Of a stretch of 64,000 bases of DNA, positions 1 through 64,000 are shown in pieces. The DNA lies in assembly GCA_028277645.1 (NCBI GenBank), contig JANQFV010000021.1, positions 1-64,000 on the forward strand, written 5' to 3'. The notes beneath the pieces are model-generated. The model was not told where the DNA came from. It saw nothing but the letters and a program-made list of their open reading frames with translations, and ran no database searches. Position numbers and translations under genes: made by a program. Each line of letters begins with the position of its first letter. Position 1 is the first letter of the stretch. Origin of the DNA: Phycisphaerae bacterium (GTDB lineage Bacteria > Planctomycetota > Phycisphaerae > UBA1845 > Fen-1342).

Positions 1-704
1 CTTAGCCGGGGCTCCGCGATCAAGTAAACCTCCATCATGCCGTTGCAGCCGCTGTCTTTCCCCGGAGCACAGAAAGACGTGTGATACCACCACTGTTGCG
101 CATAATAGACCCAGGAACTTGTTCTGCAGGGCAGGGAATCGTAGCTGCCTTCCCAGTTCGTCCCGGCCACGCCGCAGTTCAGACCTCGAATCTCCCGCCA
201 CGTTCCCGCAATCTCGTCAAGGCTCTCAAGAACGTGTATCTCGTACATATTGTCGCTGTTGACGAGACATGTGCCATCCGTACCCGCGGGCAGGGTAGGT
301 AGACAACCGTTGTCCGCGAAGCACTGAATCAGAGTGCGGTAGAGGTCGTTGCTGTCTCCCTGTGCAAGTTGACACGCCAGGTGGCAGGCTTGTTGCTCAC
401 TTCGCACTCCGCCGGAACCGCATTGCGCGTGACAGACGAGCGCTTCACCGCAAGCAGGATTCAGCACGCACAGGATCACCGGCAACGTGCAGTTCGTCAG
501 TCCGCACAGGAACAGTTCGGGATCGAAGAGCGGGGCGTTGTCAGTGTCATCGACGCTCTGCGTCGCGTCGTTCGGAGTCGGCCATGGGGCCAGTAAGGGA
601 CCACAGCCTTGACTCAAGCCGAGAATGAAAAGAGCGGAAACGGCGAGATGTACTCCATTCGCTCTTGCTCCCGGACGCAACGGATCATGGGCCCAACTCT
701 TCAT
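1..704 (-). CDS. Violaxanthin de-epoxidase-like lipoprotein (3' end outside window)
   Basis: An open frame of 234 codons runs without a stop from ATG at 704 to the window edge, so the C-terminus is missing. Residues 20-34 form a hydrophobic stretch ending in a Cys (SQGC), so it is probably an exported lipoprotein, although the lipobox is not canonical. Residues 67-134 hold ten Cys with spacing C-x4-C-x6-C-x5-C-x5-C-x3-C-x11-C-x3-C-x16-C-x5-C. From memory this matches the Cys-rich N-terminal domain of plant violaxanthin de-epoxidase almost gap for gap. From about residue 160 a lipocalin-like part begins (AGTWREIRGLN, then YDSLPC), matching the VDE lipocalin start (GKWYITSGLN, FDAFDC). VDE uses ascorbate to de-epoxidise xanthophylls in the thylakoid lumen; the bacterial substrate is unknown. 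Family call fairly sure, function not. Confidence 0.8.
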   Translation of the reverse strand, partial: MKSWAHDPLRPGARANGVHLAVSALFILGLSQGCGPLLAPWPTPNDATQSVDDTDNAPLFDPELFLCGLTNCTLPVILCVLNPACGEALVCHAQCGSGGVRSEQQACHLACQLAQGDSNDLYRTLIQCFADNGCLPTLPAGTDGTCLVNSDNMYEIHVLESLDEIAGTWREIRGLNCGVAGTNWEGSYDSLPCRTSSWVYYAQQWWYHTSFCAPGKDSGCNGMMEVYLIAEPRL

Positions 705-830
705 CGGACATCTCGCATTTCTCAACCTCAACGGTTGGCGCCAAAACGTTCGTTCTGCGTCGGCCGCACGTGGCTCCCACGGGAATTGTACGGGGCTTTG
801 GGGTCTGCCCCCAACATGCGGAATGAAGAC

Positions 831-904
831 TAGGCCGGGCGGGATTCGAACCCGCACTGGAGGGATTTTAAGTCCCTTGCCTCTGCCAATTGGGCTACCG
901 ACCC
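831..904 (-). tRNA. tRNA-Leu(UAA) with a short (class I) variable loop
   Basis: A complete 74-nt cloverleaf folds on the minus strand. The acceptor stem is GGGTCGG/CCGGCCT with a G-U at the end pair and A as discriminator. The D-stem has three pairs, the anticodon stem is AGGGA/TCCCT around loop CTTAAAA (anticodon UAA), and the T-arm is GCGGG-TTCGAAT-CCCGC. CCA is not encoded. The three-pair D-stem, the AATTGGCAGA loop and the anticodon arm are those of bacterial tRNA-Leu(UAA), which normally carries a long variable arm; here the variable region is only CCAGT. All stems are intact, so it does not look decayed. Confidence 0.92.
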
Positions 905-935
905 TTGGGACGCGCTCAAACGCGCCGGCCGCATT

Positions 936-1982
936 CTACTGCGAACAGATCGTTACGGGTTGGCCGGAGGGACTGATTGTGATGTCAGCGTATCCCGTGA
1001 CGTTCGTCTTGAGGTAGCCCAGCCCGAGCCAGTGCTCGCCCCGCGGATGGCGCACCAGCGACGTTACGTGCCCGATCTCCACGCCGTCACGAAGAAGCGG
1101 CTGCGGCGGGGGGGGGTCTTCAGCATTAGCGATGCGTAAAGCGACCAGGCGCTTTGCCAGCGCCCCGCGCGAACGCATGCGCTCCAGCACTTCGTGCCCT
1201 ATGAAGCACCCCTTATTGTAGCTGACACCGCGCTCGATCTGCCCCGTCTCGGGCGGCACGGTAGTGTCGTCGATATCGCGGAACAACCACGGGATGCCGT
1301 TCTCGATCCGCCGGACGTCCAACGTGTCGTGGCCGGCCGGCGTCACGCCCAGCCCGATCAGACGCTCCCACCACTTGGCGGCATCGCCACGGGGCACTAC
1401 GAGTTCGAACGCTGTGTCACCGGCGATGTCGTGGCGAATCAGGCGCGTTGCGCCGTTCGGTATCGGTGCGTGAGACAACGCCGACATATCCGTCAGGTTG
1501 CTAACGCCCAGTTCGAAGGCGACCTGTGCCGCACGCGGCCCGCTGCATGCTAGGCGGGCAAACTGGCCGGTCGCATCGGAGACACGCACATCTTCCGCGA
1601 TCAGGTAGCGATCCAGGTGTGCCGCGGCGGACGCGAGAGCCGCGAGGTCGAGGTCGAGCCACAGTTCGTCCGGCAAGCAGAACGCATTGACGTCGAAGAC
1701 GATGCGGCCTTTCACGTTCACCGCAAAGGCATAGCAACCGAGACCGGGAGTCAACGGAGCGATCGCGTTAGTCAGCAGGCCGTGGAGCCACTGCTTAGCG
1801 TCCGAGCCGCTGACTGACAGGACACCGCGGTCCGAGCGGTCAAAGAGCGCCGCGCCGGAACAGACGGCGTCGTACTCGTCCGCCAGGTCGCCGAACAGTA
1901 GTGGGCGCGTTACGCCGGCGTGTTCGGACGTGGCGGCGGGCGCATAGTTTGGCGCTTCAAAGAACGGCGAATTTGCGGTCAT
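936..1982 (-). CDS. ygfZ: YgfZ/GcvT-like folate-binding protein
   Basis: The protein has 348 residues from ATG 1982; an upstream extension of the frame lacks similarity to the family and was dropped. It is a tetrahydrofolate-binding paralogue of the glycine-cleavage T protein that helps maintain or repair certain iron-sulfur enzymes. The diagnostic signature KGCFIGHE, with the reactive Cys, lies around residue 250, and the N-terminal part (FDRSDRGVLSVSG, WLHGLLTN) is typical of the family. It is divergent from cinA across about 100 bp, so the two probably share a promoter region. The length is normal. Confidence 0.88.
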   Translation of the reverse strand: MTANSPFFEAPNYAPAATSEHAGVTRPLLFGDLADEYDAVCSGAALFDRSDRGVLSVSGSDAKQWLHGLLTNAIAPLTPGLGCYAFAVNVKGRIVFDVNAFCLPDELWLDLDLAALASAAAHLDRYLIAEDVRVSDATGQFARLACSGPRAAQVAFELGVSNLTDMSALSHAPIPNGATRLIRHDIAGDTAFELVVPRGDAAKWWERLIGLGVTPAGHDTLDVRRIENGIPWLFRDIDDTTVPPETGQIERGVSYNKGCFIGHEVLERMRSRGALAKRLVALRIANAEDPPPPQPLLRDGVEIGHVTSLVRHPRGEHWLGLGYLKTNVTGYADITISPSGQPVTICSQ

Positions 1983-2085
1983 ACGACGATCGTCACTCAG
2001 GCTGCTGACGGATGGCTCGCTCGGACCCGTGGTTTGCTTACAATCAGCGTAAGACAAGACGAAGGCCTGTGCAACGCGGAGTGTC

Positions 2086-3333
2086 ATGCGGAAGGCGACC
2101 ATCATCTCGATCGGCGATGAACTGATCCTGGGTCAGACCGTGGACACGAACAGCGCCTGGCTAGCGAGCAGGCTCGCGGAGTTCGGCGTCCGCGCCACGC
2201 GACATGTGACGGTTGCAGACGATCGGGAAGCGATCGGAGCGGCGCTGAAAGCCGTGGTCGGTGACAGCGGTCTGGTGATCCTAAGCGGCGGGCTTGGTCC
2301 CACTGCGGATGACGTGACGCGTTTCGCACTTGCTGACGGCGCCGGGGTGGAGCTGCGTGTACACGCACCGAGCGTTGAGCGGCTGCGGGCATTCTTCGCG
2401 GCGCGGAGTCGCGACTTACCCGAAGCGAATCTGATTCAGGCGCAGATTCCAGAGACCGGCACCGCGCTCGTCAACACGTGCGGAACAGCCCCGGGCATTT
2501 ACATGCGGATAGATGGAACGCCGGTATTTGCATTACCCGGCGTGCCGCACGAGTTGCGTGAGATGTTCGCTCGGGAAGTTGCACCCGTGTTAACGGAAAC
2601 AGCTGTCGGTAATGTCATCCGCTCCACCTGTGTTCAAACGTTCGGCCTGCCGGAGGCGGAGATCGGTCGCAGACTTAGCGACCTCATGGAACGCGAACGC
2701 ATTCCGCAGGTCGGCACGACGGCCGCGTTCGGTCTGATTGGCGTGCGGATCAACGCGCGCTCGGCGTCGGCGGAAGCGGCGCACGAGATGCTCGACGCAA
2801 CGCGGACGGAAATTGAACAACGCCTGGGCCGCTACGCCTTCGGGCGCGACGACGACACACTGGCCAGCGTTGTCGGCCGCGCTCTCCGCGCAGTGGGGCA
2901 GACCCTGGCGACGGCCGAATCGTGCACCGGCGGCTTGATCGGGGCGCAGCTCACGGAGGTACCCGGATCGAGTGATTACTACGTGGGGAGCGTCGTATGT
3001 TATGCAAACCACGTCAAGGAGAAGATGCTCGGCGTACCGGCCGAATTGCTGGCCGCACACGGAGCGGTAAGCGAACAAGTCGCGGAGGCGATGGTGGCCG
3101 GCTGTGCGGCGCGGTTCCAGACGGACTACAGCCTCGCCGTTACGGGCATAGCCGGTCCGACTTCCGACAACTCGGAGAAACCGGTCGGGCTGGTGTTTAT
3201 TGGACTGTCTGACGGCAGTGCGACGGATGTGCGAAAGCACCTTTTCGGTGCCGATCAGCCCCGCCATGCGATTCGACTGCGGGCGGCGTACTCGGCACTG
3301 AACCTGCTGCGCCTGCGGCTTCTGGATGCTTGA
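2086..3333 (+). CDS. cinA: CinA family protein, NMN amidohydrolase
   Basis: The full-length 415-residue protein has both expected domains. The N-terminal molybdopterin-binding-like domain carries GDELILGQTVDTNS and SGGLGPTADDVTR; in the family it has ADP-ribose pyrophosphatase-type activity. The C-terminal PncC domain from about residue 265 carries TAESCTGG and SLAVTGIAGPT; it deamidates nicotinamide mononucleotide to nicotinate mononucleotide in pyridine nucleotide salvage. A GGAG Shine-Dalgarno lies 4 bases before the ATG. It is transcribed away from ygfZ and followed by a 150-bp gap. Confidence 0.93.
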   Translation: MRKATIISIGDELILGQTVDTNSAWLASRLAEFGVRATRHVTVADDREAIGAALKAVVGDSGLVILSGGLGPTADDVTRFALADGAGVELRVHAPSVERLRAFFAARSRDLPEANLIQAQIPETGTALVNTCGTAPGIYMRIDGTPVFALPGVPHELREMFAREVAPVLTETAVGNVIRSTCVQTFGLPEAEIGRRLSDLMERERIPQVGTTAAFGLIGVRINARSASAEAAHEMLDATRTEIEQRLGRYAFGRDDDTLASVVGRALRAVGQTLATAESCTGGLIGAQLTEVPGSSDYYVGSVVCYANHVKEKMLGVPAELLAAHGAVSEQVAEAMVAGCAARFQTDYSLAVTGIAGPTSDNSEKPVGLVFIGLSDGSATDVRKHLFGADQPRHAIRLRAAYSALNLLRLRLLDA

Positions 3334-3485
3334 AGCACGCGTGTCGTCGGGTAGCAGTCGCTTTACGGTTGTGGCGTGACTGGCCGATAAGAACGGTTGG
3401 TGCTAGGCTGCGCCGCTTCTAGCTGCGAACCTGACGGCTTGCAGGTCGTAGGAGTGGGCGGAACCCGTCTGCAGGAGCCCCGGTA

Positions 3486-4622
3486 ATGACCCTGTTCGTG
3501 CGCGCGATACCCGTTCTGCTGGTCCTGTCGATCTGCTCGACGTCACAAGGGCAACAGGCCGCTCCCGCGCCGCCGGGCGGCCCGCCACCCGGCACACCCA
3601 CGCCCCGGCAAGTCATGGAAAGCGTCAGAGCCCGACTGGACGAAGGGACGCTTGATGTGGAATCCGGGCACCAAGCCCTGACGGTGTTGGAGGCGATCCT
3701 CGAACGCGAGCCTCGCAATGCGGAGGCGAACCTGCTCGCCGGAGAGATTCTGATGCTTGGCCGACAGCGGGCGGACTACGACCAGGCCCGCTTGCACTTC
3801 CAGCGGGTGCTCGACTCGGAGCCGAGCAACTTCCGGGCCAATCTCGGGACGGGGCGCATCTGGATCGCCAGTCGCTACTGGCGTCAGGCGGCGTCTTTTC
3901 TGGAGACCGCGGAACGTGTGGCGCCGCGCGAGAAGAGCGCCGAGGTGAAGCAACTGCTGGCGAGTGCTTATCTCGGCATGGGCGATCCTGACCGCGCGGT
4001 CGCCAAAGCCCAGGAGGCGCTCGAAGTCGATCCAAAGAACCTCGATGCGCTCGAGACAGTTGTTCAAATCCGGCTACAGGTGGCGGAGCGCGACCCCCGT
4101 CAACTGGAGCCGACGCTGGCCTCGGCTGAGAACTTTGTCAGGTTGGCGGCCGAGAAGGTCGAGCAGGAGCCCTGGAATAGCGATCACCTGGCACGGCTCG
4201 ACGGGGCGTATTCCCTGGAGCTGCGCGCGCTGCAGAGTTATCACAATTCGCTTTACCAGCGTGACATCCATCGGGCAGTGACAGACCGCCTGGAGTCCGG
4301 GCAGGAGACGGAAGCCGCCGCCACGTTGCTACGCATCGCCGCGCGGATTCGATTGCAAGCAGCGCTGCAACAGGCGTTGGCCGAGCACGATGCGCGCATG
4401 ATGATCGAACGGGCAGCGGAGTACGAACCGGACAATCTACGAAACCTCGAGGCACTCGCGGGGGCTTGCGAGCGGACACGCGACGTGGACGCGGCGATTG
4501 CGGCATACCGTCGGATTCTCGAGCTCGAACCCGAGCACGAGGGGGCGCTACGGCAGCTTGAGGCTCTGGGAGTGTCGGTGACGAGCACGACGGGCGCGGA
4601 ATCCGCGGACGGGCAGCAATAG
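3486..4622 (+). CDS. Exported TPR-repeat protein
   Basis: A 378-residue protein with a signal peptide (hydrophobic residues 4-20, probable cleavage near residue 22 before QQAAPAPP). It then has a Pro/Gly-rich linker and several TPR-like helical pairs: around residues 60-140 (EREPRNAEANLLAGEIL, DSEPSNFRANLGTGRIW) and 155-200 (GDPDRAVAKAQEALEVDP), with a last one near residue 340 (DVDAAIAAYRRILELEP). TPRs bind other proteins. No enzymatic motif is visible. It is convergent with the lipoprotein gene at 4695, with 72 bp between them. The specific role is unknown. Confidence 0.85.
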   Translation: MTLFVRAIPVLLVLSICSTSQGQQAAPAPPGGPPPGTPTPRQVMESVRARLDEGTLDVESGHQALTVLEAILEREPRNAEANLLAGEILMLGRQRADYDQARLHFQRVLDSEPSNFRANLGTGRIWIASRYWRQAASFLETAERVAPREKSAEVKQLLASAYLGMGDPDRAVAKAQEALEVDPKNLDALETVVQIRLQVAERDPRQLEPTLASAENFVRLAAEKVEQEPWNSDHLARLDGAYSLELRALQSYHNSLYQRDIHRAVTDRLESGQETEAAATLLRIAARIRLQAALQQALAEHDARMMIERAAEYEPDNLRNLEALAGACERTRDVDAAIAAYRRILELEPEHEGALRQLEALGVSVTSTTGAESADGQQ

Positions 4623-4694
4623 GTGTGCATGTCCGCACGCGGAATGCAGCGCGTGTTACGGGGGCTCAGGTTGTGCGTCCGATTAGCGGGCTGA

Positions 4695-5765
4695 TCAGTT
4701 GATGTTGGCGCGTGGGTCGAATTGATGCGCCTGTGAGCCGCTGGCGTCCGTGACCTGCCACACAAGCTGTGGGAAGGGCGGGTCCGTGTCCTCGCGGACA
4801 AACGCGAACTGAATGCGACCGCCACGCAGAAATGCGTTGCACAGGCCACCGTTGTCGCTGACGTCGGAGGCGGACAGCGTTGAGGCTGCCAGGACCATTG
4901 CGGGCTCAGTGCCGATGCCGCAACCACAGCCGGTGCCCTGGATCTCGTCGGGGGTACGAATTCCCGAGCCGAAGCCGAGGGCGCTCGAGCCGACCAAGCG
5001 GTCGTCCTCGTCGACATAGTAGAATGCATCCTGCTGGCAGGGCGGAGTAGCGAATTGAACGCCATCGGTTGCGCAGGGGTCCAGCAGATTGAGGGCGACC
5101 TTGAGGGCGGCGCCTTCGCCGGTACCGGGGTTGTGGAAAATGATCTCATCCGGTACGGGGAGCGACGCGCCTCCACTGGTGAAGAAGTTGTCATAGGTCG
5201 GCGCGGAGCCCTGGGCCGGTCCGATGGCCGAGCCCAGTAGGTTGCTTACGGAACCGGTGCCGGATGCGCGGCGAAACTGGCCGTTCTGGTGGTAGTAGAT
5301 CAGGGCCGGACCGGTGATACAGAAGTTACCGATGGTGCGCTGCGCGCCTTCATTCACCTGGGAATAGCCGTTCTGGGTGTAGAGCTGCACGTCGTCCGGA
5401 CACACAGCCCCGTTGGGGTAGGTGTCGCCGTTCACGTACGCAATCATAATCAGGAAGTAATGCACGTAGTCGCTGCTGAGATTACGCATGGAGATTCGGA
5501 CGAATTTGCGGCTTTGCGTTTCCGCACAAGGGTCGTTTGTGCCGCTGCCGGTGCCCGGGATGTCCGAACCAGAAGTCGTACCAGTGGACCCGGGGCCGGT
5601 GGTCGTGGACGTCGAGCCCGAGAACGTGGTGAACGGGGAACCGAAGAACGTGTCGTATGGACCGCCGGCGCCACCGCCACAGCCGGTGCTGACGCTCCAG
5701 CCCACGACGCCAATGAGGACGACGGGCAGTGTAAGGCCCAACCACTGGAGATACGTAATGCGCAT
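4695..5765 (-). CDS. Lipoprotein with Thr/Ser/Gly-rich linker, function unknown
   Basis: A 356-residue lipoprotein starting at ATG 5765, preceded by AGGGAG. The hydrophobic signal ends in the lipobox VSTGC, followed by a Gly run and a low-complexity Ser/Thr/Gly linker of roughly 45 residues. The folded part has scattered Cys pairs (about eight Cys, including GCGCG) and ends in RANIN. I do not recognise the domain. The tether-plus-globule layout suggests a surface or outer-membrane lipoprotein. The frame extends upstream of 5765, but the signal peptide fixes the start. Confidence 0.82.
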   Translation of the reverse strand: MRITYLQWLGLTLPVVLIGVVGWSVSTGCGGGAGGPYDTFFGSPFTTFSGSTSTTTGPGSTGTTSGSDIPGTGSGTNDPCAETQSRKFVRISMRNLSSDYVHYFLIMIAYVNGDTYPNGAVCPDDVQLYTQNGYSQVNEGAQRTIGNFCITGPALIYYHQNGQFRRASGTGSVSNLLGSAIGPAQGSAPTYDNFFTSGGASLPVPDEIIFHNPGTGEGAALKVALNLLDPCATDGVQFATPPCQQDAFYYVDEDDRLVGSSALGFGSGIRTPDEIQGTGCGCGIGTEPAMVLAASTLSASDVSDNGGLCNAFLRGGRIQFAFVREDTDPPFPQLVWQVTDASGSQAHQFDPRANIN

Positions 5766-5964
5766 GCGGAGCACTCCCTGCCGGCGAAGTTCTCGGGGAC
5801 GGTCGCGCGGCCGCTCAAACGGGCCGACACAGCGACCGCACCGCGGTCTCGAGGCCGTGTACCACCGAAATATAGCCCGGTCCCGGGTTTCCGACAAGCC
5901 GCGCGGGTGATTGCATCACGCGTGGGATTCAGCGAAACTTCGGCTACCGTCAGCAAGGAACGCC

Positions 5965-6393
5965 ATGACGAACGAACCCGCCCCCAAACGACGATCGCGG
6001 ATTCTCATCGCGGACGACAACCGTCAGATTCTCGAACTGCTGGAGGCCTACCTGGAGCCGCTCGACGTGGAGGTGCGCCTGGCTTCGGACGGCGACGCGG
6101 CCCTGGCGGCCGTCGAACAAGAAGAACCGGATCTTCTGCTGCTGGACATCATGATGCCCAAGCGCAGCGGGTTCGAGGTGTGCCGGATTCTCAAAGACGA
6201 TCCACGCTTCCGGGACATTCCGGTGGTCATGGTGACCGCGCTGCACGAGATGGGCGACATGGAGCGGGCGCGCGAATGCGGCTGCGACGACTTCCTGTCG
6301 AAGCCTGTCAACAAGATCGAGCTGCTGGCCCGCGTGCAGAACCTGCTAAAGCTCCGTCACCTGAAACGTGCTTTGCCGCCGGACAGCGAGTAG
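5965..6393 (+). CDS. Stand-alone response regulator receiver protein
   Basis: A 142-residue single receiver domain. The acidic pair (IADDN), the phospho-acceptor Asp in LLLLDIMMPKRSG, the conserved Thr in MVTALHE and the Lys in LSKPVNK are all present, so phosphorylation is expected. There is no output domain. The start at 5965 is chosen because of AAGGA just upstream and because it begins directly before the receiver; the frame could begin at 5911. It lies 60 bp before the DUF58 gene on the same strand. No kinase is adjacent. Confidence 0.88.
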   Translation: MTNEPAPKRRSRILIADDNRQILELLEAYLEPLDVEVRLASDGDAALAAVEQEEPDLLLLDIMMPKRSGFEVCRILKDDPRFRDIPVVMVTALHEMGDMERARECGCDDFLSKPVNKIELLARVQNLLKLRHLKRALPPDSE

Positions 6394-6454
6394 GCTCCAC
6401 ACAGCCTGATGGCGCGGCGTCGCGTCTGGTCCCCAGGGAGGTCGCCGATAGGTC

Positions 6455-7366
6455 ATGGCAACGCTGCCTGTCGAACGTCAGCGCGATGACGACGAGCTGT
6501 TGTCACCCGAGTTCATGGCGAAGCTCGAGCAGCTTGAGATCCTGTCGCGCCGGATCTTCATCGGTCGCATGAAAGGGGAACGCCGGTCGAAGAAGAAGGG
6601 GGAATCGGTCGAATTCGCAGACTACCGCAACTACGTGGTTGGGGACGACCTGCGCTTTCTGGACTGGAACATCTACGCCCGGCTCGAACGCCTGCTGCTC
6701 AAGCTGTTCATGGAGGAGGAGGATCTTAACGTCACCATCCTCATGGATATGTCACGCAGCATGGATTGGGGCAATCCGCACAAGGGGCTGTATGTCAAAC
6801 ACGTCGCCGCGGCGCTGGCCTACATCGGCCTGGTCAATTACGACCGGGTCAGTCTGTATGGCTACTCCGATACGCTGGCGTGGGAGATGCGGGGCGTGCG
6901 CGGCCGGCGGCTCGTGGCGCAGGTCGTCAAGTTCCTGGAGGACATGCCGTTCGAAGGGACGTCGGATCTCACGGAAGTTGCGCGGCGGTTCGCCGTGCGT
7001 TATCGTGGCAAGGGCGTGGTCGTGCTGCTGAGCGATTTTCTCGACAAGAGTGGCTACGAGGATGGCATCCGCTACCTGCTGAGTTGCGATCTTGACCTGT
7101 ACGCGATTCAGGTGCTGTCGCCGGACGAGATTGACCCAGCGCTGGCGGGCGATCTAAAGTTGAAGGACATCGAGGACGAAGATCTGGCGGAGGTGACGAT
7201 CAGCGCCCCGCTGTTGAAGAAATACAAGCAGAAGCTCCAGGCGTTCTGTGCGGAGCTCAAGGAGCACTGTACGCGGCGTGGGATCACGTACCTGTTCACG
7301 AACACACGTGTGCCGTTTGACACGCTGGTCATGTCCTACCTGCGGCAGCGAGGCTTGTTGCGATGA
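6455..7366 (+). CDS. DUF58 domain protein
   Basis: A 303-residue DUF58 protein of the group encoded with MoxR-type AAA ATPases and VWA proteins. The hallmark is around residues 50-85 (FADYRNYVVGDDLRFLDW, then NIYARLERLLLKLF), followed by a VWA-like region with a MIDAS-type DMSRSMDWG. The family is thought to help assemble or activate metal-dependent or envelope complexes, though its biochemistry is unclear. The stop overlaps the start of the VWA gene by 4 bases, so the two are translationally coupled. No moxR gene is in view. Confidence 0.88.
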   Translation: MATLPVERQRDDDELLSPEFMAKLEQLEILSRRIFIGRMKGERRSKKKGESVEFADYRNYVVGDDLRFLDWNIYARLERLLLKLFMEEEDLNVTILMDMSRSMDWGNPHKGLYVKHVAAALAYIGLVNYDRVSLYGYSDTLAWEMRGVRGRRLVAQVVKFLEDMPFEGTSDLTEVARRFAVRYRGKGVVVLLSDFLDKSGYEDGIRYLLSCDLDLYAIQVLSPDEIDPALAGDLKLKDIEDEDLAEVTISAPLLKKYKQKLQAFCAELKEHCTRRGITYLFTNTRVPFDTLVMSYLRQRGLLR

Positions 7367-9369
7367 GTTTCCTCGCGCCGTGGCTGGCCATCGGTGTGGC
7401 GGCAGTCGTCGTGCCGACGCTGTTAATTCTGTATTTCCTGAAACTGCGCCGACGTGAAGAACCGATTTCGTCCACGCTCTTGTGGAAACGCGCCGTTCAG
7501 GACCTGCAGGTCAACGCACCGTTCCAGCGTCTTCGCCGCAATCTGCTACTTCTCCTGCAACTGCTGATCCTGGGATTGGCGATCACTGCGCTGGCGCGGC
7601 CGATCGTCGAGACGGAGGTCGCGAACGAAGACCGCATCGTGCTGCTCATCGATCATTCAGCGTCGATGAACACGGTGGAGGAGGGTGGCAAAACACGCCT
7701 CGATCTCGCCAAGGAGCAGGCGATTCGATTGGTAAAGACGTTGAATCGCCGTAGTTCGAGCTGGCGGTCGTTCCTGACATTCGGGGCGGCTGAAGCGCGT
7801 ACACAGGTGATGGTAATTGCGTTTGCGGAACGGGCGCGGATGGTGTCGCCGTTCACGACCAACGCGAGCGACCTGGCAGAGCTGATCGAGCAGATCGAAC
7901 CGACCGACGGTCAGACAGACATGAAAGAGGCACTTGAACTGGCCGAGGCGTACATGGCGCCGCCGACGTTGACAACCGACAAGACGCCGATCAGTGCTGA
8001 GGTGCCATCGAAGCTGGTACTGATTTCAGACGGCCGGGTGGCGAACCTCGACCAGCAGGTGCTCAAAAGCGGCGAACTGGAGCTGATTCGTATCGGTGAG
8101 GCAACGGATAATGTCGGCATCACGGCCTTGCGCACGCAGCGCAACTATGAGCGACCGGAGTTGTTGAGTGTGTTCCTGGCTGTGCAGAACTTCGGTTTTG
8201 ATCCGATTACGACTGACGTTTCCATTTACGTAGATGAGACGTTGGAAGCCGTGAAATCGGTTGAACTCGGCGGACAGTCTGCTGACGAGAAGCAAGCGCT
8301 CGATGACGAGGCGGGTGCCAGTGCTTCGCTCAGCTTCGAGCTTCCGCTGAATCGCGCCGCGGTCCTGGAAGCGCGCATTGCACGTCGCGACGCACTGGAT
8401 GTGGACAATCGGGCGTATGTCGCGGTTCCGCCGCCCAAGCGTTTGCGAGTGCTGGTCGTCACCGAAGGCAACACGCTGATCAACTACGCCTTGGCCGGTC
8501 AGCCGCTGACGGAGTTTCCCTTCGTCACACCGGTAGAATACGAGGCGAACGCGGAGCGGAGGTTCTATGCTGATGACCGCTCGAAGTTCGACGTTGTCAT
8601 CATGGATCGATATAGCCCCGAGGCTTTGCTGGCAGGCAACTACCTGTTTTTCGGCATCACGCCGCCACTGGAGGGCTTCGCGACGGGCGAGAAGCAGGAA
8701 TGGTACAACCTGATCTGGTGGGACGAGACGCACCCGGTGCTGCGACACGTGCAACTCAGTCCGGTGATTGTCTCCGAAGGCGTCGCTCTCGAGATTCCCG
8801 AATTGGCGGAGGTGCTGATCGAGGGGCCACAGGGCCCTGTGTTGGTCCGATATAGTGGTGCGGGACGACATTGCCTGGTGATGAGCTTCGCGGTCGAGAA
8901 GAGTCCCAACTGGTGGAGCACGGGCTTCCCGGTGTTTCTGTTCAACGCCGTGCGCTACCTCGGTGGCGCGACCGAGGCGGCTGACGAGCAGCTCCGTCCC
9001 GGGGCGACGTTACGCATCCCGGCGGTAGCGGGCACGGACTCTGTACGTGTCGTCCGTCCGGACAAGCGCCGGGTCACCGTCTCGCCTGGAGCGGACGGCG
9101 TGGCCTATTACGGCGAAACGAATCGGGTCGGAATCTATCGCGTGGACGACGGCGTCCCCGGTCGTGATCGCTTCGCAGTGAACCTCGAGGACCCCTGGGA
9201 GAGCGAAATCGCTCCGCCGACGGAGCCCCTGCGCGTCGGATCGCAGGAGATCGCTCAGATGGAGCTGATCAAGACCGCGACGCCGGAGGTATGGCGCTGG
9301 TTTGTTGGTGTCGCGCTGGTGCTGGTCTTACTCGAATGGTGGATTTACAATCGGCGTGTGATGATCTGA
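7363..9369 (+). CDS. BatA/VWA domain membrane protein
   Basis: The protein has 668 residues. The N-terminus is the BatA-type segment: a first TM (residues 3-25), KLRRREEPISSTLLWKR, then a second TM near residues 58-80. A von Willebrand A domain follows, with MIDAS DHSAS at about residue 100 and a conserved Thr/Asp further on. A long extracytoplasmic region follows, and a last TM (WFVGVALVLVLLEWWIY) is at residues 640-662. Together with the upstream DUF58 protein it forms the usual Bat-type pair, tied in other bacteria to stress tolerance. The exact role here is unknown. Confidence 0.87.
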   Translation: MSFLAPWLAIGVAAVVVPTLLILYFLKLRRREEPISSTLLWKRAVQDLQVNAPFQRLRRNLLLLLQLLILGLAITALARPIVETEVANEDRIVLLIDHSASMNTVEEGGKTRLDLAKEQAIRLVKTLNRRSSSWRSFLTFGAAEARTQVMVIAFAERARMVSPFTTNASDLAELIEQIEPTDGQTDMKEALELAEAYMAPPTLTTDKTPISAEVPSKLVLISDGRVANLDQQVLKSGELELIRIGEATDNVGITALRTQRNYERPELLSVFLAVQNFGFDPITTDVSIYVDETLEAVKSVELGGQSADEKQALDDEAGASASLSFELPLNRAAVLEARIARRDALDVDNRAYVAVPPPKRLRVLVVTEGNTLINYALAGQPLTEFPFVTPVEYEANAERRFYADDRSKFDVVIMDRYSPEALLAGNYLFFGITPPLEGFATGEKQEWYNLIWWDETHPVLRHVQLSPVIVSEGVALEIPELAEVLIEGPQGPVLVRYSGAGRHCLVMSFAVEKSPNWWSTGFPVFLFNAVRYLGGATEAADEQLRPGATLRIPAVAGTDSVRVVRPDKRRVTVSPGADGVAYYGETNRVGIYRVDDGVPGRDRFAVNLEDPWESEIAPPTEPLRVGSQEIAQMELIKTATPEVWRWFVGVALVLVLLEWWIYNRRVMI

Positions 9370-9424
9370 CAGGTATGGGCTGGACCCGCAGCCGTAATCG
9401 TAAGTGCATGTGAGAAAATAAGTT

Positions 9425-9682
9425 ATGACAGTAGGCGAATTCAAGCAGCAGCACCCGGTCGGACAGCGCGTCCGCATTGCTCAGATGATTGACCGCCGGG
9501 AGGGCGACTGGCAAGCGGAGGTCGAGGGTGTTATCGACAACGTCGAATTGCAGAAAACTGGTAGTTGGTACGCCCACAGTAAGGACGACAAGCTCTGGCT
9601 GCTACGCGTACATCTGCGAAAGGACGACGGCGAACTTTCAATCATTAACGTCGACACAATGACGAACATCGAGGCGGTGTAG
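9425..9682 (+). CDS. Small hypothetical protein, possible beta-barrel
   Basis: An 85-residue protein. The frame has a believable amino-acid composition, and alternating hydrophobic and charged residues suggest a small all-beta fold. No motif was recognised. The ATG is preceded by the AT-rich stretch gagaaaataagtt. It stands alone between the VWA gene and the PilZ gene, all on the plus strand. I call it real on codon usage; its function is unknown. Confidence 0.65.
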   Translation: MTVGEFKQQHPVGQRVRIAQMIDRREGDWQAEVEGVIDNVELQKTGSWYAHSKDDKLWLLRVHLRKDDGELSIINVDTMTNIEAV

Positions 9683-9884
9683 CAGGAGACCGCGTCGGGA
9701 GCAGCATCGTCCCTGATCGACAATGGACGTGGTTGGGGTTTCGTACCCATCGATCAAGTTGAATTCACGTCGCGCCCGATAGAGACGTTGGCGTCGCGCA
9801 CGCACGACCGCACTGGTTCGCCTGTGGCACCGCGTGGGTCTGAGCGTGTTGCGCAAGTTTCGCCGGACTCTACGGAGGTGCGAC

Positions 9885-10241
9885 GTGACCACGCACACGA
9901 CCGGACACGCGGCAGCGGTTGCCGGACGAACGGATAGAGGCGGTCGGGCGCGGCGTGAGCGTCGTACGCCGTACCGTGTTCCTTGTCGTGTTCGGCTGGT
10001 CGATCCAGCCAATGGCGTCGCGCGGACCGTCGTAGGGCAGACCGTGAACCTGTCCAGTGGGGGATTGTCGATGGAGGTTGCGGTGGACGCGCCGATCGGC
10101 ACCTGGGTGGAGACGTTGGTACCGCATCCCAACGGTGATCCGTTGTTCCTGTGCGGGCACGTAGTGCACGCGCGACGGACGATGATGGCCAATTTTGAGT
10201 TGGGCGTGGCGATATCACGCGACACGCCGCCGGCGTTCTAG
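9885..10241 (+). CDS. PilZ domain protein
   Basis: The 118-residue protein starts at GTG 9885 because a strong GGAGGTG lies 5 bases before it; the frame is open further upstream. It has the two c-di-GMP-binding motifs of PilZ domains: an Arg-rich RRERRTPYR near residue 25 and NLSSGGLSM (the D/NxSxxG box) near residue 60. It is probably a stand-alone c-di-GMP receptor acting through a partner not visible here. It is convergent with the Gfo/Idh gene. Confidence 0.85.
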   Translation: MTTHTTGHAAAVAGRTDRGGRARRERRTPYRVPCRVRLVDPANGVARTVVGQTVNLSSGGLSMEVAVDAPIGTWVETLVPHPNGDPLFLCGHVVHARRTMMANFELGVAISRDTPPAF

Positions 10242-10354
10242 CGCAGTCCAGCGAGTTGCCTTGTGTCATTGCTCGGTGAGCAGTGCATCGGAGATTGACC
10301 GCCGAAGACACTGCTGACGCAGTAGTGGCACAAAGGGGCTGTTGCTCGCGGGGG

Positions 10355-11404
10355 TCATTTCGCTGCCTGGCCGAAGATATCGCTGCCGGCGACGCCGTCC
10401 GCATCCCAACTGTGCGCCTGAAGTGCCGCAACCGTCTGCTCCGCGAGGCGAACGGCACGCACGCCGTCCTCGGCGCTGACGGGTGGCCGCTCGCGGGTGT
10501 GGACGCATTTGATGAACGCCTGCAGCTCGGTGCGCAGCGGGTCGAGGTCGTCGATCTGGAGCGGCTCGACGTGGACCATTTTGCCGAAGTCGAGTCCGGC
10601 CATCTGTGACAGATCCTCGATGTTCTTCTCGCGGGCGAGCTTCAGGATATCAAGGTTCTTGTCGAGCATGATCGCGATGCCCAGTCGCTTCTGATAGTCG
10701 AGCGAGACGTACGCGTTCTTGCAGAACACACGTAGCTTGCGCTCCGTCTTGAGCGCCAGACGCGATGCGGTCAGATTTGCGACGGCACCGCCGGCGAACG
10801 TCACGCGCGCGTTGCAGATGTCCTCATTCGGGGCGAGGACGTTCATCCCAACGGCGTCAACACGTTCGACGTTTTCCCGAACGAGGTGCAGGAGAATGTC
10901 GATGTCGTGGATCATCAGGTCGAACACAACGCCGATGTCCGCCGAGCGAAACGTGAACGGGCTGATGCGGTGTGTCTCGACGAATTTGGGCTTGAGGCCG
11001 AGTCGCTCGGCTGCCCGGACCGCGGGGTTGAAGCGTTCGGTGTGACCGACCTGAACCACGACGTCGTGCTTGCGGCCCAGGTCTGCGATCTTCTGTGCGT
11101 CCTGCGCATTGGGTGCGAGCGGTTTTTCGATCAGCACATGAACGCCGCGCTCCATGAGTGCCTGGCCGACCGACAGGTGGTGGATCGTCGGTACCGCGAC
11201 AGTCGCCGCCGCGAAATCCGGCAGGTCCTCCGATAGATCGCGGGCGTACGGTATACCGAGGGGCTCGGCGTATTGTCTGGCTCGTTCCAGGTCGGCGTCG
11301 ACGACGGCGACCAGCCGAGCTTCGGGCATTTCGTTGTAGTGGCGAACGTGGTGGCGGCCCATATGGCCGGCGCCGACGACCGCGACAGGCAGTGGCTCAC
11401 TCAC
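10355..11404 (-). CDS. Gfo/Idh/MocA oxidoreductase, GnnA-like
   Basis: The 349-residue NAD(P)-dependent sugar dehydrogenase family protein has a Rossmann motif VGAGHMGRHH at residues 10-19, the family EKPLAP motif near residue 93 and a C-terminal Gfo/Idh domain. It overlaps the end of lpxA by 8 bases and is the last gene of the lipid A cluster. GnnA, which oxidises UDP-GlcNAc at C3 to make 3-amino lipid A, is a member of this family often encoded next to lpxA, so that role is a reasonable guess. The partner aminotransferase GnnB is not in the window, which weakens it. Confidence 0.85.
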   Translation of the reverse strand: MSEPLPVAVVGAGHMGRHHVRHYNEMPEARLVAVVDADLERARQYAEPLGIPYARDLSEDLPDFAAATVAVPTIHHLSVGQALMERGVHVLIEKPLAPNAQDAQKIADLGRKHDVVVQVGHTERFNPAVRAAERLGLKPKFVETHRISPFTFRSADIGVVFDLMIHDIDILLHLVRENVERVDAVGMNVLAPNEDICNARVTFAGGAVANLTASRLALKTERKLRVFCKNAYVSLDYQKRLGIAIMLDKNLDILKLAREKNIEDLSQMAGLDFGKMVHVEPLQIDDLDPLRTELQAFIKCVHTRERPPVSAEDGVRAVRLAEQTVAALQAHSWDADGVAGSDIFGQAAK

Positions 11405-12287
11405 AGACTGCTTCCTTCTTCTCAGTCCCGTAGAAGTTCTGGCGATCCGCGTCGACGTCCGAGCGGTAGTGTTCGCGCGCGCGGCCGAAGATGCCGATGC
11501 TCAGCTTACGCCGGAGGAAGTCTACGAGGTAGCGCACGTGCTCGTCCGCCATGAGCCCATCCGCCTCGATATGGCGCAAGGCCTCTTCCGTGCGCAACGG
11601 CGAGCGCTCGCCACGCCGGGCGTACAACAGGCGGGCAGCCTGCTTCACGGCGGTAATGGACTCGGCCGGGAAGCGCCACCGGCGCATGCCTTCGATGTTC
11701 ACGCCGCGCACTTCCTGGTCGTAGCCGAGGACTTTCATGAACGGCGCGACGTCGTGGGTCACGCGAGTCATGCCGGCCACGTATGCATTGCGGCCGACGG
11801 TGACGAAGTGGTGCATTGCGGATGCGCCGCCCACGACGACGCAGTCTTCGAGCCGCACGTGCCCGGCGATCTGAACCGTGTTCGCGATGATGATATGGCT
11901 GCCGATGTCGGCGTCGTGGGCAATGTGGACGCCCACCATGAACAGGTTGTGATCGCCGATACGGGTGATGCCCTGCGACTGCCGATCGACCTCGGTGCCG
12001 CGGTGTACGGTCACCAATTCTCGAAAGGTGTTGTCCGAGCCGGCGACGACCTTGGTCGGGCCGTCCTTAAACTTGAGGTCCTGCGGCGCTGCGCCGATTA
12101 CGCACTTCGAGAAAAAGCGGTTGTTCGGGCCGAACTCGGCCGGCCCGAGTAACGTGACGTGCGGCGCCAGCTGGCAGCCGTCGCCTAGGCGCACGTGCGG
12201 GCCGACGTAGCAGAACGGTGCGATCTCCACATTTTCGCCGATTTCGGCTTTGGGATCGACATAGGCCAGGGGATGAATCGTGGACAT
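11397..12287 (-). CDS. lpxA: UDP-N-acetylglucosamine O-acyltransferase
   Basis: LpxA transfers a 3-hydroxyacyl chain from acyl carrier protein to UDP-GlcNAc (or its 3-amino form), the first step of lipid A synthesis in the cytoplasm. The 296-residue protein has the left-handed beta-helix hexapeptide repeats, the HRGT motif, the catalytic-His region VHIAHDADIG and the C-terminal GVNIEGMRR signature. It is some 30 residues longer than E. coli LpxA. Where E. coli has the small Gly of the acyl-length ruler before VAQDVPP, this one seems to have Arg (TRVTHDVAP); this alignment is from memory and tentative. Start 12287 is the ATG directly before the hexad repeats, 11 bp after the lpxC-fabZ stop. 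Confidence 0.93.
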   Translation of the reverse strand: MSTIHPLAYVDPKAEIGENVEIAPFCYVGPHVRLGDGCQLAPHVTLLGPAEFGPNNRFFSKCVIGAAPQDLKFKDGPTKVVAGSDNTFRELVTVHRGTEVDRQSQGITRIGDHNLFMVGVHIAHDADIGSHIIIANTVQIAGHVRLEDCVVVGGASAMHHFVTVGRNAYVAGMTRVTHDVAPFMKVLGYDQEVRGVNIEGMRRWRFPAESITAVKQAARLLYARRGERSPLRTEEALRHIEADGLMADEHVRYLVDFLRRKLSIGIFGRAREHYRSDVDADRQNFYGTEKKEAVCE

Positions 12288-12298
12288 AGGGCTCCAGG

Positions 12299-13609
12299 CT
12301 ACGCGGGGTCGGCGTCGACGAGCATGAATCGAATGTGTGCCTCGGCCGCCAGCTCGCCCCCGACGGTCGCGCGGCACTGCACCTGCCCGGTGCGCGCTTT
12401 CACACGCACGGCCTGGGCTTCGAGGATGAGCTGGTCACCCGGCATGACCGGCCGGCGGAACTTTACCTTGTCCAGACTCAGCAGAACCGCGACCTTGGCC
12501 GTGTGCTCCAGCTTCTGCGACATCAGAATACCGCCGAGCTGGGCGAGTGCTTCGATAATCAGCACGCCGGGCATGATCGGCTGTCGCGGATAGTGCCCCT
12601 GGAAGAACTGCTCGTTGATTGTGACGTTCTTAATGCCGACGGCGCGGCGATCGCCGTCGATTTCGATTACGCGATCGACCAGCAGCATCGGGTAGCGGTG
12701 CGGCAGAAGGCGCTGCACCTGCTTGATGTCGAGTTCCGCGGCACCGGTCAACCGCTTCTCGAATGACTCGCGCGCCCGTTGTTCGAGCAATCGTCGTACG
12801 AGTTCGTGATTCAGGTGGTGACCGGAGCGCCGGGCGTAGATGCGTCCGGTGACGAAGCGTCCTGCGAGCATCAGGTCGCCGACCAGGTCGAGAATCTTGT
12901 GGCGGACGCACTCATTTTCGTAGCGAAATTTGTTCTTAATCGGGCCGTTGTCGCCGATGACGAGAATGTCTTCGTAGCTGAGGTGCGTCCCGAGGCCGGC
13001 AGCCCGCAGGTGATTTGCCTCCTGCTCGGTCACGAACGTTCTCGACGGGGCGATCTGCTCAATGAAGCCGTCGGCGTCGAGCGTGAAGCGGTGGATCTGA
13101 TGGCCGATCGGGCTGTTCGGGCCGTAATCGAGCTCGTAGATCACCTCCAGCCGATCACCTTCGCCCGGCCAGGCCACCAGTTCGGCGTTCCCTTCTTCAA
13201 CGCGCACCGGTTCGAGTACAGGTAGGTACTCGCGCTCCGCGGGTTGCTCGTCAATACCGGCCTTTTGCAGCGCTTCGATGAACGGTAGGGCGCTGCCGTC
13301 GGCCGCGGGTACCTCGGCGTTGTCCAGCTCGATGATCAGGTTGTCTACCGAGAGGCCGCGCACCGCGGCCAGACAGTGCTCGACCGTCTCAATCGCAGCG
13401 GTGCCGTTGCGTATGGAAGTTCGGCGAGCGCGTTTGGTGAGATTCTCGACGCGTGCGGCGATATGCACTGGCTCGGGCTGGTCCGTCCGGACGAACGTGA
13501 CGCCGGTGCCCGGTGGCGCCGGCTTGAACCGCAGCGTCACTGGCCCGCCGGTGAAGAGGCCGCGGCCGCTGACCTCAGTCTCCGTCGTGATGGTCTGCTG
13601 TTGACTCAA
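12299..13609 (-). CDS. lpxC/fabZ: LpxC-FabZ fusion: UDP-acyl-GlcNAc deacetylase / 3-hydroxyacyl-ACP dehydratase
   Basis: A bifunctional protein of about 436 residues. The N-terminal LpxC domain (about residues 5-285) has the zinc ligands in VEHCLAA and in [10 protein letters not shown] (His and Asp), and the catalytic His region SGHHLNHEL. It removes the N-acetyl group in the committed lipid A step. The C-terminal FabZ domain has [14 protein letters not shown], the catalytic His in FFQGHYP and the Glu in [10 protein letters not shown]; it dehydrates 3-hydroxyacyl-ACP. This fusion is known in Bacteroidetes and relatives of Planctomycetes. No ATG fits the domain start; TTG 13609 is chosen, giving a 35-base overlap with lpxD. 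Confidence 0.93.
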
Positions 13610-14633
13610 GCCGTTCGATCCGTTTGACCAGGTCACGTAGCTGTGCAGCGAGCTTCGGCAGGCGCCGCAGGTTCGCCAATTGCCGGCCGTGTTCCAGGAA
13701 CGGCACCGCCGGCGCACCGATATAGTTGCCCGGCTCCGTAATGTCGTTCATCACGCCGGACTGGGCACCGATCTGAACGCGATCTCCGACGCGCAAATGA
13801 TCTGCGACACCCGCCTGCCCAGCGAGAACGACGTAGTCGCCGAGCGTGGTGGAGCCGGAGATGCCAACCTGGCCGACGAGCACACAGTGCTTGCCGACGC
13901 GGACATTGTGTGCAATTTGCACGAGGTTATCAATCTTGGTACCGCGCCCGACGCGGGTTTCGCCGGAGCGGGCTCGGTCGACACATGAGTTCGCACCAAT
14001 CTCGACGTCATCCTCGACGATCACACGGCCGATCTGTGGGATTTTGACGTGCCGGCCCTCGCGCTGGAGATAGCCAAATCCGTCGGCCCCGATCGACGAA
14101 TTCATGTGGATGATAGTACGATCGCCGAGCTCGCAGTGGGCGCCAACGACGACGTTGGGGTGCAGAACGCAGTCACGTCCGATGTGAGCGTGCGGGCCGA
14201 CATACACGCCGGGGTGGAGTTGTGTTCCCGCCTCGACCACCGCGTGCCGGCCGACGTACACCAGCGGTCCGACGCAAGCTCCGGACACCGTGGCGGTCTC
14301 ATCGACGCACGCACGCGCGTCGACGCCTGGGGGGATTAACATCGCCGGGGGCGCCAGAGCAGCGAGTGACGAGCACATTGCCAGATCAGGGTCATCCACG
14401 GAGATCGTGGTTCGGTCCGTCGGCGCGGCGCAATCTTTGGGAATCAAAACGACGCCCGCGGACGAGTCCGCCAACTGAGGCAGGTACTTTGCGCTGCCGA
14501 CCCAGGATAAGTCGTCGCTGCCGGCGACATCGAGCGGCGCAACGCTCCGGACGGTCGTACTACCATCGCCGGTGAGTGTGCCGCCGAGCTGGGCGCACAG
14601 GTCTTCAGCGGTGATCTCAGGTGTCTTGGTCAT
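13575..14633 (-). CDS. lpxD: UDP-3-O-(3-hydroxyacyl)glucosamine N-acyltransferase
   Basis: The 352-residue LpxD adds the second hydroxyacyl chain, on the 2-amino group, using acyl-ACP. An N-terminal uridine-binding domain (residues 1-105, including [10 protein letters not shown]) precedes a left-handed beta-helix of hexapeptide repeats with the family core [10 protein letters not shown] and [11 protein letters not shown], whose His is catalytic. The C-terminal helix ends in KRIERLE. The ATG lies about 55 bp after the skp stop and the 3' end overlaps lpxC, so the cluster is one transcription unit. Confidence 0.94.
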
Positions 14634-14641
14634 GGCAGATC

Positions 14642-14658
14642 GGCGGGCGGAGCCCGCC
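14642..14658. repeat. GC-rich palindrome GGCGGGC-gga-GCCCGCC
   Basis: A perfect 7-bp inverted repeat with a 3-base loop in the 56-bp gap between skp and lpxD, followed by CTACG. It has no T-tract and lies inside an operon, so it is more likely an interspersed palindromic repeat, or a weak RNA processing or attenuation structure, than a terminator. Confidence 0.6.
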
Positions 14659-14689
14659 CTACGATTGGTGCGGTTACGCGGAGCCCGAG

Positions 14690-15322
14690 CTACGGTACGT
14701 AGAGCATGTCGGTACGCGGCTGCGCGCGGTAGTCCGCGTTCAGCTTATCTAACACCGTCTGTGTCAAGTCGACGGACGGGTGCGCGTAGAGTAGCTTATT
14801 CATGCGCATCTGCTGCTTGATTGCTTCCAACTCCATGCTGATCGGCTCGAACTGGTCCTTGTAGAATACCATGTCATAGCCGTCACGCTCCGCGATTTCC
14901 GTGGTCTTCGCGACCACCTCTTCGTAGGTACGAATGTACCAGATCGCCGTTTCCCGCGCGAGGTGCGCGGCCTTGGCCTCCGCCCAGACACCCAGCTCGA
15001 CCTGCATGTCGAAGAGCTCCTTGAGCCGATCGCGGCGGGTGGGATCGTCCATCGCGAGGCGGTCAATCTCCGCCATGCGGGCGTCGAGCTGCTGACGCCG
15101 CTGCTGTTCTTCGGTCTGAAGCTGCTCGCGTAGTTTGGCGATCTCTTCTTCAAGATCCTTGGTGCGCTGGTATTCGTTGAACGCGACGCCCAGATCGACG
15201 CAGGCGATGCGCCCGCCGGTGGCCGAGCGGCCACCCTGGGCGTGAATGTTCTCGGTGAATACGATCGCAATGACCGCGACGACGGCGCCGGTCAGGATCC
15301 CGGAAAGCCAGGGGTGCTTCAT
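14690..15322 (-). CDS. Skp/OmpH family periplasmic chaperone
   Basis: The 210-residue protein has a signal sequence (hydrophobic residues 8-26, AQGG after the likely cleavage site). A short beta-strand ([13 protein letters not shown]) is followed by a long charged coiled coil of roughly residues 55-130, the tentacle layout of Skp/OmpH. Skp holds unfolded outer-membrane proteins in the periplasm. Its position directly upstream of lpxD is the classical arrangement in Gram-negative envelope operons. GGAG precedes the ATG. Confidence 0.88.
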
Positions 15323-15524
15323 GCTGTTGCTCCTTCAGTATCGCAGACGAGTCATACTCGTCGGGTTATGTGCCCGAGGGTGGTAGATTCGGCGGCCGTC
15401 GGAAGAGGCCCGGCGGCGGTTGCCGCGCCAGTATGCTTCGATGTGTAGGATTGTCTGCGCCCACACGCGAACTACAAGGGGTATGCACTGATTCGTCTGG
15501 ACGGCTGGAATGGCCGTCTTGCCG

Positions 15525-16088
15525 CTAGGGACCGACGTTTCGCGCGCGCTGCGCGATGGTCGATGCGTGCCCCCAGCCGATGGTGACCGCGCCGCGATCA
15601 CCGACGCCGATGTTCACCGGGTCGGCCGTCCGCCGGGCGGCGATGCTGCGCCCGAACGTATCGTGAGCGATGGCGATGCCGCGCTCCCGTGAAACGCCGA
15701 TGTTGGGCGTTATCCAACCCACGGCGACACTGAGCTCGCCCGCACTGTGGTTCGCAATCGTCGCGCCTCCGTACCAGGGGCCGACCAGTGAGTCTTCGGG
15801 TTGGGATGGCGGCGGGTAGAGCAGCCAGCCGATGTGTCCCTTGTCCAGGCCAAGCGCGATCCGTTCCTCCGGTGTCGGCTCAGGCTCGGGCAGGTCGCCG
15901 AGTATCACCACCTTGGGTTGATAGCGGCCCTCGACATTCACCGTGACTGGCAAGCTGCGCTCGGCGTGTGTGAGGTCAGGGAGCTCTGCGACCGCAGGCG
16001 CTGTGGAAACGGCGACGTTACGCTGCGCGCAACCGATGCCCGCGAGCAGCAGGTACACACAAATACTCCCGAAAACTGCGTTTCGCAT
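15525..16088 (-). CDS. Hypothetical lipoprotein
   Basis: A 187-residue protein with a signal sequence ending AGIGC at Cys 20, so probably lipidated. It then has a Pro/Glu-rich segment around residues 65-85 (EPEPTPEE) and a Gly-rich C-terminal half. No known domain was recognised. It starts 9 bp after the trpG/pabA stop and sits upstream of skp, so it is probably co-transcribed with the envelope genes. The 200-bp gap to skp could contain a second promoter. Confidence 0.75.
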   Translation of the reverse strand: MRNAVFGSICVYLLLAGIGCAQRNVAVSTAPAVAELPDLTHAERSLPVTVNVEGRYQPKVVILGDLPEPEPTPEERIALGLDKGHIGWLLYPPPSQPEDSLVGPWYGGATIANHSAGELSVAVGWITPNIGVSRERGIAIAHDTFGRSIAARRTADPVNIGVGDRGAVTIGWGHASTIAQRARNVGP

Positions 16089-16097
16089 AACGTATGC

Positions 16098-16676
16098 CTA
16101 GCGGATCGCGAGGAAATTGGCAAGCAGCTTGCTGCCATGGGTCGTCAGGAAGCTCTCAGGATGAAACTGCACGCCGAAGAGAGGCCACTCGCGGTGCCGC
16201 AGGCCCATTATCTCACTGGGGTCGTCGGCGCACGTGGCGCAGACGACGTACTCCTCGGGCAGCGTGCCTTCCTCGATGATCAGCGAGTGGTAACGCGTTG
16301 CCTCGAAGGGGTCGGGCAGATCGCGAAAGACGCCCTCGTTGTCGTGGCTGATCATGCTGGTCTTGCCGTGCATGAGTCGGTGGGCGCGAATGACGTTTCC
16401 GCCGGCGACGTAGCCGATGCACTGGTGGCCCAGGCACACGCCCAGCAGGGGGACACGCTCGCGGAAATGGCGGATGACGTTGTTGCTGACCCCCCCCTCG
16501 CGTGGCGTACATGGTCCGGGCGAGATAATTATGTGCGACGGAGCCGCGGCCTCGATCTGCTCGATGCTGATCTCGTCGTTACGGTGGACGCGGATTTCCA
16601 CGTTCGCATCCAGCGCACCGATGGTCTGGACGAGGTTGTACGTGAACGAGTCGTAGTTATCGATCAGCAGCACCAT
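16098..16676 (-). CDS. Anthranilate/aminodeoxychorismate synthase component II (glutamine amidotransferase)
   Basis: The 192-residue class I glutamine amidotransferase supplies ammonia to the TrpE or PabB chorismate-using subunit. The nucleophile motif GVCLGHQ has the catalytic Cys at residue 81, and the His-Glu pair is in FHPES near residue 172. The N-terminus (LLIDNYDSFTYNL) and SPGPCTP are typical of TrpG/PabA. The start is ATG 16676; the frame continues far upstream, but that is non-coding read-through opposite sppA. There is no trpE, pabB or trpD nearby, so TrpG and PabA cannot be told apart; one subunit may serve both. It lies 8 bp after sppA. Confidence 0.92.
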   Translation of the reverse strand: MVLLIDNYDSFTYNLVQTIGALDANVEIRVHRNDEISIEQIEAAAPSHIIISPGPCTPREGGVSNNVIRHFRERVPLLGVCLGHQCIGYVAGGNVIRAHRLMHGKTSMISHDNEGVFRDLPDPFEATRYHSLIIEEGTLPEEYVVCATCADDPSEIMGLRHREWPLFGVQFHPESFLTTHGSKLLANFLAIR

Positions 16677-16684
16677 ACGTATCG

Positions 16685-17680
16685 CTACCAGCCAGGGGCC
16701 CAGAGATACAGCAGTTGCGGCGAAGGGCCGGTCAGCCAGTCGGGCAACTCTACATTCACGATGTTGACGGCCGGCGCGTCGTGTCGGGCGTAGACGTTCG
16801 GGCGGTAGGCCAGCGGACGGGCGTACTGCACGATCTTGACGGCGTGATCGATTCCTGCGGCCGTCTTTGCCGCGGCGATCGCGTCTTTGAGGTCGCCGAC
16901 TTCGTCCACGAGGCCCAGTTCTTTTGCCTCCGGACCGAGGAATACGCGGCCGTCGGCCAACTCGCGCGCCTGGGCCTCGTCGAGCCCGGGTCGGCCCGCG
17001 ACGACGACGTTCACAAAACGTGTGTACATTCCGTCGACCAGATGCTCGAAGAGTTCCCGATCCTCCGGCTCCAGTGTCCGAAACATGGAGCCGGTGTCTT
17101 TCATCGCGCCGCTCTTGACGACGTTCATTGCGACGCCGAGCTTCTGCATCGTTCCGGTGAACTCGGGCAGCAGCATGATCACGCCGATGCTGCCGGTGAT
17201 TGTCGTGGGATGGGCGTAGATCCTGTCGGCGGCACAGGCGAGGTAGTATCCACCCGATGCTGCGACATCGAGCATAGCGGCGAGCACGGGTTTGCCGGTG
17301 CGTTTGCGAAAATTCTGAAGCTCGGCGTGCATCAGATCTGACGCGGTGACGGTGCCGCCGGGTGAGTTGATGCGAATGACAACGGCCCGCACGTTCCGAT
17401 CGCGTGCGGCGCGGTCGAGCTTCTCGACGAACAGCGAGACCGGGTTCTCGCCAGGCGTACCGAGCAAAGACGTCTGGCGACCATTCTGCAGTGCGCCGTC
17501 GACGTCGATCAGGGCGATCTTCTTCGTTGCCCAGATGCTCTCGCGGCGCAAGACGTTTTCCCGGAGATCCGGCCGGGTGCGCATGGGCGTCACGAGAAAC
17601 GACGTCGGCGCGCAGCCGGAGAGCACTGAAGCCGCTGCGACGAGCAGGATAATCTGACGCAGCATACGCAGTGTGAACAC
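16685..17680 (-). CDS. sppA: Signal peptide peptidase SppA-type serine protease, lipoprotein
   Basis: A short-form SppA of about 331 residues that degrades cleaved signal peptides or membrane fragments. The lipoprotein signal ends VLSGC. The S49 fold carries RINSPGG, the nucleophile Ser in AASGGYYLA and the general-base Lys in VKSGAMKD. A GAGGT lies 8 bases before GTG 17680, while ATG 17665 (starting MLRQIIL) has none, so I chose the GTG; either is possible. First gene of the run leading into the lipid A genes, divergent from the zincin gene. Confidence 0.88.
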   Translation of the reverse strand: MFTLRMLRQIILLVAAASVLSGCAPTSFLVTPMRTRPDLRENVLRRESIWATKKIALIDVDGALQNGRQTSLLGTPGENPVSLFVEKLDRAARDRNVRAVVIRINSPGGTVTASDLMHAELQNFRKRTGKPVLAAMLDVAASGGYYLACAADRIYAHPTTITGSIGVIMLLPEFTGTMQKLGVAMNVVKSGAMKDTGSMFRTLEPEDRELFEHLVDGMYTRFVNVVVAGRPGLDEAQARELADGRVFLGPEAKELGLVDEVGDLKDAIAAAKTAAGIDHAVKIVQYARPLAYRPNVYARHDAPAVNIVNVELPDWLTGPSPQLLYLWAPGW

Positions 17681-17782
17681 GCTGGGTACCTCGCTTCGAG
17701 GACAAAATTGGCCGGGACCGGCGGGCGTTCTATACTCCCTGCGACGGGCGTGCAGTCCCTGGACCGGAGCATTGGTTGACGG

Positions 17783-18157
17783 ATGATACACACTACGAAA
17801 TCGGAATTCGACCGGGCGGTTGAACTGGCCGTATCCGAGGTGCCGGAGGAGTTTCAGCAGTACCTGGAGAACGTGGTGATCGAGGTGCGCGATCGACCGG
17901 ACCACCAGCTCCTGAACGAGCACGACATTCCGCCGGACACGCTAGGTCTGTATGTTGGCATACCGTTAGGGGAAAAGGGACCCGAACTGGCCCCGACGCC
18001 GATGCCGGATCGCATCCTGATATTTCGCGACAATCTGTGCAGCATGTGCGACGATTTCGATGAGCTGATCGATGAGATTCGCGTTACAGTGCTGCACGAG
18101 ATCGGCCATCATTTCGGGCTGGACGAAGACCGTTTGTCGGAACTGGGCTATGGGTAG
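17783..18157 (+). CDS. Minimal zincin-like metallopeptidase
   Basis: A 124-residue cytoplasmic protein of the small zincin family. The zinc motif HEIGHHFGLDE (HExxH followed by a third ligand) is at residues 105-115, close to the C-terminus, and the N-terminal part (VPEEFQQYLENVVIEVRDRP) is typical of this family. The family is widespread, short and poorly characterised; protease activity has been inferred rather than shown widely. No RBS is obvious. It is followed 30 bp later by the squalene-cyclase-repeat gene. Confidence 0.85.
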   Translation: MIHTTKSEFDRAVELAVSEVPEEFQQYLENVVIEVRDRPDHQLLNEHDIPPDTLGLYVGIPLGEKGPELAPTPMPDRILIFRDNLCSMCDDFDELIDEIRVTVLHEIGHHFGLDEDRLSELGYG

Positions 18158-18187
18158 GGCGGACGCAGATCAGACAGGGAGGTTCGC

Positions 18188-19321
18188 GTGCGAAACTTTC
18201 GATTGACAGCGGTGAGCGCCGTGCTGGTCACCGGTGTGATCTGCTGCGTGGCGCAAGTACCGGACAGACCAAAGACAGTGGATCAGGCGGCGGAGATGCG
18301 GCGCCGGGCGGCGAAGTTCCTCATCTCAGTCCAGGAGAAGGACGGAGGATGGGTCTCACAGAGCGGGCCAGGGATTTCCTGTCTGGTGCTCAGAGCGCTT
18401 GCCCAGGAGCCGGAGATCGGCGCGAGGCACATCGCGGTGCGCCGCGGCGTCGAGTTTGTGTTGAAGTATCAGCACGAAGACGGCGGCATCTACTCGTCCG
18501 AGGGATTGCTCAAGAACTACGAGAGCAGCGTGGCGTTGTCGCTGTTCAGCGTGCTGAAGGACGACCAGTACGCCGACGCGATAGGGAAGCTCCAAGCGTT
18601 CCTCAAGGGCCTCCAGTGGGACGAGAGCGAGGAAAAGTCGATTGACGATCCGTGGTATGGTGGAGCCGGCTATGGACGCCATGGGCGGCCCGATTTGTCC
18701 AACACGCAGATGATGCTCGAAGCGCTGCGCGACAGCGGATTGCCACCAACTGACCCCACGTACAAGAAAGCGCTGATTTTCATTCAACGCTGCCAGATGT
18801 TGGGCGAGACGAATGACCTCGCGCTAGCCAAGGGTGCTACGCAGGGTGGTTTCATCTATACGCCACACGGGACTGGTGAGAGCAAGGCCGGCACGATGGA
18901 AGTGGACGGTCGCAAGGAGCTGCGTTGTTACGGGTCGATGACCTACGCGGGCTTCAAGAGCATGCTCTACGCGGGGCTGAGCAAGGATGACCCGCGCGTG
19001 CAGGCCGCGCTGGGCTGGATTCGTTCACATTGGACGCTGGAGTACAACCCGAACATGCCCGAGCGGCAGTCGCAGGAAGGGCTGTACTATTACTACCATG
19101 TTTTTGCACGCGCACTGGACGCTTATGGTGCTCCAGTTATTGAGGCCTCAGACGGGAAGAAGCATGATTGGCGCGCAGAGCTGGTGGAGACACTGAAGAG
19201 CAAGCAGCGCCCGGACGGCAGTTGGGTGAACGAGGAGGATCGCTGGATGGAGGGCATGCCGCCGTTGACGACGGCGTATTCGATGTTGGCGCTCCAGGCG
19301 GCGTTTCCGGAGAACCCGTAG
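18188..19321 (+). CDS. Exported prenyltransferase/squalene-cyclase-repeat protein
   Basis: The 377-residue protein starts at GTG 18188 behind GGGAGG. It has a signal peptide (residues 7-22) and an alpha/alpha-toroid built from squalene-cyclase type repeats with QW-like motifs: QEKDGGWVSQ, QHEDGGIYSS and QRPDGSWVNEEDRW. It lacks the DXDD catalytic motif of hopene cyclases, and being exported it is unlikely to be a terpene cyclase. Similar exported proteins are common in Planctomycetes, with unknown function. It is convergent with recJ, and a palindrome sits between the two stops. Confidence 0.85.
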   Translation: MRNFRLTAVSAVLVTGVICCVAQVPDRPKTVDQAAEMRRRAAKFLISVQEKDGGWVSQSGPGISCLVLRALAQEPEIGARHIAVRRGVEFVLKYQHEDGGIYSSEGLLKNYESSVALSLFSVLKDDQYADAIGKLQAFLKGLQWDESEEKSIDDPWYGGAGYGRHGRPDLSNTQMMLEALRDSGLPPTDPTYKKALIFIQRCQMLGETNDLALAKGATQGGFIYTPHGTGESKAGTMEVDGRKELRCYGSMTYAGFKSMLYAGLSKDDPRVQAALGWIRSHWTLEYNPNMPERQSQEGLYYYYHVFARALDAYGAPVIEASDGKKHDWRAELVETLKSKQRPDGSWVNEEDRWMEGMPPLTTAYSMLALQAAFPENP

Positions 19322-19364
19322 CGTCCCGTCCCTGTGCCGGACTTCGGATGCAGTGTTCGTACGA

Positions 19365-19386
19365 CGGCCGACAGGGGCGTCGGCCG
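19365..19386. repeat. Palindrome CGGCCGAC-n6-GTCGGCCG between convergent genes
   Basis: A perfect 8-bp inverted repeat lying between the stops of the squalene-cyclase-repeat gene (19321) and recJ (19387), followed by CTACG like the palindrome at 14642. There is no T-run on either side. It may act as a bidirectional stop structure, but it reads like one of the interspersed repeats of this genome. Confidence 0.6.
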
Positions 19387-21162
19387 CTACGCGTCCGCCG
19401 GTTTCCAGTCCAGAACTTTGAGCTCCGCGCTGCGCCGACCATTCCACTCGTTGATGATTGGTTCGAACGCGAGTCGCACGTGGCGGTGCTCGCCAAGTTG
19501 CTCGGCCTGCGCGCCCATGCCGAAAGCGATCGCTTTTCGGTACGTGCGCCCGTCGCGGACAGTGAACTGGAGGTGTGTTCCGTTGCGGCCGACGACGCGT
19601 GGTGCGTCGGGTAACTCGACCGGCGTGGTGGCGAACCGTGGGCGCGGATTGCCCTCGCCGAACGGGGCCATGCGCTCGAGTGCGTCCACCACTTCGACGG
19701 ACAACGCGGCCAGGGGGATCTCGTCATCCAGCCGCAATTGCGGGCGGAGGTCCGCAAGCGTGAGCCGCTGTATGGCCTCGCGCTGGAACGCGTCGGCGAA
19801 CGCGTCGATTCGATCGGTCCTCACGCGCAGTCCCGCCGCCATCGCGTGGCCACCATGACTCTCAAGATGCTCCGAGCACGCCCCGAGCACTTCGTGGAGC
19901 GGAAAGTGCCGCACGCTGCGGCCGGAGCCCTGGCCGACACCGTGTTCGAGGGCGATCAGCACCGTGGGGCGGCAGAAGCGGTCGACCAGGCGTGAGGCAA
20001 CGATGCCGATCACGCCGGGATGCCAATCGTCGCTGGCGAGCACGATGCCGCGCGAGCTGTCGCGGTGCAGCCCCTTCTCGACCACGAGTGCCTCGGCCTG
20101 CTTGACGATCTTCCGCTCGACTTCCTGTCGTTTGCGATTCTGGGCATCGAGCGTTGTCGCGATCTCGCGGGCCCGATCGGAGTCGGCGCGCGTGAAGAGC
20201 TCGACCGCCAGCCGCGCGTGGCCCATGCGTCCGATCGCGTTCAAACGCGGTGCGAGGCGGAAACCGACGTCGAAGTCGTCGTACTTGCGTTTGTCGGTCA
20301 GGCCGGCGACCTCGATCAGCGCCTTTAGTCCGACGTTGCTGGTGTGGCACAGTTGGTGCAGGCCGAACGTCGTGATGATGCGGTTCTCGCCGGTCAGCGG
20401 CACAACGTCCGCGATCAATCCCAACGCGGCGAACGCCGTCGCGTCGAGCAGGAACTCACGAAACTCCGGCTTGACGCGGTCAGCGCCGGACAATTCCTGT
20501 CCCAATGCCCAGGCGATCTTCAGCGCGACGCCCGCGCCGGACAGGTTCGGATTCGGACTGTCGCTGCAGGCCGAGGGATGCACGAGCACGCTGGCGTCTG
20601 GGAGCTGTTCCCGCGGCTCGTGATGATCGGTAACGATGATGTCCAGGCCGAGCTCGCGGGCGCGGGCAACTGACTCGACCGCCGTAACGCCGCAATCGAC
20701 GGTGATCACCAGGCCAGCGCCGTCGGCGGCAATCTTTTCCAGCGCCTCGCGATTGAGGCCGTAGCCCTCTTCGAGTCGGCTCGGGATGTAGAACTGCACG
20801 TCGCCACCGGCGAGCGTCAGCGCGTGCCAGAGAATCGCGGTGGCGGTGATGCCGTCAACGTCGTAGTCGCCGTAGATGACGATGCATTTCTTGGCGCGCA
20901 CCGATTCGGCCAACAGGCGCGCCGCCTCAGGGGCGCCGGGCAGGGCTTCCGGCGGATGGGGCTTGAACTCAGGATTGAGAAACGGCCGCACGTCGGCCGC
21001 CTGAGTCACACCACGGAGCAGCAGCACCTGTGCGAGCAGTGGGGCGATGCCGGCGTCGGCGGCCAGTCGATCGCGGTCGGTGTGTGGCGCCGCGATGTGC
21101 CAGTCGCGTTCGAGCCGGCTGTCGGCGGCGGTGTCCTTACCAGTCTGCGCAACAACGTCCAT
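19387..21162 (-). CDS. recJ: Single-stranded-DNA-specific exonuclease RecJ
   Basis: The 591-residue RecJ is a 5'-3' exonuclease on single-stranded DNA in recombination and mismatch repair. DHH phosphoesterase motifs are in order: VIYGDYDVDGITA near residue 97, VDCGV, then VTDHHEP near residue 178, all metal ligands. The DHHA1 domain carries SGRSVRHF and GGHAMAAG around residues 415-460, and the OB-fold follows to the C-terminus. The length is normal. It lies about 60 bp upstream of nothing on its strand except mtnP, which is further 5'; the two may be co-transcribed. Confidence 0.94.
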   Translation of the reverse strand: MDVVAQTGKDTAADSRLERDWHIAAPHTDRDRLAADAGIAPLLAQVLLLRGVTQAADVRPFLNPEFKPHPPEALPGAPEAARLLAESVRAKKCIVIYGDYDVDGITATAILWHALTLAGGDVQFYIPSRLEEGYGLNREALEKIAADGAGLVITVDCGVTAVESVARARELGLDIIVTDHHEPREQLPDASVLVHPSACSDSPNPNLSGAGVALKIAWALGQELSGADRVKPEFREFLLDATAFAALGLIADVVPLTGENRIITTFGLHQLCHTSNVGLKALIEVAGLTDKRKYDDFDVGFRLAPRLNAIGRMGHARLAVELFTRADSDRAREIATTLDAQNRKRQEVERKIVKQAEALVVEKGLHRDSSRGIVLASDDWHPGVIGIVASRLVDRFCRPTVLIALEHGVGQGSGRSVRHFPLHEVLGACSEHLESHGGHAMAAGLRVRTDRIDAFADAFQREAIQRLTLADLRPQLRLDDEIPLAALSVEVVDALERMAPFGEGNPRPRFATTPVELPDAPRVVGRNGTHLQFTVRDGRTYRKAIAFGMGAQAEQLGEHRHVRLAFEPIINEWNGRRSAELKVLDWKPADA

Positions 21163-21219
21163 GTGATACGCTCAGCTTCTGTTCACCCAACCAAACTACG
21201 GCGTCGCGCGAATTACGCC

Positions 21220-22101
21220 TCAACGAAACTCGATGTACCGCTCCAGCAGGATTCCGTATTGGTCAACCACGTCCGGCGTCAACTCTGCCGGGTCCGTCCA
21301 GACTGCCAGATCGAGGCCGCTGTGAATTGGCGTCTCGCCGATCGGCTCGCGTGCGAAGATCTCGATCGCGGAGCGGATCAGGTCGAGGGCATTATTCGTC
21401 GCAGCCTTCAGATGGCCGATGATCTCGGACAGCAGGGCTTGACGCGACAGACTCGGATCGTGCGGCTTCCAGCAGTCGTAGTCCGTGGCTAGCGCGACTA
21501 GGGCATAGCTGATCTCTGCCTCGCGGGCCAGCTTGGCCTCGGGCATGCAGGTCATGCCGATGAGGTCGCCGCCCCACATGCGGTGCATGCGCGACTCGGC
21601 CACGGTGCTGAACGCCGGGCCTTCCATGCACACGTACGTGGCGCCATCGTGGACGGTCGTGTCCGCGCAGTCCGCAACCGAGAGCAGCAGCTTCCGAAGT
21701 GCCGGACAGAACGGCTCGGCGAACTCGACGTGGACCGCCAGTCCCTCGTCATAGAACGTCGGCGTGCGGCGATACGTCTTGTCGATAACCTGGTCGGGAA
21801 TCACGAGGTGTCGCGGTTCGATCTCGTTCTTCAGCGAGCCGACCGCGCCGCTGGCGATGATGTATTTCACGCCCAGCGATTTGAGCGCGTAGATGTTCGC
21901 GCGGTAGTTGACCTGCGACGGGCTGATCATGTGACCTTCGCCGTGCCGGGCGAGCAGGGCCACCTGCACGCCGTGCCATTCGACCATGCGAATCGGCCCG
22001 GAAGGTTCGCCGAAAGGCGTCGGCACGTTGAACTCCGCCCCGCCAAGCTCTTCGCCGAAGAGTTTCTCGCCCAAACCTGTGCCACCGATGATACCGATCA
22101 T
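21220..22101 (-). CDS. mtnP: S-methyl-5'-thioadenosine phosphorylase
   Basis: The 293-residue enzyme cleaves methylthioadenosine with phosphate in methionine salvage. The N-terminal IIGGTGLGE, the phosphate site LLARHGEGH with SQVNYRAN, VCMEGPAFST near residue 165 and IGMTCMPEAKLAREAE near residue 185 are all characteristic. The sequence NYRANI and the TCMPEA choice favour MTA phosphorylase over purine nucleoside phosphorylase. It is followed 57 bp later by recJ on the same strand. No other salvage genes are nearby. Confidence 0.9.
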   Translation of the reverse strand: MIGIIGGTGLGEKLFGEELGGAEFNVPTPFGEPSGPIRMVEWHGVQVALLARHGEGHMISPSQVNYRANIYALKSLGVKYIIASGAVGSLKNEIEPRHLVIPDQVIDKTYRRTPTFYDEGLAVHVEFAEPFCPALRKLLLSVADCADTTVHDGATYVCMEGPAFSTVAESRMHRMWGGDLIGMTCMPEAKLAREAEISYALVALATDYDCWKPHDPSLSRQALLSEIIGHLKAATNNALDLIRSAIEIFAREPIGETPIHSGLDLAVWTDPAELTPDVVDQYGILLERYIEFR

Positions 22102-22403
22102 TCGAAACGTCTCCGATTTCTCTGCGCCAAAGCGTCTTATACCAGAATACGGTCGGAGGTTCTTGCGCCCAGCCGCTCAATCGTCGGATCTGGACGAACT
22201 ATGTATCCTGGCTGGCGCGTGTTGGCGATGTACGCCGTGCTGATCGTCGTTTGGAGGGAGCGGCAATCTGAGTCGTGTCTGGCGGCAGAGCACGACGCTA
22301 TGCAGAGAGTTGCCGGCTCCGCGGGTTGGTGCCCTTGCACTTCGGGCGAAGCCGACAACTCTCAATCGATAGCTAGCTACGACGTTCGAACGATACCCCG
22401 GTG
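22102..22403. other. Intergenic region with a large hairpin, no gene seen
   Basis: About 300 bp between mtnP (which starts at 22101 on the minus strand and reads away) and the stop of the 748-residue gene. Apart from the hairpin at 22305-22363 I see no gene or RNA motif. It must hold the mtnP promoter, but I cannot pick out a convincing one. Confidence 0.5.
22305..22363. repeat. Large imperfect hairpin downstream of the 748-residue gene
   Basis: The outer arms GAGAGTTG and CAACTCTC pair perfectly; after one C-A mismatch the stem continues with CGGCT/AGCCG. Inside, GCCC and GGGC can pair to form a second hairpin. The stem totals 13 pairs over 59 nt. It begins 41 bp past the stop of the gene that ends at 22404 but has no T-tract, so it is not a standard intrinsic terminator. 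Confidence 0.6.
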
Positions 22404-24650
22404 CTACTCTTCCTTGTTCGGAGCGAGGGCGAAGGCTCGGAGGTCGTAAGCGTCGTACGCGGAGATCGCGTGCCAGCCGTTGGTAGCCTTGGCCCACACG
22501 CTGAGCGATTCGGCGAAGGCACCCTCGTCGCAGTTCTTCCCCAGCAGGGCGGTGACTGCGAAGTCGTTGGTGAAGTTACCGCTGCCATCACCCGCGTACG
22601 GGGATGCTGTCGTTGCTCCTACTTCCTGCCAACCGGATCCGGTGTTCGCCAGCCAGCCATAACCGCGTTTGATCTTGAACCAGAAGACGGCGTGGTCGTC
22701 CGGTTGTTGTGCCTTGAAGGAGATGGTGACCACGTCACCGGCGTCGTAGCGCAGGAGCCCGCAAGTGCCAGCCGTCTCACTTCCGATGGCGGGTTCGGCA
22801 ATTGATGCCTTGCAGGCGCGGTTGTCGATGTGCAGGTGGAACACGAAACCGTTGTTGTCGATCTCGGCCGCGGTGGCGTTCCGAGCCTCAACCGTCTCGC
22901 CATCGCTGGCGTATCCAGTGGGCACGATGAACTCGAACGTCCCCGGCCCCGGTGGAATGCGATTGACGTCCTCGTCGTAAACCTCGAGCTTGATTTCGTA
23001 CTTGCCGGCTGCGGCCGCCACTCCGCCGGGCAGGTCAAATGATCTTAGAAACCCACTGAAGATGTCGGCAAACCACTCGTCGATTGGCCATCTGGTCGTG
23101 GCGTTCGAGTCCGAGGGGGCCGGTGGATCGTGCGGCTTGAACTCGTACAGCGGGATTCCCTTCACCACGGTTGGACCAAGCTTGTACGCGGGAAAGACGG
23201 GCGGCACGCCCGGGCGCTCTTCGACGTAGTGACGTACGACCGGCTCACTGAGATCGTGCCAGTTGCTGGTTCCGGCCTTGCGGTAGCGCCAGCGGTAGTA
23301 GGCCGGCTTGTGCGCTCCCGTGAGCGGGATGTCGCTCGAGTGGCCGTGTCGGAACCCCAGGCGCGTGCCGGACGGACTGCCGAAGGGCGCATCCACGATG
23401 CTGACGGGATTGCTGGCAGGACCGCGGTTGTAGTCCGTCTTTCCGTTGGACTTGATCCGGTAAAGCTGAGTGCCACCTACTGCAAAGGGCATCACCCACC
23501 GCGTTACACCCGGCGGCGGGTTCACCGGTTGAGTGGGCACGCACGTTCTGGCCGCGGGATCCGTTACTTCCAGTACGACTTCGGTACCGCATTCGTAGTT
23601 CCAGTGGGTGTGGCAGGCCACGCCCGGGTTGTATACGACGTGTAGTGCGCCGTTGATGCACTGCCAGGCTTTGAAGTACAAGTCAGGCTTGTCGCCGAAA
23701 CAGTGATACCAGATGGTCGTCTGGAAGCGGCCCTGCTCATCGGTGGGTGTACACGTGATCCAGTCCTTGTGGTAGTAGTGGCTCAACCACTTAAGCTGTG
23801 GCAGGCAGAGGACGTAAAGCAGCTTGCTCGCTACGCTCATCAGCGCCTGGCGCAGATGCGGGGCCGAGATAGCGTTGAACACCGGCTCGAGGTCGGTCCG
23901 GAGCTGGTGGCGCGGCAGCATGTCCTCGATTTTGGCCTCGAAGGAAGCCGCGGCGTGCTCATAGGGCGGCGGAGGTCCCGGCTGCGGATGGGGGCCGTCG
24001 GGCCAGGGCTCAGGCGGCCAGACGCGCGGCGGATGCTCATGTTCCAGTTTATCGAGCACGAACCGCAAGTCATTACGCAGGCGATACAATTCGTGCTCTG
24101 CCAGCTGCAAGATCACATACGGGAAGCTGTCCACCTCGTAGATGCAGACGCACGCACCACAGACACCAAGCTCTTTCGTCGTGCCGTCCGGCAACGTCAG
24201 ACGCTTCACCAGGCGACCACGTACGACGCACGGGCACATGAGCCACTTCTTCCAGTCGGGCGGCAAAACCGCAATGTCAAGGTGCTCTTCTGCTGTGCGC
24301 AACCGAATCCGCTTCTCGTACGCACCTCGGCGGACCAGAGTGGACGGCAGCGGGGTCTTGCGCGGCCCTGCCTCCTTCGGCAGCATGTCGCGCATCCAGG
24401 CTGGAACCTCTTCCTCCTTCTCCGATAACGGTGGCCCGAACAAAATTCGCGCGGTGGTGCCCCGCAGTTCCTCGGGCAGTTTCAGTTTTACGGAATCTCC
24501 CTCCCAGGGAGCACACGTCACAAACTGTCCCGTCTGGTCAAACACGTACACCTGGAAGTTCGGTAGCTTCTCGTCTTCGATCTGTTCTAGTCGCACCGTG
24601 ACTTTGAGGCGTAGGGGATCAGGTTTCTTCGATTCACTCGCACTATTCAC
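22404..24650 (-). CDS. Large hypothetical protein, multi-domain beta-rich
   Basis: A 748-residue protein without signal peptide or TM segments. Residues 130-180 hold a Cys-rich patch (C139, C141, C164, C167, C169) around PCVVRGRLVKR and YEVDSFPYVI, which reads like a carboxypeptidase-regulatory or transthyretin-like beta-sandwich. A Pro-rich linker lies near residue 230 and a helical stretch near 255-295. The C-terminal 200 residues look beta-rich and end in an ATNGW segment. I recall similar large proteins of unknown function in other phyla but cannot name a family. It is isolated by 300-480-bp gaps on both sides, typical of an acquired gene. No function is proposed. Confidence 0.8.
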   Translation of the reverse strand: MNSASESKKPDPLRLKVTVRLEQIEDEKLPNFQVYVFDQTGQFVTCAPWEGDSVKLKLPEELRGTTARILFGPPLSEKEEEVPAWMRDMLPKEAGPRKTPLPSTLVRRGAYEKRIRLRTAEEHLDIAVLPPDWKKWLMCPCVVRGRLVKRLTLPDGTTKELGVCGACVCIYEVDSFPYVILQLAEHELYRLRNDLRFVLDKLEHEHPPRVWPPEPWPDGPHPQPGPPPPYEHAAASFEAKIEDMLPRHQLRTDLEPVFNAISAPHLRQALMSVASKLLYVLCLPQLKWLSHYYHKDWITCTPTDEQGRFQTTIWYHCFGDKPDLYFKAWQCINGALHVVYNPGVACHTHWNYECGTEVVLEVTDPAARTCVPTQPVNPPPGVTRWVMPFAVGGTQLYRIKSNGKTDYNRGPASNPVSIVDAPFGSPSGTRLGFRHGHSSDIPLTGAHKPAYYRWRYRKAGTSNWHDLSEPVVRHYVEERPGVPPVFPAYKLGPTVVKGIPLYEFKPHDPPAPSDSNATTRWPIDEWFADIFSGFLRSFDLPGGVAAAAGKYEIKLEVYDEDVNRIPPGPGTFEFIVPTGYASDGETVEARNATAAEIDNNGFVFHLHIDNRACKASIAEPAIGSETAGTCGLLRYDAGDVVTISFKAQQPDDHAVFWFKIKRGYGWLANTGSGWQEVGATTASPYAGDGSGNFTNDFAVTALLGKNCDEGAFAESLSVWAKATNGWHAISAYDAYDLRAFALAPNKEE

Positions 24651-25134
24651 GGTAGTCTCCTATGTGCACTTTGAAGCCATTCAACTACTTCCAATTCGCA
24701 AAGCACGCATTGTGTGTAGATTCTGTAGCCTGCACCTCCTCTCAATCGATATGCCCCGCGGTGGCAGATTAGCCACCCAGCCGAACTTCCCTACGATCAT
24801 GATACTCCCGACCGAGGTCTTTCTGCAAAGGGTAATGCGCAATGCGTGGACGCACTGTCAATCGCGTCGTCGATCAACTGCGCCGGTCTCTCGATACTTC
24901 GCAGATTGCGCATGACGTCCGTACGTTACGAACCTGACAAGAACGCAAGGTGCGCACGAGACTAAAACGTGCTACGCGGTGGTCGGATGTGCAACACTCT
25001 TACTGGAAACCACGTAGTTGTGGGTTGTGAAGTCAGGTAGATCCGCTTGCCAATTGGTAGTGAAGATGTTGCGCGGCGTGAGCTAATGGAGGCTTGGAAT
25101 CAGTAGTATGGCTTGTTCAGAACGGGGGTTAGGC
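24651..25134. other. 480-bp intergenic region, relatively AT-rich, no gene recognised
   Basis: This stretch lies between the start of the 748-residue gene and the stop of mqnD. It is visibly poorer in GC than its surroundings and codes for nothing convincing; a 36-codon open stretch around 24965-25075 (minus) lacks a start codon. The promoter of the 748-residue gene should be in its left part. It marks one edge of what may be an inserted segment. Confidence 0.5.
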
Positions 25135-25965
25135 TTAGATGAAGTCAACGACCGACGAGTCGGGAACAAGGCCCGCGGCGGCGCCGTCGCGTAGCAATCG
25201 TCGGACGGCTTCGCGGCCGCGGTCGCCGTAGTCGAGCGTCCACTCATTGACGTACATGCCGACGAAGCGGTCGGCGAGTTGCTGGTCGAGCCCGCGGCCG
25301 AATTGCAGGGCGTACTTCACGGCTTCGTCACGGTTGTCCAGGCCGTATTGGATGCTCGCCCGGATGATGCGGGCGATCTCGCGGCAGTGATCGGGGCCGA
25401 GATCACGCCGAATCGCGTTTCCGCCGAGTGGGAGGGGCAGGCCGGTACGTTCCTTCCACCACACGCCGAGGTCGACGACCAGGTGCAGTCCGTGTTTTTC
25501 GTACGTGAGCTGACCTTCGTGAATCAGCAGGCCGGCGTCGACGCGGCCGGCGACCACCTCGTCCGGAATCTGGTCGAACATCACGACACGCGGCTCGAAC
25601 GCGCCCTTGCCCAGCGCAAGCTGGAGCGTGAGGAAGGCTGTCGTCATCTTTCCGGGAATGCCGATGGTCATGCCCTTTAGCTCTTCCAGGGTCGTCGGCG
25701 AACGCGTGACGACCATCGGGCCGTAGTCGTCGCCCATGCTCGATCCGCAGGCGGTCAACGCATACCTGTCGGCGACGTGCGGGTAGGCGTGGATGCTGAT
25801 CGCTGTGACTTCGTACTCGCCGCGCAAGGCGCGGTCGTTGAGCGACTGAATGTCCTCGAGAATGTGCTCAAACTGGTATGGTCCCGGGCCGACGCCGCCC
25901 TGGGACAGGCCGTAGAACATGAACGCGTCGTCAGGATCGGGGCTATGCGCGAGGCGAATGAGCAT
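25135..25965 (-). CDS. mqnD: 1,4-dihydroxy-6-naphthoate synthase (futalosine pathway)
   Basis: The 276-residue MqnD converts cyclic dehypoxanthinyl futalosine to 1,4-dihydroxy-6-naphthoate in the alternative menaquinone route. The periplasmic-binding-protein-like fold is recognisable from HSPDPDDAFMFYGL at the N-terminus, AISIHAYPH and GIPGKMTTAFLTLQL, all diagnostic for MqnD. The start is ATG 25965 with AGGAA before it; the upstream frame is not conserved-looking. The other mqn genes are elsewhere. This indicates menaquinone-based respiration. Confidence 0.92.
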   Translation of the reverse strand: MLIRLAHSPDPDDAFMFYGLSQGGVGPGPYQFEHILEDIQSLNDRALRGEYEVTAISIHAYPHVADRYALTACGSSMGDDYGPMVVTRSPTTLEELKGMTIGIPGKMTTAFLTLQLALGKGAFEPRVVMFDQIPDEVVAGRVDAGLLIHEGQLTYEKHGLHLVVDLGVWWKERTGLPLPLGGNAIRRDLGPDHCREIARIIRASIQYGLDNRDEAVKYALQFGRGLDQQLADRFVGMYVNEWTLDYGDRGREAVRRLLRDGAAAGLVPDSSVVDFI

Positions 25966-26001
25966 GCGGGGTTCCTGGCGGCAACACGACGTACGTAAGC
26001 G

Positions 26002-26062
26002 GTGGAGCGGGCGTCTTACCCGCCGGGACAAGGTCACTCAGCGGGCGAGACGCCCGCTCCAC
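26002..26062. repeat. Palindromic repeat GTGGAGCGGGCGTCT ... AGACGCCCGCTCCAC
   Basis: Perfect 15-bp inverted arms (26002-26016 and 26048-26062) separated by 31 bases, which themselves contain CCCGCC/GCGGGC complements. It lies between the mqnD start and the dodecin stop. The long perfect arms and GC-rich core look like a non-autonomous palindromic element rather than a terminator. Confidence 0.75.
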
Positions 26063-26090
26063 CCAGGTGTGCTATTCGTGATCCACTATT

Positions 26091-26300
26091 TCAGGACTCG
26101 TACTTGAACGACAGCGAGACCTTCGCGCGATACGCCACAACCTTGCCGTCCTCGATCTTCATGTCGAGGTCGCGCACTTCGGCGATCCGCAGATTCTTGA
26201 GCGTCTTGGACGCCTCTTCGACGGCGTTCTTGGCCGCTTTCTCCCACGAGTCCTTGCTGGTACCGACGAGCTCGATGACTTTGTAGACGCTGTCGCTCAT
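26091..26300 (-). CDS. Dodecin family flavin-binding protein
   Basis: A 69-residue dodecin, a small protein forming hollow dodecamers that store or buffer flavins. The N-terminal VYKVIELVGTSKDSWE, then KNAVEEASKTLKNL (the helix) and the C-terminal strands KVVAYRAKVSLSFKYE are the complete family pattern. GGAG precedes ATG 26300; a longer upstream reading frame is not part of the gene. It is a single-gene unit in front of the divergent beta-propeller gene. Confidence 0.93.
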   Translation of the reverse strand: MSDSVYKVIELVGTSKDSWEKAAKNAVEEASKTLKNLRIAEVRDLDMKIEDGKVVAYRAKVSLSFKYES

Positions 26301-26494
26301 GAGAAGCTCCTTAGTATGTAACACTGGTCCGAATGGTGTCCGTCCAGACCGTAACTCAGAGCACTGTCCGCTGCAATAGTCGACGTGTTTGTGGCCGCGA
26401 GTAGCGGCTGCTGTGGATTTTTGTCGGCCCAGCTTCAATACTGCGCTCGTCGCACGTATGTTGAAATCGGACCCGGGTGAGGAACGCGAAACTC

Positions 26495-28126
26495 ATGTCG
26501 CATCGTCGCTTGCTGCTCGTCGTCTGCACAGTTGGTGCTGTTGCCGTGGGTGCTCTCGCACAGACGAGCGCGACGCAGCCGACTTCTGACTGGCCGGTTT
26601 GGGGGGGAAATACCGCTCGATCGGCCCAGTGTGTGGCGGGGAGTATCCCGCACGAGTGGGACGTACATGGCGGGCAGAACATCAAGTGGAAGGTGCGGCT
26701 GGGTTCGTACAGCTATGGCGGGCCGATCATCGCCGACGGTCGCATTTACGTCGGTACGAATAATGCTGCGGAACTGCGTCCCGGCATTGCGGGCGACAAG
26801 GGCTGCCTGCTGTGCCTGAGCCAAGTCAACGGCAAGCTGCTCTGGCAGGCCACGCACGATAAGTTGCCCAGCGGACCGCCAAACGACTGGCCGGAGCAAG
26901 GCGTAGCGTCGTCGCCAGCGGTCGATGGCGAACGCGTGTACTACGTCAGCAACCGCTGCGAGCTGGTGTGTGCCGACGCCCGGGGTTTTCACGATGACGA
27001 GAATGATGGGCCGCTGCGCGCCGAGAAGCTGCGCGACAAACTCGACGCCGACTTTGTCTGGATCCTGGATATGATGGGGGAGTTGGACGTCTACCCGCAC
27101 AATTTGGCGGCGTGTGCGCCGGTAGTTGTCGGCGATCTTGTCTTCGTCTGCACAAGCAACGGCGTCAATGACGAGCATGATACGCCGCCGAAGCCGGACG
27201 CTCCGTCGTTCATCGCCGTCAACAAACACACGGGCAAGGTCGTCTGGAAACGCAACGACCCCGGCCGCGACATTCTGCACGGGCAATGGTCCTCGCCCGC
27301 GGTGGCTGTGATCGACGGCGTAACCCAGGCGATCTTTGGCGGCGGCGACGGCGTGTGTTACAGCTTTGCCGCCGAGACAGGGAAGTTGCTGTGGCGGTTC
27401 GACCTGAATCCCAAGGATGCCGTGTGGGAAGAAGCCGGCACGGGAACGAAGACCGCGATCGTCGCTACACCGGTGATTGCGGGGAACACGGTGTATCTTG
27501 CTGTCGGTGACGATCCGGAGCACGCCCTCGCGCCGGGCCATTTCTACGCGATCGATGCCACCAAACGCGGTGATATCACGCAGTCGGGCCGCCTCTGGCA
27601 CGTGGGCGAAGAATTCAGCCGGACCATCGCGAGTGTGGCGGTCGCCGACGGGCTCGTGTACGCCACCGATCTGGACGGCTACCTGTCGTGCTTCGATGCC
27701 AAGACCGGTAAGCGGCACTGGCGGTACGACATGGAGGCTTCGGTGTGGGGTTCGCCGGCGGTGATCGACGGCAAGGTCATGCTCGGCAACACCGACGGCG
27801 AGCTCATCGTGCTCAAGCACGGCAAGGAGCTCGAAGAGCTCGCCCGCAACGACATGCGCCAGCCGATCTACACCACGCCCGTAGGCGTCGGCGACACGCT
27901 CTACATCGTGACGCAGAGGACGTTGTATGCGATAGCGGCGGGTAATGCGCAAAGTGCCGGAACTCCCCTCCCTAACAGGGAGGGGCTGGGGGAGGGTGGG
28001 GCGTGTGAACTTCTGATGGTTTACCCCCCTGTGGTCCCCCCTGAGAGGGGGGACGGTGCGGGCGCACGCTCCGGCGTCGGAGGGGAGTATGTCGATGACT
28101 CAGGCCTCCTGGACGGGACCGGGTAG
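26495..28126 (+). CDS. Exported PQQ-type beta-propeller protein with repeat-derived C-terminal tail
   Basis: The 543-residue protein starts at ATG 26495 (GAGGAA upstream; GTG 26477 is in frame). After a signal peptide ending near ALAQ come beta-propeller blades: YSYGGPIIADGRIYVGT, VNKHTGKVVWK, AETGKLLWRF and DAKTGKRHWRY. The blades are the PQQ-like (outer-membrane PQQ/BamB-like) type. No PQQ ligand set is evident, so this is probably a structural or binding propeller. The real fold ends near YAIAAGN; the last 50 or so residues are encoded by two palindromic repeats (27963-28000 and 28034-28054) and look unstructured. A second propeller gene follows after 22 bp. Confidence 0.87.
   Translation: MSHRRLLLVVCTVGAVAVGALAQTSATQPTSDWPVWGGNTARSAQCVAGSIPHEWDVHGGQNIKWKVRLGSYSYGGPIIADGRIYVGTNNAAELRPGIAGDKGCLLCLSQVNGKLLWQATHDKLPSGPPNDWPEQGVASSPAVDGERVYYVSNRCELVCADARGFHDDENDGPLRAEKLRDKLDADFVWILDMMGELDVYPHNLAACAPVVVGDLVFVCTSNGVNDEHDTPPKPDAPSFIAVNKHTGKVVWKRNDPGRDILHGQWSSPAVAVIDGVTQAIFGGGDGVCYSFAAETGKLLWRFDLNPKDAVWEEAGTGTKTAIVATPVIAGNTVYLAVGDDPEHALAPGHFYAIDATKRGDITQSGRLWHVGEEFSRTIASVAVADGLVYATDLDGYLSCFDAKTGKRHWRYDMEASVWGSPAVIDGKVMLGNTDGELIVLKHGKELEELARNDMRQPIYTTPVGVGDTLYIVTQRTLYAIAAGNAQSAGTPLPNREGLGEGGACELLMVYPPVVPPERGDGAGARSGVGGEYVDDSGLLDGTG
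27963..28000. repeat. Palindromic repeat inside CDS (CCCCTCCC-n5-GGGAGGGG family)
   Basis: An 8-bp perfect hairpin followed by the tail CTGGGGGAGGGTGGGG, located in the 3' end of the first beta-propeller gene. A second copy of the same hairpin and tail, in opposite orientation, lies at 49274-49312. It is therefore an interspersed repeat family and not a local terminator. Confidence 0.8.
28034..28054. repeat. Hairpin GTCCCCCCT-gag-AGGGGGGAC inside CDS
   Basis: A perfect 9-bp inverted repeat with a 3-base loop, 34 bp past the repeat at 27963-28000 and still within the reading frame of the first propeller gene. It may be a separate element or the second half of one composite insertion. Confidence 0.7.
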
Positions 28127-28148
28127 GCAATGTGAAATGAGGTACATG

Positions 28149-29447
28149 ATGCGCAGAGACTCATGGTGCGCGGTCGCGGCGCTCACGCTCGTGACGTTCG
28201 GAAGTGCGACGACGACGGCGCAGTGGACGCAGTGGGGCGGGCCGAATCGCGATTTCACGTGTGCGGTCGGCAAGCTCGCTGACACGTGGCCGGACGATGG
28301 ACCGCCAGTGGTTTGGAGCCATTCATTCGCGAGCGGGCATTCGACCATCATCGTCGACGGCGAACGGCTGTACACGATGTGTCGCCGCGGCGATCAGGAT
28401 GCGATCGTTGCGCTGAATATCGCAGACGGCGAGATCGTGTGGGAGACGCGTTACGACGCGCCGACCGTGGAAGGCATGCAGCTCGAATTCGGCCCCGGGC
28501 CGCATTCGACGCCGTTGATCGTGGGTGATCGGCTGTTCGCCGTCGGGGCAATGGTCTACTTTCACTGCCTCGACAAGCACGACGGCAAGATTCTGTGGGC
28601 GAAGCAGCTCGCAGACGAGCTCAACGCCAGCAACATGCGCCGCGGCTATGGGGCGAGCCCGATCGCTTACAACGATCTGGTCATCCTCAACACCGGCGGC
28701 GGCGAAGCGGGTCTGACCGCGTTTCGGCAGGACACCGGCGAGATCGCGTGGCAGAGCGAGACGTTTGGACCGGGCTACTCGTCGCCCGTGCTCGTGCGAT
28801 TCAACGAAGAAGATCATCTGGTGGTCGCACTCGGCCCCGATCGGCTGGGCATCGACCCTGCGACCGGCAAGACGCGGTGGCGGACGACGGTCGATAGCCA
28901 GTCGTTCGGCATCATGGCCACGCCGCTGTGGATCCCGCCGAACAAGCTGTTCTGCTCGGCGGGCTATGGCGGCGGCAGCCGGTTGTTCGAGCTCAAGCAC
29001 GCGGACGGTGAGTACACGCTCGAAGAGCTGTGGCACTACCGCAAGATGCAGGTCGTACACGGCACGATGGCGCGCGTGGACAACATCATCTACGGATCGA
29101 GCCACGGGAGTTTCGGGCCGGCATTCCTCATGGGGATCAACCTCGACAAGGGTAAGCCCATCTGGCGGAAGCGCGGCGTCGCGAAAGCGAACGTGCTGCA
29201 CGCCGACGGCCACCTGCTGATCCTCGACGAGCAGGGCTACCTGATACTCGCGACACCGCACGAGAAGGGTATCGACATCCACGCCAAGGCGAAGGTGCTG
29301 GAGGAGAAGTCGTGGACCGCACCGACGTTGATCGGCACGCGGCTCTACCTGCGGGACAACCACACGATCAAGTGCCTCGACCTGGGGCAGGAGAAGATCA
29401 CCACAGAGGCACAGAGGCACAGAGAAGAAGTGGGGGTGAAATCATGA
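28149..29447 (+). CDS. Exported PQQ-type beta-propeller protein
   Basis: A 432-residue paralogue-like propeller. Signal peptide to about residue 24 (ending TTTAQ), then WTQWGGPNRDFTC, the typical opening of these Planctomycete propellers, and blades LNIADGEIVWETRY, LDKHDGKILWAKQL, FRQDTGEIAWQSE and IDPATGKTRWRTT. ATG 28149 is preferred for its GAGG spacing; ATG 28146 or 28137 are possible. The last 18 residues, starting KITTEAQRH, come from one arm of an inverted repeat (29401-29424). The stop overlaps the ATG of the YceI/TPR gene, so the two are coupled. Confidence 0.87.
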   Translation: MRRDSWCAVAALTLVTFGSATTTAQWTQWGGPNRDFTCAVGKLADTWPDDGPPVVWSHSFASGHSTIIVDGERLYTMCRRGDQDAIVALNIADGEIVWETRYDAPTVEGMQLEFGPGPHSTPLIVGDRLFAVGAMVYFHCLDKHDGKILWAKQLADELNASNMRRGYGASPIAYNDLVILNTGGGEAGLTAFRQDTGEIAWQSETFGPGYSSPVLVRFNEEDHLVVALGPDRLGIDPATGKTRWRTTVDSQSFGIMATPLWIPPNKLFCSAGYGGGSRLFELKHADGEYTLEELWHYRKMQVVHGTMARVDNIIYGSSHGSFGPAFLMGINLDKGKPIWRKRGVAKANVLHADGHLLILDEQGYLILATPHEKGIDIHAKAKVLEEKSWTAPTLIGTRLYLRDNHTIKCLDLGQEKITTEAQRHREEVGVKS

Positions 29448-29536
29448 ATACAGCGGACAACTTCAAGCATGCGCGGTGTGGCGCGATGAAAGCAAAGAAC
29501 ACAAGTTTTAACCTCTGTGCCTCTGTGTCTCTGTGG
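29401..29536. repeat. Inverted repeat pair, 24-bp arms (CCACAGAGGCACAGAG type)
   Basis: The left arm 29401-29424 and the inverted right arm 29513-29536 match at 23 of 24 positions, and each arm is itself built of CACAGAGG units. The left arm encodes the C-terminus of the second propeller; the right arm encodes the hydrophobic core of the signal peptide of the next gene. The 88 bases between the arms contain the stop of one gene and the start of the next, so the element straddles the gene junction. Confidence 0.82.
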
Positions 29537-30673
29537 TTAATCCTCTTCTCCGGAGGCGCGGGAGCGTACGCCGACGAGGTGCCGCCGCGGGCGCTCAGCG
29601 GACAGACGTTGGACGTGCCGGCGGCCCAGCTCGAGTCGGGCGAGGTGTACCACATTACGCCGATGGTCTGCACGCAGCTCGTGTGGACGTCAGAAACGCC
29701 GCTGCTGCGTGTAGTGGCGACGTGCAATCGCGTGGTCGGCTACGTGGTTGCGCCGTTTGACATTGAGGAGGGGGATTCGCCGCTGCTGGCTGGAGCCTGG
29801 CGGGTGCCGGTGGCGTCGTTCCGCACCGGGCTGCCTGAGCGGGATGCGGAGTTTCACGGTGAGCAGGCGCTCAATGTCGCCGAACACCCAGAGATTACGT
29901 TCCTGATCACGGATGTGCGGGACACAGAGCAGGCCAGCGAAGAGGGCGAACGGCTGGCGTATTCCCTCACGGTCGACTGCGAGGTGACGGTCAAGGAGAC
30001 GACGGCCACGGTCAGCATGCCGATGACGTGGACGTTGCAGCCGTTTACTTGGGGCACGATGCAGCTCAACCTGGGCGACTTCGTTGTGCTGCGCGGGTCG
30101 TTCGAGGTGCCGGTCGAGACGCTGGGGCTACCGGCGCCCGACGAACGCTCACGCGATGCGAGCGCCGCGATGATCCGGTTCGACCTCGCTTTCCTGTGCA
30201 GCACGGTCCGGCCGGACAAGAACATCGACCCGCGTGTGAAGCACGAGGACTACTACAAGCTGCTGAAGTTCCTCACGCTCGTACGCGACTTCAACGATCC
30301 CGAAGCGGGGTACAGGTTCGGCCGGGAGTATGCGCAGGAGATCTGGAATGACGGCCCGGCGTTGAACCGATTGGCGTGGAGCGTGCTCGATGAGGCGGAT
30401 ATCGAGCGGCGTGACATGGCGTTTGTCGAGAAGGTCGTCAAACGCGCGAACGAGTTGCTGAAGGGCGAACATGCCGACACGTTGCACACGCTGGCCCGCT
30501 GGCATTACGAGCGCGGCGAGTTGGAAAATGCGGTGAAGTTCGCGCGAAAGGCCTGCGAGCATCTTGAAGGGCTGGCACCGTACGAGGCGGCCCCGATTCG
30601 GCAGGCGCTGGAGTCTTATCAGGCTGAGTTGAAGGCGCGTGAAGACGGCGCCAAACAGGAGTCTGACGAGTAG
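29444..30673 (+). CDS. Exported YceI-like domain plus TPR protein
   Basis: The 409-residue protein starts at ATG 29444 (GGGGGTG upstream), overlapping the previous stop; ATG 29486 is an alternative. The signal peptide h-region NLCASVSLWLILFSGG, with likely cleavage after AYA, lies inside the inverted repeat. Residues 100-270 resemble the YceI lipocalin-like fold (WRVPVASFRTGLPERDAEF, NVAEHPEITFLITDV), which binds isoprenoid-like lipids in other proteins. The C-terminal third is helical with TPR-like units (HTLARWHYERGELENAVKFA). It is coupled to the two propellers. The YceI call is moderately sure. Confidence 0.8.
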   Translation: MNTADNFKHARCGAMKAKNTSFNLCASVSLWLILFSGGAGAYADEVPPRALSGQTLDVPAAQLESGEVYHITPMVCTQLVWTSETPLLRVVATCNRVVGYVVAPFDIEEGDSPLLAGAWRVPVASFRTGLPERDAEFHGEQALNVAEHPEITFLITDVRDTEQASEEGERLAYSLTVDCEVTVKETTATVSMPMTWTLQPFTWGTMQLNLGDFVVLRGSFEVPVETLGLPAPDERSRDASAAMIRFDLAFLCSTVRPDKNIDPRVKHEDYYKLLKFLTLVRDFNDPEAGYRFGREYAQEIWNDGPALNRLAWSVLDEADIERRDMAFVEKVVKRANELLKGEHADTLHTLARWHYERGELENAVKFARKACEHLEGLAPYEAAPIRQALESYQAELKAREDGAKQESDE

Positions 30674-30686
30674 CGTTGTCGGCAGG

Positions 30687-33600
30687 TTATTCGCTCCGCA
30701 ACGCCGGCAGCAGTGGCGCCCACAACGCGGTCGCGACGGCAATGGTGCCGGCCAGTAGTCCTGCGACGAATATGCCGAGCAGCATCGCCGCGAGCGAAAA
30801 CCACGGCACGTTTATGCCGCGTTGGTAGACGTGCGGCGCGATTACCACTGCCGCCGCTACTGCCCCACTCAGCAAACCTATGCCGACGAGAAAAGCGTTC
30901 TCGACGAGCACGGTGAAGCCCAACTCCGTGCGTGAGAAGCCTAGCGTGCGCAACAGCGCCAACTCGCCGCGACGTTCCCAGATGCCGCGCAGCAGCGCCG
31001 CTGCCAGCCCGAACGTGCCGATCAGCAGGCCGAGTCCGCCGAGGGCTTGAAACGTCGAGAGGTAGGTGTTCTGCACGGCGAAGAACTCGCGTTGGCGTTC
31101 GCGTGTCGACGTTGTGGCGAAACCGTAATCGGCGAAAGCGCGTTCCGCGGCGGATTCCACCGACTGCACCTGATCAGGCGGTGTTTCAAGCAGGAAAAAC
31201 GCGTAGCCGGACTGCCGCGGGAACAGCCGCACGAACTGCTCTTCGGCGATGATCAACTCGCCCTGGAGGATGCTGCCGCGTGTCAGGGCGACCAGCTTCA
31301 GGCGCGTCGGCGTGCCATTGCCGGCGGTGATCTCGATCTCGTCGCCGAGATTCTTGTGAAGCTGCCAGAGGGCGGACGCTTCGTCCGCGATCGCGGGCAC
31401 AACGCCGTCGGGGAGTTGCCGGTTGAGAAGCAGCCAGGGGTTGTCGCGTTCGGCGTCTGACGCTGTCGTGGTGGCGCCGAAGCGGAAGCCGCCGCGGTGG
31501 ATCATGTCCTGCGTCGCGCCGAGCAGACGCGGCTCGCGCGGTCGATACAGGTTGAGGCAACTGGTCGCGTCCCCGTCACGCAGGCGGAATGGGTAGATGC
31601 GGGTGTCGCTAAGTGTGCTGGCGGTGCTCTCTTTCGGATCAAGCGCGGTGCGGCCGGCATTTGTGCCCGGATTGTGCAGGAGTGGTACGGTGGTCTCAGC
31701 GATCAGCGTGAAACCGCCGGTGGGCGATTCGGGCACGTCTGGCGCATCGGTGGGGGTTAAACGCATGGCCTGCAGCGCGACGATCAGGAACGTGGCGCTC
31801 GCGACCAGAGCAGCTACCAGCAGACTTCGTCCGGGCGCTCGTTGCAGGTTGCGTTCGGCGAGTTCGACCAGGTCAACCTTGGTCGACGTTCGCCGTCCGC
31901 GCAGCCAGAATCGGAACTGCACCAACTCTGAAACGAGTAATACCACACCTGCGACGAAGAATGCCGTGGTGATCGCAATTAGCTCGAACACCGCGGACAG
32001 TGCGATCACGGTCAACGCAAGCATGTATCCAAGGATGGCGGGTATGAATGACCTTCTGCCGAGTTTGCGGCTGGGCTCAGGCACTTGCGTAGCGCCGGCC
32101 AGCAGCATTGGAACGGGAACGCGCGTCAACCCGCGCAGCGCCCATGCGAGCGCGACGGACGCGATGAGTAAGCTGGCGACGAGGCCGACGACGTAGGTCA
32201 TGTCCGTTTCGTGCAGCGTCAGGAACGGCGCGTTCGTCGCATCCGACCACCAGGTGCGCAGACCGTGCAGCATCAGGGCCGCGTAGCCGCGCGCCGCGAG
32301 CAGGCCGACTACCGCCGCGTACACGGCCACGAGCATCGACTCGCGCCAGAGCCGCAGCGCGACGTTCCGCCGCGTGAACCCCAGTGCGAGCCACAGGCCG
32401 ATGGTTCGCCCGCGTTGTTCGACGTGCAGCCGGAAGAGCAGCGCCACGAGCATTGCCGCCGCCGCGATGACGAACATGCTGAAGCCGACGAATAGACTGG
32501 AGAAATCCGTTGCGCCCTGGCTGGCGTCGAGCGCCCGCGCGCGCACGTCGACGATGCTGATTGCCGCGTGTGACAGATTGGCACGTGACAGAATCGCCTC
32601 TTCCCATGAAGAGCGCACGGGCTCCAACGGATCGCCGGCGGGCGGAACCACGCGCAGCGACGTCACGCGACCGAAACGATTTGGCAGCGTCGCCCACAGA
32701 CGCTGCGCGTCGGCGAGAGTCACAAACGCCTTGGGCGTGGCGCGGTGCGTGTTCCAGTAGGCCTCGTCCTTGTCGCGGATTCGCGCGAGGTCGATCGGGA
32801 ACGGCGGATCCCAGTCGGATATGCGGGTTGCGTCGGAAACGCCCGGATACTCCGGCACGAGGCCCGGGTCCGCCGCGCCGGCGGCGAGTGGCACCACGCC
32901 CGCAACGCGGAATGTCGTGGATTCGGTCTGTAATTCGCCGGGAGAATCGGTGACGTAGTAGGTCAACCGGAGCATGTCGCCGACCGTGGCGCCGAGATCG
33001 TTGGCGGCCCAGTCGTTAAGCAGGATTGTCCCGGGTTCGGGAACCGGCACACTGCCGCTGCCTAGCGCGGTCATGGAGTTGGAGCGGTTGGAGAGCGGTT
33101 CGACGCCGGCAACGGTGGAGTATGGGACAGAGCGCCGCGCGTCGCGCTCGATCTGCATCGCGATCGCCAGCCCTGCCAGTGCGCCGGTAACCGGTAATCC
33201 CGCTGCGTCCGCCGCCTCACGACCAAGGGTCTCTATCGCGGGCGGGATCAGCAACGCGTCGTGCTCGAGCGCGACGTAGCCCAGGTCGGACGCGGTGCGC
33301 AAGGTGATGCCGTAGTCGGCGAGCCTCAGACTCGTGCTCAGTTGCAATTCGCTGATGGGCTTTCTGCTGACGATGGTATTCGCGCGTTCTTCCTGCTCCA
33401 GCGCACGCTGTAATGTCGGGAGCGGAACGAATGCGTTGCGGGGCGTTGCCTGCGTGGCGACCAGGCTGAACCCGGCCACGTTGTTATCCGGGAGTACCTG
33501 AGCTACCGTGAGGCGCAGGGAAACGATCGGAGTGTCGCGTCGCCCGAGCAATGTCTCTGGTGATATCGCCGGCGCGGCGGGAATTCGCAACAGGACGTCA

Positions 33601-34013
33601 TCGCCGACCGACACCCACAACTCATCCGCCAGCGCGGTGTTGAGGATGACGCCACGCGGCGGCAGCTCTGATTGCTCAGTGAGGAAGTCCGGTTGCACGC
33701 CCATTACCTGCACGCCCGCCGCCGTCGCCGAACGATCTGGACGCGTGGCGCCGCCGCGAACGATGATCATCGGTTGGGCATCGGCTGCAGCGGCATTGGC
33801 TAGTTCTTCGCGGAAATAGCCGGGCGACTGCACGGCGTACGACACCCCCGCGAGGCGGTCCAGTGCGAGGGCACGCAGACTGCCGCGCATCGAGTCGCCC
33901 ACGAGCAGCGCGCCGGTCAGTGATGCCGTTCCGGCGGCGACACCGAGCGCGATGGCGAGATAGCTGCGCCAATGGTGTGTGAGATTCCGTCGTTCGAGCA
34001 GGAGGCGGCGCAT
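30687..34013 (-). CDS. FtsX/MacB-type ABC transporter permease
   Basis: The 1108-residue permease has an N-terminal TM (residues 17-40) followed by a large extracytoplasmic region. A cluster of three or four TMs follows near residues 505-660, with more TMs near 680-730, a second extracytoplasmic domain, and a final trio of FtsX-domain TMs near 975-1095. Two fused permease halves of this kind work with a LolD/MacB-type ATPase to extract or export lipoproteins, peptides or other envelope substrates. The ATPase is encoded directly upstream. The substrate cannot be told. It is convergent with the YceI/TPR gene, 13 bp away. Confidence 0.9.
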   Translation of the reverse strand: MRRLLLERRNLTHHWRSYLAIALGVAAGTASLTGALLVGDSMRGSLRALALDRLAGVSYAVQSPGYFREELANAAAADAQPMIIVRGGATRPDRSATAAGVQVMGVQPDFLTEQSELPPRGVILNTALADELWVSVGDDVLLRIPAAPAISPETLLGRRDTPIVSLRLTVAQVLPDNNVAGFSLVATQATPRNAFVPLPTLQRALEQEERANTIVSRKPISELQLSTSLRLADYGITLRTASDLGYVALEHDALLIPPAIETLGREAADAAGLPVTGALAGLAIAMQIERDARRSVPYSTVAGVEPLSNRSNSMTALGSGSVPVPEPGTILLNDWAANDLGATVGDMLRLTYYVTDSPGELQTESTTFRVAGVVPLAAGAADPGLVPEYPGVSDATRISDWDPPFPIDLARIRDKDEAYWNTHRATPKAFVTLADAQRLWATLPNRFGRVTSLRVVPPAGDPLEPVRSSWEEAILSRANLSHAAISIVDVRARALDASQGATDFSSLFVGFSMFVIAAAAMLVALLFRLHVEQRGRTIGLWLALGFTRRNVALRLWRESMLVAVYAAVVGLLAARGYAALMLHGLRTWWSDATNAPFLTLHETDMTYVVGLVASLLIASVALAWALRGLTRVPVPMLLAGATQVPEPSRKLGRRSFIPAILGYMLALTVIALSAVFELIAITTAFFVAGVVLLVSELVQFRFWLRGRRTSTKVDLVELAERNLQRAPGRSLLVAALVASATFLIVALQAMRLTPTDAPDVPESPTGGFTLIAETTVPLLHNPGTNAGRTALDPKESTASTLSDTRIYPFRLRDGDATSCLNLYRPREPRLLGATQDMIHRGGFRFGATTTASDAERDNPWLLLNRQLPDGVVPAIADEASALWQLHKNLGDEIEITAGNGTPTRLKLVALTRGSILQGELIIAEEQFVRLFPRQSGYAFFLLETPPDQVQSVESAAERAFADYGFATTSTRERQREFFAVQNTYLSTFQALGGLGLLIGTFGLAAALLRGIWERRGELALLRTLGFSRTELGFTVLVENAFLVGIGLLSGAVAAAVVIAPHVYQRGINVPWFSLAAMLLGIFVAGLLAGTIAVATALWAPLLPALRSE

Positions 34014-34015
34014 GA

Positions 34016-34684
34016 TCAGCTATCCGCGTGCAGGCAGCCGTCCGTAAGCGCGAAGCGGCGCGCGAAACGGGCCGCGAGCGTGGTGCTGTGCGTGACCACG
34101 ACCAGGATTACATCACGCGAGCGTGGCAGATTTTCGAGCAATTCGCCGACCTGCTCGGCCGTGTCGCGGTCGAGATTCCCAGTCGGCTCGTCAGCGAGCA
34201 CCAGGCGCGGCTCGTTGATCAGGGCACGGGCCAGCGCCACTCGTTGTTTCTCGCCGCCGGAGAGCTCGGGTGGACGGTGATCACCGCGGTCGGCGAGCCC
34301 AACGCTGTCCAGTAACTCGCGGGCACGTGTTGCGTCCTCCGGGCGCGGAGAACGCGGGATGGTCGGCAGTAGCACGTTTTCGAGTGCGGAGCACGTCGGC
34401 ATCAGGTGGTGGTCCTGGAAGACGAAGCCGACCTTGGTGTTTCGAAACTGGGCGAGGGCCTGTTCGTCGAGCTTCAGCAGGTCCTCGTCGTCCAGCGTCA
34501 GGCTGCCGCCGGTCGGCCGTTCTAGCGTTCCCAGGATGTTGAGGAGCGTGCTCTTGCCGGAGCCGGATGGCCCCAGAATCGCGACTCCTTCGCCGGGGCC
34601 GATCTGCACGGACACGTCGCGCAAGATCGGCAAGTCACCGGAGCGCGTCGGGAACGACTTAGCGATGTTGTGTGCGATGAGCAT
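34016..34684 (-). CDS. ABC transporter ATP-binding protein, LolD/MacB type
   Basis: The 222-residue ATPase has a complete set of motifs: Walker A GPSGSGKST near residue 40, Q-loop FVFQDHHLMPTC, signature LSGGEKQR near residue 145, Walker B LVLADEPTGNLD and the H-loop VVVTHS. The phrase PTGNLD and the short length place it with the LolD/MacB/FtsE group. It is separated by only 2 bp from the permease, so they form one operon. The start ATG 34684 has only a weak RBS; the frame extends upstream without plausible sequence. Confidence 0.92.
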   Translation of the reverse strand: MLIAHNIAKSFPTRSGDLPILRDVSVQIGPGEGVAILGPSGSGKSTLLNILGTLERPTGGSLTLDDEDLLKLDEQALAQFRNTKVGFVFQDHHLMPTCSALENVLLPTIPRSPRPEDATRARELLDSVGLADRGDHRPPELSGGEKQRVALARALINEPRLVLADEPTGNLDRDTAEQVGELLENLPRSRDVILVVVTHSTTLAARFARRFALTDGCLHADS

Positions 34685-34912
34685 ATTGATAAAGCGCTTG
34701 CGTTGTCGCGTCAGTGTATCGTCCCGATTCCGGACGGCCAGCGGGCGGGTCGTCACGGGAGGCTGCGGGCTTTGCCAGCACGGGTGCGCCGTTCCACGCG
34801 TAGGTGCAATCATCATGCGACCCTCAGGACCATGGCTCGGCACGTAGTGGGCTTTCAACGTGGCACGGGATGTGCTACCCCTGGCTGTGCAGCCCAACGT
34901 ACGAGATGTTGC

Positions 34913-35314
34913 ATGAACGCGCAGCCACTGCCATCAAACGCCGGCCAGAACCGTCGCGAGCCCCGGCCTCGCGTGCTGATCGTGGAGCCGGACCCGCTGA
35001 CGATGTGGTCGCTGGTCAATCATCTGGCGCGGCGGTTCGCCGTCCACTCCACTCCGAACGGCGGCTGGGCCACGGAGTTCCTGGAACGCGAACCAATCGA
35101 CCGGCTGATTCTCTCAAGTGCCCTGCCCGAAGTGGACCTGCTACGGCTGGATGAACTGGCACGCGCGCGCCAGCCGGGGGTGCGCACCGTCTTGCTGGTA
35201 ACGGCACGGGACAGCGTAGCACTGCCGCACGCCGTCAAGGTCGAGAAGCCATTCGAACTGGACGACCTCGCCCGCGCGCTCGAAGCCGGGGACTGGGAAC
35301 GCCACTCCGCCTGA
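34913..35314 (+). CDS. Degenerate receiver-like protein
   Basis: A 133-residue protein with a receiver fold pattern: VLIVEPDPLTMWSLVNHL at the N-terminus, a conserved Thr in LLVTARD and Lys in VEKPF. Where the phospho-acceptor Asp should be, the strand reads LILSSALPE, so the Asp is replaced by Ser and normal phosphorylation is not expected. It is probably a pseudo-receiver acting by binding. Start ATG 34913 because the upstream frame is low quality. Next gene is pckA; no kinase partner is adjacent. Confidence 0.72.
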   Translation: MNAQPLPSNAGQNRREPRPRVLIVEPDPLTMWSLVNHLARRFAVHSTPNGGWATEFLEREPIDRLILSSALPEVDLLRLDELARARQPGVRTVLLVTARDSVALPHAVKVEKPFELDDLARALEAGDWERHSA

Positions 35315-35460
35315 ACCCGTCGGCGTGTAAGATATCGAGCTCGACGGCCTTGCGTTCCGGGCGTCGACGGACATAATGGCTGATCTAGTACCGATTTGGA
35401 TCGAATTGGAACCCAGGGTCCCGGCGCAGCGGCGACCGGTCCAGGACAGGGCAGCGCTTC

Positions 35461-37044
35461 ATGATCAAAAGCAAGTTCGAGCTCGAAAACCACGGCCTGC
35501 ATCCCAGCAAGAACGTCTACTGGAACTCCTCGGTAGCTCATCTCGTCGAGCTCGCGGTCTCGCGCGGCGAGGGTCGGTTGACGGACCGCGGCGCGCTGGC
35601 CGTCCTGACTGGCGAACGCACGGGCCGCTCGCCGAACGACAAGTACATCGTCCGTGACGAGCGCACCGAATCGACGGTGGAGTGGGGCAAGGTCAATCAA
35701 GCGATGACGCCTGAGGTGTTCGAGACGCTACTGTCGCACACGATAGCGCACATGAACGAACGCGATCTGCACGTGGTGGACGCGTTTGTTGGAGCCGATC
35801 CGGACTACGCCGTTCCGTTGCGTGTGGTGACCACGTTTGCCTGGCACGCGTTGTTCGCGCGGCAGGTGTTTCGGCGACCGCATCGCGACCAGATGGGGTC
35901 GATGCGGCCCGAATGGCTGGTGCTGGGGGCGCCGCTGTGCAAGGCCGACGCCACGAAACTGGGCCTGCAAAGTGAACGCTACGTCGCGATGGACTTCACC
36001 CGCAAGATCGTGCTCGTCGCCGGCACGGGCTACGCGGGAGAGATCAAGAAGTCCATGTTCACGATGATGAACTATGTCCTGCCGGAGCAGGGCGTTTTTC
36101 CCATGCACTGTTCGGCGAACGTCGGGAAAGAGGGGGATGTTGCACTGTTCTTCGGACTGTCCGGGACAGGCAAGACCACCCTCAGTGCCGACCCGAATCG
36201 CTACCTGATCGGGGATGACGAGCACGGCTGGACCGAGAACGGCGTATTTAATTTCGAGGGCGGCTGTTACGCGAAGTGCATCAATCTCACGGCCTCGAAC
36301 GAACCGCAGATCTTTGACGCCTTGCGCTGGGGTGCGGTGCTCGAGAACGTTACATACCACCACGATACGCACGTGGTGGACTTTCACGATGATTCGATCA
36401 CCGAGAACACGCGCGCCGGCTATCCGCTGGAGTACATCCCGAACGCAGTCGCCGAAGGCTGGGTTAATCGACACCCGCTCGCAGTGGTATTCTTGACGTG
36501 TGATGCGTTCGGCGTGCTACCGCCGATCTCGCGTTTGACACCCGAACAGGCCATGTATCACTTCCTCAGCGGCTACACCGCGAAACTGGCGGGGACAGAG
36601 GCCGGCGTCAACGAGCCGCAGGCCACGTTCAGCACCGGTTTCGGCAAGCCGTTTTTGCCGCGCGATCCGATGGAGTACGCCACACTTCTGGCCACAAAAC
36701 TGCGCGAGCACAACGCTACGTGCTATCTTATCAACACGGGCTGGTGCCGCGGCCCGCACGGCGTGGGTGAACGCATCGACCTTTTGCAGACGCGCGCCAT
36801 GGTGACGGCCGCCCTGTCGGGCAGCCTGATCGAAGCAGAGACTGAAGAGCATCCGGTGTTCGGTTTGCACATGCCCAAGCACGTTCCGGGTGTGCAGCCC
36901 GAACTGCTCAACCCGGAAACGACTTGGCCGGATAAGGGCGCGTACGCCACAAAGGCGCGTGAACTGGCTGGTTTGTTTGCGAAGAACTTCGAGCAATACA
37001 TTTCTGCGACGGATGAAGTGCGTGCCGCGGGGCCGCGCTTGTAG
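35461..37044 (+). CDS. pckA: Phosphoenolpyruvate carboxykinase (ATP)
   Basis: The 527-residue ATP-dependent PEPCK interconverts oxaloacetate and phosphoenolpyruvate, the gateway to gluconeogenesis. Motifs: TGERTGRSPNDKYIV near residue 50, MHCSANVG near residue 218, the kinase P-loop GLSGTGKTTLSADP near residue 237 and the metal-binding GDDEHGW shortly after. The length and order are normal. Transcribed alone on the plus strand and convergent with the cytidylate-kinase-like gene. With PFOR nearby it links the C3 and C4 pools. Confidence 0.95.
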   Translation: MIKSKFELENHGLHPSKNVYWNSSVAHLVELAVSRGEGRLTDRGALAVLTGERTGRSPNDKYIVRDERTESTVEWGKVNQAMTPEVFETLLSHTIAHMNERDLHVVDAFVGADPDYAVPLRVVTTFAWHALFARQVFRRPHRDQMGSMRPEWLVLGAPLCKADATKLGLQSERYVAMDFTRKIVLVAGTGYAGEIKKSMFTMMNYVLPEQGVFPMHCSANVGKEGDVALFFGLSGTGKTTLSADPNRYLIGDDEHGWTENGVFNFEGGCYAKCINLTASNEPQIFDALRWGAVLENVTYHHDTHVVDFHDDSITENTRAGYPLEYIPNAVAEGWVNRHPLAVVFLTCDAFGVLPPISRLTPEQAMYHFLSGYTAKLAGTEAGVNEPQATFSTGFGKPFLPRDPMEYATLLATKLREHNATCYLINTGWCRGPHGVGERIDLLQTRAMVTAALSGSLIEAETEEHPVFGLHMPKHVPGVQPELLNPETTWPDKGAYATKARELAGLFAKNFEQYISATDEVRAAGPRL

Positions 37045-37071
37045 TGCGTGCCTGATCGATTCAGCCGGCAC

Positions 37072-37788
37072 CTACGCTTCAATCCTCCGCAGCCGCATGG
37101 CGGCAAGGATGAGCTCGACTGCTTGCGCTGTGTCGAAGTAGTCGAGGCTGATCGACAGATCGAAATTCGCCGGCTCGTTGGCATTCGCGCCGAAGTGCTT
37201 GCGGCGAAACTCCACGCGCTCGCGATCGATCCGTTCGACCTCGGTTCTTGCCATAGTCTCGGACGTGTTCATGCGGTCTTTCAAGGCTTGCGCACGCGTT
37301 GCCGGTAGGGCGGTGATCTGCACGCGGAGCCCGCGGTCGCGCGGCAGGATCAGGTCGGACGCACGTCCCAGGAACACCGCCGGACCCTTGCGCGCCAGCG
37401 CCAGGACGGTTTCGCTTAGGCGATAGAAGTAGTCGTCACGCCGCAACTCGCCCTGCACCAGCCAGCGGACGGTGTCCTCCAGCCAGCTCACGTCGCGCTC
37501 GTCCATGAGCTCATAGAGGTGTTTACGCATCTGATCGTCGCCGGCCATGTTCTGGAGCAGCTCCCGATCGAACACCGGCCATGCGAGCTGTTCGCCGAGT
37601 TGCGTGGCGACCTGCGAGCCGCCGGAACCGATGGCGCGTGAGAGCGCGATGAATGGCGCGACGGCAGCTTGCTCTTCGATCTCCTTCAGCCGATCCACGT
37701 GCTGGGCGCGCGTGAACTCCCAGTTACGCATCTGCTTTTCGACGATCTTGGCCAGGTCTCGGCCGGCACCAGACGGTTGTGCGGGCAT
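37072..37788 (-). CDS. Cytidylate kinase-like family protein
   Basis: A 238-residue P-loop kinase of the cytidylate-kinase-like group. The N-terminal helix is followed by IALSRAIGSGGSQVATQLGEQLAWPVFDRELL, the atypical P-loop and first helix of this group, and AVFLGRASDLIL further on. The C-terminal half (LRVQITALPATR, RVEFRRKHFG, SLDYFDTAQAVELI) matches the family lid and tail. It is a paralogue of Cmk of uncertain substrate, since the true cmk is normally a separate gene. GGGAGGTG precedes the ATG. Confidence 0.83.
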   Translation of the reverse strand: MPAQPSGAGRDLAKIVEKQMRNWEFTRAQHVDRLKEIEEQAAVAPFIALSRAIGSGGSQVATQLGEQLAWPVFDRELLQNMAGDDQMRKHLYELMDERDVSWLEDTVRWLVQGELRRDDYFYRLSETVLALARKGPAVFLGRASDLILPRDRGLRVQITALPATRAQALKDRMNTSETMARTEVERIDRERVEFRRKHFGANANEPANFDLSISLDYFDTAQAVELILAAMRLRRIEA

Positions 37789-37858
37789 GTATCACCTCCC
37801 AGACTGATTATAACCGGCATGATTTAGGCGCACACCGCGTTTGTGCCGCAAACGAGAA

Positions 37859-37894
37859 GCCGCCGGCACGCGTGTCATCCACGGGGCCGGCGGC
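37859..37894 (-). terminator. Possible terminator of the nifJ-DHOD operon
   Basis: A perfect 9-bp stem GCCGCCGGC/GCCGGCGGC with an 18-base loop, 25 bp after the stop of the DHOD-like gene in its reading direction. It is followed on the minus strand by TTCTCGTTT, a short T-rich stretch. The position and tail suit an intrinsic terminator, though the T-tract is weak. Confidence 0.55.
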
Positions 37895-37919
37895 AATGTG
37901 ATCCCCTGTCGTGCGTGAG

Positions 37920-38909
37920 CTACACGTAGCTGTTCAGCGACTTCATGTAGTTGGCCCGTTCGAAGGCGGTCGGATCGGGTATGGAGCGCTGGCTCATGCT
38001 GCCTTTCATCTGCGTGACCGACTCGTAGACGCGCTCCTCCATCCACTGCGTCATCTCGCTGAGGATGTTGGCAACCGCCGCCGGGCCCTGGCGGAGCAAC
38101 ACGGAGCACACCTGAGTCACGTCAGCGCCGGCCATCAGCATCTTGATCGCGTCGGCACCGGTTGCGATGCCGGTCGTGGCGGCGAGGCTGGCCTCGACGT
38201 TTCCGTGCAGAATGGCGATCCACCGCAGCGGCAACCGCATCTCGAACGGCGTGCTGAGCACCAGATCGGGCACGACTTCGAGCTGTTCCAGGTCGATGTC
38301 CGGTTGGTAGAAGCGGTTGAACAGCACGAGGCCGTCGGCGCCGGCCTGATCCAGCTTCTTGGCCATGCTGGCGGTCGCGCTGAAGTACGGGCTGAGCTTT
38401 ACCGCGATGGGGATGGTCACCGCCGTCTTGACGGCCTTGAGGATGTCGAGGTAGCGCGTCTCGACGTGTTCGCCGTCGAGGGTGGGGTCGGCCGCTACGT
38501 AGTAGATGTTCAGTTCCAGCGCGTCGGCGCCGGCTTCCTGCATCTTGGCTGCATACTCCGTCCAGCCGCCCACGCTGCTTCCGTTCAGGCTGGCGATGAC
38601 GGGAATGTCGACCGCCGCTTTAGCCGAGCGGATGAGCTCAAGATATTCGTCGGGCGCGTGCCGATACTCCTCCGGTTCGGGGAAGAAGCTGGTCATCTCG
38701 GCGTAGAACTCGGTGCCGTGCGTCGTATGGTGCTGCAATTCGTCCTGCTCGTGTGCAATCTGCTCTTCAAACAAGGAGTGCAGCACAAGCGCCGCCGCGC
38801 CGTGCTCGGCGAGTTGCTGAATCGAATCCAAGTTAGCGGTCATCGGACTGGCCGACGCGACCACGGGGTTCTTGAGCGTCAGACCGAGGTATTGAGTCGA
38901 AAGGTCCAT
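37920..38909 (-). CDS. Dihydroorotate dehydrogenase-like protein
   Basis: A 329-residue TIM-barrel flavoprotein of the DHOD-like family that is often encoded next to pyruvate:ferredoxin oxidoreductase. The barrel opens with TQYLGLTLKNPVVASASPM. IPVIASLNGSSVGGW, DALELNIYYVAADP and PIAVKLSPYFS are family sequences. The position of the classical catalytic Cys/Ser of DHODs is not evident, and true PyrD activity is uncertain; coupling to the PFOR ferredoxin pool is an inference. It starts 33 bp after nifJ, with GGAA upstream of ATG. Confidence 0.88.
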   Translation of the reverse strand: MDLSTQYLGLTLKNPVVASASPMTANLDSIQQLAEHGAAALVLHSLFEEQIAHEQDELQHHTTHGTEFYAEMTSFFPEPEEYRHAPDEYLELIRSAKAAVDIPVIASLNGSSVGGWTEYAAKMQEAGADALELNIYYVAADPTLDGEHVETRYLDILKAVKTAVTIPIAVKLSPYFSATASMAKKLDQAGADGLVLFNRFYQPDIDLEQLEVVPDLVLSTPFEMRLPLRWIAILHGNVEASLAATTGIATGADAIKMLMAGADVTQVCSVLLRQGPAAVANILSEMTQWMEERVYESVTQMKGSMSQRSIPDPTAFERANYMKSLNSYV

Positions 38910-38942
38910 CGCGGAAGTTCCTTTGGCGTTTGAGTCTCTGCT

Positions 38943-41900
38943 CTAGTTTCCGTTGCCGTCCGCTGCGACCTGCATCGCGGCGAGCTGTTCGTACATGCCC
39001 CAACGACGCGCGACGTCCTGCTTGCCGAGCGCGAGCAGCTTTTTCGCCTGTTCGGGCTTGATCTTGGTCAACATCTTGAAGCGGTTCTGCTTGTACGCGT
39101 AGTCCTCGTAGGCCAGCGTCGGCTTCTTCGAGTCGAGCTGGAGCGGGTTCTTGCCCTCAGCTGCGAGGTCCGGGTTGTAGCGGTAGAGCGGGAAGTGTCC
39201 GCTCTGCACGGCTGCCTTCTGCGTGTCGAAGCCGGTCCGCATGTTAATGCCGTGGGCGATGCAGTGGCTGTAGGCGATGATCAGCGACGGGCCGTCGTAC
39301 GCCTCGGCCTCGATGAACGCCTTGACTGTCTGCTGGTCATTGGCACCCATCGCACACGTCGCGACGTAGATGTTCCCGTACGTCATCGAGATCAGGCCGA
39401 GATCTTTCTTACCCATCGGCTTACCGCCGGCGGCAAACTTCGCGATCGCACCGCGCGGTGTGGCCTTCGAGCACTGTCCACCGGTGTTTGAATAGACCTC
39501 GGTGTCCAGCACGAGGACGTTCACGTTGCGGCCGCTGGCCAGCACGTGATCCAGGCCGCCGTAGCCGATGTCGTAGGCCCAGCCGTCACCACCCACGATC
39601 CATACGCTCTTTTTCACGAGCATGTCGGCGATTTCGAGCAGTCGGCGGGCGTCGGGGATGTCGACGTTGGCGAGCTTCTGCTTCATGTCGGCCACGCGCC
39701 GGCGCTGACCCTCGATTTCCTCGTCGGTGTGCTGCACGGCGTTGATCAGGCCGGTGGCGAGATCCTCACCGATATTGGCCCGCAGGCGATCAACCAGCTC
39801 GCGGGCATACTCGGCATGCTTGTCGATCGTCAGACGGTAGCCCAGGCCGAACTCGGCGTTGTCCTCGAACAGCGAGTTACACCAGGACGGTCCGCGGCCC
39901 TCGCGGTTGATCACCCACGGAGCGGTCGGCAGGTTGCCACCGTAGATCGATGAACAGCCGGTGGCGTTGGCGATCACGGAGCGATCGCCGAAGAGCTGGG
40001 AGACGAGTTTGTAGTACGGCGTTTCGCCGCAGCCGGAGCAGGCCCCGGAGTACTCGAACAGCGGCTGAAGGAACTGCGAGCCCTTGACCGTGTTGATCCG
40101 CAGCTTGCTGCGATCGACTTCGGGCAGGTCCAGGAAGAACTCGTAGTTCTCACGCTCCGGCTCGCGCAATGGCGGCTGGAACTCCATATTGATCGCCTTG
40201 AGCCGCACTTCCTTCTTGTTCTTGGCCGGGCAGATCTCGACGCACACGCCGCAGCCGGTGCAATCCTCAGGAGCGACCTGAATGGTGGTCACGCAGCCTT
40301 CGAGTTCCTTGCCGATGTACTTGGCGTGCTTGAAGGTTGCGGGGGCACCGTCGAGGTGTTTGGTCTCGTAGGCCTTCATTCGGATCGCCGCGTGCGGGCA
40401 GACCAGGGCACACTTGCCGCACTGGATGCACACCTCGGGGTCCCAGACCGGGATCTCGAGCGCGATGTTGCGCTTCTCCCAGCGGGTCGTGTAGGTCGGG
40501 AAGGTGCCATCGTGGGGCAGCTTGCTGGTGGGCAGGTCGTCGCCGCGGAAGACGATCATCGGTCCGAGCACTTCCTTGACGAACTCGGGCGCCTCTTCCG
40601 GAACGGCGGGCCGCATCTCGACGGTGCTGGTCGCCTCGGCCGGCACCGGAATCTCGTACATGTTCTTCAGTGCCTGGTCGACGGCGTTCCAGTTTTTCTT
40701 GACGACTTCTTCGCCCTTGCGGCCGTACTCCTTCTTGATCGCGTCCTTGATGGACTGGATCGCTTCGTCACGCGGCAGCACGCCCGAGATGGCGAAAAAA
40801 CACGTCTGCATGATCGTGTTCACGCGGGCGCCCATGCCGGTCTCTTTGGCGACCTTGTAGGCATCGATAGCGAACACCTTGAGTTTCTTGTCGATGACCT
40901 GCTGTTGCACGAAGCGTGGCATGCGATCCCACGTCTCTTCCTGTGGGAAGGGGCTGTTGACCAGGAAGACGGCGCCGTCGATCGCGTTCGTGAGCAGGTC
41001 GTATTTCTCGAGGAACGCCCAGTTGTGGCAGGCCACGAAGTTCGACTTCGAGATGAGGTATGTCGAACGAATCGGCTTCGGCCCGAAACGCAGGTGCGAG
41101 ACCGTCATCGAGCCGGCCTTCTTCGAGTCGTAGACGAAGTAGCCCTGCGCGTAGTTCTCGGTGCCCTCGCCGATGATCTTGATCGAGTTCTTGTTGGCAC
41201 CCACGGTGCCGTCGGCGCCGAGGCCGTAGAACATGGCCCGCACGACGTCCTTGTCTTCGGTCGTGAAGTTGGCGTCGTAGTCGAGGCTGGTATTCGTGAC
41301 GTCTTCCTTGATGCCGATCGTAAAGTGGTTCCGCGGCTCGGCCTGTGCGAGGTTCTCATAGATCGCCGCGACCATGGCCGGCGTGAACTCCTTGCTCGAC
41401 AAACCGTAGCGGCCGCCGACGATGCGCTGCAATGCGGCCGGCCGCTTGCCGGCGGCACATGCCTCGCCGAATGCCGTCACGACGTCCTTGTACATGGGTT
41501 CACCGGCCGCGCCAGGCTCCTTCGTGCGGTCCATGACCGCGATCGATTTGGCGGTCGCCGGCAGGGCGTTCATCAGCGCGGTGCCGTCGAACGGGCGGAA
41601 CAACCGCACCTTGATCATGCCGACCTTCTCGCCTTGCGCGTTGAGATAGTCGACGGCCTCGTGCGCGGCCTCGGCACCGGAGCCCATGATGATGATTACA
41701 CGTTCGGCGTCGGGAGCTCCGACGTAATCGAACAAGTGGTACTGTCGCCCGGCGACCTGCGCGAAGCGATCCATGATCGACTGCACGATTGCGGGCGTCT
41801 TGTTGTAGAACGGATTGACGGTCTCGCGGGCCTGGAAGAATACGTCCGGATTCTGCGCGGTGCCGCGGATCTTGGGCCTGTCGGGGGTCAGTGCCCGATC

Positions 41901-42515
41901 ACGATGTTCGCTGACGCACTTCTCGTCGATCACCGCGAGCATGTCTTCGGGGGTCAGCTCCTCGATCTTCGACACTTCGTGCGAGCTGCGGAAGCCGTCG
42001 AAGAAGTGGATGAATGGCAGACGGCTCTCCAGGGAAGCCGCGTGCGTGATCAGGGCCAAGTCCATGATTTCCTGGATCGAGCCCGAGGCCAGCATGCCAA
42101 AGCCGGTGGCCCGGCACGCCATCACGTCACTGTGATCGCCAAAGATGCTCAGCGCGTGTGCCGCGACCGTGCGGGCCGACACGTGATACACGGTCGGCGA
42201 CAGCTCACCGGCCATCTTGAACATGGTCGGGATCATCAGCAGGAGGCCCTGCGATGCCGTGAACGTGGTGGTCAACGCGCCAGTGGCCGCTGCGCCGTGA
42301 ACTGCTGCGCAGGCGCCGCCCTCGCTCTGCATTTCGACGACGTCGGGGATCGTGCCCCAGGCGTTGGGCAGGTCACGGGCGGACCACTCGTCAGCCCACT
42401 CGCCCATCGGCGAGGAAGGGGTGATCGGGTAGATCGCGATCACCTCGCTCAATTGGTGCGCGACGTGTGCCGCCGCCTGATTGCCGTCGATGGTTACCAT
42501 GCGCCGCTTGCTCAT
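38943..42515 (-). CDS. nifJ: Pyruvate:ferredoxin (flavodoxin) oxidoreductase
   Basis: The 1190-residue single-chain PFOR oxidises pyruvate with CoA to acetyl-CoA and CO2, reducing ferredoxin or flavodoxin. Domain order is standard: N-terminal pyrimidine domain with YPITPSSPMGEW, domains II-III (gamma), a 2[4Fe-4S] ferredoxin domain with CIQCGKCALVCP and CTGCGVCVEICP near residues 690-760, and a TPP domain with CSGCGETPYYK, NATGCSS and GDGWAYDIGYGG. All cluster Cys are present. Start ATG 42515 behind GGGAGACGCAGG; the preceding leader has a hairpin. The enzyme is oxygen-sensitive in most hosts, suggesting a low-oxygen life phase. Confidence 0.96.
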   Translation of the reverse strand: MSKRRMVTIDGNQAAAHVAHQLSEVIAIYPITPSSPMGEWADEWSARDLPNAWGTIPDVVEMQSEGGACAAVHGAAATGALTTTFTASQGLLLMIPTMFKMAGELSPTVYHVSARTVAAHALSIFGDHSDVMACRATGFGMLASGSIQEIMDLALITHAASLESRLPFIHFFDGFRSSHEVSKIEELTPEDMLAVIDEKCVSEHRDRALTPDRPKIRGTAQNPDVFFQARETVNPFYNKTPAIVQSIMDRFAQVAGRQYHLFDYVGAPDAERVIIIMGSGAEAAHEAVDYLNAQGEKVGMIKVRLFRPFDGTALMNALPATAKSIAVMDRTKEPGAAGEPMYKDVVTAFGEACAAGKRPAALQRIVGGRYGLSSKEFTPAMVAAIYENLAQAEPRNHFTIGIKEDVTNTSLDYDANFTTEDKDVVRAMFYGLGADGTVGANKNSIKIIGEGTENYAQGYFVYDSKKAGSMTVSHLRFGPKPIRSTYLISKSNFVACHNWAFLEKYDLLTNAIDGAVFLVNSPFPQEETWDRMPRFVQQQVIDKKLKVFAIDAYKVAKETGMGARVNTIMQTCFFAISGVLPRDEAIQSIKDAIKKEYGRKGEEVVKKNWNAVDQALKNMYEIPVPAEATSTVEMRPAVPEEAPEFVKEVLGPMIVFRGDDLPTSKLPHDGTFPTYTTRWEKRNIALEIPVWDPEVCIQCGKCALVCPHAAIRMKAYETKHLDGAPATFKHAKYIGKELEGCVTTIQVAPEDCTGCGVCVEICPAKNKKEVRLKAINMEFQPPLREPERENYEFFLDLPEVDRSKLRINTVKGSQFLQPLFEYSGACSGCGETPYYKLVSQLFGDRSVIANATGCSSIYGGNLPTAPWVINREGRGPSWCNSLFEDNAEFGLGYRLTIDKHAEYARELVDRLRANIGEDLATGLINAVQHTDEEIEGQRRRVADMKQKLANVDIPDARRLLEIADMLVKKSVWIVGGDGWAYDIGYGGLDHVLASGRNVNVLVLDTEVYSNTGGQCSKATPRGAIAKFAAGGKPMGKKDLGLISMTYGNIYVATCAMGANDQQTVKAFIEAEAYDGPSLIIAYSHCIAHGINMRTGFDTQKAAVQSGHFPLYRYNPDLAAEGKNPLQLDSKKPTLAYEDYAYKQNRFKMLTKIKPEQAKKLLALGKQDVARRWGMYEQLAAMQVAADGNGN

Positions 42516-42874
42516 AAGCCTGCGTCTCCCTTGATCCGGGTCACCAACCCGCGGTGGGGTTTCCCACCCGGATCGGCGTATATCGAAGCCTCGGTACGGC
42601 CCGGGCGAGTCTGGGTGTGGCGCCGCTGGATGGACAGGCATCCCGCGCGTCCCGGCGACCCGCGCCGAAACATTCTCTCTACTAACTAACCTTGAACTCT
42701 GCAAGGCGCGTGCCGCAGGCGTCCGCGAATTCGATGCACCGCGTGCGGCTCAAACGCAGTCGGTGCTATCTATGTGGAGGGCACAGGGATGCGGAGTGTG
42801 GATTTCCACGCACAACGCGGGTTTCATCGCTCGCCGAAAGTCGTACTAATTCGGTGCGTTTCCCGCCGCGCGGT
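42516..42874. other. Intergenic region upstream of nifJ
   Basis: About 360 bp between the start of nifJ and the stop of the HypB-like gene, both on the minus strand. It contains the hairpin at 42533-42574 close to the nifJ start; the rest shows no gene. A nifJ promoter is expected here, as the gap is too long for a tight operon with the HypB-like gene. Confidence 0.5.
42533..42574 (-). promoter_or_regulatory. Nested hairpin in the nifJ 5' leader
   Basis: Outer arms GATCCGGGT and ACCCGGATC (9 bp, perfect) enclose AACCC/GGGTT, which can form an inner hairpin. The structure ends about 18 bases upstream of the nifJ ATG and close to its Shine-Dalgarno, so it could influence translation or transcript stability. 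It matches no riboswitch class that I recognise. Confidence 0.5.
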
Positions 42875-43570
42875 TCACACGCCAGCCGGCTCGAACAGGG
42901 ACTCGCGCTGACGAACGTCCGGCCGCTGGGCGCGCACGTAGCCAAGCAGCCAACCCGCCAGCCGGTCGATGCCGACACGGTTGCGCGCGTCGGTGCAGAT
43001 TACCTCCGCGGCCGGGTTGAGCCGCTGCAACTGTTCCACTGTCGCGTCGAGATCAAAATCGACGTGCGACACGAGGTCGTACTTCGAGAGCAGCACAAGG
43101 GCGGCGTCGCGGTAGAGGTCCGCGTACTTCGAAAGCTGCTGTGGACCGTCAGTGATGCTCATTACGGCAATTCGAAGGTGCTGCCCGAGATCCACCCGAC
43201 CGGGCTGGATCGCGTTCCCGACGTTTTCGATCAGGAGCAGGTCGAGCTGGTCGAGCGGCAGCTCGTCGGTCGCGCCTTGCACCTGAGCGGCGCTGACGTA
43301 TGTGTCGCGCTGCGTGAATACTTGAACGACGGGGATTCCGGCTGCCTCGAAGGTGGCGGCTTCGGGTGCCGCCGCCGGATCTGCCAAAACCAGGCCCAGT
43401 CGTAGGCGATCGCTCATTCGTCGTGCGACCGCCTCCAGCAGACTGGTCTTGCCGCTGCCCGCAGCGCCGACGACGTTGACGACGGTAACGCCCGCCGCGT
43501 CGAATCGGCGGCGGTTATCCCATGCGGCACGAGGGTACGACGGTAGCTCGCGGATGGTCGGTGTGCTCAT
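42875..43570 (-). CDS. HypB-like GTPase lacking the metal-binding Cys/His
   Basis: A 231-residue SIMIBI-class GTPase with the HypB layout: P-loop GAAGSGKTS at residues 35-43, LLLIENVGN at 111-119, LSVTEG-like MSITDG, and KYDLV for guanine recognition. HypB delivers nickel to hydrogenase or urease. In remembered E. coli HypB the metal site is GKGCHLDAQ plus a Cys after ENVGN; here the aligned residues are Thr90, Tyr91 and Gln122, so all three ligands are gone. The switch GDxxT is also changed (LADPAAA). No hydrogenase, urease or other hyp gene is near. GGAGAC precedes the ATG. Confidence 0.82.
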   Translation of the reverse strand: MSTPTIRELPSYPRAAWDNRRRFDAAGVTVVNVVGAAGSGKTSLLEAVARRMSDRLRLGLVLADPAAAPEAATFEAAGIPVVQVFTQRDTYVSAAQVQGATDELPLDQLDLLLIENVGNAIQPGRVDLGQHLRIAVMSITDGPQQLSKYADLYRDAALVLLSKYDLVSHVDFDLDATVEQLQRLNPAAEVICTDARNRVGIDRLAGWLLGYVRAQRPDVRQRESLFEPAGV

Positions 43571-43772
43571 TGGCCGTCTCCGGTTGATCGTTCCGCCAGT
43601 TTCTCGGGCTGATATGTCGAGTCTCCGTGTGTCTACAAGTTCGACACAGAGCTTCGGACTGCGATCGACGAACTGCGGCTTCCCCAGTGAATGAGGAGGC
43701 TCCTAACCGGCCTCTAATGAAGAATTACCACAGTTCCGGCCGATCGTCCAGAAAAATCCCGAACCGCGCCCG

Positions 43773-45410
43773 TCATCCTGGCTGCCGCTCGGTCAGAGTG
43801 GAAGTGGCGTTCTCGGTCGCCGGATCTTCGTGCTCGCCGCCGGGGGTGCGATCGATCACGATCTCACTGGAGCGCGTGTCGGGAATTGGCGTGCCCGGCG
43901 CACCGCCCTCGGCCGGAAACGTTACGGTGAAGCGAGACCCTTGGCCGGGTCGCGAACGCACGTGTACGAATCCACCCGCCTGTTCGACGACCTCCCGCAC
44001 GATGGACAGGCCGAGACCAGTGCCGGGGATGTTTGCCGCCAACGCGGTGTTGCCTCTGCGAAACGCGTCGAAGAGCGAGGATTGTTCGCTGTCGGCTGAC
44101 GTTGGACGTAACGCCGTTTCTTCGATGCCGATGCCGGTGTCCGCGACGGTCACGTAGATGTAGTCATTACTTTGGCGTCGGTTGGCCATCTCCGGCGGCG
44201 GTTCGGGAAGCATGCGTCTATCTGGGACATGTCGGCCGTTGAGAACGGAGACCCAGACAGAGCCCTCCTGTGTGTACTTGATGGCGTTTTCGATCAGGTT
44301 GCCCACGCAATCAGCCAGGTCGACGCGGTCAACGTGTGCCCGCATGTCGGCACCGGGGCCGATGTCGCAGATGTAGCGTAGCCCCTTTTCCCGGGCGATC
44401 GGGGAGTGTTTCTGACAGAGTTCTCGTACGACCTCGCCGACGTCGCAAAGCGCGTCGCGATGTCGCTGGGGATCCGCCTCCTGGACGCGGGCGAGCGCGA
44501 GCAGTTCTGACACTTGGTCGACGCCTTCTTTGGCCCGTCGGACGATCTTCTCGCAGGTCGCTTTGATCTGGTCGGACTCGGTGACCACGTCGTCGCGAAT
44601 CAGGTTGGCCAGCGTCTGCACCATGGCCAGCGGGCTCTTCAGTTGATGAGCGGCGGTTTGCATGAAGCGCGACCGGCGGTGTTGCAGGTCCTGAATGGCG
44701 CGCTGCGAGGTTCGCAGGGCGGCGTTGGCCTGGATCAGTCGCGCTTCACGGCGGTCGAGCACCTTGCCAATGCGGTCGGTGAAGTACAGCGTGCCGAAGA
44801 TCGCCGCGGCGTGGATCAGTACGACGACGGTGACGTATTCGGGGACCAGGTAGATGCCGCTCGGGCCGAGCGTGGCGAGAAACGCGTGGTGCGCCAGCCA
44901 GCCTTGCTGCTGTCCGAGGCACATGAGGGAATACAGCAGCGCGGCCCAGCAACTCTGAATTGCGGCCTGCCACGTCCGCAGTAATAACCCGGAGATCGCG
45001 ATGTGAAAGAGATAGAAGACCGACATGGGGTTTTCGACCCCGCCGGTCAGGCTCAGGATCCACGTGAGGAAGAACAGGTCCAGCGCGATCTGTCCGCCCG
45101 TGAAGAGTTGGCCGGACCGAATTACCGCGGCTTCGTCACCCTCGGCGTGTTCGAGCTGCGGCCGCAGCAGGTGTGATACGCCAGCCCATATGACGTTGAC
45201 CACACCGACGCCCAGCACCACGAACCACAGCTCGACCGGACGTTCCGAGCTGGGCAGCAAGAAGCGCTCGGTACCCAGAATGACCAGCGTTGCGGCCACG
45301 AACACCCAGCGCAGACGGATGAACCAGTGCAGTTGGAGCAGGACCACGAGCGCATACGGTTTGCCCGGCGTAGTCCGTGGTGCCGCGCTCGACAGGGGGC
45401 TCGTGTCCAT
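43773..45410 (-). CDS. Membrane sensor histidine kinase
   Basis: The 545-residue kinase has an N-terminal membrane domain of about six TMs (residues 20-215), a short coiled coil, the HisKA domain with the phosphorylatable His in AAHQLKSPLAM near residue 265, and an HATPase domain with NLIENAIKYT, ADTGIGIEE and GTGLGLSI. It has no large periplasmic domain, so it probably senses something in or through the membrane. The ATG overlaps the TGA of the receiver gene by one base; the two form a pair. Target genes are not evident. Confidence 0.9.
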   Translation of the reverse strand: MDTSPLSSAAPRTTPGKPYALVVLLQLHWFIRLRWVFVAATLVILGTERFLLPSSERPVELWFVVLGVGVVNVIWAGVSHLLRPQLEHAEGDEAAVIRSGQLFTGGQIALDLFFLTWILSLTGGVENPMSVFYLFHIAISGLLLRTWQAAIQSCWAALLYSLMCLGQQQGWLAHHAFLATLGPSGIYLVPEYVTVVVLIHAAAIFGTLYFTDRIGKVLDRREARLIQANAALRTSQRAIQDLQHRRSRFMQTAAHQLKSPLAMVQTLANLIRDDVVTESDQIKATCEKIVRRAKEGVDQVSELLALARVQEADPQRHRDALCDVGEVVRELCQKHSPIAREKGLRYICDIGPGADMRAHVDRVDLADCVGNLIENAIKYTQEGSVWVSVLNGRHVPDRRMLPEPPPEMANRRQSNDYIYVTVADTGIGIEETALRPTSADSEQSSLFDAFRRGNTALAANIPGTGLGLSIVREVVEQAGGFVHVRSRPGQGSRFTVTFPAEGGAPGTPIPDTRSSEIVIDRTPGGEHEDPATENATSTLTERQPG

Positions 45411-45811
45411 CAGGCCTGTGTCCTCTCGGTCAGAACACGTTCAACCGCGGCGCGCAGCTCCTTGGCGTTCAGTGGTTTGCTCAGAAATAGCTGGGCGAGA
45501 CCCGCGCCGGTGGACTGATCGTCCGCGGCACGGAGGTCAGGCGGTGCGGATGAGACCATGATGATCGGTAAGGTCGCCCAGTGCGGGTCGGCCCGCAGCC
45601 GCGTCGCGAAGTCCAGGCCTTCGGTCGGCGTCGACAGCATGATGTCCAGCAGCAGGGCGTCCGGCGGATCGCTGAGCATGACTTTCGCACCGCTCGTCGT
45701 GGTCGAGCAGCAGGTAACGCGATAGCCCGCCGACGACAGGATGAGCTGCACGACGTCGTGCATGTCAGGATCGTCGTCGATCAGCAGGATGTGCTGGTGG
45801 CTCTCCCGCAT
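45410..45811 (-). CDS. Response regulator receiver protein
   Basis: A 133-residue single-domain receiver with LLIDDDPD, the phospho-acceptor Asp in ALLLDIMLS, a conserved Ser in IMVSSAPP and Lys in LSKPLNAKEL. It lacks a DNA-binding domain, so its output is by protein contact or through a phosphorelay. It is encoded immediately upstream of the histidine kinase, with a one-base stop/start overlap, so this kinase is its obvious partner. Confidence 0.9.
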   Translation of the reverse strand: MRESHQHILLIDDDPDMHDVVQLILSSAGYRVTCCSTTTSGAKVMLSDPPDALLLDIMLSTPTEGLDFATRLRADPHWATLPIIMVSSAPPDLRAADDQSTGAGLAQLFLSKPLNAKELRAAVERVLTERTQA

Positions 45812-45840
45812 TCAGAACAAATCCTCGCGCGAGTTCGTGA

Positions 45841-46146
45841 GATGTCGCGTTCGGCAGGGCAGGACGCAGCAGACACAACACGCTGGCCATCGCTGCCGAC
45901 GAGCGTCTATTGAGCGTAACACGCATACGAGGCCGGATCAAACGGCTGGCCCCCCGAACAGAGCTCGAAGCGCATCCCGACGTTACGTGGACATCCACCA
46001 TCGGCGATCGGACGCTGACGCTCCAAACGGTGACGGATTGGGCGGTTGTGTGGCAGGTTGGCGAGGCGGTCGAGCGGGCTGAGCTGGCGCCGACGGTCTA
46101 CAGTTTCTGGTTTGTGTGGTACGCGATTCGCGGGGGTGGGCGATGA
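45841..46146 (+). pseudogene. Possible remnant or small gene, C-terminal fragment
   Basis: An open frame from the stop at 45838 to the stop at 46144 has no ATG or GTG; the only start is TTG 45910 without a Shine-Dalgarno. The encoded sequence has protein-like composition (GDRTLTLQTVTDWAVVW) and ends in SFWFVWYA. This faintly recalls the end of DUF3179 proteins, where SFWFAW is typical. It may be the 3' remnant of a truncated gene at the edge of the accessory stretch that follows. Low confidence. Confidence 0.3.
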
Positions 46147-46194
46147 CGGCAGATAGGGGCTGTCCGTATACTCGTCAGGCACGGAGGATGACAA

Positions 46195-47349
46195 GTGAAC
46201 ACTGCTTCAAACAGCGGAATCTACGTTCTGCAAGAGAGCGGCGAGCTCGTGACACTCACCGAGCGGCTATACGACACTGAAGATCTGCTTCAGACATTGC
46301 TGGCGAAGTATCCCAGCATACTCGCTGGCGATCAGATCAGTCCGAGTGCTCCGCGAATGTGGTTGCTGATCAAACGCGAGGCCGAAGTGCCGGATGCGGA
46401 GGGCGCAAGCGGGCGTTGGTCGCTCGATCACCTGTTCCTCGACCAGGACGGTATCCCCACTCTGGTAGAGGTCAAACGCAGCACGGACTCACGTATACGC
46501 CGCGAGGTGGTTGGTCAGATGCTTGACTATGCCGCCAACGCGATGGCGTACTGGTCCGTCGATTCCGTGGCGACCAGCTTTGAACAGACTTGCACTCGGG
46601 TAGGGAAAGCGGCCGACGAAGTGCTCGCGGAGTTCCTCGGAAAGGACGGTGATCCGGACGGGTTCTGGCAAAAGGTCAAGACCAACCTGCAGGCTGGCAA
46701 ATTGCGACTGCTGTTTGTGGCCGATGAGATCCCGCGCGAGTTGCGTAGGATCGTCGAGTTTCTAAATGCCCAGATGGATCCTGCAGAAGTGCTCGCGGTC
46801 GAGATCAAGCAGTACGCCGGGGGGGCGCTGAAGACGTTAGTACCGCGCGTAATCGGGCAGACGGCTGAGGCGGAGGGACGGAAAGGCGTGGGACCTCGCA
46901 CTAGCCGCCAGTGGGACGAGTCCAGCTTCTTTGAGGAGTTGGAGCGCCGTGTGGGCCATGAAGATGCACAGGTTGCGCGGGCCTTGTATGACTGGGCCAC
47001 CCGGAGTACGCACCGAATCGCGTATGGACGCGGCGCACAGATGGGTTCGCTTTTTCCCACCGTGGACTACGAGTATTCGCACGTGCCGTTCGCGCTATGG
47101 ACAGGCGGTTACGTCGAGACGCAGTTTCAATACGAAGCTACGAAGCCACCGTTCAGTGACGTACAGAAGCGCAGAGAGCTGCTCCGACGGATCAACGAAG
47201 TCCCCGGTTTGTCTCTTCCGGGAGACTCATTCGATCGCCGGCCGAGCGTTCGGCTGACGGAGTTGCGGTCAGCCGAGTTGCGCGACGCGTTTCTGAGAGT
47301 CATGGATTGGTTCTTGGAACAGGTCCGTGAGGATGCTGGCCCGTGCTGA
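46195..47349 (+). CDS. PD-(D/E)XK nuclease-like protein
   Basis: A 384-residue protein starting at GTG 46195, 6 bases after ACGGAGGATG. Residues 70-115 show a nuclease-type core: WSLDHLFLD, then TLVEVKRS with Glu92 and Lys94 as the ExK pair, and GQMLDYAANA as the following helix with Gln. This is the arrangement of PD-(D/E)XK enzymes acting on DNA. The C-terminal half has no recognised motif. There is no methylase, helicase or specificity partner next to it. It is probably an accessory gene, possibly defence-related; that is inference. Confidence 0.75.
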   Translation: MNTASNSGIYVLQESGELVTLTERLYDTEDLLQTLLAKYPSILAGDQISPSAPRMWLLIKREAEVPDAEGASGRWSLDHLFLDQDGIPTLVEVKRSTDSRIRREVVGQMLDYAANAMAYWSVDSVATSFEQTCTRVGKAADEVLAEFLGKDGDPDGFWQKVKTNLQAGKLRLLFVADEIPRELRRIVEFLNAQMDPAEVLAVEIKQYAGGALKTLVPRVIGQTAEAEGRKGVGPRTSRQWDESSFFEELERRVGHEDAQVARALYDWATRSTHRIAYGRGAQMGSLFPTVDYEYSHVPFALWTGGYVETQFQYEATKPPFSDVQKRRELLRRINEVPGLSLPGDSFDRRPSVRLTELRSAELRDAFLRVMDWFLEQVREDAGPC

Positions 47350-47370
47350 TCGTGATCTCAGGGTGATTCG

Positions 47371-47466
47371 CTACTGCAAATACAAACTCGCCCAACTCGC
47401 CAGGAGATCGGCTACGTAGCACGCGTCGGATTCGCGTTCGATCAGCAGGTGGTCGGCGCCGCCGTC
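47371..47466 (-). pseudogene. 3' fragment of an alpha/beta hydrolase gene
   Basis: About 30 codons ending in TAG read ADHLLIERESDACYVAD then LLASWASLYLQ. This is the C-terminus of the intact hydrolase gene at 49312-50079 (ADHLLIERESDARYVAE). At DNA level 47376-47463 matches 49317-49404 at roughly 90 percent, in the same orientation. There is no start and nothing upstream matches, so it is a truncated copy. The similarity stops at an inverted repeat, GTCCTGATC (47464-47472)/GATCAGGAC (47506-47514). Confidence 0.82.
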
Positions 47467-47514
47467 CTGATCTCCTCAGATGCCACTGCTCCTGCATTCC
47501 TGTTTGATCAGGAC
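47464..47514. repeat. Inverted repeat GTCCTGATC / GATCAGGAC at the end of the phosphatase gene
   Basis: Perfect 9-bp arms spaced by 33 bases. One arm overlaps the stop codon of the SpoIIE-type phosphatase gene (47508) and the other touches the edge of the hydrolase fragment. It may act as the 3' end structure of the phosphatase transcript, or mark a recombination junction. No T-run follows. Confidence 0.55.
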
Positions 47515-49127
47515 GGAGCCCCGCACTTGATCACCACCAGCGTTGCGTCGTCTTCGAGCACCGTTCGCCCTTCATGAAGCTGCGCCGCCTGGAGGATCGC
47601 ATCCTTGATCTCCGTTGCACTTGCATCCTGGTGGTCCCGGAGCACGTCTTCCATGCCATCGAATCCAAAGAAGTCACCCTTCTGATTTCGCGCCTGCGAG
47701 ATGCCGTCTGTGCCGATGACCAGCACGTCGCCTTCCTCGAACCGCACCGTCGTGCCGGCGTCAAACTGCCGGTCGAGCTCGATCCCCAGTGGCAGGTCGC
47801 CGGCGCCCAGGTGCTCGACCATCCCCGTCGCACGCCGCAACAGAATGGCCGGTTCGTGCCCGGCGTTGCTCCAGGTGAGCCGGCGCTCGGCGACGTCGAG
47901 CACGCCATAGAACGTCGTCATGAATGCATTGTCCGGAGACTCGTGTACCAGATGGGCATTGACCGCCTGCATGAGCGACGAGACGTCATCGCCGACCGTA
48001 CGCGCCGTACCGCGCAACACCGCCCGGCTGGAACACATCAACAGCGCCGAAGCCACGCCGTGTCCCGTCACGTCGCCCACGACAACGCCCCAACGCTGCT
48101 GCCCCTCCGCCGGTAGAGCGATGTAGTCGAAGTAATCGCCGCCCGTTTCCTGACAGTACTTGATTCCGCCGGCGAACTCGAAGCCCGGTACCTGCGGCGC
48201 GGCGTGTGGGAGCAGGCTGGTCTGAATAGTGGCGGCTTGCGCGAGGTCTTGTTTAATGGCTTCACGATCCCGCAGGCCGCGCACCATCTCATTGAACCGC
48301 GCGATCAGGCGGTCGAAGTCATCGCCGGTCGCGAGCCCTTCGACCTGGCACGCCAGGTTCCCTTGCCCGACCTGCTCCATCCCGACGGACAGCCGGGCGA
48401 ATGAGCGCAACATGACCCGCGACAGTGCCCAGGCAAACAAGAGCGAGATCAGCGCGCCCAGGATGAACGCCGCTGTTGAGTTGATCACGGTGGCCAGAAT
48501 CATCATGTTGAAGTACGCCGCCGCCGAGTCGACGCCGGCGATCGCCACCACGTTTCCCGAGCTATCTCGAATCGGCGCGTAAGCGGAAAGCGCCGTTCCA
48601 TACTCGTCCGTGACCGGCTTGTCCTCGACGGCCGGCATCTCCCAGGCCTTCATCATCGTGGGGAACCGGCTCATGTCGTAGAGTTGCCCGGCTTCCTCCT
48701 CCCTGTAAGTCACGGTCAACCGTCCCACGCCGGGGTCTTCGGTGCGGCCCAGCACGTACAGGTCTACGACCGTCTCATCCGCGATGGTCTCGCCGGTCTC
48801 CTGATCGATCGCGTTCACGACGGCGTCGCGCATGCTCACCATTTTTGTCCGTGCGGTTTCGAAGCGCGGATCGGTCCGCACGTCCTCCACGTCGCCCAAC
48901 GCCTTTATCGCCTCCCCGTCGAGTGCTTCCGCCATCAGCACCACGGTCGCGTACATCAACGACTGCGCCTGCACCAGTTGTTGTCGCCAGAACAACTGTC
49001 CGGTGAAGTGGGCAAACTGGACTGTCGCTGCCGCCCCCAGGACCAGGAAGGCGACGAACAGCTTGGCGCGAAACGACCGCCGAATGAACCCTGGTATCAG
49101 GCGCGAGAGAATTGACCGACTGGACAT
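47508..49127 (-). CDS. Membrane SpoIIE/RsbU-type PP2C serine phosphatase with HAMP
   Basis: The 539-residue protein has a TM at residues 22-43, a periplasmic sensor region (about 44-210) with a single-Cache-like part (YAPIRDSSGNVVAIAGVD), a second TM at 212-240, a HAMP-like linker and a C-terminal PP2C domain of the SpoIIE/RsbU type from about residue 310. The latter shows GGDYFDYI, GDVTGHGVASALLM, SNAGHEPA and LVIGTDGISQA with the metal-binding Asp residues. Such proteins dephosphorylate anti-sigma-factor antagonists. No partner-switch genes are adjacent. It lies between the two copies of the hydrolase 3' sequence. Confidence 0.92.
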   Translation of the reverse strand: MSSRSILSRLIPGFIRRSFRAKLFVAFLVLGAAATVQFAHFTGQLFWRQQLVQAQSLMYATVVLMAEALDGEAIKALGDVEDVRTDPRFETARTKMVSMRDAVVNAIDQETGETIADETVVDLYVLGRTEDPGVGRLTVTYREEEAGQLYDMSRFPTMMKAWEMPAVEDKPVTDEYGTALSAYAPIRDSSGNVVAIAGVDSAAAYFNMMILATVINSTAAFILGALISLLFAWALSRVMLRSFARLSVGMEQVGQGNLACQVEGLATGDDFDRLIARFNEMVRGLRDREAIKQDLAQAATIQTSLLPHAAPQVPGFEFAGGIKYCQETGGDYFDYIALPAEGQQRWGVVVGDVTGHGVASALLMCSSRAVLRGTARTVGDDVSSLMQAVNAHLVHESPDNAFMTTFYGVLDVAERRLTWSNAGHEPAILLRRATGMVEHLGAGDLPLGIELDRQFDAGTTVRFEEGDVLVIGTDGISQARNQKGDFFGFDGMEDVLRDHQDASATEIKDAILQAAQLHEGRTVLEDDATLVVIKCGAPS

Positions 49128-49273
49128 GACCCACCAGATGTACCCCCAACGGTTGGTTCGACGTCTGTCATAGGTCGCATCTTAAGCCGTCTTTGTCACT
49201 GAGGCGCGTATCCGTTTGACTTGGGGAGGAGCTGGGCCAGCCGCCTGTTCCTTTAGAGTTGCTCGACGCACGG

Positions 49274-49312
49274 AGACCCTCCCCCGGCCCCTCCCTGAAA
49301 GGGAGGGGGGTT
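49274..49312. repeat. Palindromic repeat, second copy of the CCCCTCCC family
   Basis: Hairpin CCCCTCCCT-gaa-AGGGAGGGG (49288-49308) with the tail GGCCGGGGGAGGGTC on the complementary strand, inverted relative to the copy at 27963. It abuts the stop codon of the hydrolase gene at 49312. Confidence 0.78.
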
Positions 49313-50079
49313 CATGGCAAATACAAACTTGCCCAACTCGCCAGGGCTTCGGCTACGTAGCGGGCGTCGGATTCGCGTTCGATTAGGAGGTGGTCGGCGC
49401 CGTCGAGGGCGATGAAGCTCTTCGGGTGACCGGCGGCATCGAACAGGCGGTGGCCTTCCTCGATTGACACGACTTCATCGTGTGGCGCGTGCATCACCAG
49501 CAGCGGCAGGCCCAGACGGGCGGCGTCGTCCTTGATGTCGTGCTGGCGCAGGTCGTCGAGCAGCTTGCCTTTGATCCGCACCTGGTTACCCATCACGTCG
49601 ACCTTGGTCACCTCGTCGGGGCCGAGGTCGGGCGCCTGACGCGTGAGGAACTCGCGCAGGTGGGCTGTTACCGTCGGGGCTGCGATGGTTGCGACGGCCG
49701 CCGTCTCGGGGATGCGCGGCGCGGCGGCGATCACCGCCGTTCCGCCGAGGCTGTGGCCGATCAGGATGCGCGGGGCTTCGTATTCGGATCGCAGGAACTC
49801 CGCCGCGGCGACGAGGTCATCGAGGTTGGACGTGAAATTCGTCTCCGCAAAATCGCCGCCGCTCTCGCCGAGGCCGGTGAAGTCGAAGCGCAGCAACGCG
49901 ATCCGCCGATCGACCAGCTCGCGGCTGATCCAGCCGACGGCCTTGAGATCTTTCGTGCAGGTGAAGCAGTGCGCGAACAGGGCGAACGCGCGCGGCCGAT
50001 CTGCCGGCAGGTCGAGCCGACCGACGATGGTGTCTCCCAGTGCGCCGGGGAACTGCACTCTGATACGTTGTGGAAGCAT
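49312..50079 (-). CDS. Alpha/beta hydrolase
   Basis: A 255-residue serine hydrolase. The nucleophile Ser is in IGHSLGGTA near residue 98, the acid in MHAPHDEVV near 205, and the His in GADHLL near residue 232; an ALFAHCFTC oxyanion loop lies near residue 33. The HCFTCTKD loop and overall sequence match the hydrolase half of the alpha/beta-hydrolase/OsmC fusion proteins, but there is no OsmC part here. Start ATG 50079 with GGAG before it; GTG 50109 is in frame without an RBS. The end of the gene is duplicated at 47371-47466. Confidence 0.88.
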   Translation of the reverse strand: MLPQRIRVQFPGALGDTIVGRLDLPADRPRAFALFAHCFTCTKDLKAVGWISRELVDRRIALLRFDFTGLGESGGDFAETNFTSNLDDLVAAAEFLRSEYEAPRILIGHSLGGTAVIAAAPRIPETAAVATIAAPTVTAHLREFLTRQAPDLGPDEVTKVDVMGNQVRIKGKLLDDLRQHDIKDDAARLGLPLLVMHAPHDEVVSIEEGHRLFDAAGHPKSFIALDGADHLLIERESDARYVAEALASWASLYLP

Positions 50080-50334
50080 GGTGAGCTCCGGACTGCCGGA
50101 CTTTTCCACGTCGCGTACGTACGACGCGGGTGAGGGTAGTCCAAAACGCGCGTCAGCGGCAGTGCGACTTCAAGTCAACCTGCATTATGGGAAGTTGCAA
50201 CGTTCGCGGAGTCGCGATCTGAGGCGAAGCGGACGCGGTCCTGGACGGATTATTGGATTCTGTCGATGCAGGCGCTAGCCGAACGGTGCGCCGCGGGTGC
50301 GCCGGCGGTGCCGGACCTGCGTACGAGGGACCGC

Positions 50335-51237
50335 ATGAAACCCGACACTGATTCCGTCCCGCTCAGTGCGCTGAGCGACTTTACGCTCCTCAACGCCGCG
50401 CCCGGCACCGGATTGCAGCCGCCGGACCCGGCAAACGGTTGTGCGGCTCAGCAGGCCGCCGAGTTTGCGGCGCGCGTGGCGGAGCTGAAACGCCTGCGTG
50501 ACGATCTGGGAACGCACACGGCTACGCTGGATGCGCGTTCGGCCGAGCTGGACGCGCGTGCGAAGTCGCTCGACACAATGGAAGCCACGCTTGACGCACG
50601 GGCCGTGGAAGTTGGCGGAGAGCGTGCATCGCTCGAGGCGCTGCGTCAGCAGCTTGACGAACGCCGGGCCGAACTGGAGAAGACGGCGGGGATGCTCGAG
50701 CGTCGTGATCGTGATCTGGGTTTGCGTGCGCTGGCTCTGTCGGGGCAGCGCGACGCTCTGAGCCGGGATGCGCAGCGGTTCGAGGAGGAACGGCGGGCGC
50801 TGGAAGCGCAGTCGGCGGAGGTCGTCGGGGCTGCGGACGGGGTACACGTGCAGGCGGAGTGTCTGAACCATCAACGTGCGCGTTTGCTGGGCCGTGTTCA
50901 CAAGCTCCGCGTGTGGATGAAGGCGATGGACGCCCGCGCCGTGCAACTGACGCAACGGGAAAACGCGTTTAAGCGGCGGTTGCGAGAATTGACCGACCGG
51001 TCAAAGACGCCGGCTGCGCAGGATGGGCAGCAGTCCGCGCCCGTTGAAACCGCACGCGCTGCGGCGGAGCGAGCGGTCAACGCGATTGACCCGCTATTGG
51101 AGACGCGGGAGGCGGAGGTCGTGGAGGGGGCTGTAAGCCCTAAGCCATCAGCTATCAGCCGTCAGCCAGCAGCGGCCGTGTCTGGCAGGTCTTCGTATGA
51201 TTGTAGGCAGAAGCGGTCTGTCATGCCTGCCACGTAG
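50335..51237 (+). CDS. Coiled-coil protein with repeat-derived C-terminus
   Basis: A 300-residue protein starting at ATG 50335 (GAGGGA upstream; the frame opens at 50266). Residues 35-235 are almost pure heptad-like coiled coil (LDARSAELDARAKSLDTME, LEALRQQLDERRAELEK, RRLRELTDR), without signal peptide or TM. The C-terminal 35 residues (from SPKPSAISRQ) derive from a repeat and from the antisense of the dgt 3' end; the two genes overlap tail to tail by 76 bp. Probably a structural or scaffolding protein; no partner is evident. Confidence 0.72.
   Translation: MKPDTDSVPLSALSDFTLLNAAPGTGLQPPDPANGCAAQQAAEFAARVAELKRLRDDLGTHTATLDARSAELDARAKSLDTMEATLDARAVEVGGERASLEALRQQLDERRAELEKTAGMLERRDRDLGLRALALSGQRDALSRDAQRFEEERRALEAQSAEVVGAADGVHVQAECLNHQRARLLGRVHKLRVWMKAMDARAVQLTQRENAFKRRLRELTDRSKTPAAQDGQQSAPVETARAAAERAVNAIDPLLETREAEVVEGAVSPKPSAISRQPAAAVSGRSSYDCRQKRSVMPAT
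51142..51170. repeat. YCAGC-type interspersed repeat at two convergent gene ends
   Basis: A run of CATCAGC, TATCAGC, CGTCAGC and CAGC units. I recall similar ATCAGC-rich repeats from several other genomes. The stop codon of the dGTPase-like gene (51162-51164) lies inside it, and the coiled-coil gene reads through it. Confidence 0.6.
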
Positions 51238-52220
51238 TCCGTCACGACGCGGTTGACGCCCTGCGTCTCCACACGCTTATGAAACCGCGGGGGCAAGAGT
51301 TCCGGGTCAGCGCGGTAGTGCTCGAAGACGGCGGTCAGAATTCGCAGAGCGTGCTCGTCGGCCTGTTGCAACGCGGGGCTGCGATAGAGTTGCTCGTATA
51401 GGAACCGGTCGAGCTCGGCGAGGTATGATTCGATTTCATCAGACAGCAGGCTGGCGCTCCCATCCTCTGATCGTACGTTCGAAAAGACATTGTCGAGAAC
51501 GCGGCGCTGTATGCGATCGATCGTCGGGCGCAAGTGGCCGCGCCACGCGTCCGGTGCATCGAGCGCCGGGCCGTCGTAGGCCGCCCGCCAGATCGTCAGA
51601 TCATTCAGCCCGGCAGGGTTGAATTGCCCGGCGTACAGTCCATCCTGAAGATCGTGCAGCGCGTAGGCCAAGCGGTCGGCGAGGTCGACAATGCGGCCTT
51701 CCATAGGCGGCGGTTGCCCATCCTGGAGCGGATGCTCGCCGGGATCATCGAACTGTGTGCTGTGTTTGGCTAGGCACTCACGGACCGCGCGCGTGAGATT
51801 CAGGCCGAGGAAATCCGGATAGGGGTGCTCCAGTACTTCCACGACTCGCAGCGTGTGCTGGTTGTGCTCGAAGCCGCCTTCGCCGGCAAGGCAGTTGTTG
51901 AGTGCCTGTTCGCCGGCATGCCCGAACGGGGGGTGGCCCAGGTCGTGCGCGAGCGCGACGGTCTCGGCCAGGTCAGCGTTGAGGTTCAGTTGCACAGCGA
52001 GCACACGCGACAGATGGGCGACTTCGAGCGTGTGTGTGAGGCGCGTGCGGAAGTGATCGCCGATGGGCAGGACGAAGACCTGCGTCTTGTGCTGGAGTCG
52101 CCGAAACGCGGACGAGTGGACGACACGCTGCCGATCGACCAGCAGCGGTGGCAAGCCCGCGGCATGCGGGTCAGCGTGATCGCGTATCAGGTTGAATTGT
52201 TTGTCGCGATGCGCACTCAT
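51162..52220 (-). CDS. dgt: dGTPase-like HD domain triphosphohydrolase
   Basis: The 352-residue HD-domain protein of the dGTP triphosphohydrolase family cleaves dNTPs to nucleoside and triphosphate. The HD residues are in RTRLTHTLEVAHLSR (first His), VALAHDLGHPPFGHAGE (His-Asp) and VDLADRLAYALHDLQDG (last Asp). The N-terminus LLVDRQRVVHSSAFRRLQHKTQV is a family hallmark. Start ATG 52220; the longer frame to 52250 is unsupported. The C-terminal AAAG is encoded by repeat sequence. Such enzymes control dNTP pools, and some protect against phage. Confidence 0.9.
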   Translation of the reverse strand: MSAHRDKQFNLIRDHADPHAAGLPPLLVDRQRVVHSSAFRRLQHKTQVFVLPIGDHFRTRLTHTLEVAHLSRVLAVQLNLNADLAETVALAHDLGHPPFGHAGEQALNNCLAGEGGFEHNQHTLRVVEVLEHPYPDFLGLNLTRAVRECLAKHSTQFDDPGEHPLQDGQPPPMEGRIVDLADRLAYALHDLQDGLYAGQFNPAGLNDLTIWRAAYDGPALDAPDAWRGHLRPTIDRIQRRVLDNVFSNVRSEDGSASLLSDEIESYLAELDRFLYEQLYRSPALQQADEHALRILTAVFEHYRADPELLPPRFHKRVETQGVNRVVTDYVAGMTDRFCLQSYEDLPDTAAAG

Positions 52221-52252
52221 GGTATGCGGGAGTATAGCACGCCGGCGCATTC

Positions 52253-52345
52253 GTCATTCCGACAAGCGCAGCGCGGAGGAATCTTGGTCAGGTCGGGAGT
52301 GCATTCCGAAGCGCGGCTAGATTCCTCACTGCGCTTCGGAATGAC
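52253..52345. repeat. Palindromic repeat, GTCATTCCG...CGGAATGAC type
   Basis: The left arm GTCATTCCGACAAGCGCAG...GAGGAATCTT (52253-52285) and the right arm AGATTCCTCACTGCG...CGGAATGAC (52319-52345) form a long imperfect palindrome. Degraded half-copies (GCTCGGAAC, GCTCGGAATGATGG) follow up to about 52420. Elements with this CATTCCGA...GAGGAATCT signature recur, from memory, in several unrelated bacterial genomes. It encodes nothing. Confidence 0.8.
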
Positions 52346-52427
52346 GCATTGGCTGCACCCGGAATTACGGGCAGGCGGTGCTCGGAACGATGGGTAAGCC
52401 GCGCTCGGAATGATGGGCTGGGTGAGG

Positions 52428-54305
52428 CTACTTATCCTCGACTTCCGGCAGCTTCATCTCGACGCGGACTACATCGCCTTCGTTAACCGTTTCCACGACG
52501 AGCCCGGAGCGGTGGAAGATCTTCAACATGCCGCTGTTTTCGACCAGCACGTACGCATGGAAGATCTGGATGCCGTTCTCGCGACCGATTTCGACCAGGC
52601 GGTTGAAGAAGTACGTGCCCAGGCCTTTGCGCTGCCAAGCATCGGCAACGGCGAAGGCGACTTCGGCGGACTGGCCCTCAGCGTCCATCATGTAGCGGCC
52701 TACGCCAACGACCTGCTCCTCACCCGGCTTGCCGCAGAGCCCGATCAGCGCCATCTCGCTACTGTAGTCCACCGTGCAGAACACCTGGAGCTTGCTGTGC
52801 GGCATGGACTTGAGGGCAGCGTGGTAACGGAGGTACTTCGTCTGCTCGCTGAAGTCGTAGAACATCTCCCGCATCATCGGTTCGTCGTCGGGCCGGATGG
52901 GTCTTACGAACACCTGCTCGCCCGAGCGCGCCGTGAACGTGTCCTCGTACTGCGACGGATACGGAACCTGCGCCGGCGGCATGATCTGATTGGGGTAGAC
53001 GATGCGGCGGCGTTTGGCGGCGTGCAGCAGCTCGGAGCGGAAATCGGGGTGCGCGATGCTGATGAGTGACATGGCGCGTTCGCGCATGGTCTTGCCGTGC
53101 AGGTAGGCGACGCCATACTCGGTGACGATGTAATGCGTGTCGCCGCGGGTCGTGATCACGCCGGCGCCTTCCTGGAGCGTTGCCATGATGCGTGAGCGGA
53201 GCCCGTCGGGCGTTTCGGCGGTGGATGGCATGGCGATGATCGGCTTGCCGTTTTTGGCCAGAGCCGCGCCGCGGATGAAGTCGGCGTGCCCGCCGATGCC
53301 GCTGTAGAGCAGTTGCCCGATCGAGTCGGCCACGACCTGTCCGGTCAGGTCGACCTCCAGAGCAGAGTTGATCGCGATCATGTTCTCGTGCCCACTGATC
53401 ACGACCGGGTTGTTCGTGTACTCGGAGGGGTGCATCTCGATCGACGGGTTGTCGTTCATGTACTCGAACAGTTCGTGGCTGCCCGCCGCGAAGCTGCCGA
53501 CGATCTTGCCCTGGTCGAGCGTCTTGTACTTGCCGGTGACGACACCCTGCTGCGCGAGCTTCAGCACACCGTCAGAGAACATCTCGGTGTGGATGCCGAG
53601 GTCGTTCTTGTCAGTGAGCATGGACGCGACCATATCCGGGATGCGGCCGATGCCGAGCTGAAGCGTGGCACCGTCGGGGATCAGTCGCGCGAGGTGCTGA
53701 GCAATCCGTGCGGTTACCTCGTCATGCTCGGGCTCGATGGGCCACTCGAGCAGCGGTTCGTCGTGCTCGACGATGAAATCGATATCCTTGACGTTCAGGA
53801 AGCAATCGCCGTGTGCGCGCGGCATGTGGTGATTCACTTGTGCGATGACGATGCGGGCGGACTCCACCGCTGACTTCGTGATATCGACGGACACGCCCAG
53901 GCTGCAATTCCCATACGCGTCCGGTGGGCTCACGGAGATCAACGCCACATCGATGCGGATGCGGTGTGATTTGAACAGGCCGGGCACCTGCGACAGAAAA
54001 ATTGGCGTGTAGTCGGCGCGGGCCTGGTTGACGGCGTCGCGCACAGCGTTGCCGATGAAGAAGGCGTTGGGACGGAAATTCTGTGCGTACTTCGGGTGCG
54101 CATAGGGCGCCACACCCAGCGTCAGCACGTGGACGACCTCGGTATCGGCTAGCCCGTCGCCGGCTTCGGCCATGACGCGGACGAGTTCCTGTGGCTCGCC
54201 GCAGGCTGAACCGATGAACACGCGATCGCCGGCGCGGATGTGACGGACCGCGTCGATCGGGTTGACGATCTTGTCGGGGCACAGATCACGCCACTTGTCG
54301 GACAT
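52428..54305 (-). CDS. Acetyl-CoA hydrolase/transferase fused to a GNAT domain
   Basis: The 625-residue protein. Residues 1-445 are a class I CoA-transferase/acetyl-CoA hydrolase with LGIGRIPDMVASML and GIHTEMFSDGV, the region around the CoA-thioester Glu, and SGIGGHADFIRGA. From about residue 460 a GNAT acetyltransferase domain follows (VRPIRPDDEPMMREMF, VGRYMMDAEG, QRKGLGTYFFNRLVEIG). Such fusions are known in Proteobacteria. It may transfer CoA between acetyl and other acyls while the GNAT domain acetylates a protein. It is 6 bp after the acyl-CoA synthetase gene in one operon. Confidence 0.92.
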   Translation of the reverse strand: MSDKWRDLCPDKIVNPIDAVRHIRAGDRVFIGSACGEPQELVRVMAEAGDGLADTEVVHVLTLGVAPYAHPKYAQNFRPNAFFIGNAVRDAVNQARADYTPIFLSQVPGLFKSHRIRIDVALISVSPPDAYGNCSLGVSVDITKSAVESARIVIAQVNHHMPRAHGDCFLNVKDIDFIVEHDEPLLEWPIEPEHDEVTARIAQHLARLIPDGATLQLGIGRIPDMVASMLTDKNDLGIHTEMFSDGVLKLAQQGVVTGKYKTLDQGKIVGSFAAGSHELFEYMNDNPSIEMHPSEYTNNPVVISGHENMIAINSALEVDLTGQVVADSIGQLLYSGIGGHADFIRGAALAKNGKPIIAMPSTAETPDGLRSRIMATLQEGAGVITTRGDTHYIVTEYGVAYLHGKTMRERAMSLISIAHPDFRSELLHAAKRRRIVYPNQIMPPAQVPYPSQYEDTFTARSGEQVFVRPIRPDDEPMMREMFYDFSEQTKYLRYHAALKSMPHSKLQVFCTVDYSSEMALIGLCGKPGEEQVVGVGRYMMDAEGQSAEVAFAVADAWQRKGLGTYFFNRLVEIGRENGIQIFHAYVLVENSGMLKIFHRSGLVVETVNEGDVVRVEMKLPEVEDK

Positions 54306-54311
54306 AGCGCT

Positions 54312-56471
54312 CTACTCCGTAAGGATGATGCGGGCGTCGGCGACCATGGCGCCTTCGCCGGTCGGATAGACGATCAGGGGATTGACGTCGAGCTCCTTGA
54401 TGCGCGGGTTTTCAGTTACGAGCTGCGACAAGCGCAGGAGGCATTCCGATACGGATTCGACGTCCGACGGCTGCTCGCCGCGCACGCCTTCGAGCAGCTT
54501 GTACGAGCGGATGTCGCGGATCATTTCGGTTGCGACGTTTTCGCGGATTGGTGCGAGTCGGAACGCCACGTCCTTCAGCGCTTCGGTGTAGATGCCGCCC
54601 AGGCCGAACATCAGCAGCGGCCCCATCCGCGGGTCGCGCGACATGCCGAGGATGATCTCCTTGCCCGGCGGGAGCATTTTCTGGACCAGCACGCCCCAGA
54701 TCTCGACGTCCTCGCCCGTTTTCTCGCGTACTGACGCGATCATCTCGTTGTACGCCGTGCGCACTTCGTCTTCGGTTTGCAGCTTCAAGCGAACGCCGCC
54801 GACGTCAGTCTTGTGCAGGATCTTCGGCCCCGAGATCTTCATGACGACCGGGAAGCCGATCTCGGCGGCGGAACTGGCGGCTTCATCTGCACTCGTAGCC
54901 AATGCGTACGGCACAATGGGGAACCCGTAGTGACGGAAGACTTCCAGCGCCTTGAGCTCGACAAGATGATCGCGACCGGCGGCGAGTTCTTCATCGAAGA
55001 TCTTCGTGACGGCGGCGTGGCCCACTTCGTAAGAGCGGTACGGCAGCAGCGGATGACGCGTCCACTCAGCGAAGCGGCATTTGGCGGCCATCGCCCGCAT
55101 CGCGTCTTCGGGAAAATTGAAGCTGGGGACGCCGTGGCTGCGGAGAATCCGGACGCCCTGCGACACGTCGACCAGGCCCATCATGCAGCCCACGATCGGC
55201 TTACCGCAGAAATTCTTGGTGTCGCAGATCACGTCGGCGATCTCGTTCATGTCGGTCATAGTCTGCGGCGTGACGATGACCATGAGCTGGTCGACGTTTT
55301 CGTCGGCCGAGACGGCGTCCAGGGCTACGCGATAGCGGTCGTGTTTCGCGTCTCCGATCACGTCCACCGGATTCTTGACGCTGGCAGTCGCGGGAAGCTG
55401 GTAGCGCAATGACTTGAGCGTGTATTCCTGGAAGCGGGGCAGCAACATCCCCGAGCGAATGCACGCGTCGGTGGCCATGATGCCCGGACCCCCGGCGTTG
55501 GTGACGACACCCGTGCGCCAGCCGCCGGGCAGTTTGGGATCGACGAACACTTCGGCACAGTCGAACAGCTCCTTGACCGAATCGACACGCAGCACGCCGG
55601 CTTGGGCCAGGGCCGCGTCGTAGATTTCATCCGAGCCGGCGAGCGAGCCGGTGTGCGACGCCGCGGCGGCAGCACCTTCCTGTGTGCGGCCGGTCTTGAT
55701 GGCCAGGATGGGCTTGGCGTTCGGCCCGTGCGTGATGCGCTCGCAGGTCTGGATGAACTCCGGGCCGTGCGAGAGCTCCTCCACATACATTAGAATCGCC
55801 TTGGTGTTCGGATCGCCGGCAAGTGCCAGCAGGAGATCCGTCTCCTTCACCGCGACCTTGTTGCCGAAACTCACGAAGCGCGAGAAGCCGATGCCCACGC
55901 CCTTCGCATAATCGAGCAACGCCGTACACAAAGCTCCGCTCTGCGATATCAAACCGAACGGACCAGCGGTCGGCATGTCGCGGGCGAACGTGGCGTTCAT
56001 TCGCACGGTCGAGGCGGCGTTGATCACGCCCAGGCAGTTCGGACCGACGATTGTCAGGTCTCGCTCAGTCGCCAGGTCCCGTAAGGCGTTTTCGCGCTGG
56101 ACACCCTCGCCACCGATCTCCTTGAAGCCGGCGGAAATCACGACGAAGTGGTGCGTCCCACGCTCGGCGCACGCCTCGACGATGCCGTGAATGTGCGGCG
56201 CCGGCACAACCAGGACGGCAAGGTCGATCGGCTCGTCGATCGCGTTGATGTTCGGGACGCAGCGATTGCCCAGAATGCTGCGGGCCTTGGGGTTCACGGG
56301 ATACACGACGCCGGTGTAGCCGCCCATGACCAGGTTGGTCATGATCGCGTTGCCGACCGAGCCGCTGGTCCGCGACGCGCCGATCACAGCGATCGACTGC
56401 GGTGCGAAGAGCGGTTCCAGATCTACGGCTGGTGCCGTTGTGAGGGCGTCGTCTGAGACGGTCTGGGGCAT
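54312..56471 (-). CDS. Acyl/acetyl-CoA synthetase (ADP-forming), fused alpha-beta
   Basis: The 719-residue protein has the alpha subunit (CoA-binding Rossmann, IAVIGASRTSGSVGN near residue 23, then succinyl-CoA-synthetase-like domains with the active-site His region) and the beta subunit ATP-grasp (from about residue 490, FPVVMKISGPKILHKTDVGGV). It interconverts acetyl-CoA + ADP + Pi with acetate + ATP. Start ATG 56471 with GGAG; the upstream frame is unlike the family. No GNAT domain here; that is on the next gene. With PFOR it gives a route pyruvate to acetate with ATP gain. Confidence 0.92.
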   Translation of the reverse strand: MPQTVSDDALTTAPAVDLEPLFAPQSIAVIGASRTSGSVGNAIMTNLVMGGYTGVVYPVNPKARSILGNRCVPNINAIDEPIDLAVLVVPAPHIHGIVEACAERGTHHFVVISAGFKEIGGEGVQRENALRDLATERDLTIVGPNCLGVINAASTVRMNATFARDMPTAGPFGLISQSGALCTALLDYAKGVGIGFSRFVSFGNKVAVKETDLLLALAGDPNTKAILMYVEELSHGPEFIQTCERITHGPNAKPILAIKTGRTQEGAAAAASHTGSLAGSDEIYDAALAQAGVLRVDSVKELFDCAEVFVDPKLPGGWRTGVVTNAGGPGIMATDACIRSGMLLPRFQEYTLKSLRYQLPATASVKNPVDVIGDAKHDRYRVALDAVSADENVDQLMVIVTPQTMTDMNEIADVICDTKNFCGKPIVGCMMGLVDVSQGVRILRSHGVPSFNFPEDAMRAMAAKCRFAEWTRHPLLPYRSYEVGHAAVTKIFDEELAAGRDHLVELKALEVFRHYGFPIVPYALATSADEAASSAAEIGFPVVMKISGPKILHKTDVGGVRLKLQTEDEVRTAYNEMIASVREKTGEDVEIWGVLVQKMLPPGKEIILGMSRDPRMGPLLMFGLGGIYTEALKDVAFRLAPIRENVATEMIRDIRSYKLLEGVRGEQPSDVESVSECLLRLSQLVTENPRIKELDVNPLIVYPTGEGAMVADARIILTE

Positions 56472-56683
56472 AGCACGCAACTCCGTTGGGGAATCTGCCA
56501 CACACTGTTCGAACGCGGGGCGCCACTCATGATCGCCAGCGGCCGTGGGCAGCGCCTGCGGCATTGCAAGTGTGTCCCGGCGTGATCCCATGGAGGAATC
56601 ACATGGGACGCTGCTGCGGAGGTGCAATAGGCGTACCAAACCAATCGAGGGACGCCCACGCAGCGCAAATGGTCAGCAGCGAA

Positions 56684-58111
56684 TCAACTTGCCGCAGTCA
56701 CGCCGGCATCTGACGTAGCGGCCGGGTCCATTCGATCGTCCAGTAGCCGGTACGTCCACAGCACGATCATGATCGCCCAGGCCAATAGAGCGGCCGCGAC
56801 AATTTGGTGCAGCGTGGTGATTGTGACGTCCAGTGCCGTGGGCCGGCGATCGAGTGAGTCGTCGCCACTGACGATCAGCGCGACGATCCCCAGCGTTAGT
56901 TGGACGGCGATCAGGACCAACATGCTGAGCCCCAGTTGGCGGAAGACGGGCATGCGTCGATACAGGCCCCAGACGCGCACGCCGACCGCGACGGACAGCA
57001 GCGTGACAAAGACCGCCATCGTGATGTGGAGCGTTAGCGCCCACTGGCCGGACTCGATCAATTCCGCCGGGTTGGCGTTCAGGCCGTAGCGGTCCGTGAA
57101 CATGTGCAGTGCCCAGGTGAAGTGCCGTACCAGTGCTCCCAGCACGAGCTGGACGATCAGCGCGATGATGAGTGTGATGCCGAATACGCGGTCGGTGCTG
57201 ACCGCCGGCGCGGGCAGGTGCGTCATGGCCTGCTTCCAGGCACGCGAGCGCAATACTGCGACCACAATCAACCCGCCGAACACCACCTGTCCGAAGACGC
57301 CGTGAATGATCGCGAGCACGATGCTGGGTGCCGTGTGCTCCAGCTCGGTGCTAAAGGTAAAGCGACCGGTGACGCGCAGGCCGCCGAGAATACCCTGGAC
57401 AATGACCATGCCGAGGACGAACCAAGTCACCGTGCGAAGCAGGTTGTTGCGGTCGGTGAACTGGACGTGAAACGCCAGCACAAGCGTGGTCAATCCGACG
57501 AGTGAGCCCAGCAGGCGGTGGGCATGCTCCAGATATACGCCGCCGGTCATGCGGGCCAGCGGGTAGAGGAACATGTTGTAGCCTTCGGTGTTGGGCCAGT
57601 CGACGACGGCCAAGCCCTCGTCGAAGCCGGTGACCAAGCCGCCCGCACCGAGCAGAACGAATGTCGCGACGCTCGCGATTGCGGGGAACAGGCCGGGCCA
57701 ATCAAGCTCATGCGTGTCGTCGCCGCGGATCGTGCGACCGAATGACGCGCCGAGCACGCCGAGTACCACGCCGACCAGCAGCGTGCCTGGTACCCACAGC
57801 AGCGCGCCGGACTTGATCTCGTTCGGTGTGTCGCCGCTGATCATGCTGCCGACGATGAGCAGGTTGAGCAGACCGGTGATCAGCCCGGCCAGCGCCGCGG
57901 TGCGCAGACCGTCCGCGGCGTAGCGTCCCGCGATAATGCCACCGACGAGTTGACACGCGATCAACAGCGCGAAGAGCAGTGGGGCGGGGACGGCGTCGCC
58001 GAAAAGGCGGCAGAAGTAGCCGACAGTCCACATCGCGACGGTCGTTCCGAAGCCGATCGCGAGCACCGCGCCACGCGGGCGTGATGAAGGTTGGGCAGTG
58101 CTGTACGGCAC
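56684..58111 (-). CDS. COX15/CtaA family heme A synthase with N-terminal membrane extension
   Basis: A 475-residue integral membrane protein. The CtaA core occupies about residues 150-460 with eight TMs and the expected His residues: EHAHRLLGS, LAIIHGVFGQ, LTLHITMAVF and TTLHQIVAAALL. CtaA oxidises heme O to heme A for cytochrome oxidase. The first 150 residues add about four TMs (starting at LAIGFGTTVAMW) not found in classical CtaA. The start appears to be GTG 58111 with no clear RBS, so it is uncertain. No cytochrome oxidase genes are next to it. Confidence 0.88.
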   Translation of the reverse strand: MPYSTAQPSSRPRGAVLAIGFGTTVAMWTVGYFCRLFGDAVPAPLLFALLIACQLVGGIIAGRYAADGLRTAALAGLITGLLNLLIVGSMISGDTPNEIKSGALLWVPGTLLVGVVLGVLGASFGRTIRGDDTHELDWPGLFPAIASVATFVLLGAGGLVTGFDEGLAVVDWPNTEGYNMFLYPLARMTGGVYLEHAHRLLGSLVGLTTLVLAFHVQFTDRNNLLRTVTWFVLGMVIVQGILGGLRVTGRFTFSTELEHTAPSIVLAIIHGVFGQVVFGGLIVVAVLRSRAWKQAMTHLPAPAVSTDRVFGITLIIALIVQLVLGALVRHFTWALHMFTDRYGLNANPAELIESGQWALTLHITMAVFVTLLSVAVGVRVWGLYRRMPVFRQLGLSMLVLIAVQLTLGIVALIVSGDDSLDRRPTALDVTITTLHQIVAAALLAWAIMIVLWTYRLLDDRMDPAATSDAGVTAAS

Positions 58112-58247
58112 GGCGTCGATAGCAGGGCTCCGGCTACGGGGTCAGTCGATGGATAATCGGGGAAGAATAGCCGCGCGCAGTTATACCCGCCAGCGCGGGG
58201 TACGTGGCTTCGCGGTATTCAACAATCGGGTGTGGCGGTGTTACGGA

Positions 58248-58502
58248 TCAGGGGACGTTTACGACGCCGGTGATTTCGGGGATCTGCTCGCGGAGATTGC
58301 GCTCCACCCCGGCCTGCAGCGTCATGGCGGCGTGCGGGCATCCGCGGCAGGCGCCCTTCAAGCGCACCTGCGCGATCTTGTCGTCGGTGAGACCGAGGAA
58401 TTCGATGTCGCCCCCGTCCGCCTGTATGTAGGGCCGCAGGGCGTCGATCACTTCGCGGGCGCGCTCGTCAAGGGACGAACCGGGATTCGGTGCTTCAGCC
58501 AT
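58248..58502 (-). CDS. NifU C-terminal domain protein
   Basis: An 84-residue NifU C-terminal-like (Nfu) protein that carries Fe-S clusters to target enzymes. The core VIDALRPYIQADGGDIEF and the cluster-binding CRGCPHA (CxxC, residues 52-55) are intact. The length is typical of the stand-alone form. GGAG precedes ATG 58502. It lies between heme A synthase and the glycosyltransferase, all on the minus strand with gaps of about 140 bp, so it is probably separately expressed. It would serve Fe-S enzymes such as PFOR. Confidence 0.93.
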   Translation of the reverse strand: MAEAPNPGSSLDERAREVIDALRPYIQADGGDIEFLGLTDDKIAQVRLKGACRGCPHAAMTLQAGVERNLREQIPEITGVVNVP

Positions 58503-58647
58503 GGGGAGCGACTCCTCAAACCCAGCGCATTCTGGACCACGTCAACCCAACACACCTCGGTCGGACCGTATTTGAGGATAGCGAGTGGTCGGCCTGCTCG
58601 CAAAAAGAAATGTCGGTCCGGGAATACTCGTTCTCCGAACGGCAGAC

Positions 58648-60336
58648 TCAGGCGTCTGCAACGATCTGGAGGATGCGCTCGCTCACGTCGTGGACCCATT
58701 TTCGGCCGTTGTGATCTGTTTCATAACGCTCGCGCAGTTGCCGGCCGAGCTGCTCGCGGGCGTCGTCGTCAGTGATCAGCTCCCTCAGGCGCGCGGCGTA
58801 GGCTTCGTCGGTCGCGGGATTCACGGCGTGCTCGCCCAGGTACTTGTGCCCGGCTGCCGCCAAGCTGGTGTTGTCCACCATCATGCCGACGACGGGCTTC
58901 GACGCGGCCGCCGCTTCGCACACGGCGATGCCACCGCCTGCGGGATACTCGTTGAGATAAACATCGAACGTCTTCGTCCAACGTCCTGCCTCGCGCGTCG
59001 ATCCGGCGAAGCGGACGCGCGGACGCGGGCCGCCGCAGAGGTCCTGGCCGAACGCCTGCACCTGCGGCTCGAACGAACCCGGGCCGACCACGATGTAGGT
59101 GCTGTTCGGGCACGCCCGCAGGACGGACGCGACCGTCTGGCAGAAGCGCGGGCTCATGCGCTTGCCGAGGTGGTTTCCAATCGTGCCCAGGATGACGTGG
59201 TTCTCGGGGACGTTCAGTTGCGCACGCGCGTACGGCTCGAGCTGGTCGAGGTGCGACATATCCACGCCGCCGAACGGCGAAGTGCCGTACGGAATTCCGC
59301 GTTCGCGACAGAGGAACGCGAGCTCCTCCATAGACTCGGCGTACTCGAAGAACTGGTAATCGACCTGCGGACAGTGCAGCGGAATGCCCATGCCATAGTC
59401 CACCTGCCACGGCGCACACTGCCAGGCGCACAGCATCCAATCCACTGGCGTCGCGAGCGAGCCGTGGAACCAGGCGACGTCGATATCGAGCTCTGCCAAT
59501 TGCTGGTGCAGGTCGGCGGCGGCGGCGAGCAAGTTGCGGCGATTGCGCGGCATGATGACCGGAATGCCGAGCTTCTGCTGAATGTACTGAATCCGTCGCG
59601 GACCGCGCTCGGTGGAGTAGCCCGCGTGGAACGGCTGCACGACGTGCTCCTGCATCTGGGCGAGCGACTCGGTCACGACGAGGTACGTCTCGAACTGCGC
59701 CTGATCCATGTGCGTCAGGGCGGTGTTCATGACGCGCGAGGTCGAGTGATCGCCGTCGACCAGTTGCGCGGTGACGTGCGCCAGACGCAAACGGCCGTCC
59801 GCGCGTGAGCGACGCTGTTTACGGACGGCGGGGCGGATGCCGATCTGCCGGGCCGCGCGCGGTGCGACCAGCGCGTAGCAGTCGACCATGCGGCGAATAT
59901 CGGCCGGTGTGCCAAGCCGGCGGGCGCCGTGCTGGAAGTCCCAGGTCGCTGCCCCCATCGCATAGAGCAACGCCGGCAGGAACTCGTCGCGACGTCCTGC
60001 GTGTTCGGCGGCGCTCAACCACAGATCGAACGCCAGGCCGGTGTTGCCGACTTTCGCCGCACTCTCGACGGCCTCGATGAGTACGCGTGGGTGTCTGAAC
60101 TCCAGGTCGTCGCAGGCCTCCCGCAGCAGCCGGGCGGAGTCGTGCTGAGCCTGCCGGAGCAGCAGGTGCGCCGCGAACCGCTTGGCAGCGCCGCGCGTGC
60201 CGCGATCGCTGCTGTGTACCAGCGCGTGCAGCTCGTTCTGATCGATTGGCTGACCTTGTTCAGCCTGCCGGGTCAGCACGTTGAGTCGCTCGGCCGGCGT
60301 GGCAGCATTGGCGGCGTTCTGGGTGGCGGACTGCAT
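58648..60336 (-). CDS. Glycosyltransferase (GT-B), O-GlcNAc-transferase/SPINDLY-like
   Basis: A 562-residue cytoplasmic protein. Residues 1-170 are helical repeats, possibly degenerate TPRs. From about residue 180 a GT-B glycosyltransferase follows (RLRLAHVTAQLVDGDHSTSRV, HVILGTIGNHLGKRMSP), with the C-terminal nucleotide-sugar site VRFAGSTREAGRWTKTF and EYPAGGGIAVCEAAAASKPVVG. This layout recalls O-GlcNAc transferase-like enzymes, but the family assignment is loose. Start ATG 60336 with AAGGTG upstream. It is divergent from the epimerase gene; the two may cooperate in glycan assembly. Confidence 0.8.
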   Translation of the reverse strand: MQSATQNAANAATPAERLNVLTRQAEQGQPIDQNELHALVHSSDRGTRGAAKRFAAHLLLRQAQHDSARLLREACDDLEFRHPRVLIEAVESAAKVGNTGLAFDLWLSAAEHAGRRDEFLPALLYAMGAATWDFQHGARRLGTPADIRRMVDCYALVAPRAARQIGIRPAVRKQRRSRADGRLRLAHVTAQLVDGDHSTSRVMNTALTHMDQAQFETYLVVTESLAQMQEHVVQPFHAGYSTERGPRRIQYIQQKLGIPVIMPRNRRNLLAAAADLHQQLAELDIDVAWFHGSLATPVDWMLCAWQCAPWQVDYGMGIPLHCPQVDYQFFEYAESMEELAFLCRERGIPYGTSPFGGVDMSHLDQLEPYARAQLNVPENHVILGTIGNHLGKRMSPRFCQTVASVLRACPNSTYIVVGPGSFEPQVQAFGQDLCGGPRPRVRFAGSTREAGRWTKTFDVYLNEYPAGGGIAVCEAAAASKPVVGMMVDNTSLAAAGHKYLGEHAVNPATDEAYAARLRELITDDDAREQLGRQLRERYETDHNGRKWVHDVSERILQIVADA

Positions 60337-60563
60337 GGGGCACCTTCGGCGCAGGGGAACGGGGCCTGTGGAGACACAGATCATCTCATCGGCGGTCGCC
60401 GCGATCCGAGCGGCAGGTGGCGACGCAGCAGCGCAATAGTGGCTCGCCAACTCACGGCCGCGCACGGGCCACGTCGATGGACGCAATGTGGCGTCGTACG
60501 TCGCCGACGCGTAGGCCGCGCGCTCGATGCGGGACGGCCCGGGTCTCAAGGACGAGGTGTGCC

Positions 60564-61592
60564 GTGCAGTCGATTCTGATTACCGGCGGGGCGGGTTTTA
60601 TCGGGTCCAACTTCGTCGACTACCTGCGGAAGTGTCGGCCCGGCGTCGAGATTCACGTGCTCGACGCGCTGACCTACGCCGGCGATCCGGACAATCTCTC
60701 ACCGCGGATCATGGACTACCCGGACTTCCACTTCTGGTACGGCAATGTGTGCAACGCGGATCTGGTCGACCGCGTCATGCAGCAGGTGGACACCGTGATT
60801 CACTTCGCGGCCGAGTCACACGTCGCCCGCAGCATCTTCGACAACGCTGTCTTCTTCCAGACCGACGTGATGGGCACGCAGGTCATCGCGAATCAGGTGC
60901 TCAAGCACCGTCGACGCATCCGCCGGTTCGTGCATATTTCCACGTCGGAGGTGTATGGCACTGCCTTGGCGCCGGTGATGGACGAGAATCATCCGCTGAA
61001 CCCGCTGACGCCGTACGCATCTGCCAAGTGCGGGGCTGATCGGCTGGTGTATTCGTACTGGAAGACGTACGACATTCCCGCGGTAATCATCCGGCCGTTC
61101 AACCAGTACGGCCCGCACCAGCACCTCGAAAAGTGTGTGCCGCGGTTCATCACGGCGGCGCTGGAGGACGAGCCGCTGACGATTCACGGCGACGGCTCCG
61201 CTGCGCGGGACTGGGTCTACGTGCGTGATACGTGTGCCGCGCTGCTGGCGGTTCTGGAAGCGCCGCTGGATGACGTGCTCGGGCAGGTGATCAACCTCGG
61301 CACCGGGTCGGCGGTGAGCGTGGCCCAGATCGCACAGACGATCCTGGAACTGACCAGTCACGACGAATCGCTCATGCAGACCGTGCCAGACCGGCCCGGC
61401 CAGGTGCAGCGGCATATCAGCTCGACTGAGAAGGCGGCTCGCCTGCTCGGCTGGCGAGCCCGTACCGACATCGAGACCGGCCTCGAACGCACGCTCGCCT
61501 GGTATCGCGAGAACGAGGACTGGTGGCGCCGCCGCATGTGGATGCGCAACGTCGAGCTCACGATGGCCGACGGCAGCAAGGTGCTGCACTAG
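60564..61592 (+). CDS. NAD-dependent nucleotide-sugar epimerase/dehydratase
   Basis: A 342-residue extended SDR. The Rossmann motif LITGGAGFIGSNFVDYL starts at residue 4, VIHFAAESHVARSI is at about residue 75, STSEVYGTAL near 118, and the catalytic Tyr-Lys in YASAKCGADRL near 145. The closest flavour is dTDP-glucose 4,6-dehydratase (AESHVARSI, TSEVYG), but the catalytic Asp-Glu pair is not obvious, so epimerase or UDP-glucose type remains possible. Start GTG 60564 behind GAGGTG. Divergent from the glycosyltransferase. Confidence 0.88.
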   Translation: MQSILITGGAGFIGSNFVDYLRKCRPGVEIHVLDALTYAGDPDNLSPRIMDYPDFHFWYGNVCNADLVDRVMQQVDTVIHFAAESHVARSIFDNAVFFQTDVMGTQVIANQVLKHRRRIRRFVHISTSEVYGTALAPVMDENHPLNPLTPYASAKCGADRLVYSYWKTYDIPAVIIRPFNQYGPHQHLEKCVPRFITAALEDEPLTIHGDGSAARDWVYVRDTCAALLAVLEAPLDDVLGQVINLGTGSAVSVAQIAQTILELTSHDESLMQTVPDRPGQVQRHISSTEKAARLLGWRARTDIETGLERTLAWYRENEDWWRRRMWMRNVELTMADGSKVLH

Positions 61593-61613
61593 CGATCTGG
61601 GGGAAGCGTCACC

Positions 61614-61690
61614 TGTGCCACTGCTACTTGGGCAGTGGCATAGCGGAAAGGGCGCAGCGCGGGAATTACCACTGCTCAAGAGTAGTGGCA
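61614..61690. repeat. Two palindromes of the CCACTGC / GCAGTGG family
   Basis: TGTGCCACTGCT-n6-GCAGTGGCA (61614-61641) and a second imperfect copy CCACTGCTCAAGAGTAGTGG (61669-61688), separated by 28 bases. They lie in the 190-bp gap after the epimerase stop. The duplication makes an interspersed repeat more likely than a terminator. Confidence 0.65.
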
Positions 61691-61781
61691 CAGCGGGGGA
61701 TTCCCCACGACCCGCCAATCTCGCCTACAATCCCCCGACCTGTATGACCCCGAAACGTTTAGCGGATTGGTGAGGAACGTC

Positions 61782-62552
61782 GTGCCCGACGGTTCTGGGA
61801 ACGCTGAAGAAGTGCCCGCGGCTCCGGCGCGTGATGACGCGATGGCGCTGCTGCGCCGTCTCGGACCGGCGGGGCCGCTGGCGATCATCGCCGCGACGCT
61901 GCCGGCGATCGGGGGCTTTGCGCTGCTCGGGACGCTCACCATCGTCGGGCCCTGGCTGCGCTCACACCAGGAAGCCGGCGTCGCGTTGTACGTGGTCGGC
62001 TTCGCTGTGCTCGCGGGGCTTGCCATTCTGCCGACCTACGCCCAGGCCATTCTCGGCGGTTGGGCCTTCAAATTCGCGGTCGGGTTCCCCGCGGCGCTGG
62101 CTGGGTTCGTGGGCGGCTCACTGATCGGCTACTTCATCGCGCGCCGGGCCACGGGCGACCGCGTGGTCGGAATCATCAACGAGAAACCGAAGTGGCGGGC
62201 GGTCTACGAAGCCCTGCTGCATAGCGGCTTCTGGCGGACACTGCTTATCATTGCACTGGTGCGCGTCCCGCTCAATTCGCCGTTCGCGATCACGAATCTG
62301 GTGATGGCGGCCACCCGCGTGCCGCTGTCGGCGTATTTCATCGGCACACTGGTGGGTATGGCACCCCGCACGGCGGCGGCGGTCTGGATCGCGGCAAACC
62401 TGCAGGAACTGACCGTCAGCGGTACGAAACAGCCCTGGATGTGGATCGCCAGCATCGTGGTGACGGTGATCGTGGTGATCATCGTGGGTGTGATCGCGAA
62501 TCACGCTGTGGCCCGCGTGACGAAAGCGGAACCGGCAAGAGAGACCACGTAA
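61782..62552 (+). CDS. TVP38/TMEM64 (DedA-like SNARE-associated) membrane protein
   Basis: The protein has 256 residues with about six TM segments: LAIIAATLPAIGGFALLGTL, the ALYVVGFAVLAGLAILP segment, a reentrant GGSLIGYFIARR and further hydrophobic runs to VVTVIVVIIVGVIA. The P-x8-G-type reentrant loop (PTYAQAILGGWAFKFAVG) and LVRVPLNSPFAITNLVMAAT are characteristic of the VTT domain. Such proteins act in membrane lipid scrambling or transport. Start GTG 61782 is preferred because GAGGA lies 5 bases before it; TTG 61767 is possible. Confidence 0.85.
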   Translation: MPDGSGNAEEVPAAPARDDAMALLRRLGPAGPLAIIAATLPAIGGFALLGTLTIVGPWLRSHQEAGVALYVVGFAVLAGLAILPTYAQAILGGWAFKFAVGFPAALAGFVGGSLIGYFIARRATGDRVVGIINEKPKWRAVYEALLHSGFWRTLLIIALVRVPLNSPFAITNLVMAATRVPLSAYFIGTLVGMAPRTAAAVWIAANLQELTVSGTKQPWMWIASIVVTVIVVIIVGVIANHAVARVTKAEPARETT

Positions 62553-62652
62553 CGATTGGTTTCTTTGGTTTTCCGCGTTTTCGGGAACCTGTCCGGGGGA
62601 TTGCCGTCCAACCTATAATGGTGGCAGGTGCGGCCGCGGAGTTGAGGTGCGC

Positions 62653-63894
62653 ATGCGTCCTGCAGAGGAAACCGGGCTTAACGCCGTCTCCGGGAGGCTA
62701 GGGGCACTTCTCGCGGTCTTGCTGCTGATCTGCGTTGCTCCGGCCATGCTCGGGGACATCTTCCACCTCGAGGGCGGCGGGCGCCTGGAGGGCACGCTCG
62801 AACAGGAGATCGACGGCAACTACCGGATTCGGACCACGGTGGGCATCGTCACCGTGCCGGCGTCTTCCGTGGAGCGCATCGAGGAGGCCGAGACGCCACT
62901 TGATGAGTACGAGCGGCTGCGCGATCAGACGGCAGGCACGCCCGAGGCGCAGGTGCAACTGGCCGAGTGGTGCGCGGAACAGGGTCTGCGGGGGCAACGC
63001 CGCCAGCATCTGCGACGCGCGATCGAGCTCGATCCGAATTGTGAACCGGCGCGGCTGGCGTTGGGATATGTGCGGGTCGGTGAATTGTGGGTGGATGGCC
63101 GCAAGGTCACGCAGCGGGAAGAGAAGGCCGCGGCGGCGGCGGAAGCGGAGGATCCGGAGAAGCTTGCACGCGCGATTCAGGCCCAGTGGTATCGGCGAAT
63201 TCGGGCGATCAAGAGCTCGTTGCTCGACGCATCGCTGGAACGTTTGGTCCGCGACGGGCAGCGGAAGATCCGCGAGATTCGCGATCCGCTAGCCATCCTC
63301 CCGCTGACGAAGGTGCTGAGCGAGGGCTCAGTGGCCTGCCGACAGTTACTGGTCGAGGTTCTGCGCGGATTTCCGCAGGACGAGTCCACCATGAACCTCG
63401 CCCTGTTGGCGTTGCTCGACCCGAACGAAGCGGTTCGACACGGCGCGCTCGCCGAGCTGCGCCGCCGTGAAGATCCGCGCGTGATTCCCAACTACCGCGA
63501 AGGTGTTCGTAACGGTAACGATCTGATTCTCCGCCGCAGTGCAATCGCGTTGGGCGAACTCGGCGCCGCCGAAGCGGTGCCCGACCTGATCGACCGGCTG
63601 ACGGCCCGGCGCAATCGTTGGGTAGAAGTGCCGGTGAAGCAGTACGTTCGTCGACTCCCAAGGTTGTTCAACGGGCAGACGATTGTCAGCCTGGGCGGCA
63701 GCGATCTGCGTGTTGCCCACACGCCACAGGTTGGCCTGTGGCGGATTGCCGACCAGGTCGAAAACGAGTGGCAGTATCGCCAGGTGACGGTGTATCGCAC
63801 CGAAGTGCTCGAAGCGCTGAAGAAGCTGACCGGGCAGAACTTCGGGTTCGAGCACGAAGCGTGGCGCCGTTGGTACAAGGAGCACACCCAATGA
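62653..63894 (+). CDS. Exported HEAT-repeat-like protein
   Basis: A 413-residue protein with a signal peptide (residues 18-34, ending APAMLGDI). It then has a beta-rich part near residues 36-75 (RLEGTLEQEIDGNYRIRTT) and a TPR/HEAT-like solenoid with HEAT-like repeats at about residues 225-330 (LALLALLDPNEAVRHGAL, GELGAAEAVPDLIDRL). No catalytic motif. Start ATG 62653 with GAGGTG just upstream. The stop overlaps the next ATG by 4 bases, so it is coupled to the following exported protein. Function unknown. Confidence 0.82.
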   Translation: MRPAEETGLNAVSGRLGALLAVLLLICVAPAMLGDIFHLEGGGRLEGTLEQEIDGNYRIRTTVGIVTVPASSVERIEEAETPLDEYERLRDQTAGTPEAQVQLAEWCAEQGLRGQRRQHLRRAIELDPNCEPARLALGYVRVGELWVDGRKVTQREEKAAAAAEAEDPEKLARAIQAQWYRRIRAIKSSLLDASLERLVRDGQRKIREIRDPLAILPLTKVLSEGSVACRQLLVEVLRGFPQDESTMNLALLALLDPNEAVRHGALAELRRREDPRVIPNYREGVRNGNDLILRRSAIALGELGAAEAVPDLIDRLTARRNRWVEVPVKQYVRRLPRLFNGQTIVSLGGSDLRVAHTPQVGLWRIADQVENEWQYRQVTVYRTEVLEALKKLTGQNFGFEHEAWRRWYKEHTQ

Positions 63895-64000
63895 TCCGGC
63901 GCAGCATGATTCTCATCGCGGCCGCGTTTGCGGCTGGCATTGTTCAGGCTCAGGATGATCGTGCGCTAATCGAGCAGGCCGCGCTTCAGACAGGGCGCCC
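63891..64000 (+). CDS. Exported protein, N-terminus only
   Basis: ATG 63891 overlaps the stop of the HEAT gene. The 36 codons seen encode a signal peptide (MILIAAAFAAGIVQAQ) followed by DDRALIEQAA, and then the window ends. Too little remains to tell the product. It is translationally coupled to the gene before it. Confidence 0.75.
   Translation, partial: MIRRSMILIAAAFAAGIVQAQDDRALIEQAALQTGR

Follow-up and report, generated by a model that had tools for sequence, protein, structure and literature searches.

A bacterial member of the violaxanthin de-epoxidase (VDE/VDR) family at a planctomycete contig edge and its possible link to light stress

The analysed stretch of DNA (64,000 nucleotides, hereafter the window) begins with the first base of contig C21 in the planctomycete genome G000 (4.55 Mb, 72 contigs, 94% complete). 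Its first open reading frame begins with an ATG at 704, reads leftwards to base 3 and then continues past the contig start, the 3′ part of the gene lying beyond the contig edge. The following features were recognized:

3..704, minus strand: truncated VDE/VDR-family gene, first 234 residues (open reading frame; longer relatives)
603..704, minus strand: signal peptide and lipobox LSQGC with Cys34, predicted lipoprotein (pattern match)
303..506, minus strand: ten-cysteine domain, residues 67-134, spacing 4-6-5-5-3-11-3-16-5 (alignment)
3..257, minus strand: initial part of the lipocalin domain, residues 150-234 (PF07137 match, alignment)
138..140, minus strand: Asp189, at the position of Arabidopsis VDE Asp114 (alignment)

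Upstream of vde, on the same strand, lie a tRNA-Leu (831-904) and a GCV_T/YgfZ-type gene (936-2105), followed by cinA on the strand opposite to vde; since the tRNA is of bacterial type and is accompanied by these two genes, the contig was considered bacterial. The first-pass annotation had described the product as a bacterial lipoprotein, and the lipobox was indeed found by pattern in the window protein, as it was in 47 of 83 relatives. The ten cysteines reported there occur in the translation with exactly the spacing given above, and the plant spacing given there for comparison (4-6-5-5-3-8-3-14-6) fits the cysteine numbers of plant VDE in the Figure 2 legend of the 2026 review PMC13181403 (C9, 14, 21, 27, 33, 37, 46, 50, 65 and 72). 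One further conserved cysteine is located at residue 146 of the window protein. Each of the ten columns holds Cys in 42 or 43 of the 43 aligned rows, the single miss coming from L010, which is cut by a contig edge.

The Pfam search and structure prediction proposed by the first-pass annotation bore out its view of a VDE-like cysteine-rich and lipocalin protein. The Pfam VDE model (PF07137) matched residues 67-176 of the window protein with an E-value of 1.3e-4 and 21.9 bits, below the cut-off of 25.7, and the second half of the model corresponds to the part beyond the contig edge. The longer relatives that were scanned exceeded the cut-off with 45-125 bits, and because a search started from a full-length relative gave 102 relatives that all carry PF07137, the match of the window piece is not due to chance. 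When the family profile was compared with solved structures, the lipocalin of Arabidopsis VDE was the single match (E 1.2e-6); in the AlphaFold model of a relative, a helical, cysteine-rich domain precedes a lipocalin barrel. The window gene is thus confirmed as a bacterial member of the VDE/VDR family. The Glu-rich C-terminal domain of VDE proper is absent, only 2-23 residues following the last Cys in seven representatives. In the phylum of the genome carrying L015, larger proteins (L050-L055) matched the ten-cysteine part of the VDE profile only, at 20-26 bits, and the cysteine-rich domain may therefore also occur on its own in bacteria.

The residue roles described in the cited parts of PMC13181403 were mapped on the alignment, in which group A comprises 23 rows apart from the window. 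The Asp of the YDSLPC motif had been placed near the catalytic position; an aligned Asp is present, but it corresponds to Arabidopsis Asp114, which makes an ascorbate and dimer contact (PMC13181403), whereas the catalytic Asp177 falls in the missing part. Of four key positions, only Asp114 (Asp189) can be read in the window protein, and the states at 177 and 198 are taken from its relatives. Asp114, Glu177, Trp179 and Tyr198 were each found in 23/23 group A rows, with Arg at 119 in 22/23 and Trp replacing Phe123. In the 14 VDR-type rows, Glu177 occurs together with Gln119 and Tyr198; across these two sets, Trp179, Tyr198 and an acidic residue at 177 do not vary. In group B (L057 and L058), which belongs to Bdellovibrionota, the Asp177 of VDE proper is kept together with Gln119, Phe123, Trp179 and Tyr198; group C (L059, L060 and L061) combines Glu177 with Val at 198. 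In both group B genomes, the VDE gene is flanked by a LysR regulator on one side and an MFS transporter on the other.

Section 10 of PMC13181403 assigns Glu at position 177 to VDL and VDR; VDL, which carries it, turns violaxanthin into neoxanthin. As Glu177 characterizes its group, the window protein was called VDR-like. VDR is described by Glu177, Tyr198, the ten cysteines and occurrence in a photosynthetic eukaryote; group A shows the three sequence features, of which the window piece itself displays the ten cysteines, but the named carrier records are bacterial and hence the name "VDR-like" was preferred to VDR. VDR of algae and plants resembles group A in its ten-cysteine domain joined to a lipocalin and in Glu177 and Tyr198 (PMC13181403, and the rows aligned here), and the VDR-type rows, which are probably algal, are 34-40% identical to the L009 protein. 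The bacterial proteins differ in their hosts, in the frequent lipobox, in a partner lipoprotein gene (see below) and, in group A, in the residues at 119 and 123. Arabidopsis VDE (3cqn/3cqr) likewise shares PF07137, the lipocalin fold, Asp114, Trp179 and, outside group C, Tyr198 with the bacterial proteins, and Asp177 and Gln119 with group B. In contrast to it, groups A and C have Glu in place of Asp177, the Glu-rich domain is lacking and crtI is missing in most of the carriers tested.

The bacterial VDE gene is rare and patchy. Profile A3 detected it in 9 of 114 genomes of the window's order (in G042 and G060 as fragments only, in G000 and G051 as copies cut by contig edges), in 5 of 58 genomes of the phylum of the L014 genome, groups B and C included, and in at least 6 of 282 genomes of the phylum of the L015 genome, a lower bound as eight candidates per genome were scored; one of the latter was full length and five were weak matches to the cysteine-rich domain only. 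PF07137 was found in 5 of 61 related genomes and in 1 of 392 genomes of the phylum sample, this one being the window's own. Among the named carriers are Planctomycetota, Candidatus Hydrogenedentota, a member of the Oligoflexales (Bdellovibrionota) and one deltaproteobacterium, assigned to Myxococcota; at least three bacterial sequence groups (A, B and C) are spread across four phyla. Trees were built from 29 bacterial rows (window included) and 14 VDR-type rows, hand-picked from 123 proteins and from the loci, the lipocalin-only tree omitting the window row and the full-length tree omitting Arabidopsis VDE; root and direction are unsettled in both. Group A formed a single clade in the lipocalin-only tree (100/100) and in the full-length tree with the window (97/98), while the VDR-type rows were monophyletic in the full-length tree only (91/91). 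The Hydrogenedentota protein of L007 grouped among planctomycete rows, which suggests that vde has moved between these phyla. The VDE proteins of two Hydrogenedentota genomes (L007:4953-5945 and L008:10022-11014) are 95% identical.

An uncharacterised lipoprotein gene, hereafter the partner, lies directly upstream of vde in L006 and L009, directly downstream in L015 and divergent to it in L059 and L060, that is, it adjoins vde in 5 of 15 VDE loci (L006-L015 and L057-L061), some of which have short flanks. Its product gave no meaningful match in Pfam, NCBIfam or PDB; a beta-rich fold is predicted for it, and a lipobox was found by pattern in 109 of the 113 homologues examined. Partner homologues (1633 at E 0.001) far outnumber VDE. 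The partner profile was positive in all 17 VDE-carrying handles, which represent 15 distinct genomes of four phyla as two pairs with identical coordinates (G454/G500 and G455/G502) are apparent duplicates, and in most of the 15 the partner is located elsewhere than beside vde. In G000, only its first 44-50 residues are present, at the end of contig C70. Among the 61 relatives, the partner occurred in 15, covering all seven with a VDE gene or fragment; the hypergeometric probability of this co-occurrence, uncorrected for kinship, is 5e-4 for the five Pfam carriers and 1.5e-5 for the seven carriers.

Eight partner loci without intact VDE were taken from 10 partner-carrying genomes without a PF07137 match, and in five of them (L083-L087) the partner stands beside genes of light-response type. 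A MerR-type regulator with B12-binding domains is encoded in L083, L085, L086 and L087 (B12-binding_2 above the cut-off, B12-binding slightly below), and L084 has a 24% match to it. The other neighbours are, in various combinations, GTP cyclohydrolase I, Fasciclin, SOUL, a Blc lipocalin (in four loci, L084-L087), photolyase and SDR-DUF2867. Regulators of the LitR/CarH kind likewise combine the MerR type with B12-binding domains; in Pseudomonas, light-inducible genes under such control include photolyase, UfaM, FolE and CryB, the cluster also holding an SDR and an FAD oxidoreductase (PMC9758184). With their regulator, GTP cyclohydrolase I, SDR and photolyase, L083-L087 resemble these clusters. 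The cited part of PMC9758184 makes no mention of VDE, and a single VDE remnant (the last 73 residues) was found here in such a cluster, between the partner and SOUL in L087. The L090 partner locus contains Fasciclin, an amine oxidase, DUF1365, two cyclopropane-synthetase-type genes and a desaturase, and L088 and L089 had none of the cluster families sought. As for VDE itself, a SOUL gene lies beside the group C vde in L061, and a TspO/MBR gene (L009:11467-12108) is 0.5 kb from vde and the partner; the TspO/MBR family is linked with oxidative stress and porphyrins. Speaking against a link to light, none of the cluster families turned up close to the remaining intact VDE genes that were searched, nor in the window, in L033 or on C70. 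The neighbours of the partner in other genomes and the remnant in L087 together suggest that bacterial VDE is tied to a light response.

The co-occurrence with carotenoid genes expected if the protein acted on the cell's own pigments was not borne out by most of the carriers tested, all of them outside groups B and C. The crtI model scored above the cut-off in one of 12 VDE-carrying handles (G457; 10 distinct genomes) and additionally in G054, so that 9 of 11 distinct carriers, G000 included, are without it; the VDE-remnant carrier G042 has crtI, as do 4 of 14 control genomes. Lycopene cyclase (PF05834) exceeded the cut-off in 5 of 11 carriers and 9 of 14 controls, but G457 alone among the carriers had a match reaching beyond the first 153 of the 380 model positions, and no match was obtained in G000, G058 and G453. 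Since most of the carriers tested lack crtI above the cut-off, the substrate is probably not a carotenoid of the cell itself, and we infer that it would rather be a lipid of the membrane or some other hydrophobic molecule in oxidised form.

Considering these results, we favour, with a probability of about 0.5, the reading that this VDE/VDR member is an exported, disulfide-locked lipocalin enzyme acting on an oxidised hydrophobic molecule of the envelope under light or photo-oxidative stress. As judged from its lipobox, the protein would be exported and lipid-anchored, and the lipocalin enzyme would be locked by disulfides. The lipocalin might then take up an oxidised, hydrophobic envelope molecule and alter it, using a glutamate as proton donor, a catalytic role suggested by residue conservation. 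Such an activity would form part of the response to light or photo-oxidative stress, and its targets would be light-damaged membrane molecules, not plant pigments.

A lesser but appreciable possibility is a non-enzymatic lipocalin which, like Blc and ApoD, acts in the periplasm by carrying or binding a ligand, either a lipid or one resembling haem, and retains the VDE-like residues for folding or ligand binding only. Blc is a lipocalin whose gene lies near the same partner in L084-L087; however, it belongs to another Pfam family (Lipocalin_2) and lacks the ten-cysteine domain, and the invariance of the acid at 177, Trp179 and Tyr198 in the 23 group A and 14 VDR-type rows, along with the Asp177 and Gln119 kept in group B, seems to go beyond the needs of binding. 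That the protein is a true carotenoid de-epoxidase or isomerase, working on carotenoids obtained from algae or self-made, we consider unlikely. VDE and VDL do use epoxy-carotenoids (PMC13181403), and crtI plus lycopene cyclase in G457 and crtI in G054 are in its favour, but the other 9 of the 11 distinct carriers speak against it, as do the missing lycopene cyclase match in G000 and the statement in PMC6191929 that ascorbate is not made by prokaryotes. Algal contamination or recent transfer into metagenome-assembled genomes appears highly improbable and already weakened: all named carriers are such assemblies and the gene is patchy within the order, but the few homologues with an organism name are bacterial (P0037, P0083 and P0093), the homologue P0062 lies on a 4.5 Mb contig, the window contig carries the bacterial genes described above, and the well-supported group A clade is one of three bacterial groups.

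Coesel et al. (2008) searched 915 microbial genomes with the cysteine-rich domain and obtained zero matches; from the absence of prokaryotic homologues, VDE was suggested to be an ancient eukaryotic innovation, its cysteine-rich and lipocalin parts having been fused in an early eukaryote (PMC2483416, in the part cited). In section 8 of PMC13181403, the xanthophyll cycle is stated to be absent from all prokaryotes and the origin of VDE to be an open question; the cited parts describe the role and substrates of VDR as unknown, and those of PMC7465010 its role. No title among the matches listed in our literature search, the coverage of which excludes subscription papers and preprints, referred to a bacterial VDE homologue. 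Relatives of this plant enzyme, which protects from strong light, are now seen in several bacterial groups, and the complete fusion of cysteine-rich and lipocalin domains, present in at least three groups and four phyla and with the VDE catalytic set in group B, contradicts the premise of a eukaryotic innovation. Tentatively, and as a rather doubtful proposal, the fused ten-cysteine and lipocalin VDE might have arisen in heterotrophic bacteria as a light-stress lipid-repair lipocalin enzyme paired with a beta-rich lipoprotein, and been adopted by algae for carotenoids; if this were true, plant photoprotection would descend from a bacterial lipid-protection device. The bacterial VDE/VDR proteins offer test proteins for the ancestral substrate, and the partner gene, present in every VDE-carrying genome tested, provides a genetic handle on function, that of VDR included.

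Further pieces of VDE were noticed in addition to the intact copies. A second piece in G000 (L031 1-238, at the start of contig C46) is 94% identical to positions 1-238 of the window, and the two break at the identical base. In L031, an unrelated N-terminus, which looks integrase-like by eye only (zero Pfam matches; one PHROGs match at E 0.28), precedes the VDE piece in the same frame; this fusion reflects either a genuine mosaic gene or chimeric assembly. At L016:10001-10253, a 253-bp piece of VDE is embedded in unrelated sequence and shares 87% identity with L009, the intact copy in that bin; VDE pieces seem to scatter in these genomes.
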